From the NCBI GenBank assembly GCA_007694005.1, contig RECN01000107.1:1-36522 (forward strand): DNA of 36,522 nt. Reading direction: 5' to 3'. The notes beneath the pieces are model-generated. The model ran no database searches. It had not been told where the DNA came from and was given only the letters and a program-made list of their open reading frames with translations. The position numbers and the translations under genes were made by a program. How positions within the stretch are numbered: the first letter of the stretch is position 1; each line of letters starts with the position of its first letter. The stretch comes from Spirochaetaceae bacterium (lineage in GTDB: Bacteria > Spirochaetota > Spirochaetia > DSM-27196 > SKKC01). Below are positions 1-36,522 of the stretch, piece by piece.

Positions 1-3000
1 AGCTCCAGGCAGGCCTGGGTGCCGTGGCCTTCTTCGCTTTCAAGCCAGACACGGCCACCGAGGCGTTCGGCGAGTTCGCGGCAGAGGGTAAGCCCGAGGC
101 CGCTTCCCCGTTCTCCAGCGGTGCCCTCGGTTCGGAAGACTTCGTCGATCATGAAAATGCGTTTCAGTTCGTGTGCGGGAATGCCTTTCCCGGTGTCGTG
201 TATCTCGATCCGTGCAACGGAGTGGCCATCCCGGTCGACTTCGGTGCAGCCGACGGTGACCGATCCGTCCACGGGGGTGAACTTTATGGCGTTGTTCAGG
301 AGGTTCTCAATTATTGTTCGTACCCTGTGTATATCGCTGTATACCTGAAGCTCTTCGGTACAGGAGAGCCCGATGTCGATGTTCTTTGCGTGCGCGGCCA
401 CCTGGTAGGCCTCGATCACAGACCGAATGAGGGCATCAACCGGTATCTCCTGGGTGTCGAGCGCGATCTGGTTCCGTTGCAGCCTGGACCACTCGAGCAG
501 ATTCTCGAGCATGCTGCCGAGTCCGCGCGAGGTCTGAAGCAGAGCCTCATGGATTTCCGTCAGCTCGTCCGGGCTGAAGTCTTCGGGATTACTGACAATG
601 CGTTCCATGAGCCGGTTCATGCCGGTGATCGGCCCGCGCAGATCGTGGGAGAGGATGGAAAAGAAACGATCCTTGGTCGCGTTCGATTCTTCGAGGGCGG
701 TGACGGCCTGGCTGAGTTCGACGGTGCGCTCGTCGACCTGGATCTGCAGGCGTCGGGCGCGTCGTCGCAGCGAGCGTTCACGCAGATACAGCACCATGAG
801 TACGCCCCCGAACGATAGTAGCAGCGTAAAGGCGTAGAACCACCGGGTCTGCCAGAAAGGCGGAACGATGGTGATGCGTAGCCGAGCCGGCTCGAGGGCC
901 GCGATACCGCGTGAGTTCCGCCCGGTGACTTCAAACACGTACTCTCCGGGGGCAAGGTTGGTGAAGGTTGCTCGTTGAGAGCCGTCACAGGGTATCCAGT
1001 CATCGGAGAATCCAAGCAGACGATACTGAAAACAGTTCCGCTCGGGACTAATAAAGTCCAGCGCGGAGAAGCTCACGGTGATCACGTTCTGTGTATGATC
1101 GAAGGTGAGATGCTCTATGTGATGCGGGGCGAGATCCGTGTCGACCGGTTCGTTCAAAACCAGAATATCCGTAATCTGTATCATCGGCGGGCTGCCGGTT
1201 CCCGAACGTAGACCCGCGGGAATGCGTACGATTTCCTGGAACGCCCCGAAGAGCGTGTCTCCGTTCGATAGGCGGATGCCCCCCGAGCTGAACTCGCGGG
1301 TGCCAAGACCGTCGCGTTCGTCGACCACGTCAATTCTGCCTGTGTCAACGTCGAAAATGTTGATGCCGTTCATGGTCGCGATCACGAGAGTGCCGTCCTC
1401 GCCTTCGGTAATCGCGCGCACCAGATTGCTGCTCAAGCCGTCTTCCATGGTCACGTGTGTGAAGCTGTCGGAGTCACTATGGTACTGCATTATACCGCCG
1501 CTGCGTGTTGCAAACCAGAGCCGCCCTGCGCTGTCTTCAAAGGCGTGTACCATGCTGTTGTCGCTGATGCCAACGGGATCGGCCGGGTCGTAGAGGTACT
1601 GCCTGAAGGTCCCGGTCTCGGGCTGATAGCGGTTCAGACCGACGTTGGTGCCAACCCATACCGAGCCGTCCGCGTCCTCGTATATCGTGTAGATCAGGTT
1701 GTTCGTGAGTGAGTCATCAGCGTCTTCATCAGCCTCATATCTGAAGATGCGTCCGTCCGGCATGCGACGGTAGACTCCGGCGTCGTAGGTACCAATCCAG
1801 AGCGATCCGTCGGTCGCGCTGAGCAGCGCGTATACGATGGGACCGGGGCCTGCATCCGGTACGAGCGTGTCCCAGAGCCGTTCTACCTCAAGGGTTTCCG
1901 GATCAAGCAGGTCCACGCCGCCGTTTGTCGCAAGCAGCAGCTCGTCGCCATGCCGCACGATTGCTGTGACGTGATCGTTGCTCAGAGATGCCGTGTCCTC
2001 CGGATCGTGACGGATGGCAGTCAGCTGTCCGGTCTGCGGATCGCGAACGTGCAGGCCCTGCTGCTGTACGCCAATGAACAGGCGTCCGGTTTCCGTCTCC
2101 TTAAACAGCGTATTTACCTTGCCAGCGGGAAGGCGCGAATCGGCGGGAAGATTGTGGTGTACGTAGCGAAAGTCCTGTCGTTGCGGGTCAAGCCTGCTGA
2201 CACCGTTTCCGTTGGTCCCGATCCAGACGACACCCGAGCGGTCCTCGAACAGCGAGTAGACCACGTCGTGGGCGAGGCTGTATGGATCATCCCCATTGGT
2301 GCGGTAGACGCTATAGCGGTCGGCGACCGGGTCGATTATCACCAGGCCGCCGCCCCAGGTGGCGACGTAGACCCGACCGTCTGAACTCACGAGGAGCTGG
2401 TAGATGCGGTTGTCCGGTAAGTGGTAGGAGCGGTCTACGCTGCCGTCGGGTCCGATGCGCTGTGCGCCTCCGTCCCAGGTTCCAACCCAAAGCCTGCCCT
2501 CCGGGTCCTCGTCGATTGCCATGACAAAGGGCGAGAGAAGATCTTCACTGCGGGTTTCGAAATGCACCTCACCGTCAGCTGTCTCAAGCACCCGCGAGAG
2601 ACCTCCGAGTGACCCTACCCAGAGCGTACCGTCTGATCCGCGTTGCAGTGCCCGGACAGTATGATGAGGCATGGCATGAGGATCATCCTCATCCGGCATG
2701 AAGCGTGTAATGTCCCGTTGCTGTTCGTCATCGATGCGGTTCAGCCCGTTCAGCGTAGCCGCCCAGACAGTCCCGTTTGCATCGGTCGCGACAGCCGTGA
2801 CAATGTCATTGCTGAGCGATCGGGAATTACCTGCTTCCCGCGCGAATACACGAAACTCGTTTGTCGCAGTATTCAGCTGGTTCAGCCCGCCATAGGTCCC
2901 GACCCAGAGTATATCGCCACCGTCATAGTGCAGGGTCTGCACGAGGTGATGGGAGAGCTGGTTGTCTGCAAAGGGCTGGTTGGTGAACAGCAGCATCCGA

Positions 3001-3239
3001 CGTCCGTCGAAGCGCTGAAGACCGGCCTGCGTGCCGAACCAGAGAAAGCCGCTGTCATCCTGCAGGATGGAAGAAACCGAGGCGTTGACCAGACCATCAC
3101 CCTGGCTCAGATGATCAAAGATAACAGGATGGCCAGCCTGCACCGGGCTTTGTGCGAAGGCGCCCGCGACCGAGCTGAAGAGCAGGGTAAGAAGCAGAAA
3201 GGACCATGAAATTGCTATATTAGACCTTTTAGCGATCAC
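1..3239 (-). CDS. Propeller-type sensor histidine kinase, 3' end cut by window edge
   Basis: Membrane sensor kinase; about 1,079 codons are visible and the frame is still open at base 1. It begins at GTG 3239, the only start codon between an in-frame TAG and a clear signal peptide ending near AGAFAQ. Next comes a long periplasmic region with repeated reg_prop signatures such as LWFGTQAGLQRFDG, ILWVGTYGGLNQ and RLWVGTWDG, then a Y_Y_Y domain (YRLLGFSDDWI, NLAPGEYVFEV) and one membrane helix near base 840. The cytoplasmic part has a coiled linker, a HisKA box SHDLRGPITGM with His865, N box ENLLNNAIKFT, G1 box DTGKGIP and G2 box GSGLGLTLC. This is the hybrid-sensor layout often used to sense polysaccharide breakdown products. 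Whether a receiver or AraC domain follows lies outside the window. There is no Shine-Dalgarno before the GTG. Confidence 0.93.
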   Translation of the reverse strand, partial: MIAKRSNIAISWSFLLLTLLFSSVAGAFAQSPVQAGHPVIFDHLSQGDGLVNASVSSILQDDSGFLWFGTQAGLQRFDGRRMLLFTNQPFADNQLSHHLVQTLHYDGGDILWVGTYGGLNQLNTATNEFRVFAREAGNSRSLSNDIVTAVATDANGTVWAATLNGLNRIDDEQQRDITRFMPDEDDPHAMPHHTVRALQRGSDGTLWVGSLGGLSRVLETADGEVHFETRSEDLLSPFVMAIDEDPEGRLWVGTWDGGAQRIGPDGSVDRSYHLPDNRIYQLLVSSDGRVYVATWGGGLVIIDPVADRYSVYRTNGDDPYSLAHDVVYSLFEDRSGVVWIGTNGNGVSRLDPQRQDFRYVHHNLPADSRLPAGKVNTLFKETETGRLFIGVQQQGLHVRDPQTGQLTAIRHDPEDTASLSNDHVTAIVRHGDELLLATNGGVDLLDPETLEVERLWDTLVPDAGPGPIVYALLSATDGSLWIGTYDAGVYRRMPDGRIFRYEADEDADDSLTNNLIYTIYEDADGSVWVGTNVGLNRYQPETGTFRQYLYDPADPVGISDNSMVHAFEDSAGRLWFATRSGGIMQYHSDSDSFTHVTMEDGLSSNLVRAITEGEDGTLVIATMNGINIFDVDTGRIDVVDERDGLGTREFSSGGIRLSNGDTLFGAFQEIVRIPAGLRSGTGSPPMIQITDILVLNEPVDTDLAPHHIEHLTFDHTQNVITVSFSALDFISPERNCFQYRLLGFSDDWIPCDGSQRATFTNLAPGEYVFEVTGRNSRGIAALEPARLRITIVPPFWQTRWFYAFTLLLSFGGVLMVLYLRERSLRRRARRLQIQVDERTVELSQAVTALEESNATKDRFFSILSHDLRGPITGMNRLMERIVSNPEDFSPDELTEIHEALLQTSRGLGSMLENLLEWSRLQRNQIALDTQEIPVDALIRSVIEAYQVAAHAKNIDIGLSCTEELQVYSDIHRVRTIIENLLNNAIKFTPVDGSVTVGCTEVDRDGHSVARIEIHDTGKGIPAHELKRIFMIDEVFRTEGTAGERGSGLGLTLCRELAERLGGRVWLESEEGHGTQACLE

Positions 3240-3247
3240 GGTCTAAT
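3219..3247. repeat. 8-bp perfect inverted repeat around the kinase start codon
   Basis: ATTAGACC at 3219-3226 and its exact complement GGTCTAAT at 3240-3247 are separated by 13 bases that contain the GTG start codon. It overlaps the predicted transcription start, so it could be a repressor site or a small hairpin hiding the start. No matching site was recognised elsewhere in the window. Confidence 0.5.
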
Positions 3248-3248
3248 C

Positions 3249-3277
3249 AGTATAGTGGCTCCGCTTCGGGCTGTCTA
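3249..3277 (-). promoter_or_regulatory. Predicted promoter of the sensor kinase gene
   Basis: On the minus strand a TAGACA box (3277-3272) is followed after 17 bases by TATACT (3254-3249). Transcription would start near 3243-3241, only 2-4 bases before the GTG start at 3239, which implies an essentially leaderless mRNA. This is prediction from spacing and similarity to consensus only. Confidence 0.55.
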
Positions 3278-3294
3278 TACGCGTCCAGAGGGGG

Positions 3295-4317
3295 TCAGAT
3301 CAGAACCTCAGTTCCTTTTTCTGCCGACGCGTATATGGCGTGAAGCAGTTCAATAGAGCGGCGTCCTTCGGTTCCGTCGACCGGCCCCGGTTTGTCGGAT
3401 GTCAGGCTCTGAATCACCGCATCAAGATAGCGACCGTGCCCGAAGCCGTAGACGTTTTTTGGCGCTTCGCCGAGCGAGGCCATCAACTGAGCCTCTTCGT
3501 CCGGCTCGCTGTCTGTAAAGCGCCAGTGTTTGAGTTCATTGACCGCGATTCCTGAGATCTCGACTGTTCCCCGTTCGCCGAGGATTGAGAGTGAACCTTC
3601 GAGGTCATCGGGGCGGCAGGCGGTGGTGGCTTCTATGACTCCGGTCGCACCTGAGGCAAACTTCACGATTGCGACCGCTGTGTCTTCTGCTTCTATATCT
3701 ACGAGATAGCGTTCGGTACGCGCGAAGACCGATACCGGTTCACCGAGCATCCACAGAAGCAGGTCAAGATGATGAATGGCCTGGTTGCTCAACACCCCAC
3801 CGTCGAGGCGTTTTGTACCGCGCCAGTCGGCGAGGTCGTAGTAGGCCTGATCGCGCATCCACCGGACGCGGACCGTTCCCATGAGAATGCGCCCGAAACG
3901 GCCGGCCTCCATCGCTTCCCGAAGCCGGACGACGGGGCGGTTATAGCGATTCTGCTTGACGACGAAGAGCTTGACACCGGATCGCTGAGCGGAGGCGATC
4001 ATGCGGTCGGCGTCCGCCGGGTCGAGCGCCATGGGTTTCTCTACGATGACGTGGCGGCCGAAGTGTTCCATGACGTCTATCGCCTGCTCCGGGTGCAGTC
4101 CGCTCGGTGTGAGAATGGAGACCACCTCAATTTCCGGGTGCGCCGCAAGCATCTTACGGTAGTCGGTGTAGGCGGTGCAGCCGGTTTGTCTGGAGACCGA
4201 CTGTGCTTTTTCGTCGTCGATGTCGGCGCACGCGATGAGGCTCGCGCTGTCGTGTTCGGCTATTGCCCTGAGGTGTTCCGGGGCTATGCGCCCGCACCCG
4301 ATAATTCCAAATCGCAT
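3295..4317 (-). CDS. Gfo/Idh/MocA family NAD(P)-dependent oxidoreductase
   Basis: A 340-residue cytosolic sugar or cyclitol dehydrogenase-like enzyme. The N-terminal Rossmann fold opens with FGIIGCGRIAPEH (nucleotide-binding GxGxxA-type loop), followed by the family motif VIVEKPMALDP near residue 92, where the Lys is the usual catalytic or binding residue. The C-terminal half has the typical substrate domain with GGVLSNQAIHHLDLLLWMLGEP; the second His of HH-x-D is the usual proton relay. Length fits the family. The substrate cannot be read from sequence; members act on inositols, UDP-sugars, 1,5-anhydro sugars and others. It is divergent from arsC (80-base gap) and lies 55 bases upstream of the sensor kinase gene on the same strand, but that kinase has its own predicted promoter. 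The start is the ATG beginning MRFGIIG. Confidence 0.9.
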   Translation of the reverse strand: MRFGIIGCGRIAPEHLRAIAEHDSASLIACADIDDEKAQSVSRQTGCTAYTDYRKMLAAHPEIEVVSILTPSGLHPEQAIDVMEHFGRHVIVEKPMALDPADADRMIASAQRSGVKLFVVKQNRYNRPVVRLREAMEAGRFGRILMGTVRVRWMRDQAYYDLADWRGTKRLDGGVLSNQAIHHLDLLLWMLGEPVSVFARTERYLVDIEAEDTAVAIVKFASGATGVIEATTACRPDDLEGSLSILGERGTVEISGIAVNELKHWRFTDSEPDEEAQLMASLGEAPKNVYGFGHGRYLDAVIQSLTSDKPGPVDGTEGRRSIELLHAIYASAEKGTEVLI

Positions 4318-4361
4318 ATCGGGAGCGTATCAGACCCGGGCAGGTCGTACCAGCTACTCGC

Positions 4362-4399
4362 TTGCTTTGACGCATGATATGCGCTATAGTGCATATCAT
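4362..4399 (+). promoter_or_regulatory. arsC promoter with near-perfect 26-bp operator over the start codon
   Basis: TTGCTT (4362-4367), 17 bases, TATAGT (4385-4390). The -10 box lies in the centre of a palindrome at 4374-4399 with perfect 9-bp arms ATGATATGC and GCATATCAT; only one symmetric pair of the 26 bases mismatches. The right arm runs into the arsC ATG at 4398. A dimeric repressor (ArsR/SmtB-like sites look similar) bound here would cover both the promoter and the start codon. No arsR gene is in the window. Predicted transcription start is 4396-4398, so the mRNA would be leaderless. Confidence 0.65.
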
Positions 4400-4841
4400 G
4401 AAAACCAGAATACTGACCGTGTGTATACACAACAGCGCCCGAAGCCAGATGGCCGAAGAGCTGCTTCGAAAGGAACTCGGTGAAACGGCTGAAGTCGTGA
4501 GCGCCGGCATTGAACCAGGATCAGTGAATCCGGCGGTCGTCGAGCTTCTGAAAGAAGACGGAATCGACATTCAGGGCAAAGCGACGAAAAGTGTGTTTGA
4601 TCTGCAGGCCGCGGGCGAGGCTTTCGACTACGTCATTGCGGTCTGTGATCCCGAGGCGTCCGAAAAGTGCCCGATCTTTCCGGCCGAAAAGAAACGCCTG
4701 CACTGGCCCTTTCCTGATCCTTCAAAAGCGACCGGGACAATGGACGAGAAACTAGCCTACATTCGGCCGATCCGGGATCAGATACACGAAAAGGTCAGCG
4801 AGTTCTGTGCAGAGCTTCGTTCAGGAGCGGCGCCGGATTGA
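4398..4841 (+). CDS. arsC: Arsenate reductase, thioredoxin-coupled (low-MW phosphatase fold)
   Basis: Reduces arsenate to arsenite in the cytosol, using three cysteines and thioredoxin. The 147-residue product begins MKTRILTVCIHNSARSQMAE, giving the CX5R anion-binding loop (Cys9 to Arg15), and carries Cys83 and Cys91 in the VCDPEASEKCP segment, matching the Cys triad of the Staphylococcus-type ArsC. The DP of the HWPFPDPS segment is the usual general-acid loop. An in-frame ATG 24 bases upstream is rejected because it would add residues absent from the family, and it lies inside the operator. No arsenite pump or arsR is adjacent, so the gene stands alone. It converges with the receiver gene, leaving 18 bases between stops. 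Confidence 0.93.
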   Translation: MKTRILTVCIHNSARSQMAEELLRKELGETAEVVSAGIEPGSVNPAVVELLKEDGIDIQGKATKSVFDLQAAGEAFDYVIAVCDPEASEKCPIFPAEKKRLHWPFPDPSKATGTMDEKLAYIRPIRDQIHEKVSEFCAELRSGAAPD

Positions 4842-4859
4842 TCGCAGCATCGAGGCTCG

Positions 4860-5231
4860 TCAGCATCCGGCGATCCGCGATCCTTCGGGGTCGAGCACTT
4901 CGCTGAGCGCCTCTATGGTAGCGGGCTTACAGAGGAAAGCGTCCATACCCGCCTGCATCGCGGTGTCGTAGATGTCGGCGTCGTTGTCACCGCTGAGTCC
5001 GACGATGCGGTGTCCACCGCCGTAGGTTTTCCGTATTCGTCGCGTCAGCTCGTCGCCGTTCATGTCGCCGAGATAAAAGTCTACCAGTATCGCGTGGTAG
5101 GTTTCGCGCTCCAGCGCTTCGAGGGCCGAGGCAGCGGACCCGACTCCGTGTGCTTCAACACCGACGTTGCGAAGAAGACTCATCGTCAGAACGCGATTAA
5201 TCGCAAGATCGTCTACAACCAGTACACGCAT
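4860..5231 (-). CDS. Stand-alone response-regulator receiver domain
   Basis: A 123-residue single-domain CheY-like protein with no output domain. Acidic pocket Asp7/Asp8, phospho-acceptor Asp51 (ILVDFYLGDMNGDE), Ser80 in the Thr/Ser position and Lys102 (LCKPAT) are all present, so it should be phosphorylatable. It probably relays phosphate from a hybrid kinase or acts by protein contact. It is transcribed divergently from the LuxR-type regulator at 5381, with 149 bases between them, so the two may share a signalling pathway. No strong Shine-Dalgarno directly precedes the ATG; the closest is AAAGG about ten bases upstream. Confidence 0.9.
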   Translation of the reverse strand: MRVLVVDDLAINRVLTMSLLRNVGVEAHGVGSAASALEALERETYHAILVDFYLGDMNGDELTRRIRKTYGGGHRIVGLSGDNDADIYDTAMQAGMDAFLCKPATIEALSEVLDPEGSRIAGC

Positions 5232-5346
5232 AACACAAAAACCCTTTCTCCCGGTACTAAACCATTTCTATGCCCATGAAGCCATATGTATTTTTCTCAA
5301 ATAGCTACGTTTTTTCCCAAGTTCGTTGCCAGGGGCGAGTAGGGTA

Positions 5347-5374
5347 TTGTGTTATTGGCGTAATTACTCATAAT
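5347..5374 (+). promoter_or_regulatory. Predicted promoter of the LuxR-type response regulator
   Basis: TTGTGT (5347-5352), 16 bases, CATAAT (5369-5374). Only six bases separate the -10 box from the ATG at 5381, and there is no Shine-Dalgarno, so a leaderless transcript is predicted. Confidence 0.5.
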
Positions 5375-5380
5375 AGATTT

Positions 5381-6016
5381 ATGAATCAGGTCGTGCGCGT
5401 ATTTCTCGTCGAGGATCATCCCCTGACTTCAGCAGGGATCAGAACCGTATTGACGCGGGCCCGCGAGTGCACGATCGCCGCGGCGGTCGCCTCGCACGCG
5501 CAGGCCGTCGAAGCCCTTCCTCACACCCAGGCGGACATCGCGCTGCTCGACATCAGTCTACCGGATCGAAGCGGACTCGAGCTCATTGAGCCCTGTATCG
5601 AACAGGGTTTGTCCGTCGTCATGTTGAGCATGCATCACGAGATTTCGCTTCTCTCTGAGGCCTTTCGCCGCGGTGCACGCGCCTACGTCTCCAAGCACTC
5701 TGCTCCACAGACGGTCATCCGTGCGATGCACTACGCCTTGCGCGGACAGCGTTACGTATGCGGAATGGCCGCCGGGGTCCTGCTCGACGCTGAAAAGCGC
5801 GGCCCCCACGCGAAAGGGTACCCGCAGCTGACCCGTCGTGAGGCTGAAGTCGCTGTGTGCATCGCATCCGGCAGGTCGACGACAGAGATCGCCGGACTCC
5901 TCTATGTGAGTACCAAGACCGTTGACTCCCACAGGCTCAGCATTTTCCGTAAACTCAAGGTCTCATCTGCTCTTCAGCTCGCCCGCTACACCGTCGCGGC
6001 ACAGATTGCCGGATAA
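5381..6016 (+). CDS. NarL/LuxR-family response regulator
   Basis: A 211-residue DNA-binding regulator. The receiver domain (about residues 5-120) has Glu11/Asp12, phospho-acceptor Asp57 (IALLDISLPDRSG), Ser83 and Lys105 (YVSKHS). The C-terminal LuxR helix-turn-helix (about 145-205) reads LTRREAEVAVCIASGRSTTEIAGLLYVSTKTVDSHRLSIFRKL, given here in two overlapping parts: LTRREAEVAVCIASG and KTVDSHRLSIFRKL. The start is placed at the ATG before NQVVRVFLVEDH, because the open frame upstream encodes no receiver sequence. The partner kinase is unknown; the sensor at 1-3239 and the single receiver at 4860 are candidates. Confidence 0.92.
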   Translation: MNQVVRVFLVEDHPLTSAGIRTVLTRARECTIAAAVASHAQAVEALPHTQADIALLDISLPDRSGLELIEPCIEQGLSVVMLSMHHEISLLSEAFRRGARAYVSKHSAPQTVIRAMHYALRGQRYVCGMAAGVLLDAEKRGPHAKGYPQLTRREAEVAVCIASGRSTTEIAGLLYVSTKTVDSHRLSIFRKLKVSSALQLARYTVAAQIAG

Positions 6017-6023
6017 ATCATGT

Positions 6024-6038
6024 AAATGCGTAGCATTT
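6024..6038. other. Small hairpin after the response-regulator gene
   Basis: AAATGC (6024-6029), loop GTA, GCATTT (6033-6038). The stem is short and AT-rich, followed by TGCGCG rather than a T-run, so a weak terminator or a protein site are both possible. Confidence 0.3.
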
Positions 6039-6091
6039 TGCGCGTTTGACGTATGCCGGTATTTTCGTGCTGATTGTATCTTTCAGGAAAA

Positions 6092-6757
6092 GTGAAAGGC
6101 TCACCGGGAAACAATCAAATCACAGTACTATTGCATCTGCGCGATCAGAAAACGACTGAAGGCGTCCTGCAATCACTCGTCGCGTGTGGTATCGACGCAC
6201 GACCTCACGACGCAGACATTAACCCTGACGATAGCGGTGTACACATACACGATACTGATTCCGATCTTTCGAGTCCAGATCACGCTCCTCCTCCCGTTGC
6301 CCGGCTTCTTCTCTATACACACTTGAATTCGGTTCTCTTCGAGCGGGCTGTGGCGAACGGATACCGCGGCTTTCTCGATCTTGCAGACGTTCCTGACCGC
6401 ATCTGTGAAGCCGTGTCTCTGCTTGCCTCCGGCCAGGCCTTCCTCGACCAGGGCGCTCTTGATCTGCTGCTTGCGCGTAATGGTTCTGTCGGACTGACGA
6501 CTCCGAACTACGATCATGCTGCGCTCGATACCCTGACTCCGCGCGAGCGGGAGGTCTTTGAGGCACTCGTACGGGGTATGTCTATCCGGGAGATAGGGGT
6601 CAAACTTGCGATCAGCGAACGCACCGTCGAGGTCCACCGGCGTCGCATTCTCGAACGTCTTGGGCTTTCAAACGTCGTGCAGCTCTTCCACCTGGCATTC
6701 AAGGCGGGTGTTGTGACCCAGGAAGAACTGATAGACGAATTCTCCGCTCGCAGCTGA
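6092..6757 (+). CDS. LuxR-type transcription factor with degenerate receiver
   Basis: About 221 residues. The C-terminal third is a clear LuxR helix-turn-helix (LTPREREVFEALVRG, ISERTVEVHRRRILERLGL), so it should bind DNA. The N-terminal part keeps receiver-like features, such as VLLHLRD near the start and a GYRGFLDLADVPDRICEAVSLLASGQAFLD segment equivalent to the end of a receiver, but it lacks a recognisable acidic pocket, phospho-Asp context and the conserved Lys. It is probably a pseudo-receiver controlled without phosphorylation. The start is uncertain: GTG 6092 has AGGA three bases away, whereas TTG 6074 would add six residues and has no ribosome site. It lies 75 bases after the preceding regulator on the same strand and may be co-transcribed. 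Confidence 0.82.
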   Translation: MKGSPGNNQITVLLHLRDQKTTEGVLQSLVACGIDARPHDADINPDDSGVHIHDTDSDLSSPDHAPPPVARLLLYTHLNSVLFERAVANGYRGFLDLADVPDRICEAVSLLASGQAFLDQGALDLLLARNGSVGLTTPNYDHAALDTLTPREREVFEALVRGMSIREIGVKLAISERTVEVHRRRILERLGLSNVVQLFHLAFKAGVVTQEELIDEFSARS

Positions 6758-6786
6758 ATCCGGACACTCCGATCACTCATTACAGT

Positions 6787-6815
6787 TTGACCTCGACTCG
6801 ACTCCGGTATAGCCT
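6787..6815 (+). promoter_or_regulatory. Possible fucI promoter
   Basis: TTGACC (6787-6792) followed by TATAGC (6808-6813, spacing 15) or TAGCCT (6810-6815, spacing 17). The -35 is good, the -10 is weak. The leader then carries a strong AAGGAG (6848-6853) ahead of the fucI ATG. Confidence 0.35.
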
Positions 6816-6862
6816 GAAGGCTCCAACTCTGCATCATGCAAAAATAGAAGGAGCTATACATA

Positions 6863-8686
6863 ATGAGTGCGAAGAACGACTTTCCTGTCAGTACCCCGAC
6901 TACCCGCCTGCACGGTGGGCTTCCAAAAGTCGGTATCAGGCCGACCATAGACGGCCGACGCCGCGGCGTCCGTGAAAGCCTTGAAGATCAGACCATGAAA
7001 CTGGCGAAGGCTGCCGCCCGGCTTATAGAAGAGAACGTCCGTCACGCGAGTGGACAGGCGGTAGAATGCGTCATTGCCGACACCTGCATAGGCGGGGTCG
7101 CCGAAGCTGCAGCCTGCGCCGAAAAGTTCGCGGGTGAAAACGTCGGGTTGACCCTTACGGTTACCCCCTGCTGGTGCTATGGGTCGGAGACCATGGACAT
7201 GACACCGCTTATTCCCAAGGCCGTCTGGGGCTTTAACGGGACCGAGCGCCCCGGCGCCGTGTACCTCGCCGCGGTCCTCGCTGCCCACTCCCAGAAGGGT
7301 GTGCCGGCTTTCGGCATTTACGGCCGCGAAGTACAGGAAGCTGACGACGGCAGCGTGCCGGAGGACGTATCCGAAAAGATCCTGCAGTTTGTGCGCGCGG
7401 GTATTGCCGTTGCGACCATGAAGGGCAAGAGCTACCTGTCCATTGGTGGTGTTTCCATGGGTATAGGTGGCTGTTACGTGACCGAGCCCTTCTACAAGGA
7501 ATACCTCGGCATGCGCAACGAGTACGTCGACATGAGCGAGCTTATCCGGCGCATGCAGGAGAACATCTACGACCCCGAGGAATACGAAAAGGCCCTCGCG
7601 TGGACAAAGAAGTACTGCATTCCGAACACGGGCGAGGAACCGAATCCGCCGGAGAATCAGCGCTCAGCCGGGCAGAAAGAGACCGACTGGGAAACCTCAG
7701 TCAAAATGGCGATCATAACCCGGGACCTCATGGTCGGCAATCCGCGTCTCGCAGAACTCGGCTTCGAAGAAGAAGCGAACGGACACAACGCGCTTGCCGC
7801 CGGTTTTCAGGGACAGCGGCAGTGGACAGACTTCATGCCCAACGGCGACTTCATGGAAGCGATACTGAACTCGTCCTTCGACTGGAACGGGATCAGGCAG
7901 GCCTACATGCTCGCTACCGAGAACGACAACCTGAATGCCATGTCCATGACCTTCGGGCATCTCCTGACGCAGCGAGCGCAGATCTTTGCCGACGTGCGGA
8001 CCTACTGGAGCCCCGAGGCGGTACAGCGGGTTACCGGCAAGGCCTTAAGCGGGCGTGCGGAACACGGTATGATACACCTCATTAACTCCGGGCCCGCGAC
8101 CCTCGACGGAACCGGGCAACAGACGGAAGACGGGAAACCTGCCATGAAGCCGTTCTGGGACGTTACCCCGGAAGAAGCTGAGGCCTGCCTCAAGGCGACA
8201 ACCTGGTATCCCGGAGTGACCGAGTACTTCCGCGGTGGTGGATATTCATCGAGCTACCTGACCAAAGGCGAAATGCCGGTGACCATGTGTCGTCTGAACA
8301 TGATAGACGGCCTCGGGCCCGCCATGCAGATCGCAGAAGGCTGGGCTGTCGACGTAGACCCTGAGATCCACAAGGTTCTCGACGCCCGCACAAACTACAC
8401 CTGGCCAACTACGTGGTTCGTACCGCGCCTGGCCGATAACCCGCGCTTCCGCGACGCGTACACCGTCATGCTCAACTGGGGTTCGAACCACGGTGCGATC
8501 GGCTTTGGCCACTACGGCAAGGACCTGATTACGCTCTGTGCAATGCTCAGGATACCGGTGTACATGCACAACGTGCCTGAGCAGGACGTGTACCGGCCGA
8601 GTTCCTGGACCGCGTTCGGCATGGATCTTGAAGGCGCTGACTTCCGGGCCTGCGCGAACTTTGGCCCGCTGTACAAAGGAAGCTGA
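6863..8686 (+). CDS. fucI: L-fucose isomerase
   Basis: Interconverts L-fucose and L-fuculose, the first step of cytosolic L-fucose breakdown; family members also use D-arabinose. The 607-residue product follows E. coli FucI closely from [20 protein letters not shown] through [13 protein letters not shown] and [15 protein letters not shown] to the end GPLYKG. The Mn-binding residues appear conserved: Glu332 ([13 protein letters not shown]), Asp355 (ATENDNLN) and the His in [12 protein letters not shown]. It is slightly longer than the E. coli protein because of an N-terminal extension. AAGGAG stands nine bases before the ATG. The gene is followed after two bases by fucU. No fuculokinase, aldolase, permease or fucR is visible nearby, so the rest of the pathway must lie elsewhere. 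Confidence 0.97.
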
Positions 8687-8688
8687 AG

Positions 8689-9123
8689 ATGCTCAAAGGA
8701 ATACCATCGATCCTGAGCCCGGATCTTCTGAAGATCATTATGGAAATGGGCCACGGCAACGAACTGGTGATCGGCGACGGGAATTTCCCGTCAGCCGCCT
8801 GGTCGAAGAAGCTTGTACGCCTTGACGGTCACGGCATCCCGGAAATTCTCGACGCCCTGCTGAAGTTTTTCCCGCTCGACACCTTTGTCGCGCATCCCGC
8901 GGTGCTCATGGATGCCGCCGGCACCACTCCTCCCGTGTGGGAGCAGTACCGGAAGGTCATTGAGCGGCACGAGGCTGAGGCATTTGCGAAGGGCTTTGAG
9001 ACCATGGAGCGCTTTGCCTTCTACGACAGGGCCAAAGAGGCCTACGCCCACGTAGCCACCGGAGAGCGGGCGCTGTACGCGAACATCATTCTCAAGAAAG
9101 GTGTGGTAATAGAGACAGATTAA
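8689..9123 (+). CDS. fucU: L-fucose mutarotase (RbsD/FucU family)
   Basis: Speeds interconversion of the alpha and beta anomers of L-fucose, feeding the isomerase. The 144-residue protein starts MLKGIPSILSPDLLKIIMEMGHGNELVIGD, with the catalytic-site His of EMGHG, and ends with the family signature FYDRAKEAYAHVATGERALY and ANIILKKGV, as in E. coli FucU. It begins two bases after the fucI stop with AGGAAG upstream, so the two are surely one operon. Its stop is only four bases from the stop of the convergent MNT-domain gene, with no terminator between them. Confidence 0.95.
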   Translation: MLKGIPSILSPDLLKIIMEMGHGNELVIGDGNFPSAAWSKKLVRLDGHGIPEILDALLKFFPLDTFVAHPAVLMDAAGTTPPVWEQYRKVIERHEAEAFAKGFETMERFAFYDRAKEAYAHVATGERALYANIILKKGVVIETD

Positions 9124-9127
9124 AGGT

Positions 9128-9592
9128 TCAGGGACGGTCTGGTGTGGTCTGTCGTCTGGCCGGTGCGGTCGGCAGGCCTCGCCAGTAGTATCCGCCTTTG
9201 TGTCTGACGCGTTCGATACCATTGTCTGCAACATAGGCTTCAACCCGTCTCAGGCAGTCTTTATCTGCTCTGGTTCCATCGGGGAGTTCACGCGAATAGA
9301 GCGTTTCTGATCCGTCAAGGAGAGAGAGGACAAACGAAGGCATGCGTCGAAATTCGTCGAGCGTATAGATCACCGGGCTTATCTCCGGGCCTGTGTAACC
9401 GTCGGGTTCTCCATAATGCATGGCACGGTCTCGAGGCGATTCGTTTGAACTTTCGAGGATAATCAACACGTCAAGATCGCTATTCTCGTTGAAAGTACCC
9501 CTGGCATACGATCCAATGAGAAGCACGGCGAGTACATTCTCACCAAACACGTGCAGTGCATGGTTGCAGACGGCTTCTGTTGCTGGCGTCAT
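9128..9592 (-). CDS. MNT-domain nucleotidyltransferase (antitoxin-like, partner of HEPN protein)
   Basis: A 154-residue minimal nucleotidyltransferase. The signature is intact: VLLIGSYARGTFNENSDLDVLII gives GS, ten residues, DxD, which binds metal and nucleotide. A further Asp in the IYTLDEF segment may complete the triad. In MntA/HepT systems such an enzyme adds AMP groups to the HEPN toxin and silences it. Its ATG overlaps the stop of the HEPN gene by ATGA, so translation is coupled. The C-terminal 30 residues are basic and Pro/Arg-rich, with no recognised domain. Confidence 0.85.
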   Translation of the reverse strand: MTPATEAVCNHALHVFGENVLAVLLIGSYARGTFNENSDLDVLIILESSNESPRDRAMHYGEPDGYTGPEISPVIYTLDEFRRMPSFVLSLLDGSETLYSRELPDGTRADKDCLRRVEAYVADNGIERVRHKGGYYWRGLPTAPARRQTTPDRP

Positions 9593-10029
9593 GATCCCAG
9601 AGCTCGCTCGAAAAACGACCGTGACCAGGAAAGAATGGTGTCAACCTTGTTCATGGCTTCTTCCGCGTCAGTTTTGGTGTAGTCTTCCCATGGATCAACG
9701 TCGAGCGCTCCATAAAAAGCAAGCTCACGGTCTCTACGGAGCTCGAAGGAGTATCGTGCAATACGATCTACCTCCGGGCGCATCTCCGCCGAAAGTGCAG
9801 AAGAATTTTCCTTTATGATTTTGCCAACATCATGGAATTTCGGTGGCTCAATGCCTATGAGTCTCAGAACGCCTTTAAGCAGTAACTCGCAGATCTCCTG
9901 TGATTCACGAACCGTATCTGCATAACTCGACTCTTCAAAAAGTACGTTCAGCGCTTTTCTTCGCGCGAGGGACTTTCGATAGTACGTGAGTGCGAGCGAG
10001 TCCGTATCCACGCGATAAGTGTACGGCAT
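9589..10029 (-). CDS. HEPN-domain protein, upstream partner of the MNT gene
   Basis: A 146-residue helical protein with the pattern of the COG1895-like HEPN group: repeated helices, then RYSFELRRDRELAFYG and a C-terminal YTKTDAEEAMNKVDTILSW segment. The start is put at ATG 10029 because GGAG lies five bases upstream; a TTG 18 bases earlier is less likely. The RNase motif R-x4-6-H usual in toxic HEPN proteins is not present: at the expected place the sequence is RRDRELAFYG with Phe instead of His. It may therefore be a non-nuclease or a different subtype. HEPN first and MNT second with an ATGA overlap is the common order of this toxin-antitoxin class. Confidence 0.8.
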   Translation of the reverse strand: MPYTYRVDTDSLALTYYRKSLARRKALNVLFEESSYADTVRESQEICELLLKGVLRLIGIEPPKFHDVGKIIKENSSALSAEMRPEVDRIARYSFELRRDRELAFYGALDVDPWEDYTKTDAEEAMNKVDTILSWSRSFFERALGS

Positions 10030-10115
10030 CTGTACTCCAGGCCGCAAGCTCGATCGAGAGCTGCCAATAGACGCCAGAGGGGTCGGCAGGCCCGAATTTT
10101 GTTACCTTCTTTCGC

Positions 10116-11096
10116 ATGCGCATTCTTGTTACCGGTGGATCAGGTTTTATCGGCACAGCTCTCGTACCGCGGCTTCTGTCATTGGGACACGAGGTCGTGG
10201 TACTAACCCGAAAGTCGAGCCGGGTCGCCCCAGGCATAGCGGTTGCGAGCTGGGACCCTGCTACAGGTAAGTTTCAGCGCGATGTTCTGGCCGGGGTGGA
10301 CGCGGTAGTCCACCTCGCCGGGGCAGGCATTGCCGATAAGCGCTGGACGAACAGTCGCCGCGCTGCCATTCTCAACAGTCGTGTCGACAGCACGCGGCTT
10401 CTTGTGTCTGCGATGCAGGAGGCCGGAACGCCGCCGCAGGTGTTTGTTTCCGCGAGCGCGATCGGCTTCTACGGTGACACCGGTGATGATGTCCACGACG
10501 AAACCTCCGGGTCCGGGGACGGTTTCGCTGCAGAGGTCTGCCGCGCATGGGAGGCCTCGGCGACCGTTAGAGGTCCCGCTGGCGCCGCGGAAGCCGCCTC
10601 CGCCGCCGCCTCCACCGCAGAAGCCGCCTCCGCCACAGCCGCCGGTGTCCCAACCCGCACCGCGTTCCTGCGTTTCGGCACCGTCCTTGATCCGGCGGGC
10701 GGAGCGCTTGCCCGTATGCTGCCTCTGTTTCGGCTGGGCCTCGGAGGCCGACTCGGGTCGGGCAGGCAGTGGATGAGCTGCATAAGCCGCGAAGACGCTA
10801 TAGCTGCTATAGTCGAGGCGCTGGGCAACGAGGCGTTGAACGGTCCGGTCAACGTAGTCGCCCCTGACCCGATTCGCAACGCCGACTTTACGCGCGCGCT
10901 TGCTTCAGGTCTCGGGAAACGCGTCGGGCCACCTGTTCCCGGCCTTGCGCTTCGTGCGGTATACGGGCGCATGGCGAAGGAGCTACTTCTCGGCAGTTCG
11001 CGCGTAGTGCCGCGAGTGCTTACGGAGGCGGGCTTCGAGTTCCGGCACCCGGATATTGTCGCGTACCTCGAACAGCTTCATAGCGGTCGACAGTAA
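10116..11096 (+). CDS. TIGR01777 / SDR39U1-type NAD-dependent epimerase-like protein
   Basis: An atypical extended short-chain dehydrogenase of 326 residues (the YfcH group). The Rossmann glycine loop TGGSGFIGTAL starts at residue 6, followed by HLAGAGIADKRWT, the family hallmark, then VSASAIGFYGDTGDD and a C-terminal DUF1731-like segment with VPGLALRAVYGRMAKELLLGSSRVVPRVLTEAGF, quoted in part here as LLLGSSRVVPRVL. Function of this family is unclear; some members affect cell division. Residues about 149-178 are an Ala-rich low-complexity insert between WEASA and PTRTAFLRFG that the family normally lacks. No Shine-Dalgarno is visible. The gene converges with the PIN toxin gene, 15 bases apart. 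Confidence 0.88.
   Translation: MRILVTGGSGFIGTALVPRLLSLGHEVVVLTRKSSRVAPGIAVASWDPATGKFQRDVLAGVDAVVHLAGAGIADKRWTNSRRAAILNSRVDSTRLLVSAMQEAGTPPQVFVSASAIGFYGDTGDDVHDETSGSGDGFAAEVCRAWEASATVRGPAGAAEAASAAASTAEAASATAAGVPTRTAFLRFGTVLDPAGGALARMLPLFRLGLGGRLGSGRQWMSCISREDAIAAIVEALGNEALNGPVNVVAPDPIRNADFTRALASGLGKRVGPPVPGLALRAVYGRMAKELLLGSSRVVPRVLTEAGFEFRHPDIVAYLEQLHSGRQ
10590..10634. repeat. 15-bp direct repeats coding the Ala-rich insert
   Basis: The block GAAGCCGCCTCCGCC occurs at 10590-10604 and again at 10620-10634, with a GCC-rich unit of the same length between them. It encodes Ala, Glu and Ser and looks like an in-frame slippage expansion within the epimerase gene. Confidence 0.75.
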
Positions 11097-11111
11097 GGCC
11101 GGAGCCCACGG

Positions 11112-11501
11112 TCAGACACGGGTCAGCTGCGGGAGCGCGTCAAAGTGAGCATCCCGACTGTAGAGCGGGAGTTCGTGCTGCACGACCAATGAGGCTATCC
11201 ACATATCGTTGGTCGGAATAGGGGTGCCCGCGGTTCGAAGCTGGCGGTATAGCTGCGCGTAGTGCCGGGTCGTCGCAAGATCAGAGTAGAGAATCTCTAC
11301 ACGGGGCCTATGCAGAAACTGCTCGAAACGGCGTTCGTTTTCGCTGCTGCGGGTACCAGCAGCAAATCCTGCCCGGAGTTCTGCTACGACAACGAACGGC
11401 ACGCAGATCCGTCCTGCTGATCGGAATACGGCGACAGCTTCCGGGATTCCGTCTACAAAGTCCCGGTAGCGATTCGTGTCGATGACGACGCCTATTTCCA
11501 T
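11112..11501 (-). CDS. PIN-domain ribonuclease toxin (VapC/FitB-like)
   Basis: A 129-residue PIN domain protein. The acidic metal-binding site is complete: Asp8 (VVIDTNRYRD), Glu41 (VVAELRAGF), Asp99 (PTNDMWIA) and Asp117 (SRDAHF), so nuclease activity is expected, typically on tRNA or rRNA. The start is the ATG of MEIGVV, which overlaps the end of the upstream antitoxin gene by ten bases; longer upstream reading is antitoxin sequence in another frame. The strict gene order antitoxin then toxin, with overlap, is typical of VapBC/FitAB modules. Confidence 0.92.
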   Translation of the reverse strand: MEIGVVIDTNRYRDFVDGIPEAVAVFRSAGRICVPFVVVAELRAGFAAGTRSSENERRFEQFLHRPRVEILYSDLATTRHYAQLYRQLRTAGTPIPTNDMWIASLVVQHELPLYSRDAHFDALPQLTRV

Positions 11502-11737
11502 AGCTCGGGGTCTACCGTGTCCTGTTCGGACAATGCGGCATCGAAGTCGGGGTCGTGTACCCATGAACCCGCGAGATCGTCGAGGTCGTCGTATTGTGTC
11601 GGTACATCAGAGAGGCCGGTACCGCGATACAACACCTGTAGCGTCGCTTCGTTCAGGCTCTTCCCGGTCTTCTTCGCAATTTCCCGGATGCGGCGATCGA
11701 CGGCATCAGGGATGTTTCTAATCGTATACTGCACCAT
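11492..11737 (-). CDS. FitA-like ribbon-helix-helix antitoxin
   Basis: An 81-residue protein. The N-terminal MVQYTIRNIPDAVDRRIRE segment is the usual ribbon and first helix of FitA/StbC-type antitoxins, followed by AKKTGKSLNEATLQVLYRG. The acidic C-terminal half (DDLDDLAGSWVHDPDFDAAL) should wrap the PIN toxin, as in FitAB, where an Arg-poor acidic tail blocks the active site. The start is the ATG at 11737 with GGAG seven bases upstream. It probably represses its own promoter through the 12-bp inverted repeat immediately upstream. Confidence 0.9.
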   Translation of the reverse strand: MVQYTIRNIPDAVDRRIREIAKKTGKSLNEATLQVLYRGTGLSDVPTQYDDLDDLAGSWVHDPDFDAALSEQDTVDPELWK

Positions 11738-11746
11738 GTATGTACT

Positions 11747-11785
11747 CCGTGCATGCATTGTAGGCAAAATATGCATGCACGGCAA
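11747..11785 (-). promoter_or_regulatory. Antitoxin-toxin promoter enclosed by 12-bp perfect inverted repeat
   Basis: Minus-strand TTGCCG (11785-11780), 17 bases, TACAAT (11762-11757). CCGTGCATGCAT (11747-11758) and its exact complement ATGCATGCACGG (11771-11782) are 12 bases apart, so the centres are 24 bp apart. One arm covers the -35 and the other the -10 and start region. This is a convincing autoregulation site for the ribbon-helix-helix antitoxin. The ribosome site GGAG lies at the edge of the downstream arm. Confidence 0.75.
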
Positions 11786-11826
11786 TACCGCAGGAAAAAC
11801 ACCAGAGTGGTGGACAGTACGCGTCG

Positions 11827-12420
11827 TCAGGCCTTTTCTTCGAGCGCCTCGACAAGTTCGCGTGTCGTTTCGCCCCACATGCCGGCTTCGTACCAGCCCG
11901 CCATTTCTTCGAGGAACTCACGGTACAGGGCGCCGAACTTCTTTGCAGCCTCTGCGTCTCCCTGCTTCTGCTTTTCGTAGAGTGGTTCGAAGTCCGGGTG
12001 TTCCGCCTTCCACGCGTCTTTCTTTGTTCCTGCTGCTTCAGGCGCTTCTATCCAGCGAACGAGCTCGGTGCCGTCTTCGCTCCAGATCGAGACAGCCGGG
12101 ATATGATCATCACCATCTTTCTCATAGTAGTTCTTGAACTCCGGCTGCTCGGAACCGCGAACAATGACAAACTCGATACCGGCTGCGGCAAAGAAGGGTG
12201 CGAGCATCGGCACGATGCACGCGGAGTCACCGCACCAGTCTTCGGTCTGTACCGACGCGTAAGCAGCATTCGTCTTGAGCGCCGCGTCTTTCAGTCTCGC
12301 AACGTGGCTCTCGTCGGGGCTTGCGGTCTCAAAGAGGCGCTTCATGAGCGAACGGTAGTTCCGCACGTTCTGCACGTAAGTTTCGGGGTCGTATCCTTTA
12401 TCCAATATTGCATGTATCAT
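11827..12420 (-). CDS. Thioredoxin-fold family protein (thioredoxin_9-like)
   Basis: A 197-residue cytosolic protein. The central YASVQTEDWCGDSACIVPML segment has the WCGDS motif of the thioredoxin_9 family; the second Cys comes as Ser-Ala-Cys rather than in a CxxC, giving CGDSAC. A strand IEFVIVRGSEQPEFKNYY and a cis-Pro-type HIPAVSIW follow, consistent with a thioredoxin fold. The C-terminal third is charged and helical (AEAAKKFGALYREFLEE). Redox partner unknown. The start is taken as ATG 12420; an upstream TTG at 12456 is possible. CCAATAT and ATATTGG arms (12402-12408 and 12421-12427) surround this ATG, and no Shine-Dalgarno is visible. A weak TTGAAC-17-TACCTT pair ends seven bases before the ATG. 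Confidence 0.82.
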   Translation of the reverse strand: MIHAILDKGYDPETYVQNVRNYRSLMKRLFETASPDESHVARLKDAALKTNAAYASVQTEDWCGDSACIVPMLAPFFAAAGIEFVIVRGSEQPEFKNYYEKDGDDHIPAVSIWSEDGTELVRWIEAPEAAGTKKDAWKAEHPDFEPLYEKQKQGDAEAAKKFGALYREFLEEMAGWYEAGMWGETTRELVEALEEKA

Positions 12421-12461
12421 ATATTGGAAGGTAATCGATATCCGCACCGGGTTCAAGCAGC

Positions 12462-12490
12462 TTGCACTGGTGATTCAGGGCTTCTATGAT
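12462..12490 (+). promoter_or_regulatory. Predicted promoter of the GH94-like gene
   Basis: TTGCAC (12462-12467), 17 bases, TATGAT (12485-12490); eight bases then ATG 12499. With no Shine-Dalgarno in front of the ATG, the transcript is predicted to start at or within two bases of the start codon. Confidence 0.55.
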
Positions 12491-12498
12491 CGCTCTTC

Positions 12499-14775
12499 AT
12501 GACACCAATGTCCGACCGCACAACCGGTTACAACTATCATTTCAACGATTCGTTCTACCTCAGGGTGTTTCCCGACATGCAGGGTCCTGCGTGGTATCGA
12601 GGCAAACGGATTACACCGGTACATGCGGGTTCGCGCCTCGTGTACGTGACCGATTACGACACGGGTCTCAGTTTCAACCCCGCGGCGACGCACCTGCCCA
12701 CCGTCCCTGACCGGCACGAATGGGACGCGTCGGACACGCAGACCCGCTGCACCGCGGAAGCCGATGGTGTTCACGTGACGTGGACCATCATGACCCCGGG
12801 CGAGGCGCCGGTCGAGCTCTGGAGAATCGAGGTCGGAAACCAGAGCACCCGCCGGCGCCGGGTCGGGCTTGGAGCCGCGGTCCTTGCCCCCGAAGGGGGG
12901 CACATGGGTGCGCGTACCGAGTGGGACTCGGAGCACTCCTGCATTCTGGCGCAGCAGATCAGCTTTCACGGCCGCTACGACGACTACGCGGTTATCGCGA
13001 CCGATCCTCAGGGCACAGCACTCGTGGCCCATCCGGCGCCGGATGCTGTCTGCTGCTCATTATCCGAGTTTCGCGGGGGCAGGCCGCTCGGGTCTTTGCC
13101 TGCATTCCTCGACGCGCAGGCGAGAAGCTGTCCGGTAAACAGCGCCGAAGCACCAGTCCTTGCCGTCCGGTACGAGCGCGAGCTGGAACCCGGTGCCACC
13201 GCGGCTGTGTTCCTGTCTGTTCTTCGTGCGAACGACGGTACCGAGGCTTCCTTGCACGCCGTAACGAGGCAGGAGGAATGGGATGCTGCCTCAAAGAGCG
13301 CTGTGCAGTACCTCGACCGCTACGCAGGAAGCTTCACGATCGACACGCCGGAACCGCGACTGAACGACATGGTAAACCGTGGCCTGCGCAGGGAAATCCT
13401 CTGGGAGACCCGCTTGTGGCGAAACGGCATCTCCACCCCCTGGCGCAACGAACTGCAGGATGCCCTCGGCTACGCGGTGTGGAATCCGGATGAGGCGGTC
13501 CACTACCTTGAGGCGGTCACGCGTGCGCAGCGTCCCGACGGCTACCTGCAGGTCTGGAACACCCGGGAGGGTGAGAAACCCAACCATCCCCTCGTGAACC
13601 TCCGGCATACCGACGGTGGAATCTGGCTTGTGGTATGCTGGATCAACTTCTTCAGGGTCACGGGCTGCTGGGATCTCTGGGACAGGCAGCTTGCCTATAC
13701 CGATGGAAGCTCTGGACCGCTGTCAGAGCACCTGCGCCGCGCGCTTGAGTTCTCTTTCGCCGACCGCGGTGCTCACGGGCTCGTGCTCATGCACGACGGG
13801 GACTGGACTGATCCCATGAATGGTCCCGGCCGGGAAGGGCGCGGTGAAAGCGGCTGGGCGACACAGGCGCTTCGCTATGCGTGTGCAATTACAGAGAAAT
13901 CACTGAAGGAACAGGGTGATGATGCCGGCGCCGACCGCTGCCACGCTATGGCAGACGAGCTCGGAGCGGTGATCACGACTGCACTCTCACGCCGCGACGG
14001 CGCCTACGCCTACGGATACGACGACGCAGGCAGGCGATTCGGCGACGAGACCGACGGTCGCACCTTTCTGAATACACAAAGCTGGGGGCTCATCTCCGGC
14101 GCCGCCGCGGAAGACTGTTCCGCCGTGGATAACGGCGCCGCCGGTGAGCTCGACGGCACCGCAGACGGATGCGCCCGGGCGATCCGGAGACTCGCAACGC
14201 CCTACGGACCCCGTCTGCTCGACCCGGCCTTCGGAGGCTGGGACCCGCAGATCGGCAGGGTCAGTCTCAAGGTTCCCGGTACGACCGAGAACGGGTCGGT
14301 CTACTGCCACGCTTCGGTGTTCGCGGCCTACGGGCTTGCCATGATCGGTGATGCCGATGCGAGCCTTGATATCGTCCTGCGTACGATTCCGGGACACCCC
14401 GATCATACTGCCGGTGTTCCGAAGCAGCTCGCTTTGTACCAGCCCAACAGTTACTTCTACGAACCCGGGCACCCGCAGTGCGGTACCAGCACCGGAACAC
14501 TCGGTACCGGAACCTGTACCTGGATGGTGCTAACGGTGTTCCAGCAGTATTTCGGTATTTCTTTCGGTCCTGACGGCCTCAGGGTGGAACCACGACTTCC
14601 GTCGGGCTGGGAACGGGCGTCGGTTACGTTTGCCCGGAGCCATACGGTGTTTGATATCCACGTTGAACGGTCGGAGTGTGACACGCCGCAAACCATGGTC
14701 AACGGCGCGCTTCACACCGCGCCGTGTATTGCCTGGGAGCACGAATCACGAGTCAATGTGGTCGTTCTCGTGTAA
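12499..14775 (+). CDS. GH94-like glycoside phosphorylase / GH36-like superfamily enzyme
   Basis: A 758-residue cytosolic carbohydrate enzyme with no signal peptide. The N-terminal 270 residues are the beta-sandwich of glycosyltransferase-36-type proteins (SRLVYVTDYDTGLSFNP, NQSTRRRRVGL). The catalytic (alpha/alpha)6 barrel carries the GH94 marks: HDGDWTDPMN followed by GREGRGESGWATQ, with Trp436 and Asp438 at the place of the phosphorolysis general acid, then FLNTQSWGLISGAA, LKVPGTTENGSVYCHASVF, PNSYFYEP and a C-terminal FGISFGPDGLRVEPRLPSGW. GH94 enzymes reversibly split beta-glucosides such as cellobiose or chitobiose with phosphate. The family's usual DWND reads DWTD here, so the substrate may differ. 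Two ATGs (12499, 12508) are possible. It is next to the flavoprotein gene at 14844. Confidence 0.8.
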   Translation: MTPMSDRTTGYNYHFNDSFYLRVFPDMQGPAWYRGKRITPVHAGSRLVYVTDYDTGLSFNPAATHLPTVPDRHEWDASDTQTRCTAEADGVHVTWTIMTPGEAPVELWRIEVGNQSTRRRRVGLGAAVLAPEGGHMGARTEWDSEHSCILAQQISFHGRYDDYAVIATDPQGTALVAHPAPDAVCCSLSEFRGGRPLGSLPAFLDAQARSCPVNSAEAPVLAVRYERELEPGATAAVFLSVLRANDGTEASLHAVTRQEEWDAASKSAVQYLDRYAGSFTIDTPEPRLNDMVNRGLRREILWETRLWRNGISTPWRNELQDALGYAVWNPDEAVHYLEAVTRAQRPDGYLQVWNTREGEKPNHPLVNLRHTDGGIWLVVCWINFFRVTGCWDLWDRQLAYTDGSSGPLSEHLRRALEFSFADRGAHGLVLMHDGDWTDPMNGPGREGRGESGWATQALRYACAITEKSLKEQGDDAGADRCHAMADELGAVITTALSRRDGAYAYGYDDAGRRFGDETDGRTFLNTQSWGLISGAAAEDCSAVDNGAAGELDGTADGCARAIRRLATPYGPRLLDPAFGGWDPQIGRVSLKVPGTTENGSVYCHASVFAAYGLAMIGDADASLDIVLRTIPGHPDHTAGVPKQLALYQPNSYFYEPGHPQCGTSTGTLGTGTCTWMVLTVFQQYFGISFGPDGLRVEPRLPSGWERASVTFARSHTVFDIHVERSECDTPQTMVNGALHTAPCIAWEHESRVNVVVLV

Positions 14776-14792
14776 AAAGTACCGAAACAGGT

Positions 14793-14820
14793 TTGACACC
14801 GGATTAAACATAGGTTTACA
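14793..14820 (+). promoter_or_regulatory. Promoter with TAAAC-N4-GTTTA operator before flavoprotein 1
   Basis: TTGACA (14793-14798), six bases, then the palindrome TAAACATAGGTTTA (14805-14818), whose right half forms the start of a TTTACA -10 at 14815-14820 (spacing 16). The exact reverse complement of the 14-mer recurs before the ABC importer gene at 19564-19577 with the same six-base gap. It is the likely site of the GntR/LacI-type regulator encoded at 24110. Confidence 0.7.
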
Positions 14821-14843
14821 TCGTCCAGAAGGATGTTTTACGC

Positions 14844-16412
14844 ATGAACACAACCCACGCAGATCTCGTTGTATACGGCGCTACCCCCGCTGGTATCGCC
14901 TCCGCCTGTACCGCTTCCGACCGCGGCATGACGGTACTGCTGCTTGAGCCTGGGAAACACGTTGGTGGGCACCTCACAAGCGGGATCTGTACGACTGAAT
15001 GCGAGCACATGCTCGCTCCGAGTTTTCGCGGCTGGATGCTGAAGTTCCTGCGACTGCTTGGAGACATGTACAACATTGATGCTCCGCTCCACCGCTGGGA
15101 GCCGCATCGGGCGACCGAGGCCTATCATACCCTGCTCGACGAGGCAGGAGTACAGCTTCGCATGGAGTCGGTGATCGCGACGGTGCAGACCGGGAGTGCC
15201 CGCATTACGTCTGTGACCCTGGAAGACGGCGCCGTCGTCAGCGCTCCGCTGTGGATAGACGCTTCGTACGAAGGCGATCTCATGGCAGGAGCAGGAGTTC
15301 CCTATGCCGTGGGACGCGAGCCGATTTCCACCTACCGCGAAAGCCTCGCCGGAGTTCGATTTATCGACAGCCTCGAGGAGGTCGAAAACTCCAAAGGCCA
15401 CGCCTGCCGGATCGATCACGTATGGGAAATGGACCTGAAGGATAGCCGTGGTCGCTGGATAGACGGGATCATCCCGTCAGAAGGTATACATGAGACTCGC
15501 GGAAGCGGTGACGGCAAGGTCATGAACTACCACTACCGGGTTACGGTCAGCTCAAAGCCCGACCGCGTTCCCTTTCCCGTTCCGTCCGACTACGACGAAT
15601 CGCGCTATGAGCTGCTGTCGCGATTTTTCCATTCTGCTCCAGAGACCGATTTGCGCATGGTCCTGGCCTTTCTGAATCACCCCTCCGGGCAATACGAACC
15701 GCATCCGGAGCTGTTTACCAAAGTGACCCCCGGTTTGAAGTGGGAGCTGAACAACCTGCAGGGATCTATTCTGTCGCTCGGACACCTCGGCGGGCAGTTT
15801 GATTATCCCGACGGCGATCGGGAAACGCGTGCCCGGGTCATACAGGACCATTACAGCCACAACGCGGGACTGCTGCATTATCTGAGCACGAGCACCGACG
15901 TTCCACCGCACATCCGAAGCGAGATGAACCAATGGGGACTCCCGGCCGACGAGTACATGGACAACGACCACTGGCCCTACCAGCCCTACATACGCGAGAC
16001 ACGGCGCATGCAGGGCGCCTACGTCATGACGCAGAAGGATCTGCTTGAGGATATAGAGAAACCCGACTGCATCTACTGGAACTCGCACTGGATTGACTGC
16101 CACCACGTGCAGCGCCTCGGTCTCGACGATACGCACTTCCGGAACGAAGGCCGAATCTGGAAAGAAATCACGGTGCCCTACGCGGTTCCCTACCGGGCGC
16201 TTCTTCCAAAGCCTGAACACTGCACGAATCTGCTCGTACCCGGCTGCGTGAGCTCGAGTCACGTCGCGTTCAGTTCGATCCGCCTCGAAAGCACGTGGAT
16301 GGGGCTCGGGGAGGCGGCGGGTGAGGCGGCAGCCCTTGCGCACGAGGCCGACGGTACTGTTCAACGCGTACCGTCGGACCGTCTGAGGGATCGCCTGGGT
16401 CTTTCGGGATAG
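14844..16412 (+). CDS. FAD-dependent oxidoreductase (FAD_oxidored family), copy 1
   Basis: A 522-residue flavoprotein without signal peptide. The N-terminal dinucleotide loop LVVYGATPAGIASACTASDRG and the following VLLLEPGKHVGGHLTSG are typical of the FAD_oxidored (Pfam 12831) group; a second FAD contact comes at APLWIDASYEGDLMAGAGVPYAVGRE, partly quoted as DASYEGDLMAGAG. The C-terminal cap contains HWPYQPYIRETRRMQGAYVMTQ and the FAD-closing NLLVPGCVSSSHVAFSSIRLE. The substrate of this family is largely unknown; linkage to sugar uptake and glycosidase genes suggests a sugar or glycoside. AAGGA stands ten bases upstream of the ATG. It has its own promoter and operator and shares the fold with the protein at 17840. 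Confidence 0.85.
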   Translation: MNTTHADLVVYGATPAGIASACTASDRGMTVLLLEPGKHVGGHLTSGICTTECEHMLAPSFRGWMLKFLRLLGDMYNIDAPLHRWEPHRATEAYHTLLDEAGVQLRMESVIATVQTGSARITSVTLEDGAVVSAPLWIDASYEGDLMAGAGVPYAVGREPISTYRESLAGVRFIDSLEEVENSKGHACRIDHVWEMDLKDSRGRWIDGIIPSEGIHETRGSGDGKVMNYHYRVTVSSKPDRVPFPVPSDYDESRYELLSRFFHSAPETDLRMVLAFLNHPSGQYEPHPELFTKVTPGLKWELNNLQGSILSLGHLGGQFDYPDGDRETRARVIQDHYSHNAGLLHYLSTSTDVPPHIRSEMNQWGLPADEYMDNDHWPYQPYIRETRRMQGAYVMTQKDLLEDIEKPDCIYWNSHWIDCHHVQRLGLDDTHFRNEGRIWKEITVPYAVPYRALLPKPEHCTNLLVPGCVSSSHVAFSSIRLESTWMGLGEAAGEAAALAHEADGTVQRVPSDRLRDRLGLSG

Positions 16413-16432
16413 CCTACGAGATTTTCCTAAGA

Positions 16433-16461
16433 TTGACACAGGCAGGCATACCTCATAGTCT
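16433..16461 (+). promoter_or_regulatory. Predicted promoter of the receiver-PAS gene
   Basis: TTGACA (16433-16438), 17 bases, TAGTCT (16456-16461). The ATG follows at 16470, eight bases after the -10, with no Shine-Dalgarno, again pointing to a leaderless mRNA. Confidence 0.5.
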
Positions 16462-16469
16462 TATTGACA

Positions 16470-17240
16470 ATGAAAAAACGTATCCTGCTCGTCGAAGACG
16501 ATGGCATAATCGCCATTGCGAACCGGCGCGCTCTTGAAAACGAAGGCTACGAGGTACAGGTTGCCTATACCGGCGAGTCTGCCGTTGAGCGCATGCAGGA
16601 AGGGTGCACCGAGTCCGGTTGCGCGTTCGATCTTGTACTCATGGACATCAATCTTGGTTCGGGCATGGATGGTACTGAGGCTGCACGGGAGATTCTCGGA
16701 TTTCTCGACATACCCGTCGTCTTTCTTTCGAGTCACACGGAACCTGAGGTGGTCAGAAAGACCGAGCAGATCACCTCCTACGGATACGTCGTAAAGAGTT
16801 CACCGGCTACGGTTCTGTTTGCCTCGATTACTATGGCGTTTCGTCTGCACGATGCTCGCATGGCGGCAGAGAAGGCGGAACGGCGAAACCGTATTCTGTC
16901 TCACGTCGCGAACAGCCGGAACACCATCATCATTATTACCGACCGGAACCGTATAACGACATGGGTGAACGACGCGTGCGAGAAACTCACCGGGTACACG
17001 CGCGAAGAGCTGATCGGCAGGAACACAGGCGACCTCTTGCAGGGGGCCGGTACGGATCCGACCGTTGTGGCCGAGATTCGCCGGGCAATGAACGTTCACC
17101 AGGAGTATCAGGGCGAGATCCTGAACTACACAAAGAACGGCACCCCGTACAGAATAGACATGGACATTCAGCCGGTATTTGACGAGTCCGGGGAGCACAC
17201 CCATTTCGTCGCCATACAACGGGACATTACCAGCAGGTAG
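16470..17240 (+). CDS. Response regulator with receiver and PAS domains
   Basis: A 256-residue signalling protein. The receiver has Asp10/Asp11, phospho-acceptor Asp59 (LVLMDINLGSGMDG), Ser87/Ser88 and Lys109 (YGYVVKSSP). After a charged helix (MAAEKAERRNRI) a PAS domain spans about residues 140-256, with the TWVNDACEKLTGYTREELIGRN entry helix region and a terminal PVFDESGEHTHFVAIQRDIT. There is no kinase or output domain, so the protein ends right where a histidine kinase core would normally begin. It may be an adaptor or a shortened form of a receiver-PAS-kinase; the following 540 bases on the opposite strand are a decayed gene. The start is ATG 16470 rather than TTG 16464. Confidence 0.87.
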   Translation: MKKRILLVEDDGIIAIANRRALENEGYEVQVAYTGESAVERMQEGCTESGCAFDLVLMDINLGSGMDGTEAAREILGFLDIPVVFLSSHTEPEVVRKTEQITSYGYVVKSSPATVLFASITMAFRLHDARMAAEKAERRNRILSHVANSRNTIIIITDRNRITTWVNDACEKLTGYTREELIGRNTGDLLQGAGTDPTVVAEIRRAMNVHQEYQGEILNYTKNGTPYRIDMDIQPVFDESGEHTHFVAIQRDITSR

Positions 17241-17778
17241 CGGTATTCGCACCGAATAGCAAGGGCGCTGTCTTCGGGAACGGAACCAGCTGTATCCCGT
17301 CTACGGTAGCCGATTCCGCGCCTCCGTAGACGAGCGCGGCTCCGTAGACGAGCGCGGCTCCGTAGACGAGCGCGGCTCCTGCGAGACCTGTTCCTGCGTC
17401 TCGATCTGAAGTAACCAGGCCAGAAGTCCCGGTCCGGTGAAGTAGAGTTTCGGCGTCTTCACGAATCGCTTTCCGAGGTTTGCGTGATATCGCTTCACTA
17501 AGCGCTGGCTGGTCGCTGCCAGTGAGGACAAACTGCCCGGCTGCGATCTCGGCATCCACGAACACCTGCACCCACGAGAGAATCTCGGGCTCGCGCTGTG
17601 CCTCATCGACAATCAGCTTCTCCTGTCCTCGCGGAGCAGCGTCCGTGTCTGATACTCGGACAATTTTCAAGTCGTATTTGATATTTGGACGCTTCGCTGT
17701 CGTGATACCGGAGCCGCCTGAGATATCAACAACCTCGCCTCCGACTATCCCGGCTTTTGCGCTGAAAAGTAGCCTCAT
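17241..17778 (-). pseudogene. Decayed AAA/DUF4143-type ATPase remnant
   Basis: The minus strand carries two pieces of one protein family in different frames. The upstream piece (about 17616-17487) reads LIVDEAQREPEILSWVQVFVD then FVLTGSDQ, matching the Walker B and sensor region of AAA_14 ATPases. About ten bases later another frame (about 17501-17390) reads KRYHANLGKRFVKTPKLYFTG and GLLAWLL, matching the C-terminal DUF4143 domain. The Walker A part and roughly the middle 150-200 residues of such proteins are missing. This is deletion plus frameshift, so a functional product is unlikely. The region ends in a triple 18-bp repeat. Such ATPases are frequent, often mobile, passenger genes. Confidence 0.75.
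17322..17379. repeat. Three tandem 18-bp repeats
   Basis: The unit CTCCGTAGACGAGCGCGG occurs at 17322-17339, 17340-17357 and 17358-17375, plus four further bases. It lies in the ATPase remnant. Period 18 keeps frame (repeated ALVYGA on one minus frame), so it looks like slippage in decaying DNA. Confidence 0.9.
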
Positions 17779-17785
17779 CAGTCTA

Positions 17786-17799
17786 TAAACATATGGTTA
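17786..17799. promoter_or_regulatory. Third TAAAC-N4-GTTTA-like operator, before flavoprotein 2
   Basis: TAAACATATGGTTA matches the 14-mer upstream of flavoprotein 1 at 12 of 14 positions: left half TAAAC perfect, right half GGTTA with one change. It lies 41 bases before the start codon at 17840. No TTGACA lies six bases ahead, so the promoter geometry differs from the other two sites; a clear promoter was not found. Confidence 0.5.
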
Positions 17800-17839
17800 T
17801 TCATGATATACCCCTCCTTTGTGCGATACAGGAGGCACT

Positions 17840-19507
17840 ATGTCAGCGATTGAAGAATACACGACGCAGGTACTCATAGTCGGGGGAGGGCTCGGAGCGG
17901 TCGCTGCCGCGCTGTCTTCGTGTCGTCTCGGGTGCCGGACTATGCTCGTAGCCCCGGACAGCTGGCTCGGGGGGCAGGCAACCTCGCAGGGAGTTCCGCC
18001 GGATGAACACCCGTGGATCGAGTCGACGGGCGCGACCGCCTCGTACCGGGAGTTCCGCAGTCGCATTCGCGCCATGTACCGTGAGCATTTGCCGCTTGAT
18101 TCGCGCTGGAAGCTTGACCCGCGGTTGAACCCCGGGGGAGGACATGTATCGCCCATTACCCATGATCCCAGGGTATCCGTGCAGGTCATAGAAAGCATGC
18201 TTCTGCCGTTTCGGGTGGGAGGTCTGCTGACCATCCTTCGCGGGTACCGCCCGGTTGCCGCCGACGCAGACGGTGATCGTGTGCGCTCGGTCGACTTCGG
18301 TGCTTTCTCGGTTGAGGCCGACTACGTGCTCGATGCTACCGAGACCGGGGATCTGCTCCCGCTCGCAGGCGTCGAGTATCGCACCGGTGCGGAGGCACAA
18401 AGCGATTTTGGCGAACCGCATGCACCCGAGGTGGCCGATGAGGCGAACATGCAGGCGGTCAGCTGGTGTGCGGTGCTCGGCTGGGATCCGGGGAATCGAC
18501 TTCCTCCCGTAGAACGTCCTGGCAGCTACACGTACTGGAAAGAAACGGTCGCTCCATTCTGGCCGGGGGCGCAGCTTTCATTCGAGAAGATCGACCCCAT
18601 TACCCGCGCTCCACAGACGAGCACACTCTTTGGGACAGGCCTGAAGGGGGCTGATCCGGAGCCCGGAACCATGAATATCGGAGGTCTCTGGGCCTACAGG
18701 CGCATACACCGACCCGATCTGTTCAGTCCGGGGCTGCCGTTCCTCGATGCAACGGTACTCAACTGGCCGCAGATCGACTACTGGGAAGGGCCGGTCTTTG
18801 ACGTCCCGGATGCAGAGCAGCACCTGACACGCTCCCGGGAACTGACATTGAGCTTCATACACTGGCTTCAGACCGAAGCGCCCCGGCACGACGGGGGGGA
18901 AGGCTACCTCGAAGTGATACTTCGCCGTGACATGTTTGAGACGCCGCACGGCCTTGCCCGCGAGGTGTATATTCGCGAGTCACGACGGATTCGAGCGCGC
19001 ACCATGGTAACAGAGTGCGACGTCGCGAGTGAGATCCGTCCAAAGGGAGCCGGGGCAACCGTATACGCCGATACCGTCGGTCTTGCAAGCTACCGCATCG
19101 ATCTGCACCCGACGACCTCGGGTGACAGCTACATAGACATAGAGTCCTATCCCGCGCAGATACCGCTTGGAGCGCTCATACCCGAACGCGTGCGCAATCT
19201 CATTCCCGCGTGCAAGAATATCGGGACGACGCATCTCAGCAGTGGCATGTACCGCGTGCACCCGGCGGAGTGGAACATAGGCGAAGCAGCAGGTGCCCTC
19301 GCGGCGTACTCGGTTCAGCACGGGACCGAACCCCACGCGGTGCACGAGCGGGCCGATCTGACCGCAGACCTGCAGAGCATCCTCCACGACCGGCTCGGAT
19401 TCGAGCTTGAGTGGCCGCGGCACGTCGCTGAGGTACCTCGCTGGGCACCTCAACTGCAGTGGATTATCCGTGAGAAACGGGACGGATGGCGAGTGGACAA
19501 GTCGTAA
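17840..19507 (+). CDS. FAD-dependent oxidoreductase (FAD_oxidored family), copy 2
   Basis: A 555-residue flavoprotein. VLIVGGGLGAVAAALSSCRLG is the FAD loop, followed by MLVAPDSWLGGQATSQGVPPDEHPW, the FAD_oxidored signature region (quoted in part: SWLGGQATSQGV). Later come DYVLDATETGDLLPLAGVEYRTGAE-type motif and a C-terminal RNLIPACKNIGTTHLSSGMYRVHPAEW closing the FAD site, the latter close to known family members. The start is the ATG of MSAIEEY because AGGAGG lies five bases upstream; an ATG 21 bases earlier lacks a ribosome site. It is only distantly similar to the protein at 14844. The gene lies just upstream of the importer operon and shares its operator type, supporting a joint role in handling the imported sugar. 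Confidence 0.86.
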   Translation: MSAIEEYTTQVLIVGGGLGAVAAALSSCRLGCRTMLVAPDSWLGGQATSQGVPPDEHPWIESTGATASYREFRSRIRAMYREHLPLDSRWKLDPRLNPGGGHVSPITHDPRVSVQVIESMLLPFRVGGLLTILRGYRPVAADADGDRVRSVDFGAFSVEADYVLDATETGDLLPLAGVEYRTGAEAQSDFGEPHAPEVADEANMQAVSWCAVLGWDPGNRLPPVERPGSYTYWKETVAPFWPGAQLSFEKIDPITRAPQTSTLFGTGLKGADPEPGTMNIGGLWAYRRIHRPDLFSPGLPFLDATVLNWPQIDYWEGPVFDVPDAEQHLTRSRELTLSFIHWLQTEAPRHDGGEGYLEVILRRDMFETPHGLAREVYIRESRRIRARTMVTECDVASEIRPKGAGATVYADTVGLASYRIDLHPTTSGDSYIDIESYPAQIPLGALIPERVRNLIPACKNIGTTHLSSGMYRVHPAEWNIGEAAGALAAYSVQHGTEPHAVHERADLTADLQSILHDRLGFELEWPRHVAEVPRWAPQLQWIIREKRDGWRVDKS

Positions 19508-19536
19508 GGGAAGAAAAACATCGAAATTCGCGTATC

Positions 19537-19597
19537 TTAGTTAGAATATGTTTGACAGTATAGTAAACCTATGTTTATCTAACTAAATCCTAGTTTA
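19537..19597 (+). promoter_or_regulatory. Importer operon promoter with two tandem operators
   Basis: TTGACA (19552-19557), six bases, TAAACCTATGTTTA (19564-19577), with TTTATC as -10 at 19574-19579. A second, weaker site TAAATCCTAGTTTA lies at 19584-19597, exactly 20 bp further. A separate perfect 9-bp inverted repeat, TTAGTTAGA (19537-19545) and TCTAACTAA (19578-19586), encloses the promoter. The gene itself has AAGGAGG eight bases before its ATG. This is a dense repressor-type control region. Confidence 0.72.
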
Positions 19598-19620
19598 TCG
19601 TACCCAAGGAGGTATGTACC

Positions 19621-20928
19621 ATGAAATTGTCAAGACTGCTTTCAGTGCTGATTCTGCTTCTTGCAGTTCCTGCGCTGGTGTTCGCAGGTGGCGGTCGCGA
19701 AGAGACCGTTCAGGTCGAGGAAGGACAGCAGCTCGTCCGCGTCCTTGTTCCCCGTTGGGCTTCAACCGGCGATGTCCGTGTCGAGCGCCAGGTCGCATTC
19801 CAGAGCGTGATTGACTCCTTCGAGGCGGCAAACCCGAATATCCGCGTGCAGGAAGTCATCTCGTCGGCATCGAGCTACGATATTGACGTCGCGACTCAGA
19901 TCGAAGAAGGAACCGTCGAAGTCGTATGGGTCAACAATCCCTTCTACCCGACGCTGCAGGCACGAGGCCTGTTCGCTGATCTTACCCCGCATCTGTCTGC
20001 CGAAGACGAAGCCGACTTCTTCCAGTGGACGCTTGACGCCCTGCGGTCAGTAAACGGTGAGCTCGGTGGCCTCTGGCACAATACCGACGTGCGGCTGTTC
20101 TTCTACCGTGATGACCTTATCGCCAGCCGTCCGGACAGCATCGAAGCCTTTCTCGAGATTGCACGCGATATTCGTGACAACGAAGATCTCGCTCCGTTCT
20201 TCCTGAGTCTCGGCCACACGGACGGATTTATTCCGCTGTATGGTGTATTCGACGCACTTGGTGGAGAGCTGGTCGACGATGAAGGCCGGCCTGTCGCCCT
20301 CGAAGGTCAGAACAGAGCGTATTGGGAGCAGATCTTCGAAGCGATGAAGACCATGTTCGACGAAGGCCTTATTCCTGAAAGCACCGCCGTTTCGCGCGAA
20401 GCGGCCGTAGTACCCCTGCTACTCGCGGGTGAAGTTGCTTCATTTATCGGGAACAGTAACTATGGCTTGCGCGAGATTGAGGCAAAGCTGCCACCGGACG
20501 AAGCCGCACGCTGGCAGGCTGCGCCGACATTCGGTTTTGAAGGCACTCCCGGCCGTGGAGTGAGCGGCGGTTGGGTATTCTCTGCCCGCAACATCGACGA
20601 CAATCCTGCTCTGCAGCAGGCGGCGATTGACTTCGTTCTTCACGCAACCGGTTTCTCGGCACAGCGAAACACGAACAAGGCAGGCGGCTGGACACCAACG
20701 CGCGCAAGCGTCTTTACCGGAGACAGATTCTACAGCGAGGACCGGTTTATGGTCGCCACAGCAGAAGCGCTTGAGAACTCGACCATCCGACCACTCGTCC
20801 GAATCTCGCCGATTATTGCGCAGGTCATGATGGACGCCATGAGTGTATATCTGACGACGAACCAGTCTCTTGACTCGATTCTCGACGGTGCCGCACGAAC
20901 CCTCCAGGCCGAGTGGAGCAACCTGTAA
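19621..20928 (+). CDS. ABC sugar importer, extracellular substrate-binding protein
   Basis: A 435-residue family 1 solute-binding protein. The signal peptide MKLSRLLSVLILLLAVPALVFA is followed by GGGREE, a spirochaete-type N terminus without a lipobox Cys. Mature sequence shows the two-lobe pattern: VLVPRWASTGDVRVERQ, EVVWVNNPFYPTLQARGLFADLTP, GLWHNTDVRLFFYRDD and FGFEGTPGRGVSGGWVFSARN (Gly-rich ligand lobe). It binds an oligosaccharide or glycoside in the periplasm and delivers it to the two permeases that follow. Ligand unknown. A 12-bp hairpin follows the stop, and strong AAGGAGG precedes the start, both typical for high expression of this subunit relative to the permeases. Confidence 0.93.
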   Translation: MKLSRLLSVLILLLAVPALVFAGGGREETVQVEEGQQLVRVLVPRWASTGDVRVERQVAFQSVIDSFEAANPNIRVQEVISSASSYDIDVATQIEEGTVEVVWVNNPFYPTLQARGLFADLTPHLSAEDEADFFQWTLDALRSVNGELGGLWHNTDVRLFFYRDDLIASRPDSIEAFLEIARDIRDNEDLAPFFLSLGHTDGFIPLYGVFDALGGELVDDEGRPVALEGQNRAYWEQIFEAMKTMFDEGLIPESTAVSREAAVVPLLLAGEVASFIGNSNYGLREIEAKLPPDEAARWQAAPTFGFEGTPGRGVSGGWVFSARNIDDNPALQQAAIDFVLHATGFSAQRNTNKAGGWTPTRASVFTGDRFYSEDRFMVATAEALENSTIRPLVRISPIIAQVMMDAMSVYLTTNQSLDSILDGAARTLQAEWSNL

Positions 20929-20937
20929 CAACCTCAC

Positions 20938-20965
20938 GGCAGTACCACCACCCGGTGGTACTGCC
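20938..20965. other. Intercistronic hairpin after the binding-protein gene
   Basis: GGCAGTACCACC (20938-20949), loop ACCC, GGTGGTACTGCC (20954-20965): a perfect 12-bp stem nine bases after the stop, with no T-run. As in malE-malF, it would protect the upstream mRNA or partly stop transcription, giving more binding protein than permease. Confidence 0.8.
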
Positions 20966-20982
20966 ATTCAGGAACATCATTT

Positions 20983-21870
20983 ATGGATACCCGCCTGCAT
21001 CGATTTGTCAGCGGCCCCTGGCCGTTCATTATTCCCGCTTTGTTCGCGCTGATCGTCATGCGTGCTTTCCCCGCGGTCTGGCAGATATGGCTGTCTATGA
21101 CCGACATGAGACTCGGAGATCCCGGTTCTTTTGTGGGTCTGGCGAACTTCCGGGCGATTTTCGGAAGCTCGGCTTTTCTGGGTTCAATCTCGTATACCGC
21201 GATTTTTCTTGTATTTACCGTAGCGGGCCAGATGGCGCTTGGGCTCTGTCTCGCGCTCATTCTTGAAGGTGACTATCGGGGACGCGACATCTATCGCACG
21301 CTCTTTCTTATTCCCTGGGTCATCAGTGGTCTGGTTGCCGGTATTATGTGGCAGCTCATGTTTGTGGAGACCAGGACGGGTTTACTCAACGCCTTCATCG
21401 GGCAGTTCGGCATGAACCCGATTCGATGGTTGAGCAATCCGACGAATGCCCGCGTTTCGGTAATCATGGTGTATATCTGGAAAGGCGTCGGCTTCTCCAT
21501 GCTGCTGCTTTCCGGCGGCTTGAAGACAATTCCTGACGAACTTCTCGAGTCAGCTGACATCGACGGCGCGAGCGCGTGGCGAAAACTCTTTTCGATCAAA
21601 ATACCGATGATGAAAGAGATCGTGAGCGTGAATTTTATCTTCGCGACGATCGCGGCATTGAACTCCTACGAAACCGTACTCGTGCTCACAAACGGCGGCC
21701 CAGGAGGTGCCACATCCCTGATCGCTCTGGAGATGTTTCGCACTGCATTTGGCGAAAGTCGGAACCAGCTTGGTCGCGGTTCCGCGATCGGTGTTGTCAT
21801 GTTCGCCGTAACTCTTGTTTTTGTAATCATATATGTGCGCATGACCCGCTTTGGAAAGGAGAACTACTGA
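20983..21870 (+). CDS. ABC sugar importer permease, MalF/UgpA type
   Basis: A 295-residue inner-membrane protein with six predicted helices, first at PFIIPALFALIVMRAFPAVW. The EAA loop that contacts the ATPase is visible as LLESADIDGASAWRKLFSIKIPMMKE (ESADIDGASAWRKLF is the core). It forms the translocation pore with the next gene product. AGGA lies nine bases before the ATG. The stop overlaps the start of the second permease by one base (TGATG). No ATP-binding subunit gene is present in the operon, so a shared MsmK/UgpC-type ATPase encoded elsewhere is inferred. Confidence 0.93.
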   Translation: MDTRLHRFVSGPWPFIIPALFALIVMRAFPAVWQIWLSMTDMRLGDPGSFVGLANFRAIFGSSAFLGSISYTAIFLVFTVAGQMALGLCLALILEGDYRGRDIYRTLFLIPWVISGLVAGIMWQLMFVETRTGLLNAFIGQFGMNPIRWLSNPTNARVSVIMVYIWKGVGFSMLLLSGGLKTIPDELLESADIDGASAWRKLFSIKIPMMKEIVSVNFIFATIAALNSYETVLVLTNGGPGGATSLIALEMFRTAFGESRNQLGRGSAIGVVMFAVTLVFVIIYVRMTRFGKENY

Positions 21871-22718
21871 TGGCCTTACGTGGGACTCCCCTGCAGCGCG
21901 TTCGGCGCGTGACCACCCGACATCTGGTCGCGATATTTGCGACGCTGATCTTCGTATATCCTGTGCTATGGATTCTCCTTGCAGCCATAAAACCCGACGT
22001 CGAGATATATCGGCAGCCCTTGAGTCTCTTTCCGTCTCGCATCGATTTTTCGATCTTTCAGATGATTCTCAGCCGGTGGCCACTGTTCCGTTTCATTATG
22101 AACTCGCTGTTATACAGCATCGGTGCGGTCGTCATTTCGTTGGGGTTTGCGCTGTTTGCCGCATTCGGTCTTTCCCGCCAGGAATTTAAAGGTAAGCAGA
22201 CGATCCTCATCCTGATCCTGATGGTTCAGATGATACCGGCGCTCGTGTCGGTAATCCCGATCTATCTGCTCATGCGACAGCTTGGACTGTACGACACACA
22301 GATCGGAATGGTGATTCTTTACTCCGCGGCACGAATACCGTGGGGCGTATGGATACTCGTCGGATTTCTGAATCAGATCCCCCGTGCGCTCGACGAGGCG
22401 GCCACGATCGACGGCTGCACGCGTTTTGACATTCTCTGGCGCATTATTTTCCCCCTGTCACTACCGGGTCTCGCATCTGCGGCGATCTTTACCTTCGTCG
22501 GTACGTGGAACGAGTTTGCTATCGCATCAATCATCCTGCGGAGTACGCGAAATCTGTCACTACCCGTGGCGACCATGACCATGATACAGGCTGACCCGAA
22601 CGACTGGCGGCTGGTCGCTGCCACCGCGAGCGTCAACCTGATACCGGTACTTATCGTTTTCGCACTGCTTCAGAAACACATCGTCGCCGGACTCACCCGC
22701 GGAGCCCTCAAAGGATAG
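21870..22718 (+). CDS. ABC sugar importer permease, MalG/UgpE type
   Basis: A 282-residue membrane protein and second pore subunit. The first helix VAIFATLIFVYPVLWILLAAI, given here as IFATLIFVYPVLWILL, is typical of MalG-type proteins, and the EAA loop reads LDEAATIDGCTRFDILWRIIFPL, with its end in FTFVGTWNEFAIASI. Start: the ATG that overlaps the preceding stop, with AAAGGAG eight to nine bases upstream. It is followed after ten bases by the glycosyltransferase gene, which has its own AGGA ribosome site, so all are in one operon. Confidence 0.93.
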   Translation: MALRGTPLQRVRRVTTRHLVAIFATLIFVYPVLWILLAAIKPDVEIYRQPLSLFPSRIDFSIFQMILSRWPLFRFIMNSLLYSIGAVVISLGFALFAAFGLSRQEFKGKQTILILILMVQMIPALVSVIPIYLLMRQLGLYDTQIGMVILYSAARIPWGVWILVGFLNQIPRALDEAATIDGCTRFDILWRIIFPLSLPGLASAAIFTFVGTWNEFAIASIILRSTRNLSLPVATMTMIQADPNDWRLVAATASVNLIPVLIVFALLQKHIVAGLTRGALKG

Positions 22719-22728
22719 GAACCGTTCC

Positions 22729-24105
22729 ATGGCCAATATAGCTTTTTTTCAGAACAGACTCGGCCGTACCGACGGTGTTTCGCTTGAAGTCGACAAGTGG
22801 CGGGTCATTCTCGAGGGCATGGGACATACCGTGTACTACTGCTCGGGGAACGACGACGTCCTGGGGAACTACGTGATTCCCGAGCTGTACGCGCTTCATC
22901 CGGTCACCTGGAAAATTCTGCGGAACGGAACGGTGAAGTTCGAAGACTATGCGAGCGAAGCGGAGCTCGAGCGCGACATCTACGAACACGCAGACTGCAT
23001 CGAGAAGAAACTGCTCGCGTTCATTGAAAAGCAGAGGATTGACGTCCTGGTCCCGAATAACCTGTGTTCAGGGGGCTACCAGCCAGCTGCGGGTATAGCC
23101 TTTCATCGCGTCATTAGAAAGACCGGGCTGCCGACGATCATTCACAGCCACGATTTCTATCACGAGGATTCAGGAGAAGTCTGTGCAACCTGCCAGACCG
23201 TGGAAAGCATCTATGAGCGCTATTTTCCGACGAAGTTACCTAACGTACAGCACGTTGTAATTAACCGCATCAGTCAGGCTGATCTCAAGCGACGTAAGAA
23301 CCTCGACGCTATGGTCGTTCCCAACGTGTTTGACTTCGATCAGGATCCCTGGACCGAAGATGAGTACAACCGTGATTTTCGCAGAGCCTTCGGTATGTCG
23401 GAGAACGACCTGCTCTTTCTGCAGGCGACTCGCATCCTCGATCGAAAGGGCATAGAGATGGCGATCGACACGATTGCGGGAATACAGGATCCGGGACGTC
23501 GCAAAGAGCTCAACGGGGTGACGACTGCGGTCGGTGGTACGGTAGGGCCAGAGTCAAGGATCGTTCTTTTATGTGCAGGTATCGTTGAGAACATCGGTAT
23601 ATCGGGCAGTTACTGGGATTATCTCAAGCAGAAGGCAGACGGCCTTGGCGTCGATCTGCGGCACGTCGGTGATCGGGTGCGGCATTCCCGGGCTACGGAT
23701 CATGCCGGGGCGAAAGTCTACTCGTTGTGGGACAGCTACGTGCAGGCGGATTTTGTGACCTATCCGAGTTACTGGGAGGGCTGGGGAAACCAGTTTGTCG
23801 AGGCTGTGTTCGCAAAACTGCCGGTTCTGGTCTATGAGTACCCGGTGTGGACCAGCGACCTGCGGGAACACGGCTTTCAGGTCGTATCTCTCGGTTCTGA
23901 TCTGGCGGGGCGCGACGCGAACGGTCTGGTGCGTGTCGACCGGCAGACCGTTGATCGCTGTGCGGATGAGATCGTGTCGGTCCTCCGGGATTCCGGGCGG
24001 AAACAGAAGATGGTTGAACATAACTACGCAGTTGCTTCATCATCATTTTCCATGCGTAACCTCCAGGAGCATATCAAGGAGTTAATCGCTGGAACTGGAT
24101 TGTAA
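22729..24105 (+). CDS. GT4-family glycosyltransferase
   Basis: A 458-residue retaining GT-B enzyme without signal peptide. The N-terminal IAFFQNRLGRTDGVSLEVDKW has the Gly-rich acceptor loop seen in GT4 proteins, and the opening FFQNRLGRTDGVSLEV plus MGHTVYYCSG recalls mannosylglucosylglycerate-type synthases, a weak hint only. The catalytic C domain has ATRILDRKGIEMAID and the EX7E motif EGWGNQFVEAVFAKLPVLV that holds the donor nucleotide sugar. A synthetic transferase inside a sugar-importer operon is unusual; it may cap or modify an imported glycoside, or make a compatible solute from it. Start ATG has AGGA upstream. Confidence 0.87.
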   Translation: MANIAFFQNRLGRTDGVSLEVDKWRVILEGMGHTVYYCSGNDDVLGNYVIPELYALHPVTWKILRNGTVKFEDYASEAELERDIYEHADCIEKKLLAFIEKQRIDVLVPNNLCSGGYQPAAGIAFHRVIRKTGLPTIIHSHDFYHEDSGEVCATCQTVESIYERYFPTKLPNVQHVVINRISQADLKRRKNLDAMVVPNVFDFDQDPWTEDEYNRDFRRAFGMSENDLLFLQATRILDRKGIEMAIDTIAGIQDPGRRKELNGVTTAVGGTVGPESRIVLLCAGIVENIGISGSYWDYLKQKADGLGVDLRHVGDRVRHSRATDHAGAKVYSLWDSYVQADFVTYPSYWEGWGNQFVEAVFAKLPVLVYEYPVWTSDLREHGFQVVSLGSDLAGRDANGLVRVDRQTVDRCADEIVSVLRDSGRKQKMVEHNYAVASSSFSMRNLQEHIKELIAGTGL

Positions 24106-24109
24106 AATA

Positions 24110-25222
24110 ATGGACAATGCAGCTCTTATGCCTTCCGCCCACAAGTACAAACGAATAGCCGAGTCACTCAGGCAACGAATACGCAGCGGGCGCTACGACG
24201 CCGGGTCTCTCCTTCCGACGAGCAAGATGCTGGCTCTTGAGTACGATGTGACAGCGGTTACCATAGACCGGGCTGTTGCGCTGCTGGTGAGCGAGGGGCT
24301 CGTGCAAAGGACTCCCGGTGTGGGAACTTCTGTGGTCCCTCCCGAGCGGACGCATCATGCGACAGAGGAGCCGGTCGTCATTTCGGCGCTCATGCAGGCA
24401 CAGACCGATTCCCGATTCTGGGAGCGGCTCATAGAAGGGGTGAACGACATCCTGCGACCTGCAGGCATAGCCATGCTCATCGGCTATCATCAACAGAACA
24501 GAAACACCGCCCGGGAACACGCAGAACTCTTTGCAAAGCAGAAAAGCACCATCTGCCTCTTTGCTCCCTTTGACAGACCCGATAAGGCGTCCTACGAAGC
24601 CGATAACGCGGAGATGATCGAAGAGCTCAGAAGCATGGGGATGGAAGTCATACTCCTGGACCGCTACGTCGAAACAGTCCCTACGCACTATGTGTCTGAG
24701 TACTGTTTTGCACCGGGCAGGCAGATGATCGAACAGACGAGCGCTCTCGGTTACCGGAATCCGATCTGTTTCAGTACCGATTACGTGTCGGTTATCGATG
24801 CACGGGAGCGGGCATTTATTGAAGGATGCCGGATTTCGGGGATATCAGACCCCGAGTCACGGATTGTGCGACTGCCGCTTTCGACATATCAGCAGCGCGA
24901 CTATGCCAGGATTACCGAGATGATCGGCTCCCATGCCGACGCGGACCTGATCGTGTCCATGAACAGCCGTATTTTCAATACCGTCATGTACACACTCAAT
25001 CGCCTCACCGGCAGTCCGTTCAGGAAGCAGCCGCGTTTTGCCGGCTTCGTCGACGTGGAGCTGATCGATCTGGAAAACGTCATCGCCTACGTGGAGCAGC
25101 CGGTCCGTGAGATGGGACAGGCCGCAGGAAGACTCGTGCAGCATCTCCTGAACGACGACTCGGTCGAGTACAGGCACTCGCTGATTCCCTGTGAGCTGCG
25201 CATACTCGGGGACGATGAATGA
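24110..25222 (+). CDS. GntR/LacI-chimeric transcriptional regulator (AraR-like)
   Basis: A 370-residue regulator. Residues about 10-75 form a GntR winged helix-turn-helix (KYKRIAESLRQRIRSGRYD, PTSKMLALEYDVTAVTIDRAV, RTPGVGTSVV). Residues about 90-370 resemble the LacI/periplasmic-binding-like sensor (FWERLIEGVNDILRPAGIAMLIGYHQQN, LLDRYVETVPTHYVSEYC, PRFAGFVDVELIDLENVIAYVEQP). This domain pairing is that of AraR-type sugar-sensing repressors. It is last in the importer operon, only four bases after the transferase gene. Its likely sites are the TAAAC-N4-GTTTA palindromes at 14805, 17786, 19564 and 19584, which would make it autoregulatory. A hairpin terminator follows. Confidence 0.9.
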   Translation: MDNAALMPSAHKYKRIAESLRQRIRSGRYDAGSLLPTSKMLALEYDVTAVTIDRAVALLVSEGLVQRTPGVGTSVVPPERTHHATEEPVVISALMQAQTDSRFWERLIEGVNDILRPAGIAMLIGYHQQNRNTAREHAELFAKQKSTICLFAPFDRPDKASYEADNAEMIEELRSMGMEVILLDRYVETVPTHYVSEYCFAPGRQMIEQTSALGYRNPICFSTDYVSVIDARERAFIEGCRISGISDPESRIVRLPLSTYQQRDYARITEMIGSHADADLIVSMNSRIFNTVMYTLNRLTGSPFRKQPRFAGFVDVELIDLENVIAYVEQPVREMGQAAGRLVQHLLNDDSVEYRHSLIPCELRILGDDE

Positions 25223-25225
25223 GAT

Positions 25226-25262
25226 CGCCGAAGTAACGCTTCACTCGGCGTAATCTTTTTCC
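25226..25262 (+). terminator. Rho-independent terminator of the importer operon
   Basis: CGCCGA then a bulged A and GT (25226-25234) pair with ACTCGGCG (25243-25250) around a short loop, followed by TAATCTTTTT. It sits four bases after the regulator stop and separates the operon from the GH13 gene. Confidence 0.75.
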
Positions 25263-25268
25263 TGTGGT

Positions 25269-25294
25269 AGAGTTACCCCACCGGGGGATACTCT
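25269..25294 (+). promoter_or_regulatory. Hairpin enclosing the GH13 ribosome-binding site
   Basis: AGAGT (25269-25273) pairs with ACTCT (25290-25294), and CCCC (25276-25279) with GGGG (25283-25286 or one base on), with a small internal loop. The GGGGG(A) that would act as Shine-Dalgarno for the ATG at 25295 is inside the stem, which would limit translation unless opened. No known riboswitch class is recognised. Confidence 0.5.
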
Positions 25295-26707
25295 ATGAGC
25301 ACACACTGGCACGAGCGAACGTTTTTTTACCACATCTATCCCTTCGGGTTCTGCGGAGCCCCGAAAGAACACGGAGCAGACAGCGCTGCTGACCGGCTTT
25401 TGCCGCTCTACGACGTCACCGATCATCTCGTGGATCTCGGTGTAACGGCGGTCTACATAGGACCCGTGTTCGAGTCTGCAAAACACGGTTACGACACGAC
25501 CTCGTACACCCGCATCGACCCACGTCTTGGAACGAACGAAGCGTTTCGCGATCTGGTGAAACACTGGCACGACAATGGCATGAAGGTCGTCCTCGATGGT
25601 GTGTTCAACCACGTAGGCAGAGATTTCGACGCGTTTTGCGACCTGCAGGAGCACGGAGAGGGCTCCGCGTACCGGGACTGGTTCAAGGACGTGGATTTTT
25701 CACAAGAGAGCCCGCTCGGAGACGCATTTACCTACGAGGCCTGGGAAGGGCACTTCGAGCTGGTCACGCTGAACCTTGAGAATCCGGAAGTCCGCAGACA
25801 CATCTATGACGCAGTGGTGTGGATGCTCGACTGGCTCGGCATAGACGGTATCAGGCTGGACGTTGCGTATCTGCTGCCGAAAGATTTTCTCGCTGAGCTC
25901 AGGAGGATCGTCGACGAGTATACGGCGGCACACAGCCGGGAGCGTTGCTATCTGCTCGGTGAGGTGATACACGGGAATTACAATGAGTTCCTCGGGCCTG
26001 AGCTGCTCGATGCGGTGACCAACTACGAATGCTTCAAGGGCCTGTGGTCATCCCTGAACGATGCGAACTATCACGAAATTGCGTACTCGCTCGGGCGGCA
26101 GTTCGGCGACGCGTCCGGAGAAGGCTCGGGGCCTGGTGCCTGGGGCGGAATCTCCGGCGGACACTTCCTGTACAACTTCGTCGAAAATCACGACGTCGAC
26201 CGGGCAGCCTCGGTACTGACGAACCCTGCACATCTTTTCCCCCTGTATGGCATGCTCTTCACGATACCCGGATCCCCATCGGTCTATTACGGCGGTGAGT
26301 TCGGGCTCGACGGCAGCAAAGCCTCAGGCGGCGATGCAGAGCTCAGACCCGCCTGGAGCGACGTGCTCTCGCAGGTTGACGGTCAGCCTACACCGGAAAC
26401 CGCCGGGCTTCCGGCGTTTATTCACGAACTCGCCTCAGTGCGCGAGCGATCAGTTGCGCTGTGTCTCGGCGACCTTAAGCCCATACACGTTGACCACGAG
26501 CAGATGGTCTGGCTCAGGCGCACCGACAGCGAGGCGGTGCTCGTCGCGGTGAACGCGGCCGCGGATCCTGTTACCCTTGAACTGACCGGCCTTCCCGGCA
26601 CCGTGCTCCGGCCCATTATGGCGCAGCCCGGAGAGGTCTACACAGATGCAGGAGCGGCAGCGCTTCCGGTGCCGGCCTACGGGACTGTGATCTACGAGCT
26701 TGTCTGA
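25295..26707 (+). CDS. GH13 alpha-amylase family glycosidase
   Basis: A 470-residue cytosolic (no signal peptide) GH13 enzyme acting on alpha-glucosidic links. All four family boxes are present: region I DGVFNHVG, region II GIRLDVAY with nucleophile Asp189, region III LLGEVIH with acid/base Glu223, and region IV FVENHDVDR with transition-state Asp300. The start MSTHWHERTFFYHIYPFGFCGAP is like cyclomaltodextrinase or intracellular maltodextrin-type members. A C-terminal beta domain ends at PVPAYGTVIYELV. Subfamily and substrate are not determined. It lies after a terminator and before cobS, two bases apart, so its transcription is probably separate from the importer operon. Confidence 0.92.
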   Translation: MSTHWHERTFFYHIYPFGFCGAPKEHGADSAADRLLPLYDVTDHLVDLGVTAVYIGPVFESAKHGYDTTSYTRIDPRLGTNEAFRDLVKHWHDNGMKVVLDGVFNHVGRDFDAFCDLQEHGEGSAYRDWFKDVDFSQESPLGDAFTYEAWEGHFELVTLNLENPEVRRHIYDAVVWMLDWLGIDGIRLDVAYLLPKDFLAELRRIVDEYTAAHSRERCYLLGEVIHGNYNEFLGPELLDAVTNYECFKGLWSSLNDANYHEIAYSLGRQFGDASGEGSGPGAWGGISGGHFLYNFVENHDVDRAASVLTNPAHLFPLYGMLFTIPGSPSVYYGGEFGLDGSKASGGDAELRPAWSDVLSQVDGQPTPETAGLPAFIHELASVRERSVALCLGDLKPIHVDHEQMVWLRRTDSEAVLVAVNAAADPVTLELTGLPGTVLRPIMAQPGEVYTDAGAAALPVPAYGTVIYELV

Positions 26708-26709
26708 AG

Positions 26710-27537
26710 ATGAGTTCACCGGTGGTCACACAGACACGCAAGCGTTTCCACGAACTCCGGGTCTTCCTGAGTGCTGTCATGTTTTACACCCGCATTCCCG
26801 TAAAGTATGAGCTTGTCGACGAGGACGGACTTCTGCAGAAGGCGACCCGATACCTCCCGCTCATAGGGCTCATGGTCGGGGCGGTTTCGGCGCTTGGATT
26901 CTACCTTGTGTCTTTTGTGGCACCGGCAGGTATCGCCGCCGTGGTCGCGATGACGCTTGCCGTACTCATGACCGGTGCGTTCCACGAGGACGGCTTTGTC
27001 GATACCTGCGACGGCTTCGGCGGCGGCTGGACTGTCGAGCAGACGCTTTCCATCATGAAGGATTCCCGCATAGGGACCTATGGAGGCATAGGGCTGTTCC
27101 TGAGCCTGCTGCTGCGATTCCTGCTGATAGCGGAGATCGCGCATGCCGGTACAGCCATGACCGCCGCGACCGCGATCGTGCTGTCGCACAGTCTCGGTCG
27201 GCTGGTACCGGTCTACGTTATTGCGGCGAGTTCCTATGTCAGACTGGATGAGACAAGCAAGGTGAAACCGGTCGCGAAAGGTGTGTCGGTCGTGAGTGTG
27301 GGCATTGCCACTATTGTGGCCGCGGCGATCGTGTTCGGGCTGACAGGTTTGTGGACGGTAGCTTTCGCTGCCCCGGCCGCAGCACTCGTACTCGCGTTGA
27401 TGTGCCGTGTCTGGTTTCACCGGCACATAGGCGGGTATACCGGCGACACCTTAGGTGCTGCCGAACAGATCGGTGAACTCGCTGTGCTGGCTGTTCTGGT
27501 CGTGTTGCCCCAGGTGTTGCACCTTACTTGGCTGTGA
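26710..27537 (+). CDS. cobS: Adenosylcobinamide-GDP ribazoletransferase (cobalamin synthase)
   Basis: Membrane enzyme joining adenosylcobinamide-GDP to alpha-ribazole in the last stages of cobalamin assembly. The 275-residue product has RVFLSAVMFYTRIPVKYE near the start, the acidic metal-binding GAFHEDGFVDTCDGFGGG, KDSRIGTYGGIGLFLSLLLRF (core KDSRIGTYG), and the terminal HIGGYTGDTLGAAEQIGELA that characterises CobS. Several transmembrane helices are clear. No other cob genes (cobT, cobU, cobC) or a B12 riboswitch are nearby, so this is a lone gene, transcribed with the GH13 gene. Its 3' end overlaps the tip-subunit gene on the opposite strand by 14 bases. Confidence 0.95.
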   Translation: MSSPVVTQTRKRFHELRVFLSAVMFYTRIPVKYELVDEDGLLQKATRYLPLIGLMVGAVSALGFYLVSFVAPAGIAAVVAMTLAVLMTGAFHEDGFVDTCDGFGGGWTVEQTLSIMKDSRIGTYGGIGLFLSLLLRFLLIAEIAHAGTAMTAATAIVLSHSLGRLVPVYVIAASSYVRLDETSKVKPVAKGVSVVSVGIATIVAAAIVFGLTGLWTVAFAAPAAALVLALMCRVWFHRHIGGYTGDTLGAAEQIGELAVLAVLVVLPQVLHLTWL

Positions 27538-28513
27538 TCGTAATTATGAGCCTGTCTTCGTAGTCGCCTGCGGGCAGGTTCGGGCTGCCGGAATAGGAGA
27601 TTCGAAGATCGCGGGTCAGCCAGTTTGCTCCCGGGTCTCCGGTCGTGTCGGTTATGAGCTCCGAGTTGGTTACCAGAGCCGTGCCGGATTCCCAGTCTCC
27701 GATCGAATCTCCTCCGTAGGTCAGACTGTAGTCGAGCACTCCCGGGCCGCTCGCCTGCGCGAAGAAGGGTGTGGTGCCGCTTCCCGCTGCAGCAAGATTG
27801 CTGCTTGTAATGCTGACTTCGTAACCGGTGTCGGCGTTGCTGCGTTCGTGCACGGTCGCCAGAAGTCTGTCCGTCACGGGCACGGTCAGATCCATGGTGC
27901 GGATTCCGGGTTCCTGCACGGCATACAGGTCGATAAGCCGTGCCATGCGGGCGGTTACGGTAAGGGTGGCAGTGTCTACACGGTCGTATGTCGCGCTGCT
28001 TCCGAGAACGCCCGTGTACGTGTAGAGTTCAAGGGTTACGGTGTCCGTATACTCTCCCGAGGCGCTGAACTGGTCTGCGGGAACTTCGTAGTAGACAAAA
28101 AAGGTCTCGAAGCGGGAGACGTCAACGGCGGTCGCTGTGTCGAAGGCGTTTGAGGTAATAACGTTGTTGGCACCGAAGCCGCCGAAGTCCGGGCTGGCCA
28201 GTACGTCTGTTGATCCGTTCGGGGTAGTCGGGTACAGCTGGTAGTTGATGGTTGCATCCGGAAGGGTGCGACTCACCTGCCTGTTCGTGTAGGAGCCACC
28301 GCCAGCGGTCCCACCGATAAACCAGTCGGGCACAGCGTCCCCCCGGTGTTCGACGGTGACTTCCACCGTTACAAGTGCTGTCTGTTCATAGGAGACATTC
28401 GCGTAGATGCCGCCGGGTGGGGCGGAGAATCGAAAGATGTTCTGTGCTGCAAGCAGGCCCGGAACGAGAAGTAACAGAAAAGCGAGTGCGTATTTTACCG
28501 TGCGCCATTTCAT
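27524..28513 (-). CDS. Two-domain pilus tip subunit / putative adhesin of chaperone-usher system
   Basis: A 329-residue secreted protein. Signal peptide MKWRTVKYALAFLLLLVPGLLAAQ, then two similar beta-rich domains: the first ends at SGEYTDTVTLELYTY (about residue 166), the second at PAGDYEDRLIITITAK (end). Both repeat the closing strand pattern of spore-coat-U-type fimbrial subunits. A two-domain subunit as last gene is what a CsuE-like tip adhesin would be: N domain receptor-binding, C domain anchored. No cysteine is visible in the mature protein. Its ATG overlaps the usher stop (ATGA). Binding target unknown. Weak end-of-family similarity makes this partly inferred from context. Confidence 0.75.
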   Translation of the reverse strand: MKWRTVKYALAFLLLLVPGLLAAQNIFRFSAPPGGIYANVSYEQTALVTVEVTVEHRGDAVPDWFIGGTAGGGSYTNRQVSRTLPDATINYQLYPTTPNGSTDVLASPDFGGFGANNVITSNAFDTATAVDVSRFETFFVYYEVPADQFSASGEYTDTVTLELYTYTGVLGSSATYDRVDTATLTVTARMARLIDLYAVQEPGIRTMDLTVPVTDRLLATVHERSNADTGYEVSITSSNLAAAGSGTTPFFAQASGPGVLDYSLTYGGDSIGDWESGTALVTNSELITDTTGDPGANWLTRDLRISYSGSPNLPAGDYEDRLIITITAK

Positions 28514-30915
28514 GGGGTCTGTCCTTCCGGCCGCAGTTCACCGGCATCATGCGCCTGCTCGCCGTCGCTCTCTACGTCGAGCACCCACCGGAGGTCAGGC
28601 TCGGTACCGACACGCAGTTCATAGCTGCCGGGGAGAAGATCGTAGAGTTCAAAGTATCCGGTCTCGTCGGTAAAGAAGACAAGAGGTGAGGTTTCTGACG
28701 TTGTCGTAGGTGCCGCGTCGTCCGCAGGGCTTTCTACGCGTGCGCTCGCGCTCCCTACCGTAAGCGTAACCGGGTTTCCGCCTGCGTCAAGCAGCACACC
28801 TCGCGCCTGCACGCGGCGAACAGGGTCGATCACGAGGTGTATGCCAGATCGGTAGGTCGGCCTGATCACGTAGGAGAGCTCATCAACGTCTATGCTCGGG
28901 TCGAACTCTTCCATTTCCAGGTTAATCTGCTGCGGTACGTGCGATCTTACGCCACCGAAGAACACCGACTCGTCCTGAATGTACAGGTCCCGGTCGGGTC
29001 CTCCGCCGCGACGGACGCGAAAGGTGTTTTCGGATACGTGATCCGCGGTTGAGATAATCACAAAGGAGTCGCCGACGGGGCGGGTCATTGCGAACGCGCC
29101 GTCTGCGAATACAGCAGCGGTCTGAAGGCCAACGGAACTCGTGTTGCGCATGTCGCCGCCGGCAGGCACGAAGTTTACCGAGTGTCCGAGTGATGCCTGC
29201 AGGAAGGGGTTGCGATAACCGGCTCCGGCCGAGATACTCGCGACGCGTTCGGTGTCTACGGGTATCTGTACCGCGGCGTTAAAACTGTAGGGGTCAACCG
29301 TCTCGTCTGCGTAGCGGGTCCAGAACCCGGCGAATTCCTGCGTCACGAGATTTTGCTGGAGGAACAGGTTCTGCCGCTGTTCGGGGAAGGCAGAAGAAAC
29401 GGTGACGCTCGCAACGAAGGAGATCTCCTCGTCGTAGACTATGCCCGTGTCGACCCGGACTGAAGTACCGCCACCGGCGCTCGTCCGAAGCGATGCGCGA
29501 GCGTCGACGCGCTGCCGGGAGTCTAGCAGATCGTAGCGGTAGTTCACACGCGGGGTCAGGCTCATGCCGGTGCCGAGCGTAAGACTGACCGAGGCCCCGG
29601 CGTTCACCTGCTCGCGCGCGGGCTCACCCGCCTCGTTCACGAGGCGTTGCCAGCCTGCAGTCAGGTCTATGTTCCGGAAGCGTGGAAGGGCTGGATCGTG
29701 GTAGGTATAGCGCAGGGGTAGTGAAATCAGAAGGCGTTCGTCCGGACCTATGCCGATATCGGCGTCTATCGCGAAGGCACCGAAGCGGGTTGCGGTAATC
29801 GCTTCGAATCCAAGGTCAAGCTGAAACTCAAGCGCCTCTATGCCCTGCCTGAGTCCGAGGGTAAAAAAGGGCCCTATGCCTATGCGTTCGTAGGCTGCGA
29901 TCACCGGTCGTTCCACGTCGCGGTCTGCGATCCCGAGTGCGATACCCGCCTCGAACTCGCCAGGACCTAACAGGCGGGAGTCTGCGGGAACTACGAGTTC
30001 AACCTCCTGCCTGCCGTCTTCTCCGTCCCACACGACGCGGATGGTGTTTATGCCGGATGAGAGCCCGAGTCCGTTCAGCCGGTAGGTACCGGCGCTCACA
30101 ACGCTCCGGCGGATAAGCCGATCGTTAAGGTATATCAGCAGCTCTCCGTCGCGCGGCAGGAAAATGTTGTCCACCAGTATCCGATCACCGGGGCTGCGTT
30201 CGCGAAACATGGCCAGGCGCGCGATAGAAAGACCTGCGATACCCGAAACATCAGACAGGTTCGTTTCGCGCCACGGCAGATCCCCGGCCTGAAGCCGGTA
30301 GCCGAGCTCCGGGAAGTCGTAGGTCGTCCGGGCGTAATCGAAAGTGAACGGGTCGGGCCCGGTCTGTAGACTTGCGCGGGACTCGACTGCCACGCCGTAT
30401 ACGTTTACTGCCGGCTCTACCGTGGCCGAGGCGAGGAGGGTGTCGGGCGCGTAACTGTAGCGCACATTCGTGCCCAGGTTCAGAATGGCGCTGAAGCGGG
30501 CAGGGTGCACGTCGACTCCCCGCAGCTCTCGAGGCCTGCTCCGAAAGCTTATAAGCTCCGCGCGTCGTAGCTCCGGTGGAATAGAGACGAGCACGGCGAG
30601 TTCGTCCAGGTCAAAGATAATATCGAGTTCAAGCGGCTCAAGCGCTTCGATGCTCACAAACTGCCCGGCTTCAAAAGGATTCAGGCGCGCTTCGTAGCCC
30701 GGTTCAAGCCGGGACTCGATGAGCCGGTAGAGTTCAAAGGGGTCGAGGAGAAGCTCCTCGTCTGGTGTTATGCGTGTTGATATTTCGGAAATCTGTCGGC
30801 CGTCGACAACGATGGGAAGCGAGATTTCGGTTTCACCGTTCTGTGCTTCAAGGTCAGGCGCTGTAAGGAGTAAGAAGAGAATAGCGATGGCTGCTGGCCA
30901 CGGCCGATTGTTCAT
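28510..30915 (-). CDS. Outer-membrane usher protein of a chaperone-usher pathway
   Basis: An 801-residue outer-membrane assembly platform. Signal peptide MNNRPWPAAIAILFLLLTAP ends near EAQ; the start at ATG 30915 is chosen because it begins the signal peptide. Then: N-terminal chaperone-docking domain (LPIVVDGRQISEI ... FDLDELAVLVSIPPELR), transmembrane beta strands starting ELGYRLQAGDLPWRETNLSD, a plug domain (IYLNDRLIRRSVVSAGTYRL, GLGLSSGINTIRVVWDGEDG, VPADSRLLGPGEFEAG), a long barrel, and C-terminal domains with SGIHLVIDPVRRVQARGVL and LVFFTDETGYFELYDLLPGSYEL. The whole layout matches FimD/PapC/CsuD-type ushers. No Cys was noticed in the mature chain. Overlaps the tip-subunit start by ATGA. 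Confidence 0.85.
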   Translation of the reverse strand: MNNRPWPAAIAILFLLLTAPDLEAQNGETEISLPIVVDGRQISEISTRITPDEELLLDPFELYRLIESRLEPGYEARLNPFEAGQFVSIEALEPLELDIIFDLDELAVLVSIPPELRRAELISFRSRPRELRGVDVHPARFSAILNLGTNVRYSYAPDTLLASATVEPAVNVYGVAVESRASLQTGPDPFTFDYARTTYDFPELGYRLQAGDLPWRETNLSDVSGIAGLSIARLAMFRERSPGDRILVDNIFLPRDGELLIYLNDRLIRRSVVSAGTYRLNGLGLSSGINTIRVVWDGEDGRQEVELVVPADSRLLGPGEFEAGIALGIADRDVERPVIAAYERIGIGPFFTLGLRQGIEALEFQLDLGFEAITATRFGAFAIDADIGIGPDERLLISLPLRYTYHDPALPRFRNIDLTAGWQRLVNEAGEPAREQVNAGASVSLTLGTGMSLTPRVNYRYDLLDSRQRVDARASLRTSAGGGTSVRVDTGIVYDEEISFVASVTVSSAFPEQRQNLFLQQNLVTQEFAGFWTRYADETVDPYSFNAAVQIPVDTERVASISAGAGYRNPFLQASLGHSVNFVPAGGDMRNTSSVGLQTAAVFADGAFAMTRPVGDSFVIISTADHVSENTFRVRRGGGPDRDLYIQDESVFFGGVRSHVPQQINLEMEEFDPSIDVDELSYVIRPTYRSGIHLVIDPVRRVQARGVLLDAGGNPVTLTVGSASARVESPADDAAPTTTSETSPLVFFTDETGYFELYDLLPGSYELRVGTEPDLRWVLDVESDGEQAHDAGELRPEGQTP

Positions 30916-30923
30916 ATGCTTTG

Positions 30924-31685
30924 TTAATCGGCAAGATACAGCGTCGCGTATATCTCCCCGTCCCAAAGATCGTCCGGTGCAGGTATGACAAACTCGCGTG
31001 TGAGTCCTGCAAGCATGTTTTCACCCGAAAGGCCCCGCAAATCACCTGACTCAAGCTCTATCCGCGGCGGGATATCCGGATCATACGTCAGCGCGAGTTC
31101 AGCTCCACGCAGGATTGCGTGCCTGGTTCCGACGTTTTCAAGCGTAACCCGCAGGAACCGTTCGGAATCCTGTGTCTCGCGGCTCACGCTCACCACGCGT
31201 ACATCCGGCCGGGCCCGCGGTGGGGTCACGTACACCGTGCCCTCGTAGCGGTAGGTCAGGCGTATGCCGCCCCCCTGCGTTGGCAGATCACCACCGAGTG
31301 CTATAGGCACCTGCTCGGCGATAATGCGGTAGGCCTGTTCCGTTTCAACTGACGCCGGTCCGTTCCACTGCACGCGTATGCTTCGCCCGTTACCCGGATC
31401 GAGCAGAACGTTCCGCGGGAATACGGTGAACTCAGGTGATTCCTCGCCGAGCACTTCGGTCCCGTCACGCTGAATCTCTCGCGGTCTGACCGCTATGCGC
31501 ACGGCGATGCGTTCGTTGGTTGTGTTCTCGACGCGGAACAGGTGATTGGAACCCGCCCCGCTCGGGGCGAACTCCTGACTGATAGGCTCGAAGCGAAAGG
31601 CCTGCGCGGACACCGCGCAGACCATACAGAGAGCCACCGACAGAACCCTGATCCGCATACTGCCGGAAAGCGGGATGCGGAGCAT
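30924..31685 (-). CDS. Periplasmic pilus-assembly chaperone
   Basis: A 253-residue immunoglobulin-fold chaperone that would hold fimbrial subunits by donor-strand complementation and bring them to the usher. The signal peptide ends at SAQA after MRIRVLSVALCMVCAV. The mature part has FRFEPISQEFAPSGAGSNHLFRVENTTNERIAVRIAV, partly quoted as FAPSGAGSNHLFRVENTTNE, and the G1-strand-like PEFTVFPRNVLLDPGNGRSIRVQW region typical of PapD/CsuC-like chaperones. The start may be ATG 31685, four bases after the pilin stop, or ATG 31658, which gives a shorter signal peptide; neither has a strong ribosome site, suggesting coupling. The C-terminal domain follows a short linker after TPPRARPD. Confidence 0.85.
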   Translation of the reverse strand: MLRIPLSGSMRIRVLSVALCMVCAVSAQAFRFEPISQEFAPSGAGSNHLFRVENTTNERIAVRIAVRPREIQRDGTEVLGEESPEFTVFPRNVLLDPGNGRSIRVQWNGPASVETEQAYRIIAEQVPIALGGDLPTQGGGIRLTYRYEGTVYVTPPRARPDVRVVSVSRETQDSERFLRVTLENVGTRHAILRGAELALTYDPDIPPRIELESGDLRGLSGENMLAGLTREFVIPAPDDLWDGEIYATLYLAD

Positions 31686-31689
31686 GGGG

Positions 31690-32178
31690 TTACTTCGCTC
31701 TCAGTACCAGTGCCAGCTGGTCGGAGTAGTAGCCGGCGGGAAAGGTCTCGGTCTGCGTGTACTCGATTCGCAGTGTTGCGTCGAAATCGGCAGCATCGTC
31801 TTCATCCCAGAGCTCGACACCGACAGCTGGAATTGTTGCGTACGCTGGAACGACTACTCCGTCGTCTACCGCGATTTGATACGAAATATCATCGCCCGTA
31901 CTATTTACCAGAAGCGATTCATTAACCGAAAAAACCCAGAGCGACCAACCAGCGGTATTGTTTGTTCTGACTTCGAACGTTGCAATTGCCGGGGTCAGCG
32001 TGGCGAGCCCTTCGAGATCAAGATTCTGTGCATCGACATCCGGTGTGACGGCTATCGTCAACTGTAGCGGAACCAACCCACCAATATTCAGGGTCTGGCC
32101 GTTGTTCTGCGCCACAAGCGGCGTGGCCGTGAGCACGAGAAGTGCCACGATTGCAATGAGTAAGATTCGTTTCTTCAT
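31690..32178 (-). CDS. Major pilin-like subunit, first gene of the chaperone-usher operon
   Basis: A 162-residue secreted protein. Signal peptide MKKRILLIAIVALLVLTATPLVAQ; the mature N terminus NNGQTLNIGGLVPLQLTIAV is an alternating hydrophobic strand fit for donor-strand exchange. The closing FPAGYYSDQLALVLRAK resembles the ends of both domains of the tip subunit (PAGDYEDRLIITITAK), linking the proteins as a family. Cysteine is absent, unlike usual spore-coat-U pilins, which have a disulphide. GGAGG lies seven bases before the ATG. First position, strong promoter and hairpin leader fit a highly made shaft subunit. Sequence alone gives limited family evidence; the context is decisive. Confidence 0.72.
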   Translation of the reverse strand: MKKRILLIAIVALLVLTATPLVAQNNGQTLNIGGLVPLQLTIAVTPDVDAQNLDLEGLATLTPAIATFEVRTNNTAGWSLWVFSVNESLLVNSTGDDISYQIAVDDGVVVPAYATIPAVGVELWDEDDAADFDATLRIEYTQTETFPAGYYSDQLALVLRAK

Positions 32179-32197
32179 AATGTCCCTCCATGGACAC

Positions 32198-32214
32198 CGG
32201 CGCCCGAGGCGCCG
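32198..32214 (-). promoter_or_regulatory. Leader hairpin of the pilin operon
   Basis: CGGCGCC (32198-32204), three-base loop, GGCGCCG (32208-32214): a perfect, very stable 7-bp stem near the 5' end of the predicted leader, ahead of the pilin ribosome site. It likely stabilises the mRNA against 5' decay. Confidence 0.6.
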
Positions 32215-32238
32215 ATTCCTGATACCTTTAATATCTCA

Positions 32239-32266
32239 ATTATATCCCTTCGAAGGTCGGCGTCAA
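32239..32266 (-). promoter_or_regulatory. Strong predicted promoter of the chaperone-usher operon
   Basis: Minus-strand TTGACG (32266-32261), 16 bases, perfect TATAAT (32244-32239). Transcription should begin near 32232, giving a leader of about 54 bases that contains the hairpin. Upstream is AT-rich DNA with two copies of TTTTCGCAATT (32292-32302 and 32321-32331, 29 bases apart), possible binding sites. Confidence 0.7.
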
Positions 32267-32351
32267 CGTGTGCGAGGCGTTTGCGTGAATATTTTCGCAA
32301 TTTTTCGAGAAAAAACTCAATTTTCGCAATTATATACCGATGATGCGGGTC

Positions 32352-32383
32352 GCGCGGGCGGTGCGCGGGCGGCGCGCGGGCGG
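32352..32383. repeat. 11-bp-period GC repeats between typA and the pilin operon
   Basis: GCGCGGGCGG occurs at 32352-32361, 32363-32372 and 32374-32383, once per 11 bases, with a partial copy near 32441. The surrounding 32340-32500 is extremely GC-rich, next to an AT-rich stretch. No gene was seen in it. Confidence 0.85.
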
Positions 32384-32449
32384 CGTAAAGCGTTGGCCGT
32401 CGCGGCGGCGTGCCCCGACCGGTTAGGCCGCGCGACCGGCGCGCGGGCG

Positions 32450-32496
32450 TACTGCACGACCGGCCTCGGGGCAGTAGCCGCCCCCAGAGGGGCGGC
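32450..32496 (-). terminator. Two adjoining hairpins after typA
   Basis: TACTGC (32450-32455) pairs with GCAGTA (32471-32476), directly followed by GCCGCCCC (32477-32484), loop CAGA, GGGGCGGC (32489-32496), the latter a perfect 8-bp stem. They start six bases beyond the typA stop on its strand. There is no T-run, so this is a terminator or 3' protector of non-standard type. Confidence 0.5.
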
Positions 32497-32501
32497 GCCG
32501 C

Positions 32502-34316
32502 TTATCGCAGCTTCTTCCGCTCGGTCATGAGCAGGACCCGTTTCCGGAGGCGAATGGACTTCGGCGTGATCTCGACGAGCTCATCATCCCGGATAAAGTT
32601 GATCGATGCCTCGAGGTTCATGGTGTGCGCCGGGGTCAGAATGACGTTGTCGTCACGGCCCGATGCACGCATGTTCGTGAGCTTCTTGGTCTTGCAGGCG
32701 TTCACGTCGAGGTCGTTCTCGCGGTTGTGTTCACCGACGATCATGCCCTCGTAGACCGGTTCTCCGGGCGACACGAACATGGTTCCGCGTGGCTCGAGGT
32801 TGAACAGCGCGTAGGGTACCGCCGTTCCCTGCCGGTCACTCACCAGCGAGCCGGTAAAGCGGCTCGGGAAGTCTCCGCGGTAGGGTTCGTAGCCTTCAAG
32901 GTATGCGTTCATAATGCCGGTGCCGCGCGTATCGGTCAGGAGTTCGTCGCGAAAGCCGATGAGGGCGCGCGAGGGGACGCTGAACTCCAGGCGGGCCCGC
33001 CCGTTGCCGTGGTTAATGAGTCCTTCCATGCGCCCTTTGCGGATAGAAAGTTTCTCGGTGACAATGCCGGTAAAGCCTTCCTCGCAGTCTATGTAGACCC
33101 GTTCGATCGGTTCGGTTCGCACACCGTTCTCAGAGCCGTAGATGACCTGCGGGCGACCGACGCAGAGCTCGAAGCCTTCGCGGCGCATCTGTTCGATCAG
33201 GATCGCCATCTGAAACTCTCCGCGGCCGCTGACGAGGAATCCTTCGCGGTCTGAGCTCTCCTCGACCCGCAGCGACACGTTGCTCATGGTCTCTTTCTTG
33301 AGGCGTTCTCCGATCTTGGTTGCCTGTACGTGCTGTCCCTCGCGTCCGGACAGGGGTCCGTTGTTCCGAAGGAAGAGCATCGATACGGTGGGTTCATCGA
33401 CGGTGATACGTCGCAGCGCTTTCGGTGCCGCCGCCGTGCAGATCGTGTCGCCGATGTGCACTTCGTCTATGCCGGAGAGCACGACGATATCGCCGGGCTC
33501 AGCGGTCGGGGTTTCGGTGATGGTAAGGCCGTCGTAGACCTGCAGCTTGTTTACCTTCAGCGGTTTGCTCTGCCCGGCAGAGTCTATGCGGACAAGGCTG
33601 TCGTTTGCGCTGACCGACTGATTGTAGGTCTTGCCGATCGCAAGGCGGCCGAGATAGTCCGAGTAGCCGAGATCGCTGACGAGCATCTGAAAGGGACGCT
33701 CAGGATGCAGCGTCGGTGGCGGAATCTCCTTGACTATGGTGTCGAGCAGAATATCGAGGTTGTCATCATCATCCTCCAGATTCCGTTTCGCGATGCCTTC
33801 AAGGCCAATCGCGTAGAGCAGCGGAAAGTCGAGCTGCTCGTCGTTCGCGTCCAGGTCGATAAACAGGCTTGAGACTTCATCGACGATCTGCTGGGGGCGG
33901 GCGTCTTTGCGGTCGATCTTGTTTATGACCACGATGATTTTCAAGCCCGCTTCGAGGGTTTTGTTCAGCACGAAGCGGGTCTGGGGAAGCGGACCTTCGG
34001 CCGCGTCGACGAGGAGCAGGGCTCCGTCAGCCATACTGAGCGCACGTTCGACTTCACCACCGAAGTCTGCGTGACCCGGCGTATCGATAATGTTGATCTT
34101 GGTGTCCTGCCATCTGACCGCGCAGTTCTTGGCAGCGATGGTAATACCCCGCTCGCGTTCAAGATCCATGCGGTCCATGAGCCTGTCGTCGACGTTCTGT
34201 CCCTCGCGGAACAGACCGCTGCGACGGAACATGGCGTCGACCAGGGTGGTTTTGCCGTGGTCAACGTGCGCAATAATGGCGATGTTGCGAATGTTCGCGT
34301 TCTGTGGTGCTGAAAT
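32502..34316 (-). CDS. typA: Ribosome-associated GTPase TypA/BipA, ATT start
   Basis: A translational GTPase that binds the ribosome and affects assembly and stress responses. Reading from ATT 34316 gives 604 residues, close to the 607 of E. coli BipA. N terminus NIRNIAIIAHVDHGKTTLVDA holds the P-loop; ERERGITIAAKN is switch I; DTPGHADFGGEVER G3; VINKIDR G4. The elongation-factor-like domains and the specific C-terminal RASGRDDNVILTPAHTMNLE, DDELVEITPKSIRLRKR follow. No ATG, GTG or TTG exists between the upstream in-frame TGA and the P-loop. ATG 34232 would delete the P-loop. ATT lies five bases after GGAGG, so it is the probable start. Third gene of a minus-strand operon. Confidence 0.95.
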   Translation of the reverse strand: MSAPQNANIRNIAIIAHVDHGKTTLVDAMFRRSGLFREGQNVDDRLMDRMDLERERGITIAAKNCAVRWQDTKINIIDTPGHADFGGEVERALSMADGALLLVDAAEGPLPQTRFVLNKTLEAGLKIIVVINKIDRKDARPQQIVDEVSSLFIDLDANDEQLDFPLLYAIGLEGIAKRNLEDDDDNLDILLDTIVKEIPPPTLHPERPFQMLVSDLGYSDYLGRLAIGKTYNQSVSANDSLVRIDSAGQSKPLKVNKLQVYDGLTITETPTAEPGDIVVLSGIDEVHIGDTICTAAAPKALRRITVDEPTVSMLFLRNNGPLSGREGQHVQATKIGERLKKETMSNVSLRVEESSDREGFLVSGRGEFQMAILIEQMRREGFELCVGRPQVIYGSENGVRTEPIERVYIDCEEGFTGIVTEKLSIRKGRMEGLINHGNGRARLEFSVPSRALIGFRDELLTDTRGTGIMNAYLEGYEPYRGDFPSRFTGSLVSDRQGTAVPYALFNLEPRGTMFVSPGEPVYEGMIVGEHNRENDLDVNACKTKKLTNMRASGRDDNVILTPAHTMNLEASINFIRDDELVEITPKSIRLRKRVLLMTERKKLR

Positions 34317-34326
34317 AAAGTCCTCC
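34314..34326 (-). promoter_or_regulatory. Ribosome site GGAGG and ATT start codon of typA
   Basis: Minus-strand GGAGG (34326-34322), five bases, ATT (34316-34314). The stop codon of the preceding gene lies 18 bases ahead, so ribosomes may reinitiate. Codons from the in-frame TGA up to the P-loop include only ACG, ATC and ATT as near-start codons; the ATT at this distance is the only one with a ribosome site. Confidence 0.75.
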
Positions 34327-34334
34327 GTGACGTG

Positions 34335-34676
34335 TCAGCCGTTTCGGAGAAGGGTCAGTTGTATGGTCTCGCCGCTGCGTTCGATCTCTATGGAGTCGCA
34401 CATCATCCCGACCAGGCCCATTTCGTTACTGCCCTCGACCTCGCCGGCAAGCTGCCAGTAATAGTCTTCGAGTTCCGGTTGACGGCGTACGACCAGCCGA
34501 TCCTTGAGTTTCTCGAACTCGGTCGTGGTCATGGATACCCCAGTGAACTTCATAGTTATCGTGTAGCCTTTGCTGCCGGGAATAACCGAAACGTGAGAAG
34601 CACCATTATAATGATGGAGGAAGTAGGTGAGAAGCTCATCTACAATTTTTGCGATTTTTTTCACTTCGTTCTTCAT
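34335..34676 (-). CDS. Small conserved-looking protein between DUF1576 and typA
   Basis: A 113-residue cytosolic protein I do not recognise. MKNEVKKIAKIVDELLTYFLHHYNG is amphipathic; a beta-rich middle (HVSVIPGSKGYTITMKFTG) is followed by TTTEFEKLKDRLVVRRQPELEDYYWQLAGE and a C-terminal strand ERSGETIQLTLLRNG. An alpha-beta fold like a GHKL-type sensor fragment is conceivable but unproven. Its ATG overlaps the DUF1576 stop by ATGA, and typA follows after 18 bases, so it is translated in step with both. A role as cytosolic partner of the membrane protein is inferred from the overlap. Confidence 0.75.
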   Translation of the reverse strand: MKNEVKKIAKIVDELLTYFLHHYNGASHVSVIPGSKGYTITMKFTGVSMTTTEFEKLKDRLVVRRQPELEDYYWQLAGEVEGSNEMGLVGMMCDSIEIERSGETIQLTLLRNG

Positions 34677-35926
34677 GCCTTGTCCTCCTGCTTTCTGAAC
34701 GCTTCAAAGATCGGTGAGAGAAATGATGCAACGAATCCACCCGCGAATCCGTTGTTGTACAGGTTGATGCCGCCGTGCAGCATTCCGACGTTGTGCACGA
34801 CCGACAGGTGGAAGAACCCCGCAAGCACGCCGGCGAGCGGTCCGTACTGACCCGAAATCGGTGCAAGGGTCGTACCGAAAAGCCCCGCGATAATGACCGT
34901 GGTGGCGGTTGTGTCCCAAATGGTGATGAGAGATCCCAACACGACGCCGACGAGCACCGGGATGGTATTCAGCGGGTGCTTGCCGAACGCAGCGAAGCCA
35001 ACGACGGTGAGTACGCCACCTATGACCGGACCGTTGAAATATCCTCCGAGGGCAAGCACGAACCCGGTGGATATCAGCCCCATGACGCCCATGTTCAGAA
35101 ACGTGGACGCAAAATCCCCGATCTGCACGAAGTCGCTCACGAGGCGACCGGTGGAACTGTAGATGCGTCGTGTGGAGACGAGCAGTTGCCGGTACTCCCC
35201 ACGGGAAAGAAACACGGCGAACGTGATCAGCAGCAGAAACACGACCACGAAGTACCACTCGAAAAAGCGCGATTCGGCAGCCATCAGCGTTACCTCCGGC
35301 GCAATGTCGAAGTCAAAGCTGCGAAAGACTGCTACGAAGAATGCACCGACGATGCCGCCGGTAAATCCGATGTTGTAGATATTAAAACCGTCGTGGAAAC
35401 GCAACATGTGAGAGGCCAGCGGAGGCAGGACGAATCCGACAGCCACACCGATAAGGACGCCCAGGGCAAGGCCACCTGCGAGCGGAAGTGACGCCACGAA
35501 AGTAAAAAAACTCACCAGCGGGGCCAGAGTCGTGCCGAAGAGGGCTACGAGAAGACTGTTCTTGTAGGGAATACCCTGAACGCGGGTATAGAGGAATACG
35601 CCCGCGAAAATCGGCCAGATGTTAAATATGTTCTTTCCGAAGAAGGCAAAGCCAATGACCGTATACACCGCCGCGATAAACGGTCCGTTTACCTGTACCT
35701 TACTGAGCTTTATGAGGGCAATGGATATGAGCCCGCAGAGACCGGCATTCACGAGCGTTGCCGCGGTACCACCGCTCACGAGGTAGTCGTCAAGCAGCAG
35801 ACTCCGCGATGTCACAATCGCCCAGAGTCCGTTCAGAATACCGTCTGCCGAATCGAGAAAGAGCCCTGTCAGAAGCAGGGCGACCGGAAAACTGTAGAGA
35901 AAAAGAAACGCACGTTTTTCGTTCAT
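34673..35926 (-). CDS. DUF1576-family multi-pass membrane protein
   Basis: A 417-residue integral membrane protein with about ten helices. Two halves resemble each other: GLCGLISIALIKLSKVQVNGPFIAAVYTVIGFAFFGKN with FNIYNIGFTGGIVGAFF, and MGVMGLISTGFVLALGGYFNGPVIGGVLTVVGFAAFGKHP with INLYNNGFAGGFVASFL. Short cores: VNGPFIAAVYTVIGFAFFGK and FNGPVIGGVLTVVGFAAFGK. This internal duplication suggests a transporter or channel with inverted or tandem symmetry. DUF1576 has no assigned function. The start has CAGGA nine bases upstream. It leads the operon with the small protein and typA. Confidence 0.87.
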   Translation of the reverse strand: MNEKRAFLFLYSFPVALLLTGLFLDSADGILNGLWAIVTSRSLLLDDYLVSGGTAATLVNAGLCGLISIALIKLSKVQVNGPFIAAVYTVIGFAFFGKNIFNIWPIFAGVFLYTRVQGIPYKNSLLVALFGTTLAPLVSFFTFVASLPLAGGLALGVLIGVAVGFVLPPLASHMLRFHDGFNIYNIGFTGGIVGAFFVAVFRSFDFDIAPEVTLMAAESRFFEWYFVVVFLLLITFAVFLSRGEYRQLLVSTRRIYSSTGRLVSDFVQIGDFASTFLNMGVMGLISTGFVLALGGYFNGPVIGGVLTVVGFAAFGKHPLNTIPVLVGVVLGSLITIWDTTATTVIIAGLFGTTLAPISGQYGPLAGVLAGFFHLSVVHNVGMLHGGINLYNNGFAGGFVASFLSPIFEAFRKQEDKA

Positions 35927-36001
35927 TATTCAGAATCCTGCCGTATAGTGCATCAGATTTCCCGGGATCGCAATCGCGAAAAAGATGCCTGTCCAAGGGT
36001 T

Positions 36002-36018
36002 CTGCGCATCTTGCGCAG
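36002..36018. other. Short hairpin upstream of the chemotaxis gene
   Basis: CTGCGCA (36002-36008), loop TCT, TGCGCAG (36012-36018): perfect 7-bp stem in the divergent intergenic region between DUF1576 and the chemoreceptor gene. No T-run follows. Confidence 0.45.
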
Positions 36019-36030
36019 CGAGACACGATT

Positions 36031-36051
36031 ATTTACTATTTTGGAGTAAAT
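36031..36051. promoter_or_regulatory. AT-rich 7-bp inverted repeat upstream of the chemotaxis gene
   Basis: ATTTACT (36031-36037) and AGTAAAT (36045-36051), seven bases apart, 36 bases before the ATG at 36087. A possible regulator site; no standard or flagellar sigma promoter was recognised clearly. Confidence 0.4.
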
Positions 36052-36086
36052 GACAGGAAGGTCCGGATTTGCCGGCAGGAGCCATC

Positions 36087-36522
36087 ATGAAAAATATCAA
36101 AGTAGGTGTGAAGCTGTTAGGCGGCTTTGCGGTTGTAACCCTGATCGCCGTCGTTCTCGGTGGCATAGGCGTTTTCGCCATACAGGAACTGAGCGGCGAC
36201 CTCGACCGCATCGGATTTGAGCGCGTTCCGGGCATTGTACTCCTTGGAAACATGAACTTCGAGCGCATGGTAATCCGCGGGCAGACCCTTGAAGTTTTTC
36301 AGATTCAGGGGCAGGACGGTGCACAGGCCCGGTATCGGGAAATACTGAACGAGCGGCGTGCGAGTTTTGACCGCATGGAGGCGGATCTGAACGAGTTTGT
36401 CGCCATTCCGCGAGCGACTGAACAGGGGCGACAGATCGTACAGCGCCTGCAGAACGAGTACGATGCCTGGCGCGAGAGTTACATACCCATAGATGCGACG
36501 ATAAACGAACTGTCACAGGCCG
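36087..36522 (+). CDS. Methyl-accepting chemotaxis protein, 3' part outside the window
   Basis: N-terminal 145 residues of a chemoreceptor. MKNIKVGVKLLGGFAVVTLIAVVLGGIGVFA gives the first membrane helix, followed by a periplasmic four-helix-bundle (4HB_MCP-like) sensor with IQELSGDLDRIGFERVPGIVLLGNMNFERM, quoted in parts such as FERVPGIVLLGNMNFERM, and NEYDAWRESYIPIDATI. HAMP and signalling domains must lie beyond 36522. AGGAG five bases upstream supports the ATG. Ligand unknown. Motility by internal flagella would fit a spirochaete. Confidence 0.85.
   Translation, partial: MKNIKVGVKLLGGFAVVTLIAVVLGGIGVFAIQELSGDLDRIGFERVPGIVLLGNMNFERMVIRGQTLEVFQIQGQDGAQARYREILNERRASFDRMEADLNEFVAIPRATEQGRQIVQRLQNEYDAWRESYIPIDATINELSQA

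Follow-up and report, generated by a model that had tools for sequence, protein, structure and literature searches.

The nearest studied regulator of the kind described here is AraR, the arabinose repressor of Bacillus subtilis, in which a GntR winged helix is joined to a LacI-type sensor. AraR governs a local catabolic regulon that includes an importer and its own gene, and its repression is released by arabinose. Promoters under high control carry paired AraR operators lying in phase (PMC4218819). These operators, for example ATACATACGTACAAAT (PMC4218819), are of the GT/AC form; the G is read by R41, which is held together with R45 by E30 (PMC4218819, PMC4494728). For the GntR superfamily as a whole the operator form is NyGT-Nx-ACNy, and for its HutC-type members the consensus is GT-MTAK-AC (PMC4494728). 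The HutC subfamily (YvoA/NagR, DasR) has sensors of the UTRA type, and the sugar repressors of the LacI family (MalR, CcpA, CelR, TreR) have a LacI DNA-binding domain.

The window, a stretch of 36,522 nucleotides from a Spirochaetaceae bacterium (contig RECN01000107.1, assembly GCA_007694005.1), holds a cluster (Table 1) that is, in kind, an AraR-like local sugar regulon. Domain order of the regulator, presence of an importer and of the regulator gene itself, and tandem operator copies are all as in AraR; however, the cluster genes include no arabinose genes. The unusual part is the operator core, AC/GT where that of AraR is GT/AC, together with the matching residues of the protein. No paper combining AraR, spirochaetes and comparative regulons was found in the library searched. 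We consider it probable that the palindromes in these promoters serve as operators for a single local catabolic regulon and are bound by the product of the gene at 24110, the bound protein blocking the polymerase and a sugar-type ligand releasing it.

Table 1. Genes, putative promoter elements and operator sites of the cluster, in window coordinates
Feature	Position	Strand	Remarks
GH94-type phosphorylase	12499..14775	+	PF17167/PF06165; 4zle is the best solved relative
TTGACA, putative -35, flavoprotein 1	14793..14798	+	six bases before the 14805 operator
Main operator TAAACATAGGTTTA, flavoprotein-1 promoter	14805..14818		genome-rare exact palindrome; top score with relatives-only matrix
Flavoprotein 1, FAD-dependent oxidoreductase	14844..16412	+	PF12831
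Operator TAAACATATGGTTA, flavoprotein 2	17786..17799		third-best matrix score
Flavoprotein 2, FAD-dependent oxidoreductase	17840..19507	+	PF12831
Second, weaker operator copy TTAGAATATGTTTG	19541..19554		overlaps importer -35; 23 bp upstream of main site
TTGACA, putative -35, importer operon	19552..19557	+	six bases before the 19564 operator
Main operator TAAACCTATGTTTA, importer operon	19564..19577		covers spacer and -10 region; kept in six genomes, four families
Weak copy TAAATCCTAGTTTA	19584..19597		probably no site; score about 8.5, in null range; no counterpart in relatives
Sugar-type ABC binding protein	19621..20928	+	PF01547; MalE-type solved relatives
ABC permeases (n=2)	20983-21870 and 21870-22718	+	PF00528, MalF/MalG-like
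GT4-type glycosyltransferase	22729..24105	+	mannosylglucosylglycerate synthase distant (320.8 bits, cut-off 640)
Regulator, GntR winged helix (12-75) and LacI-type sensor	24110..25222	+	probable site owner

Operator sites and their footprint in relatives

The original prediction started from a 14-mer, of the form TAAAC-N4-GTTTA, and its exact reverse complement, each six bases after a TTGACA. Both are indeed present, at 14805 and 19564, and account for two of only three exact occurrences in the 3.9-Mb genome. The third (C137:38566) has the centre GGAA and lies inside a long ORF, and was rejected as a regulon member. Looser matches are uninformative: with two mismatches the window yields 6 where 5.4 are expected, and with one mismatch the genome yields 22 against 24 for the reversed control. 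Weak sites inspected elsewhere, among them those with one mismatch on C142 and C188, are devoid of promoter geometry and near the control in number, and were likewise set aside.

A matrix built solely from the relatives' sites placed 14805 (23.8), 19564 (23.8) and 17786 (19.95) at the top of the window, with the next score at 10.5. Over 30 Markov shuffles the best scores averaged 11.7, and one shuffle reached 20.1. The site at 17786, which had been predicted as a variant copy before flavoprotein 2, is thus well ranked, and it is identical in the sister species G001, where the preceding 80 bp are only 42% identical. The other predicted variant, at 19584 and 20 bp from the first importer site, had to be given up on its matrix score and its absence from the relatives; for this copy, chance is the likely reading.

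The proposed motif scan of the genome and its relatives came out in favor of the prediction, since besides the rarity of the exact form, the refined form WAAACMTAKGTTTW is confined to this cluster, with nine sites in 6 of the 46 genomes of the order that were searched. An ortholog of the 24110 regulator exists in these six and in none of the others. Because the pattern itself derives from sites known beforehand in the six, its absence elsewhere is what carries weight. The palindrome stands in the importer promoter of all six, as TAAACCTATGTTTA (G000, G025), AAAACATATGTTTA (G001) or AAAACCTATGTTTA (G002, G011, G033). Across families, identity is 95% in the site, 65% in the 24 bp preceding it and 27-39% in more distant flanks. 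Chance resemblance, to which the near-control numbers of one- and two-mismatch matches might seem to point, is barely credible against a position, geometry and sequence conserved in four families; for 14805, 19564 and 17786 it is refuted by this footprint. No further well-scoring site with the geometry was found elsewhere in the window's own genome, which makes the regulon a local one.

Promoter geometry and the tandem copy

In all nine strong sites a TTGACA, matched at five or six of its six bases, lies at a gap of exactly six. A site-matrix scan also found a weaker tandem copy 23 bp upstream of the main site (24 in G025) in the six importer promoters and in the GH94 promoter of G011. The final bases of this copy, as in TAAAAATATGTTTG, extend into the TTGACA. 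Conserved promoter geometry, as originally claimed, is therefore present at every strong site, but the second operator explains part of it. The TTGACA spacing and the spacing of the upstream copy look like two separate constraints, because an extra T in G025 shifts the upstream copy by one base and leaves the distance from TTGACA to the main site unchanged.

With a 17-bp spacer, the -10 box would read TTANNT or TTTANT, with T at the last position in 9/9. These boxes are poor, and a consensus promoter scan misses the promoters. The main site covers the spacer and -10 region and the upstream copy the -35, which is the layout of a repressor; overlap of the main site with the -10 suggests repression. 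The lack of a good -10 consensus behind any TTGACA would also suit activation, with the chimera owning the sites and compensating for the poor boxes from beside the promoter elements. We regard this as unlikely: the two copies lie directly over the -35 and -10 elements, a position from which bound proteins usually block polymerase, and AraR, the nearest studied chimera, represses (PMC4218819). Nor is the fixed distance between TTGACA and palindrome well explained by a conserved core promoter for a special sigma factor in place of an operator. The element is palindromic, it occurs nowhere else in these genomes, and the flavoprotein-2 site in G000 and G001 is present without a TTGACA, all of which makes such a promoter very improbable. 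At that site a TGATATAC element is seen by eye just downstream, which probably places the operator near the -35.

Under the repressor reading, the 24110 product, presumably a dimer, would bind WAAAC-MTAK-GTTTW. At the importer promoter it would occupy the main site in the spacer, overlapping the -10, and the weaker site 23 bp (about two turns) upstream, overlapping the -35, and would thereby block RNA polymerase; at flavoprotein 1 the main site has the same position. An imported glycoside or its breakdown product would then bind the sensor, the protein would let go, and the flavoproteins, the importer, the glycosyltransferase and, through its operon, the regulator itself would be made.

The leaders have features of their own. 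In all six importer leaders (window 19601-19620), TACC before the ribosome-binding site could pair with GGTA after it, as ATACC/GGTAT or GTACC/GGTAT. The flavoprotein-2 leader (window 17807-17842; L113:4015-4054; L114 of G002) could form a hairpin hiding the ribosome-binding site (CCTCCT/AGGAGG) in 3/3 genus members, the stem in G002 being different and still paired. Right before the flavoprotein-2 operator the window has an inserted, decayed antisense gene fragment (17240-17780), in which pieces of AAA_14 and DUF4143 lie in two frames together with an 18-bp repeat of 3.5 copies (17317-17379); G001 has only about 90 bp in its place.

The chimeric regulator and the operator core

The N terminus of the 24110 product is a PF00392 GntR winged helix (62.1 bits, cut-off 27). 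Only Peripla_BP families follow; a UTRA-type domain was not found, and a LacI helix-turn-helix is absent, so that GntR stands alone in the DNA-binding part. In an AlphaFold model (mean pLDDT 79), the sensor groups with LacI repressors and type-I binding proteins. It aligns with AraR (3tb6) at Z 22.1 and rmsd 3.0 over 271 positions, and with the sugar repressors of the LacI family at Z 21-23. The sensor is thus of the LacI type, unlike that of the HutC subfamily, whereas the DNA-binding domain is GntR, unlike that of the LacI family. The winged helix is similar to those of YvoA and DasR, and only 33% identical to that of AraR.

The candidate operator, AC-MTAK-GT, has the HutC-type centre and 4-nt spacing with dinucleotides opposite to those of GT-MTAK-AC. 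The opposite dinucleotide therefore falls just where the protein has lost the arginine that reads G: by alignment, E30, R41 and R45 of AraR become S38, A49 and D53. When 24 other GntR regulators from the phylum are compared, the first position is E in 20, the second is R in 20, and the third is never D. All six orthologs share the recognition-helix stretch VTIDRA and the wing RTPG. Asp-C is among the frequent predicted contacts in the GntR family (PMC4494728). The protein change may have brought about the DNA change. A bolder proposal, which we put forward only tentatively, is that loss of the G-reading Arg and gain of an Asp in the recognition helix flipped a HutC-type GT/AC to AC/GT, centre and spacing being kept, and that operator and sensor then stayed while the whole importer was exchanged in two sister species. 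If true, this would be a clean case for the GntR protein-DNA code, with one altered helix and one altered base step in the same geometry.

If the 24110 product is the owner, the conserved AC-N4-GT does not follow the superfamily form, and this departure from GT-Nx-AC counts against its ownership. A noncanonical core would be expected if a separate, unlinked regulator read the sites and the 24110 protein read something else. Such a regulator would have to occur in the same six genomes and act on this cluster only. Moreover, no second conserved palindrome is seen by eye in these promoters, and it is precisely at the residues for that base that 24110 departs from other GntR proteins. We judge an unlinked reader quite unlikely. 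Ownership by 24110 is supported by the co-distribution in 46 genomes, by the promoter position of the sites, by the base-reading residues that differ where the operator does, and by the lack of any other DNA-binding protein among the conserved cluster genes. The main weakness is that the sites and the regulator gene belong to a single cluster: linkage alone could produce the co-distribution, which therefore cannot prove ownership by itself. The response regulator at 16464 can be dismissed as an owner, since it has receiver and PAS domains but none for binding DNA.

Orthologs of 24110 in the five other genomes, three of them from other families, are 92, 88, 61, 58 and 56% identical; five of the six known come from MAGs, most on broken contigs. 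Beyond the order, a sample of 392 genomes from the phylum yielded none, but the other known holders were missing from this sample as well. In G016, a flavoprotein 2 of 59% identity adjoins a regulator that is far more distant (29%); no operator was found on the short contigs examined, which makes this a weak negative control. The ortholog in G025 (L050:5288-6394) has one in-frame TAA and is either misassembled or a recent pseudogene, with its operator intact. On a second contig of G011 (L052, C196) there are a permease, a GT and the beginning of another regulator copy, which may reflect a duplicated cluster or a mixture of two strains in the MAG.

Regulon content and importer exchange

The sites point, with good support, to a local regulon of flavoenzymes, importer, glycosyltransferase and regulator, joined in relatives by the GH94 phosphorylase. 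In the window no site lies upstream of the GH94 gene, and the operator sits between it and flavoprotein 1; in G011 and G033 the GH94 ortholog carries the operator, which precedes the GH94-flavoprotein run. The single regulon originally assigned to the chimera is thus retained on its co-distribution (6/46 genomes), with the 19584 copy dropped and GH94 added in relatives. A GH13 enzyme is also in the cluster of G000 and G001. If one inducer ties together two uncharacterised FAD oxidoreductases, a GH94 phosphorylase and a GT4 enzyme, the search for the pathway becomes narrower.

The best solved relative of the window GH94, 4zle, was deposited as a putative b-glycan phosphorylase. We take it to be the cellobionic acid phosphorylase of Saccharophagus, and because it is the closest solved relative, a cellobionic-acid role was considered as a candidate for the window enzyme. 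The GT4 enzyme scores below the cut-off of NF041101 (mannosylglucosylglycerate synthase), and was therefore left without a specific name.

The sister species G001 and G002 are close to the window in GT (89%, G001), regulator (88-92%) and flavoprotein 2 (86-87%). In these two genomes, both incomplete, no close ortholog of flavoprotein 1 was found. Their importer is an unrelated-looking ABC importer: its binding protein is about 27-37% identical to that of the window in partial alignments and 96% mutually, and the G001 permeases are 32 and 26% identical to the window's. Despite the replacement (L113:5835-7196, L114 and L046 against window 19621-22718), both species keep the promoter, the operators and the signal-peptide start. 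Since the G011 permeases are 79-80% identical to those of the window, the G001/G002 line is probably where the exchange took place. An importer exchanged behind a kept operator offers a usable natural experiment for studying how new transporters are drawn into regulons.

The relatives' records bear the sample names CSSed and CSBr, which we take to mean soda-lake sediment and brine. Elsewhere in the window's own genome (L137:95-2021, C188), a bacteriorhodopsin-like gene and a MerR-type regulator are divergently oriented, and AAAAAATATGTTTT lies between the two.

Follow-up and report, generated by a model that had tools for sequence, protein, structure and literature searches.

A complete, disulphide-free chaperone–usher operon of probable archaic type in a spirochaete

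The window, a 36,522-nucleotide contig (RECN01000107.1) belonging to a 3.9-Mb genome, carries on its minus strand, at positions 27524–32178, what is most likely a complete four-gene chaperone–usher fibre operon of the archaic (Csu/CupE-like) type that does without disulphides. We put the probability of this reading, which draws on genes, predicted folds and conservation, at about 0.9. By the sequences of its genes, the operon is part of a spirochaete-wide branch of chaperone–usher machinery.

The operon and its products

An ORF check of the window showed four tightly packed, intact genes that run, 5' to 3', from pilin through PapD-type chaperone and FimD-type usher to a two-domain tip subunit, just as the first-pass annotation had read them. 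More than a dozen other spirochaete genomes across the phylum have the four genes in this order, which is thus more than chance. Pilin and chaperone genes are separated by 4 nt and chaperone and usher genes by 8 nt, while the usher and tip genes do overlap as ATGA, as had been noted. Upstream, the putative promoter TTGACG-16-TATAAT (32239–32266, minus strand) matches the consensus at 11 of 12 bases and is followed by the ribosome-binding sequence GGAGGGAC. It had been taken for a strong single promoter, and it is indeed the sole promoter-like site upstream of the operon on this strand; however, a scan at a threshold of 9/12 gave three matches in the region against 2.0 expected, which is no more than chance. 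The typA gene lies upstream on the same strand, and the last 14 nt of the tip gene lie within the convergent cobS. Elsewhere in the window, the best match of positions 22729–24105 was mannosylglucosylglycerate synthase (320 bits against a cut-off of 640), with an alpha-amylase-family gene in the same stretch; compatible-solute or glucoside metabolism is possible there.

The chaperone (30924–31685, minus strand) has 253 residues, or about 243 if the second ATG is the start. It scores above the curated cut-off of PF00345 (PapD_N), a model matched by all 16 aligned homologues, and the best PDB match of the homologues' profile is CsuC (E 3e-7); the single sequence found nothing relevant in the PDB. 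R146-Y147 is invariant among the 16 homologues and lines up with the R-Y that opens the strand G1 donor motif of CsuC, so that the archaic donor motif, which begins with a conserved tyrosine (Y116 in CsuC), appears to be present, its C-terminal shift being judged by alignment. Shiga-toxin models also came up for the chaperone (E 0.01–0.1, about 14 bits against cut-offs of 600–736) and were discarded as chance.

The usher (28510–30915, minus strand; 801 residues from the ATG at 30915) is diverged to the point that, searched alone, it stays below the PF00577 threshold, a model that gave no usher anywhere in the genome, and finds nothing relevant in the PDB. Its relatives provide the link: PF00577 is matched by 7 of 15 of them (best E 3.6e-16), and a profile of the 15 matches FimD (E 6e-9) and PapC (E 2e-8). 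In the AlphaFold model (pLDDT 89.5), residues 123–797 superpose on FimD with Z 22.6 (Foldseek E 8e-34), whereas the best porins reach only about 15. Six strands ahead of the plug and 18 behind it make up a 24-strand barrel, which is preceded by one domain and followed by two; counted from the DSSP strands of the model, the limits are approximately 29–123 for the N-terminal domain, 141–623 for the barrel, 251–330 for the plug, and 651–725 and 745–794 for the two C-terminal domains. Profile and fold thus agree on the usher family, and the plug and C-terminal domains proposed earlier from motifs are both found in the model. The classical FimD and PapC ushers have the same plan, but identity to them in structural alignment is only about 11–13%, and the subunits here are SCPU-type rather than FimA-type.

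Among the subunits, the tip protein (27524–28513, minus strand; 329 residues) is the one that can be recognised directly. It scores above the cut-off of PF05229 (SCPU), with the match at residues 68–161 in an N-domain of about 24–170; 15 of 16 relatives also match this model. Its profile matches CsuE (E 2e-4) and CsuA/B (E 1e-3); the single sequence found nothing relevant in the PDB. A profile built from pilins alone finds the C-terminal half, residues 174–329, at E 1e-26, from which it follows that the tip has two domains, the second of them pilin-like. SCPU-type subunits, an archaic feature, are therefore seen directly in the tip and, by way of its C-domain, in the pilin.

The pilin (31690–32178, minus strand; 162 residues) matched no family by itself and nothing relevant in a single-sequence search of the PDB. 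Read by eye, a signal peptide (about 1–24) is followed by a candidate donor-strand segment (about 25–38, with alternating L30, I32, G34, V36 and L38), and the predicted model then shows an incomplete Ig-like domain at 39–162. The pLDDT is 89.2 overall and 93–98 in the core, with low confidence in the unstructured residues up to about 30. The incomplete Ig fold and a free N-terminal donor strand are thus both seen in the model, as would be expected if strand exchange takes place. The twin hairpin clinch (A'-A'', B-B') is not visible in this monomer; in Csu it is fully formed only after strand exchange (PMC9452303). The top fold matches are mostly donor-strand pilins, including CsuA/B (Z 8.7) and the pilin domain of CfaE (Z 9.0), but these scores are close to the level of unrelated beta sandwiches (a glycosidase at 8.5 in the same list) and are not conclusive alone. 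The identity of the pilin therefore rests on its sequence link to the second domain of the tip and on its conserved gene position. With the tip profile pointing to CsuE and CsuA/B and the pilin model to CsuA/B, the donor-strand fold expected of the subunits is borne out. Enterotoxin-like PDB matches of the pilin profile (E 0.02, with no significant stretch) were discarded as chance. The closing pattern PAG-x-Y-x-D, thought to be common to all three subunit domains, holds for the pilin (PAGYYSD) and for the C-domain of the tip (PAGDYED); in the N-domain of the tip the corresponding residues are ASGEYTD.

The Csu pilus of Acinetobacter baumannii, with the gene order csuA/B-A-B-C-D-E (PMC4654587, PMC9452303), shares with the operon a CsuC-type chaperone with an R-Y donor start, SCPU-type subunits, an usher, a two-domain last subunit and a CsuA/B-like pilin fold. 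The likeness in order and last subunit claimed by the first-pass annotation therefore holds, except that the minor pilins CsuA and CsuB have no counterpart here, and usher and pilin are too diverged from Csu for direct sequence detection. The CupE pilus of Pseudomonas aeruginosa (PMC10104325) has the same order, overlapping usher and tip genes and a two-domain tip; it differs in having two extra minor pilins and PprA-PprB control, and no such regulator was seen adjoining the operon.

Would such an operon build a long fibre? The presence of a single pilin, with no minor ones, and the high Foldseek ranking of the polyadhesin-type subunits PsaA, Caf1 and SafA against the pilin model are compatible with a product that is assembled in the same way but forms no long rod, being either a short or capsule-like polymer, as in Caf1 and Psa, or tip complexes only. 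We consider this unlikely. Polyadhesin systems usually have no two-domain tip. Archaic systems that form rods (PMC9452303, PMC10104325) have the Csu-like order and, at its end, a separate two-domain subunit, as here.

Spread, ancestry and selection in the spirochaetes

A congener (G002) also has the locus, on a contig of 8117 bases that is identical to SKKC01000385.1, from the Spirochaetales genome of isolate CSSed162cmA_133, and this marks the window itself as spirochaetal, as had been suspected. The closest relatives of the host are isolates that we take, from their names and general knowledge, to come from soda-lake sediment, and the host is presumably a free-living spirochaete. An usher of this kind was found in 27/61 relatives (for the most part from the same order), and a sample of 393 genomes from the phylum contained 38 that carry one. 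The system was flagged as notable should it prove spirochaetal; it is spirochaetal, but it is not the rarity of one organism.

Within the host's own GTDB family the locus is patchy (absent from G001 and G003–G006), which makes loss or transfer within the phylum likely. Since chaperone–usher clusters are known to move, this patchiness could also be taken as a sign of a recent proteobacterial import into one spirochaete, or even of a binning error. However, typA and cobS flank the operon, the congener keeps both locus and flank at 77–81% DNA identity in the aligned parts, and the ushers of spirochaetes stand apart from those of other phyla. In a maximum-likelihood tree of 65 ushers (of the quick kind, unrooted, with no classical outgroup and with some long branches), 26 spirochaete ushers fall on one side of a branch with an SH-aLRT of 97, and 39 from other or unknown phyla, including Proteobacteria, Cyanobacteria and Bdellovibrionota, on the other. 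An import is thus already largely refuted and most improbable. The usher phylogeny that had been called for gives the spirochaete ushers one side of a supported branch; a single origin for them is favoured rather than proved, given the limits of the tree.

The operon also appears to be maintained. Protein identity between the two congeners is 60% for pilin, 88% for chaperone and 82.5% for usher (526 residues compared), and the NG86 estimates of dN/dS are 0.35/1.41 (about 0.25) for pilin, 0.075/1.05 for chaperone and 0.117/1.51 for usher (both 0.07–0.08), although these ratios are rough, since saturation is near once synonymous distances exceed 1. The values indicate purifying selection on all three genes, with the pilin, the fastest-changing, least constrained, as expected of a surface part. 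Within the stretch compared, blastn left only window 31756–31925, in the middle of the pilin gene, unaligned with the congener locus (L021). These ratios, and the intactness of all four frames, speak strongly against the operon being in decay or non-functional, a notion for which the second locus of the genome might be cited, since its pilin-like frame has no clear start; we regard it as highly unlikely.

That second locus (L122, C23:1-8590) is a chaperone–usher–tip set at 1049–5734 of contig C23, likewise cysteine-free, and the upstream pilin-like frame also has no clear signal peptide. Other spirochaete loci (L126, L129 and L130) have several pilin-like genes and are larger relatives of the four-gene set; L126 has two chaperone genes before one usher.

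A different arrangement is seen in a sister family of the same class (f16), in which all 26 loci examined (L038, L123, L124, L127, L128, L131 and L136–L155) encode an usher of about 1075–1307 residues with a chaperone gene close by. The usher match begins only after some 160–470 residues (residue 75 in one case), and the extra N-terminal part consists either of a single hydrophobic segment with a Pro/Glu-rich linker or of two to seven such segments with a linker. The multi-segment ushers are followed by about 4–11 further, mostly small exported proteins (five were tested, none with a Pfam match), and several giant ushers adjoin V-type-ATPase-like genes with no subunit genes. Judged from these features, the giant ushers are apparently anchored in the inner membrane and reach across the periplasm, and they may be a more surprising result than the operon itself.

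The missing disulphide

Mature pilin and tip had been noted to have no cysteine. Both indeed have none, nor does the usher, and the only cysteines of the chaperone (C20 and C23) lie in its signal peptide, so that the whole mature set is cysteine-free. The cysteines of the A–B disulphide of archaic pilins have been called invariant (C16–C62 in CsuA/B; PMC4654587) and the disulphide highly conserved (C41–C85 in CupE1; PMC10104325); the window pilin has no such bond. When 54 pilins are aligned, cysteine recurs in just two columns of the mature domain; these correspond to L40 and T72 of the window pilin, with about 32 residues between the two positions versus 46 in CsuA/B.

Nearly all spirochaete pilins have other residues at both canonical cysteine positions: in named spirochaete loci, and leaving out one truncated tip, 15 of 16 single-domain pilins are without cysteine and the remaining one has a single cysteine. 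The corresponding counts elsewhere are 9/10 for Bdellovibrionota, 17/30 for Cyanobacteria and 4/31 for Proteobacteria, biased figures, because relatives were searched with a chaperone pattern built from spirochaete sequences (the usher alignment having no conserved stretch). Bacteriovoracaceae and some Cyanobacteria (L102, L104, L111, L114; L084, L106) likewise have pilins with no cysteine pair, the former with the same gene order as here, but their ushers are on separate branches and, unlike here, their hosts have VKOR; Bdellovibrionota tips also keep 2–3 cysteines, whereas the tip here has none. Going by these sequences, the cysteine-free trait is real and phylum-wide in Spirochaetes, but not unique to them. 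The absent disulphide was thus rightly seen as a departure from the usual pilins, and its place can be given (L40 and T72), but cysteine-free archaic subunits are also found outside the phylum. Since the disulphide is also missing from most Bdellovibrionota and from roughly half of the cyanobacterial subunits examined, it may not define the archaic clade.

Why were the cysteines given up? DsbA, DsbB and VKOR were all looked for in the host genome, and none was found; across this genome and 60 relatives, DsbB occurs in 0/61, VKOR in one and DsbA in five. Among the 14 spirochaete hosts of named loci, none has DsbB or VKOR and none has the pilin cysteine pair. In Spirochaetes without these two enzymes, a disulphide would have no known oxidase. 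On the other hand, VKOR is found in Bdellovibrionota and Cyanobacteria hosts both with and without paired pilin cysteines, and in two genomes with the pair neither DsbB nor VKOR was found. As the sole cause of cysteine loss, the absence of DsbB and VKOR thus holds only partly over the 49 host genomes; it fits the Spirochaetes but is not a general cause, because most Bdellovibrionota and about half of the Cyanobacteria lack the pair too, although they have VKOR. Strict membership of the archaic type as described fails on this one feature, and the sequences suggest dropping the feature from the definition rather than the operon from the group.

A fibre for spirochaetes

By analogy with Csu, the diverged system probably builds thin adhesive fibres. 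Following the known pathway, pilin and tip would be exported by Sec, the chaperone would lend its G1 strand to each subunit by donor-strand complementation, and the usher would take the chaperone–tip complex first. At the usher, the N-terminal strand of each incoming pilin would then take the place of the chaperone strand, again and again, and a thin homopolymer would pass through the barrel to the cell surface, carrying the two-domain protein at its tip as adhesin. The pilin fold would be held by donor-strand complementation alone, since hydrophobic and Ser/Thr residues stand in place of the cysteines of the archaic A–B disulphide. A likely role would be attachment or biofilm formation in sediment.

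Archaic systems have been reported from Proteobacteria, Cyanobacteria and Deinococcus-Thermus (PMC4654587). In the openly accessible literature we found no description of a spirochaete chaperone–usher system, the likeliest candidates merely citing pathway papers. We give about an even chance to the broader view that an old, phylum-specific spirochaete branch builds disulphide-free fibres in an oxidase-poor periplasm, that the ushers of the sister family are tethered to the inner membrane, and that the disulphide does not define archaic pili. A phylum-wide branch with no pilin cysteines extends the published range of archaic systems and suggests that the disulphide is dispensable for fold and assembly. 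It also offers a link, open to test, between pilin sequence and the oxidation chemistry of the periplasm. Spirochaetes are known for their internal flagella; by analogy, the operon would provide them with a plausible external adhesive fibre.
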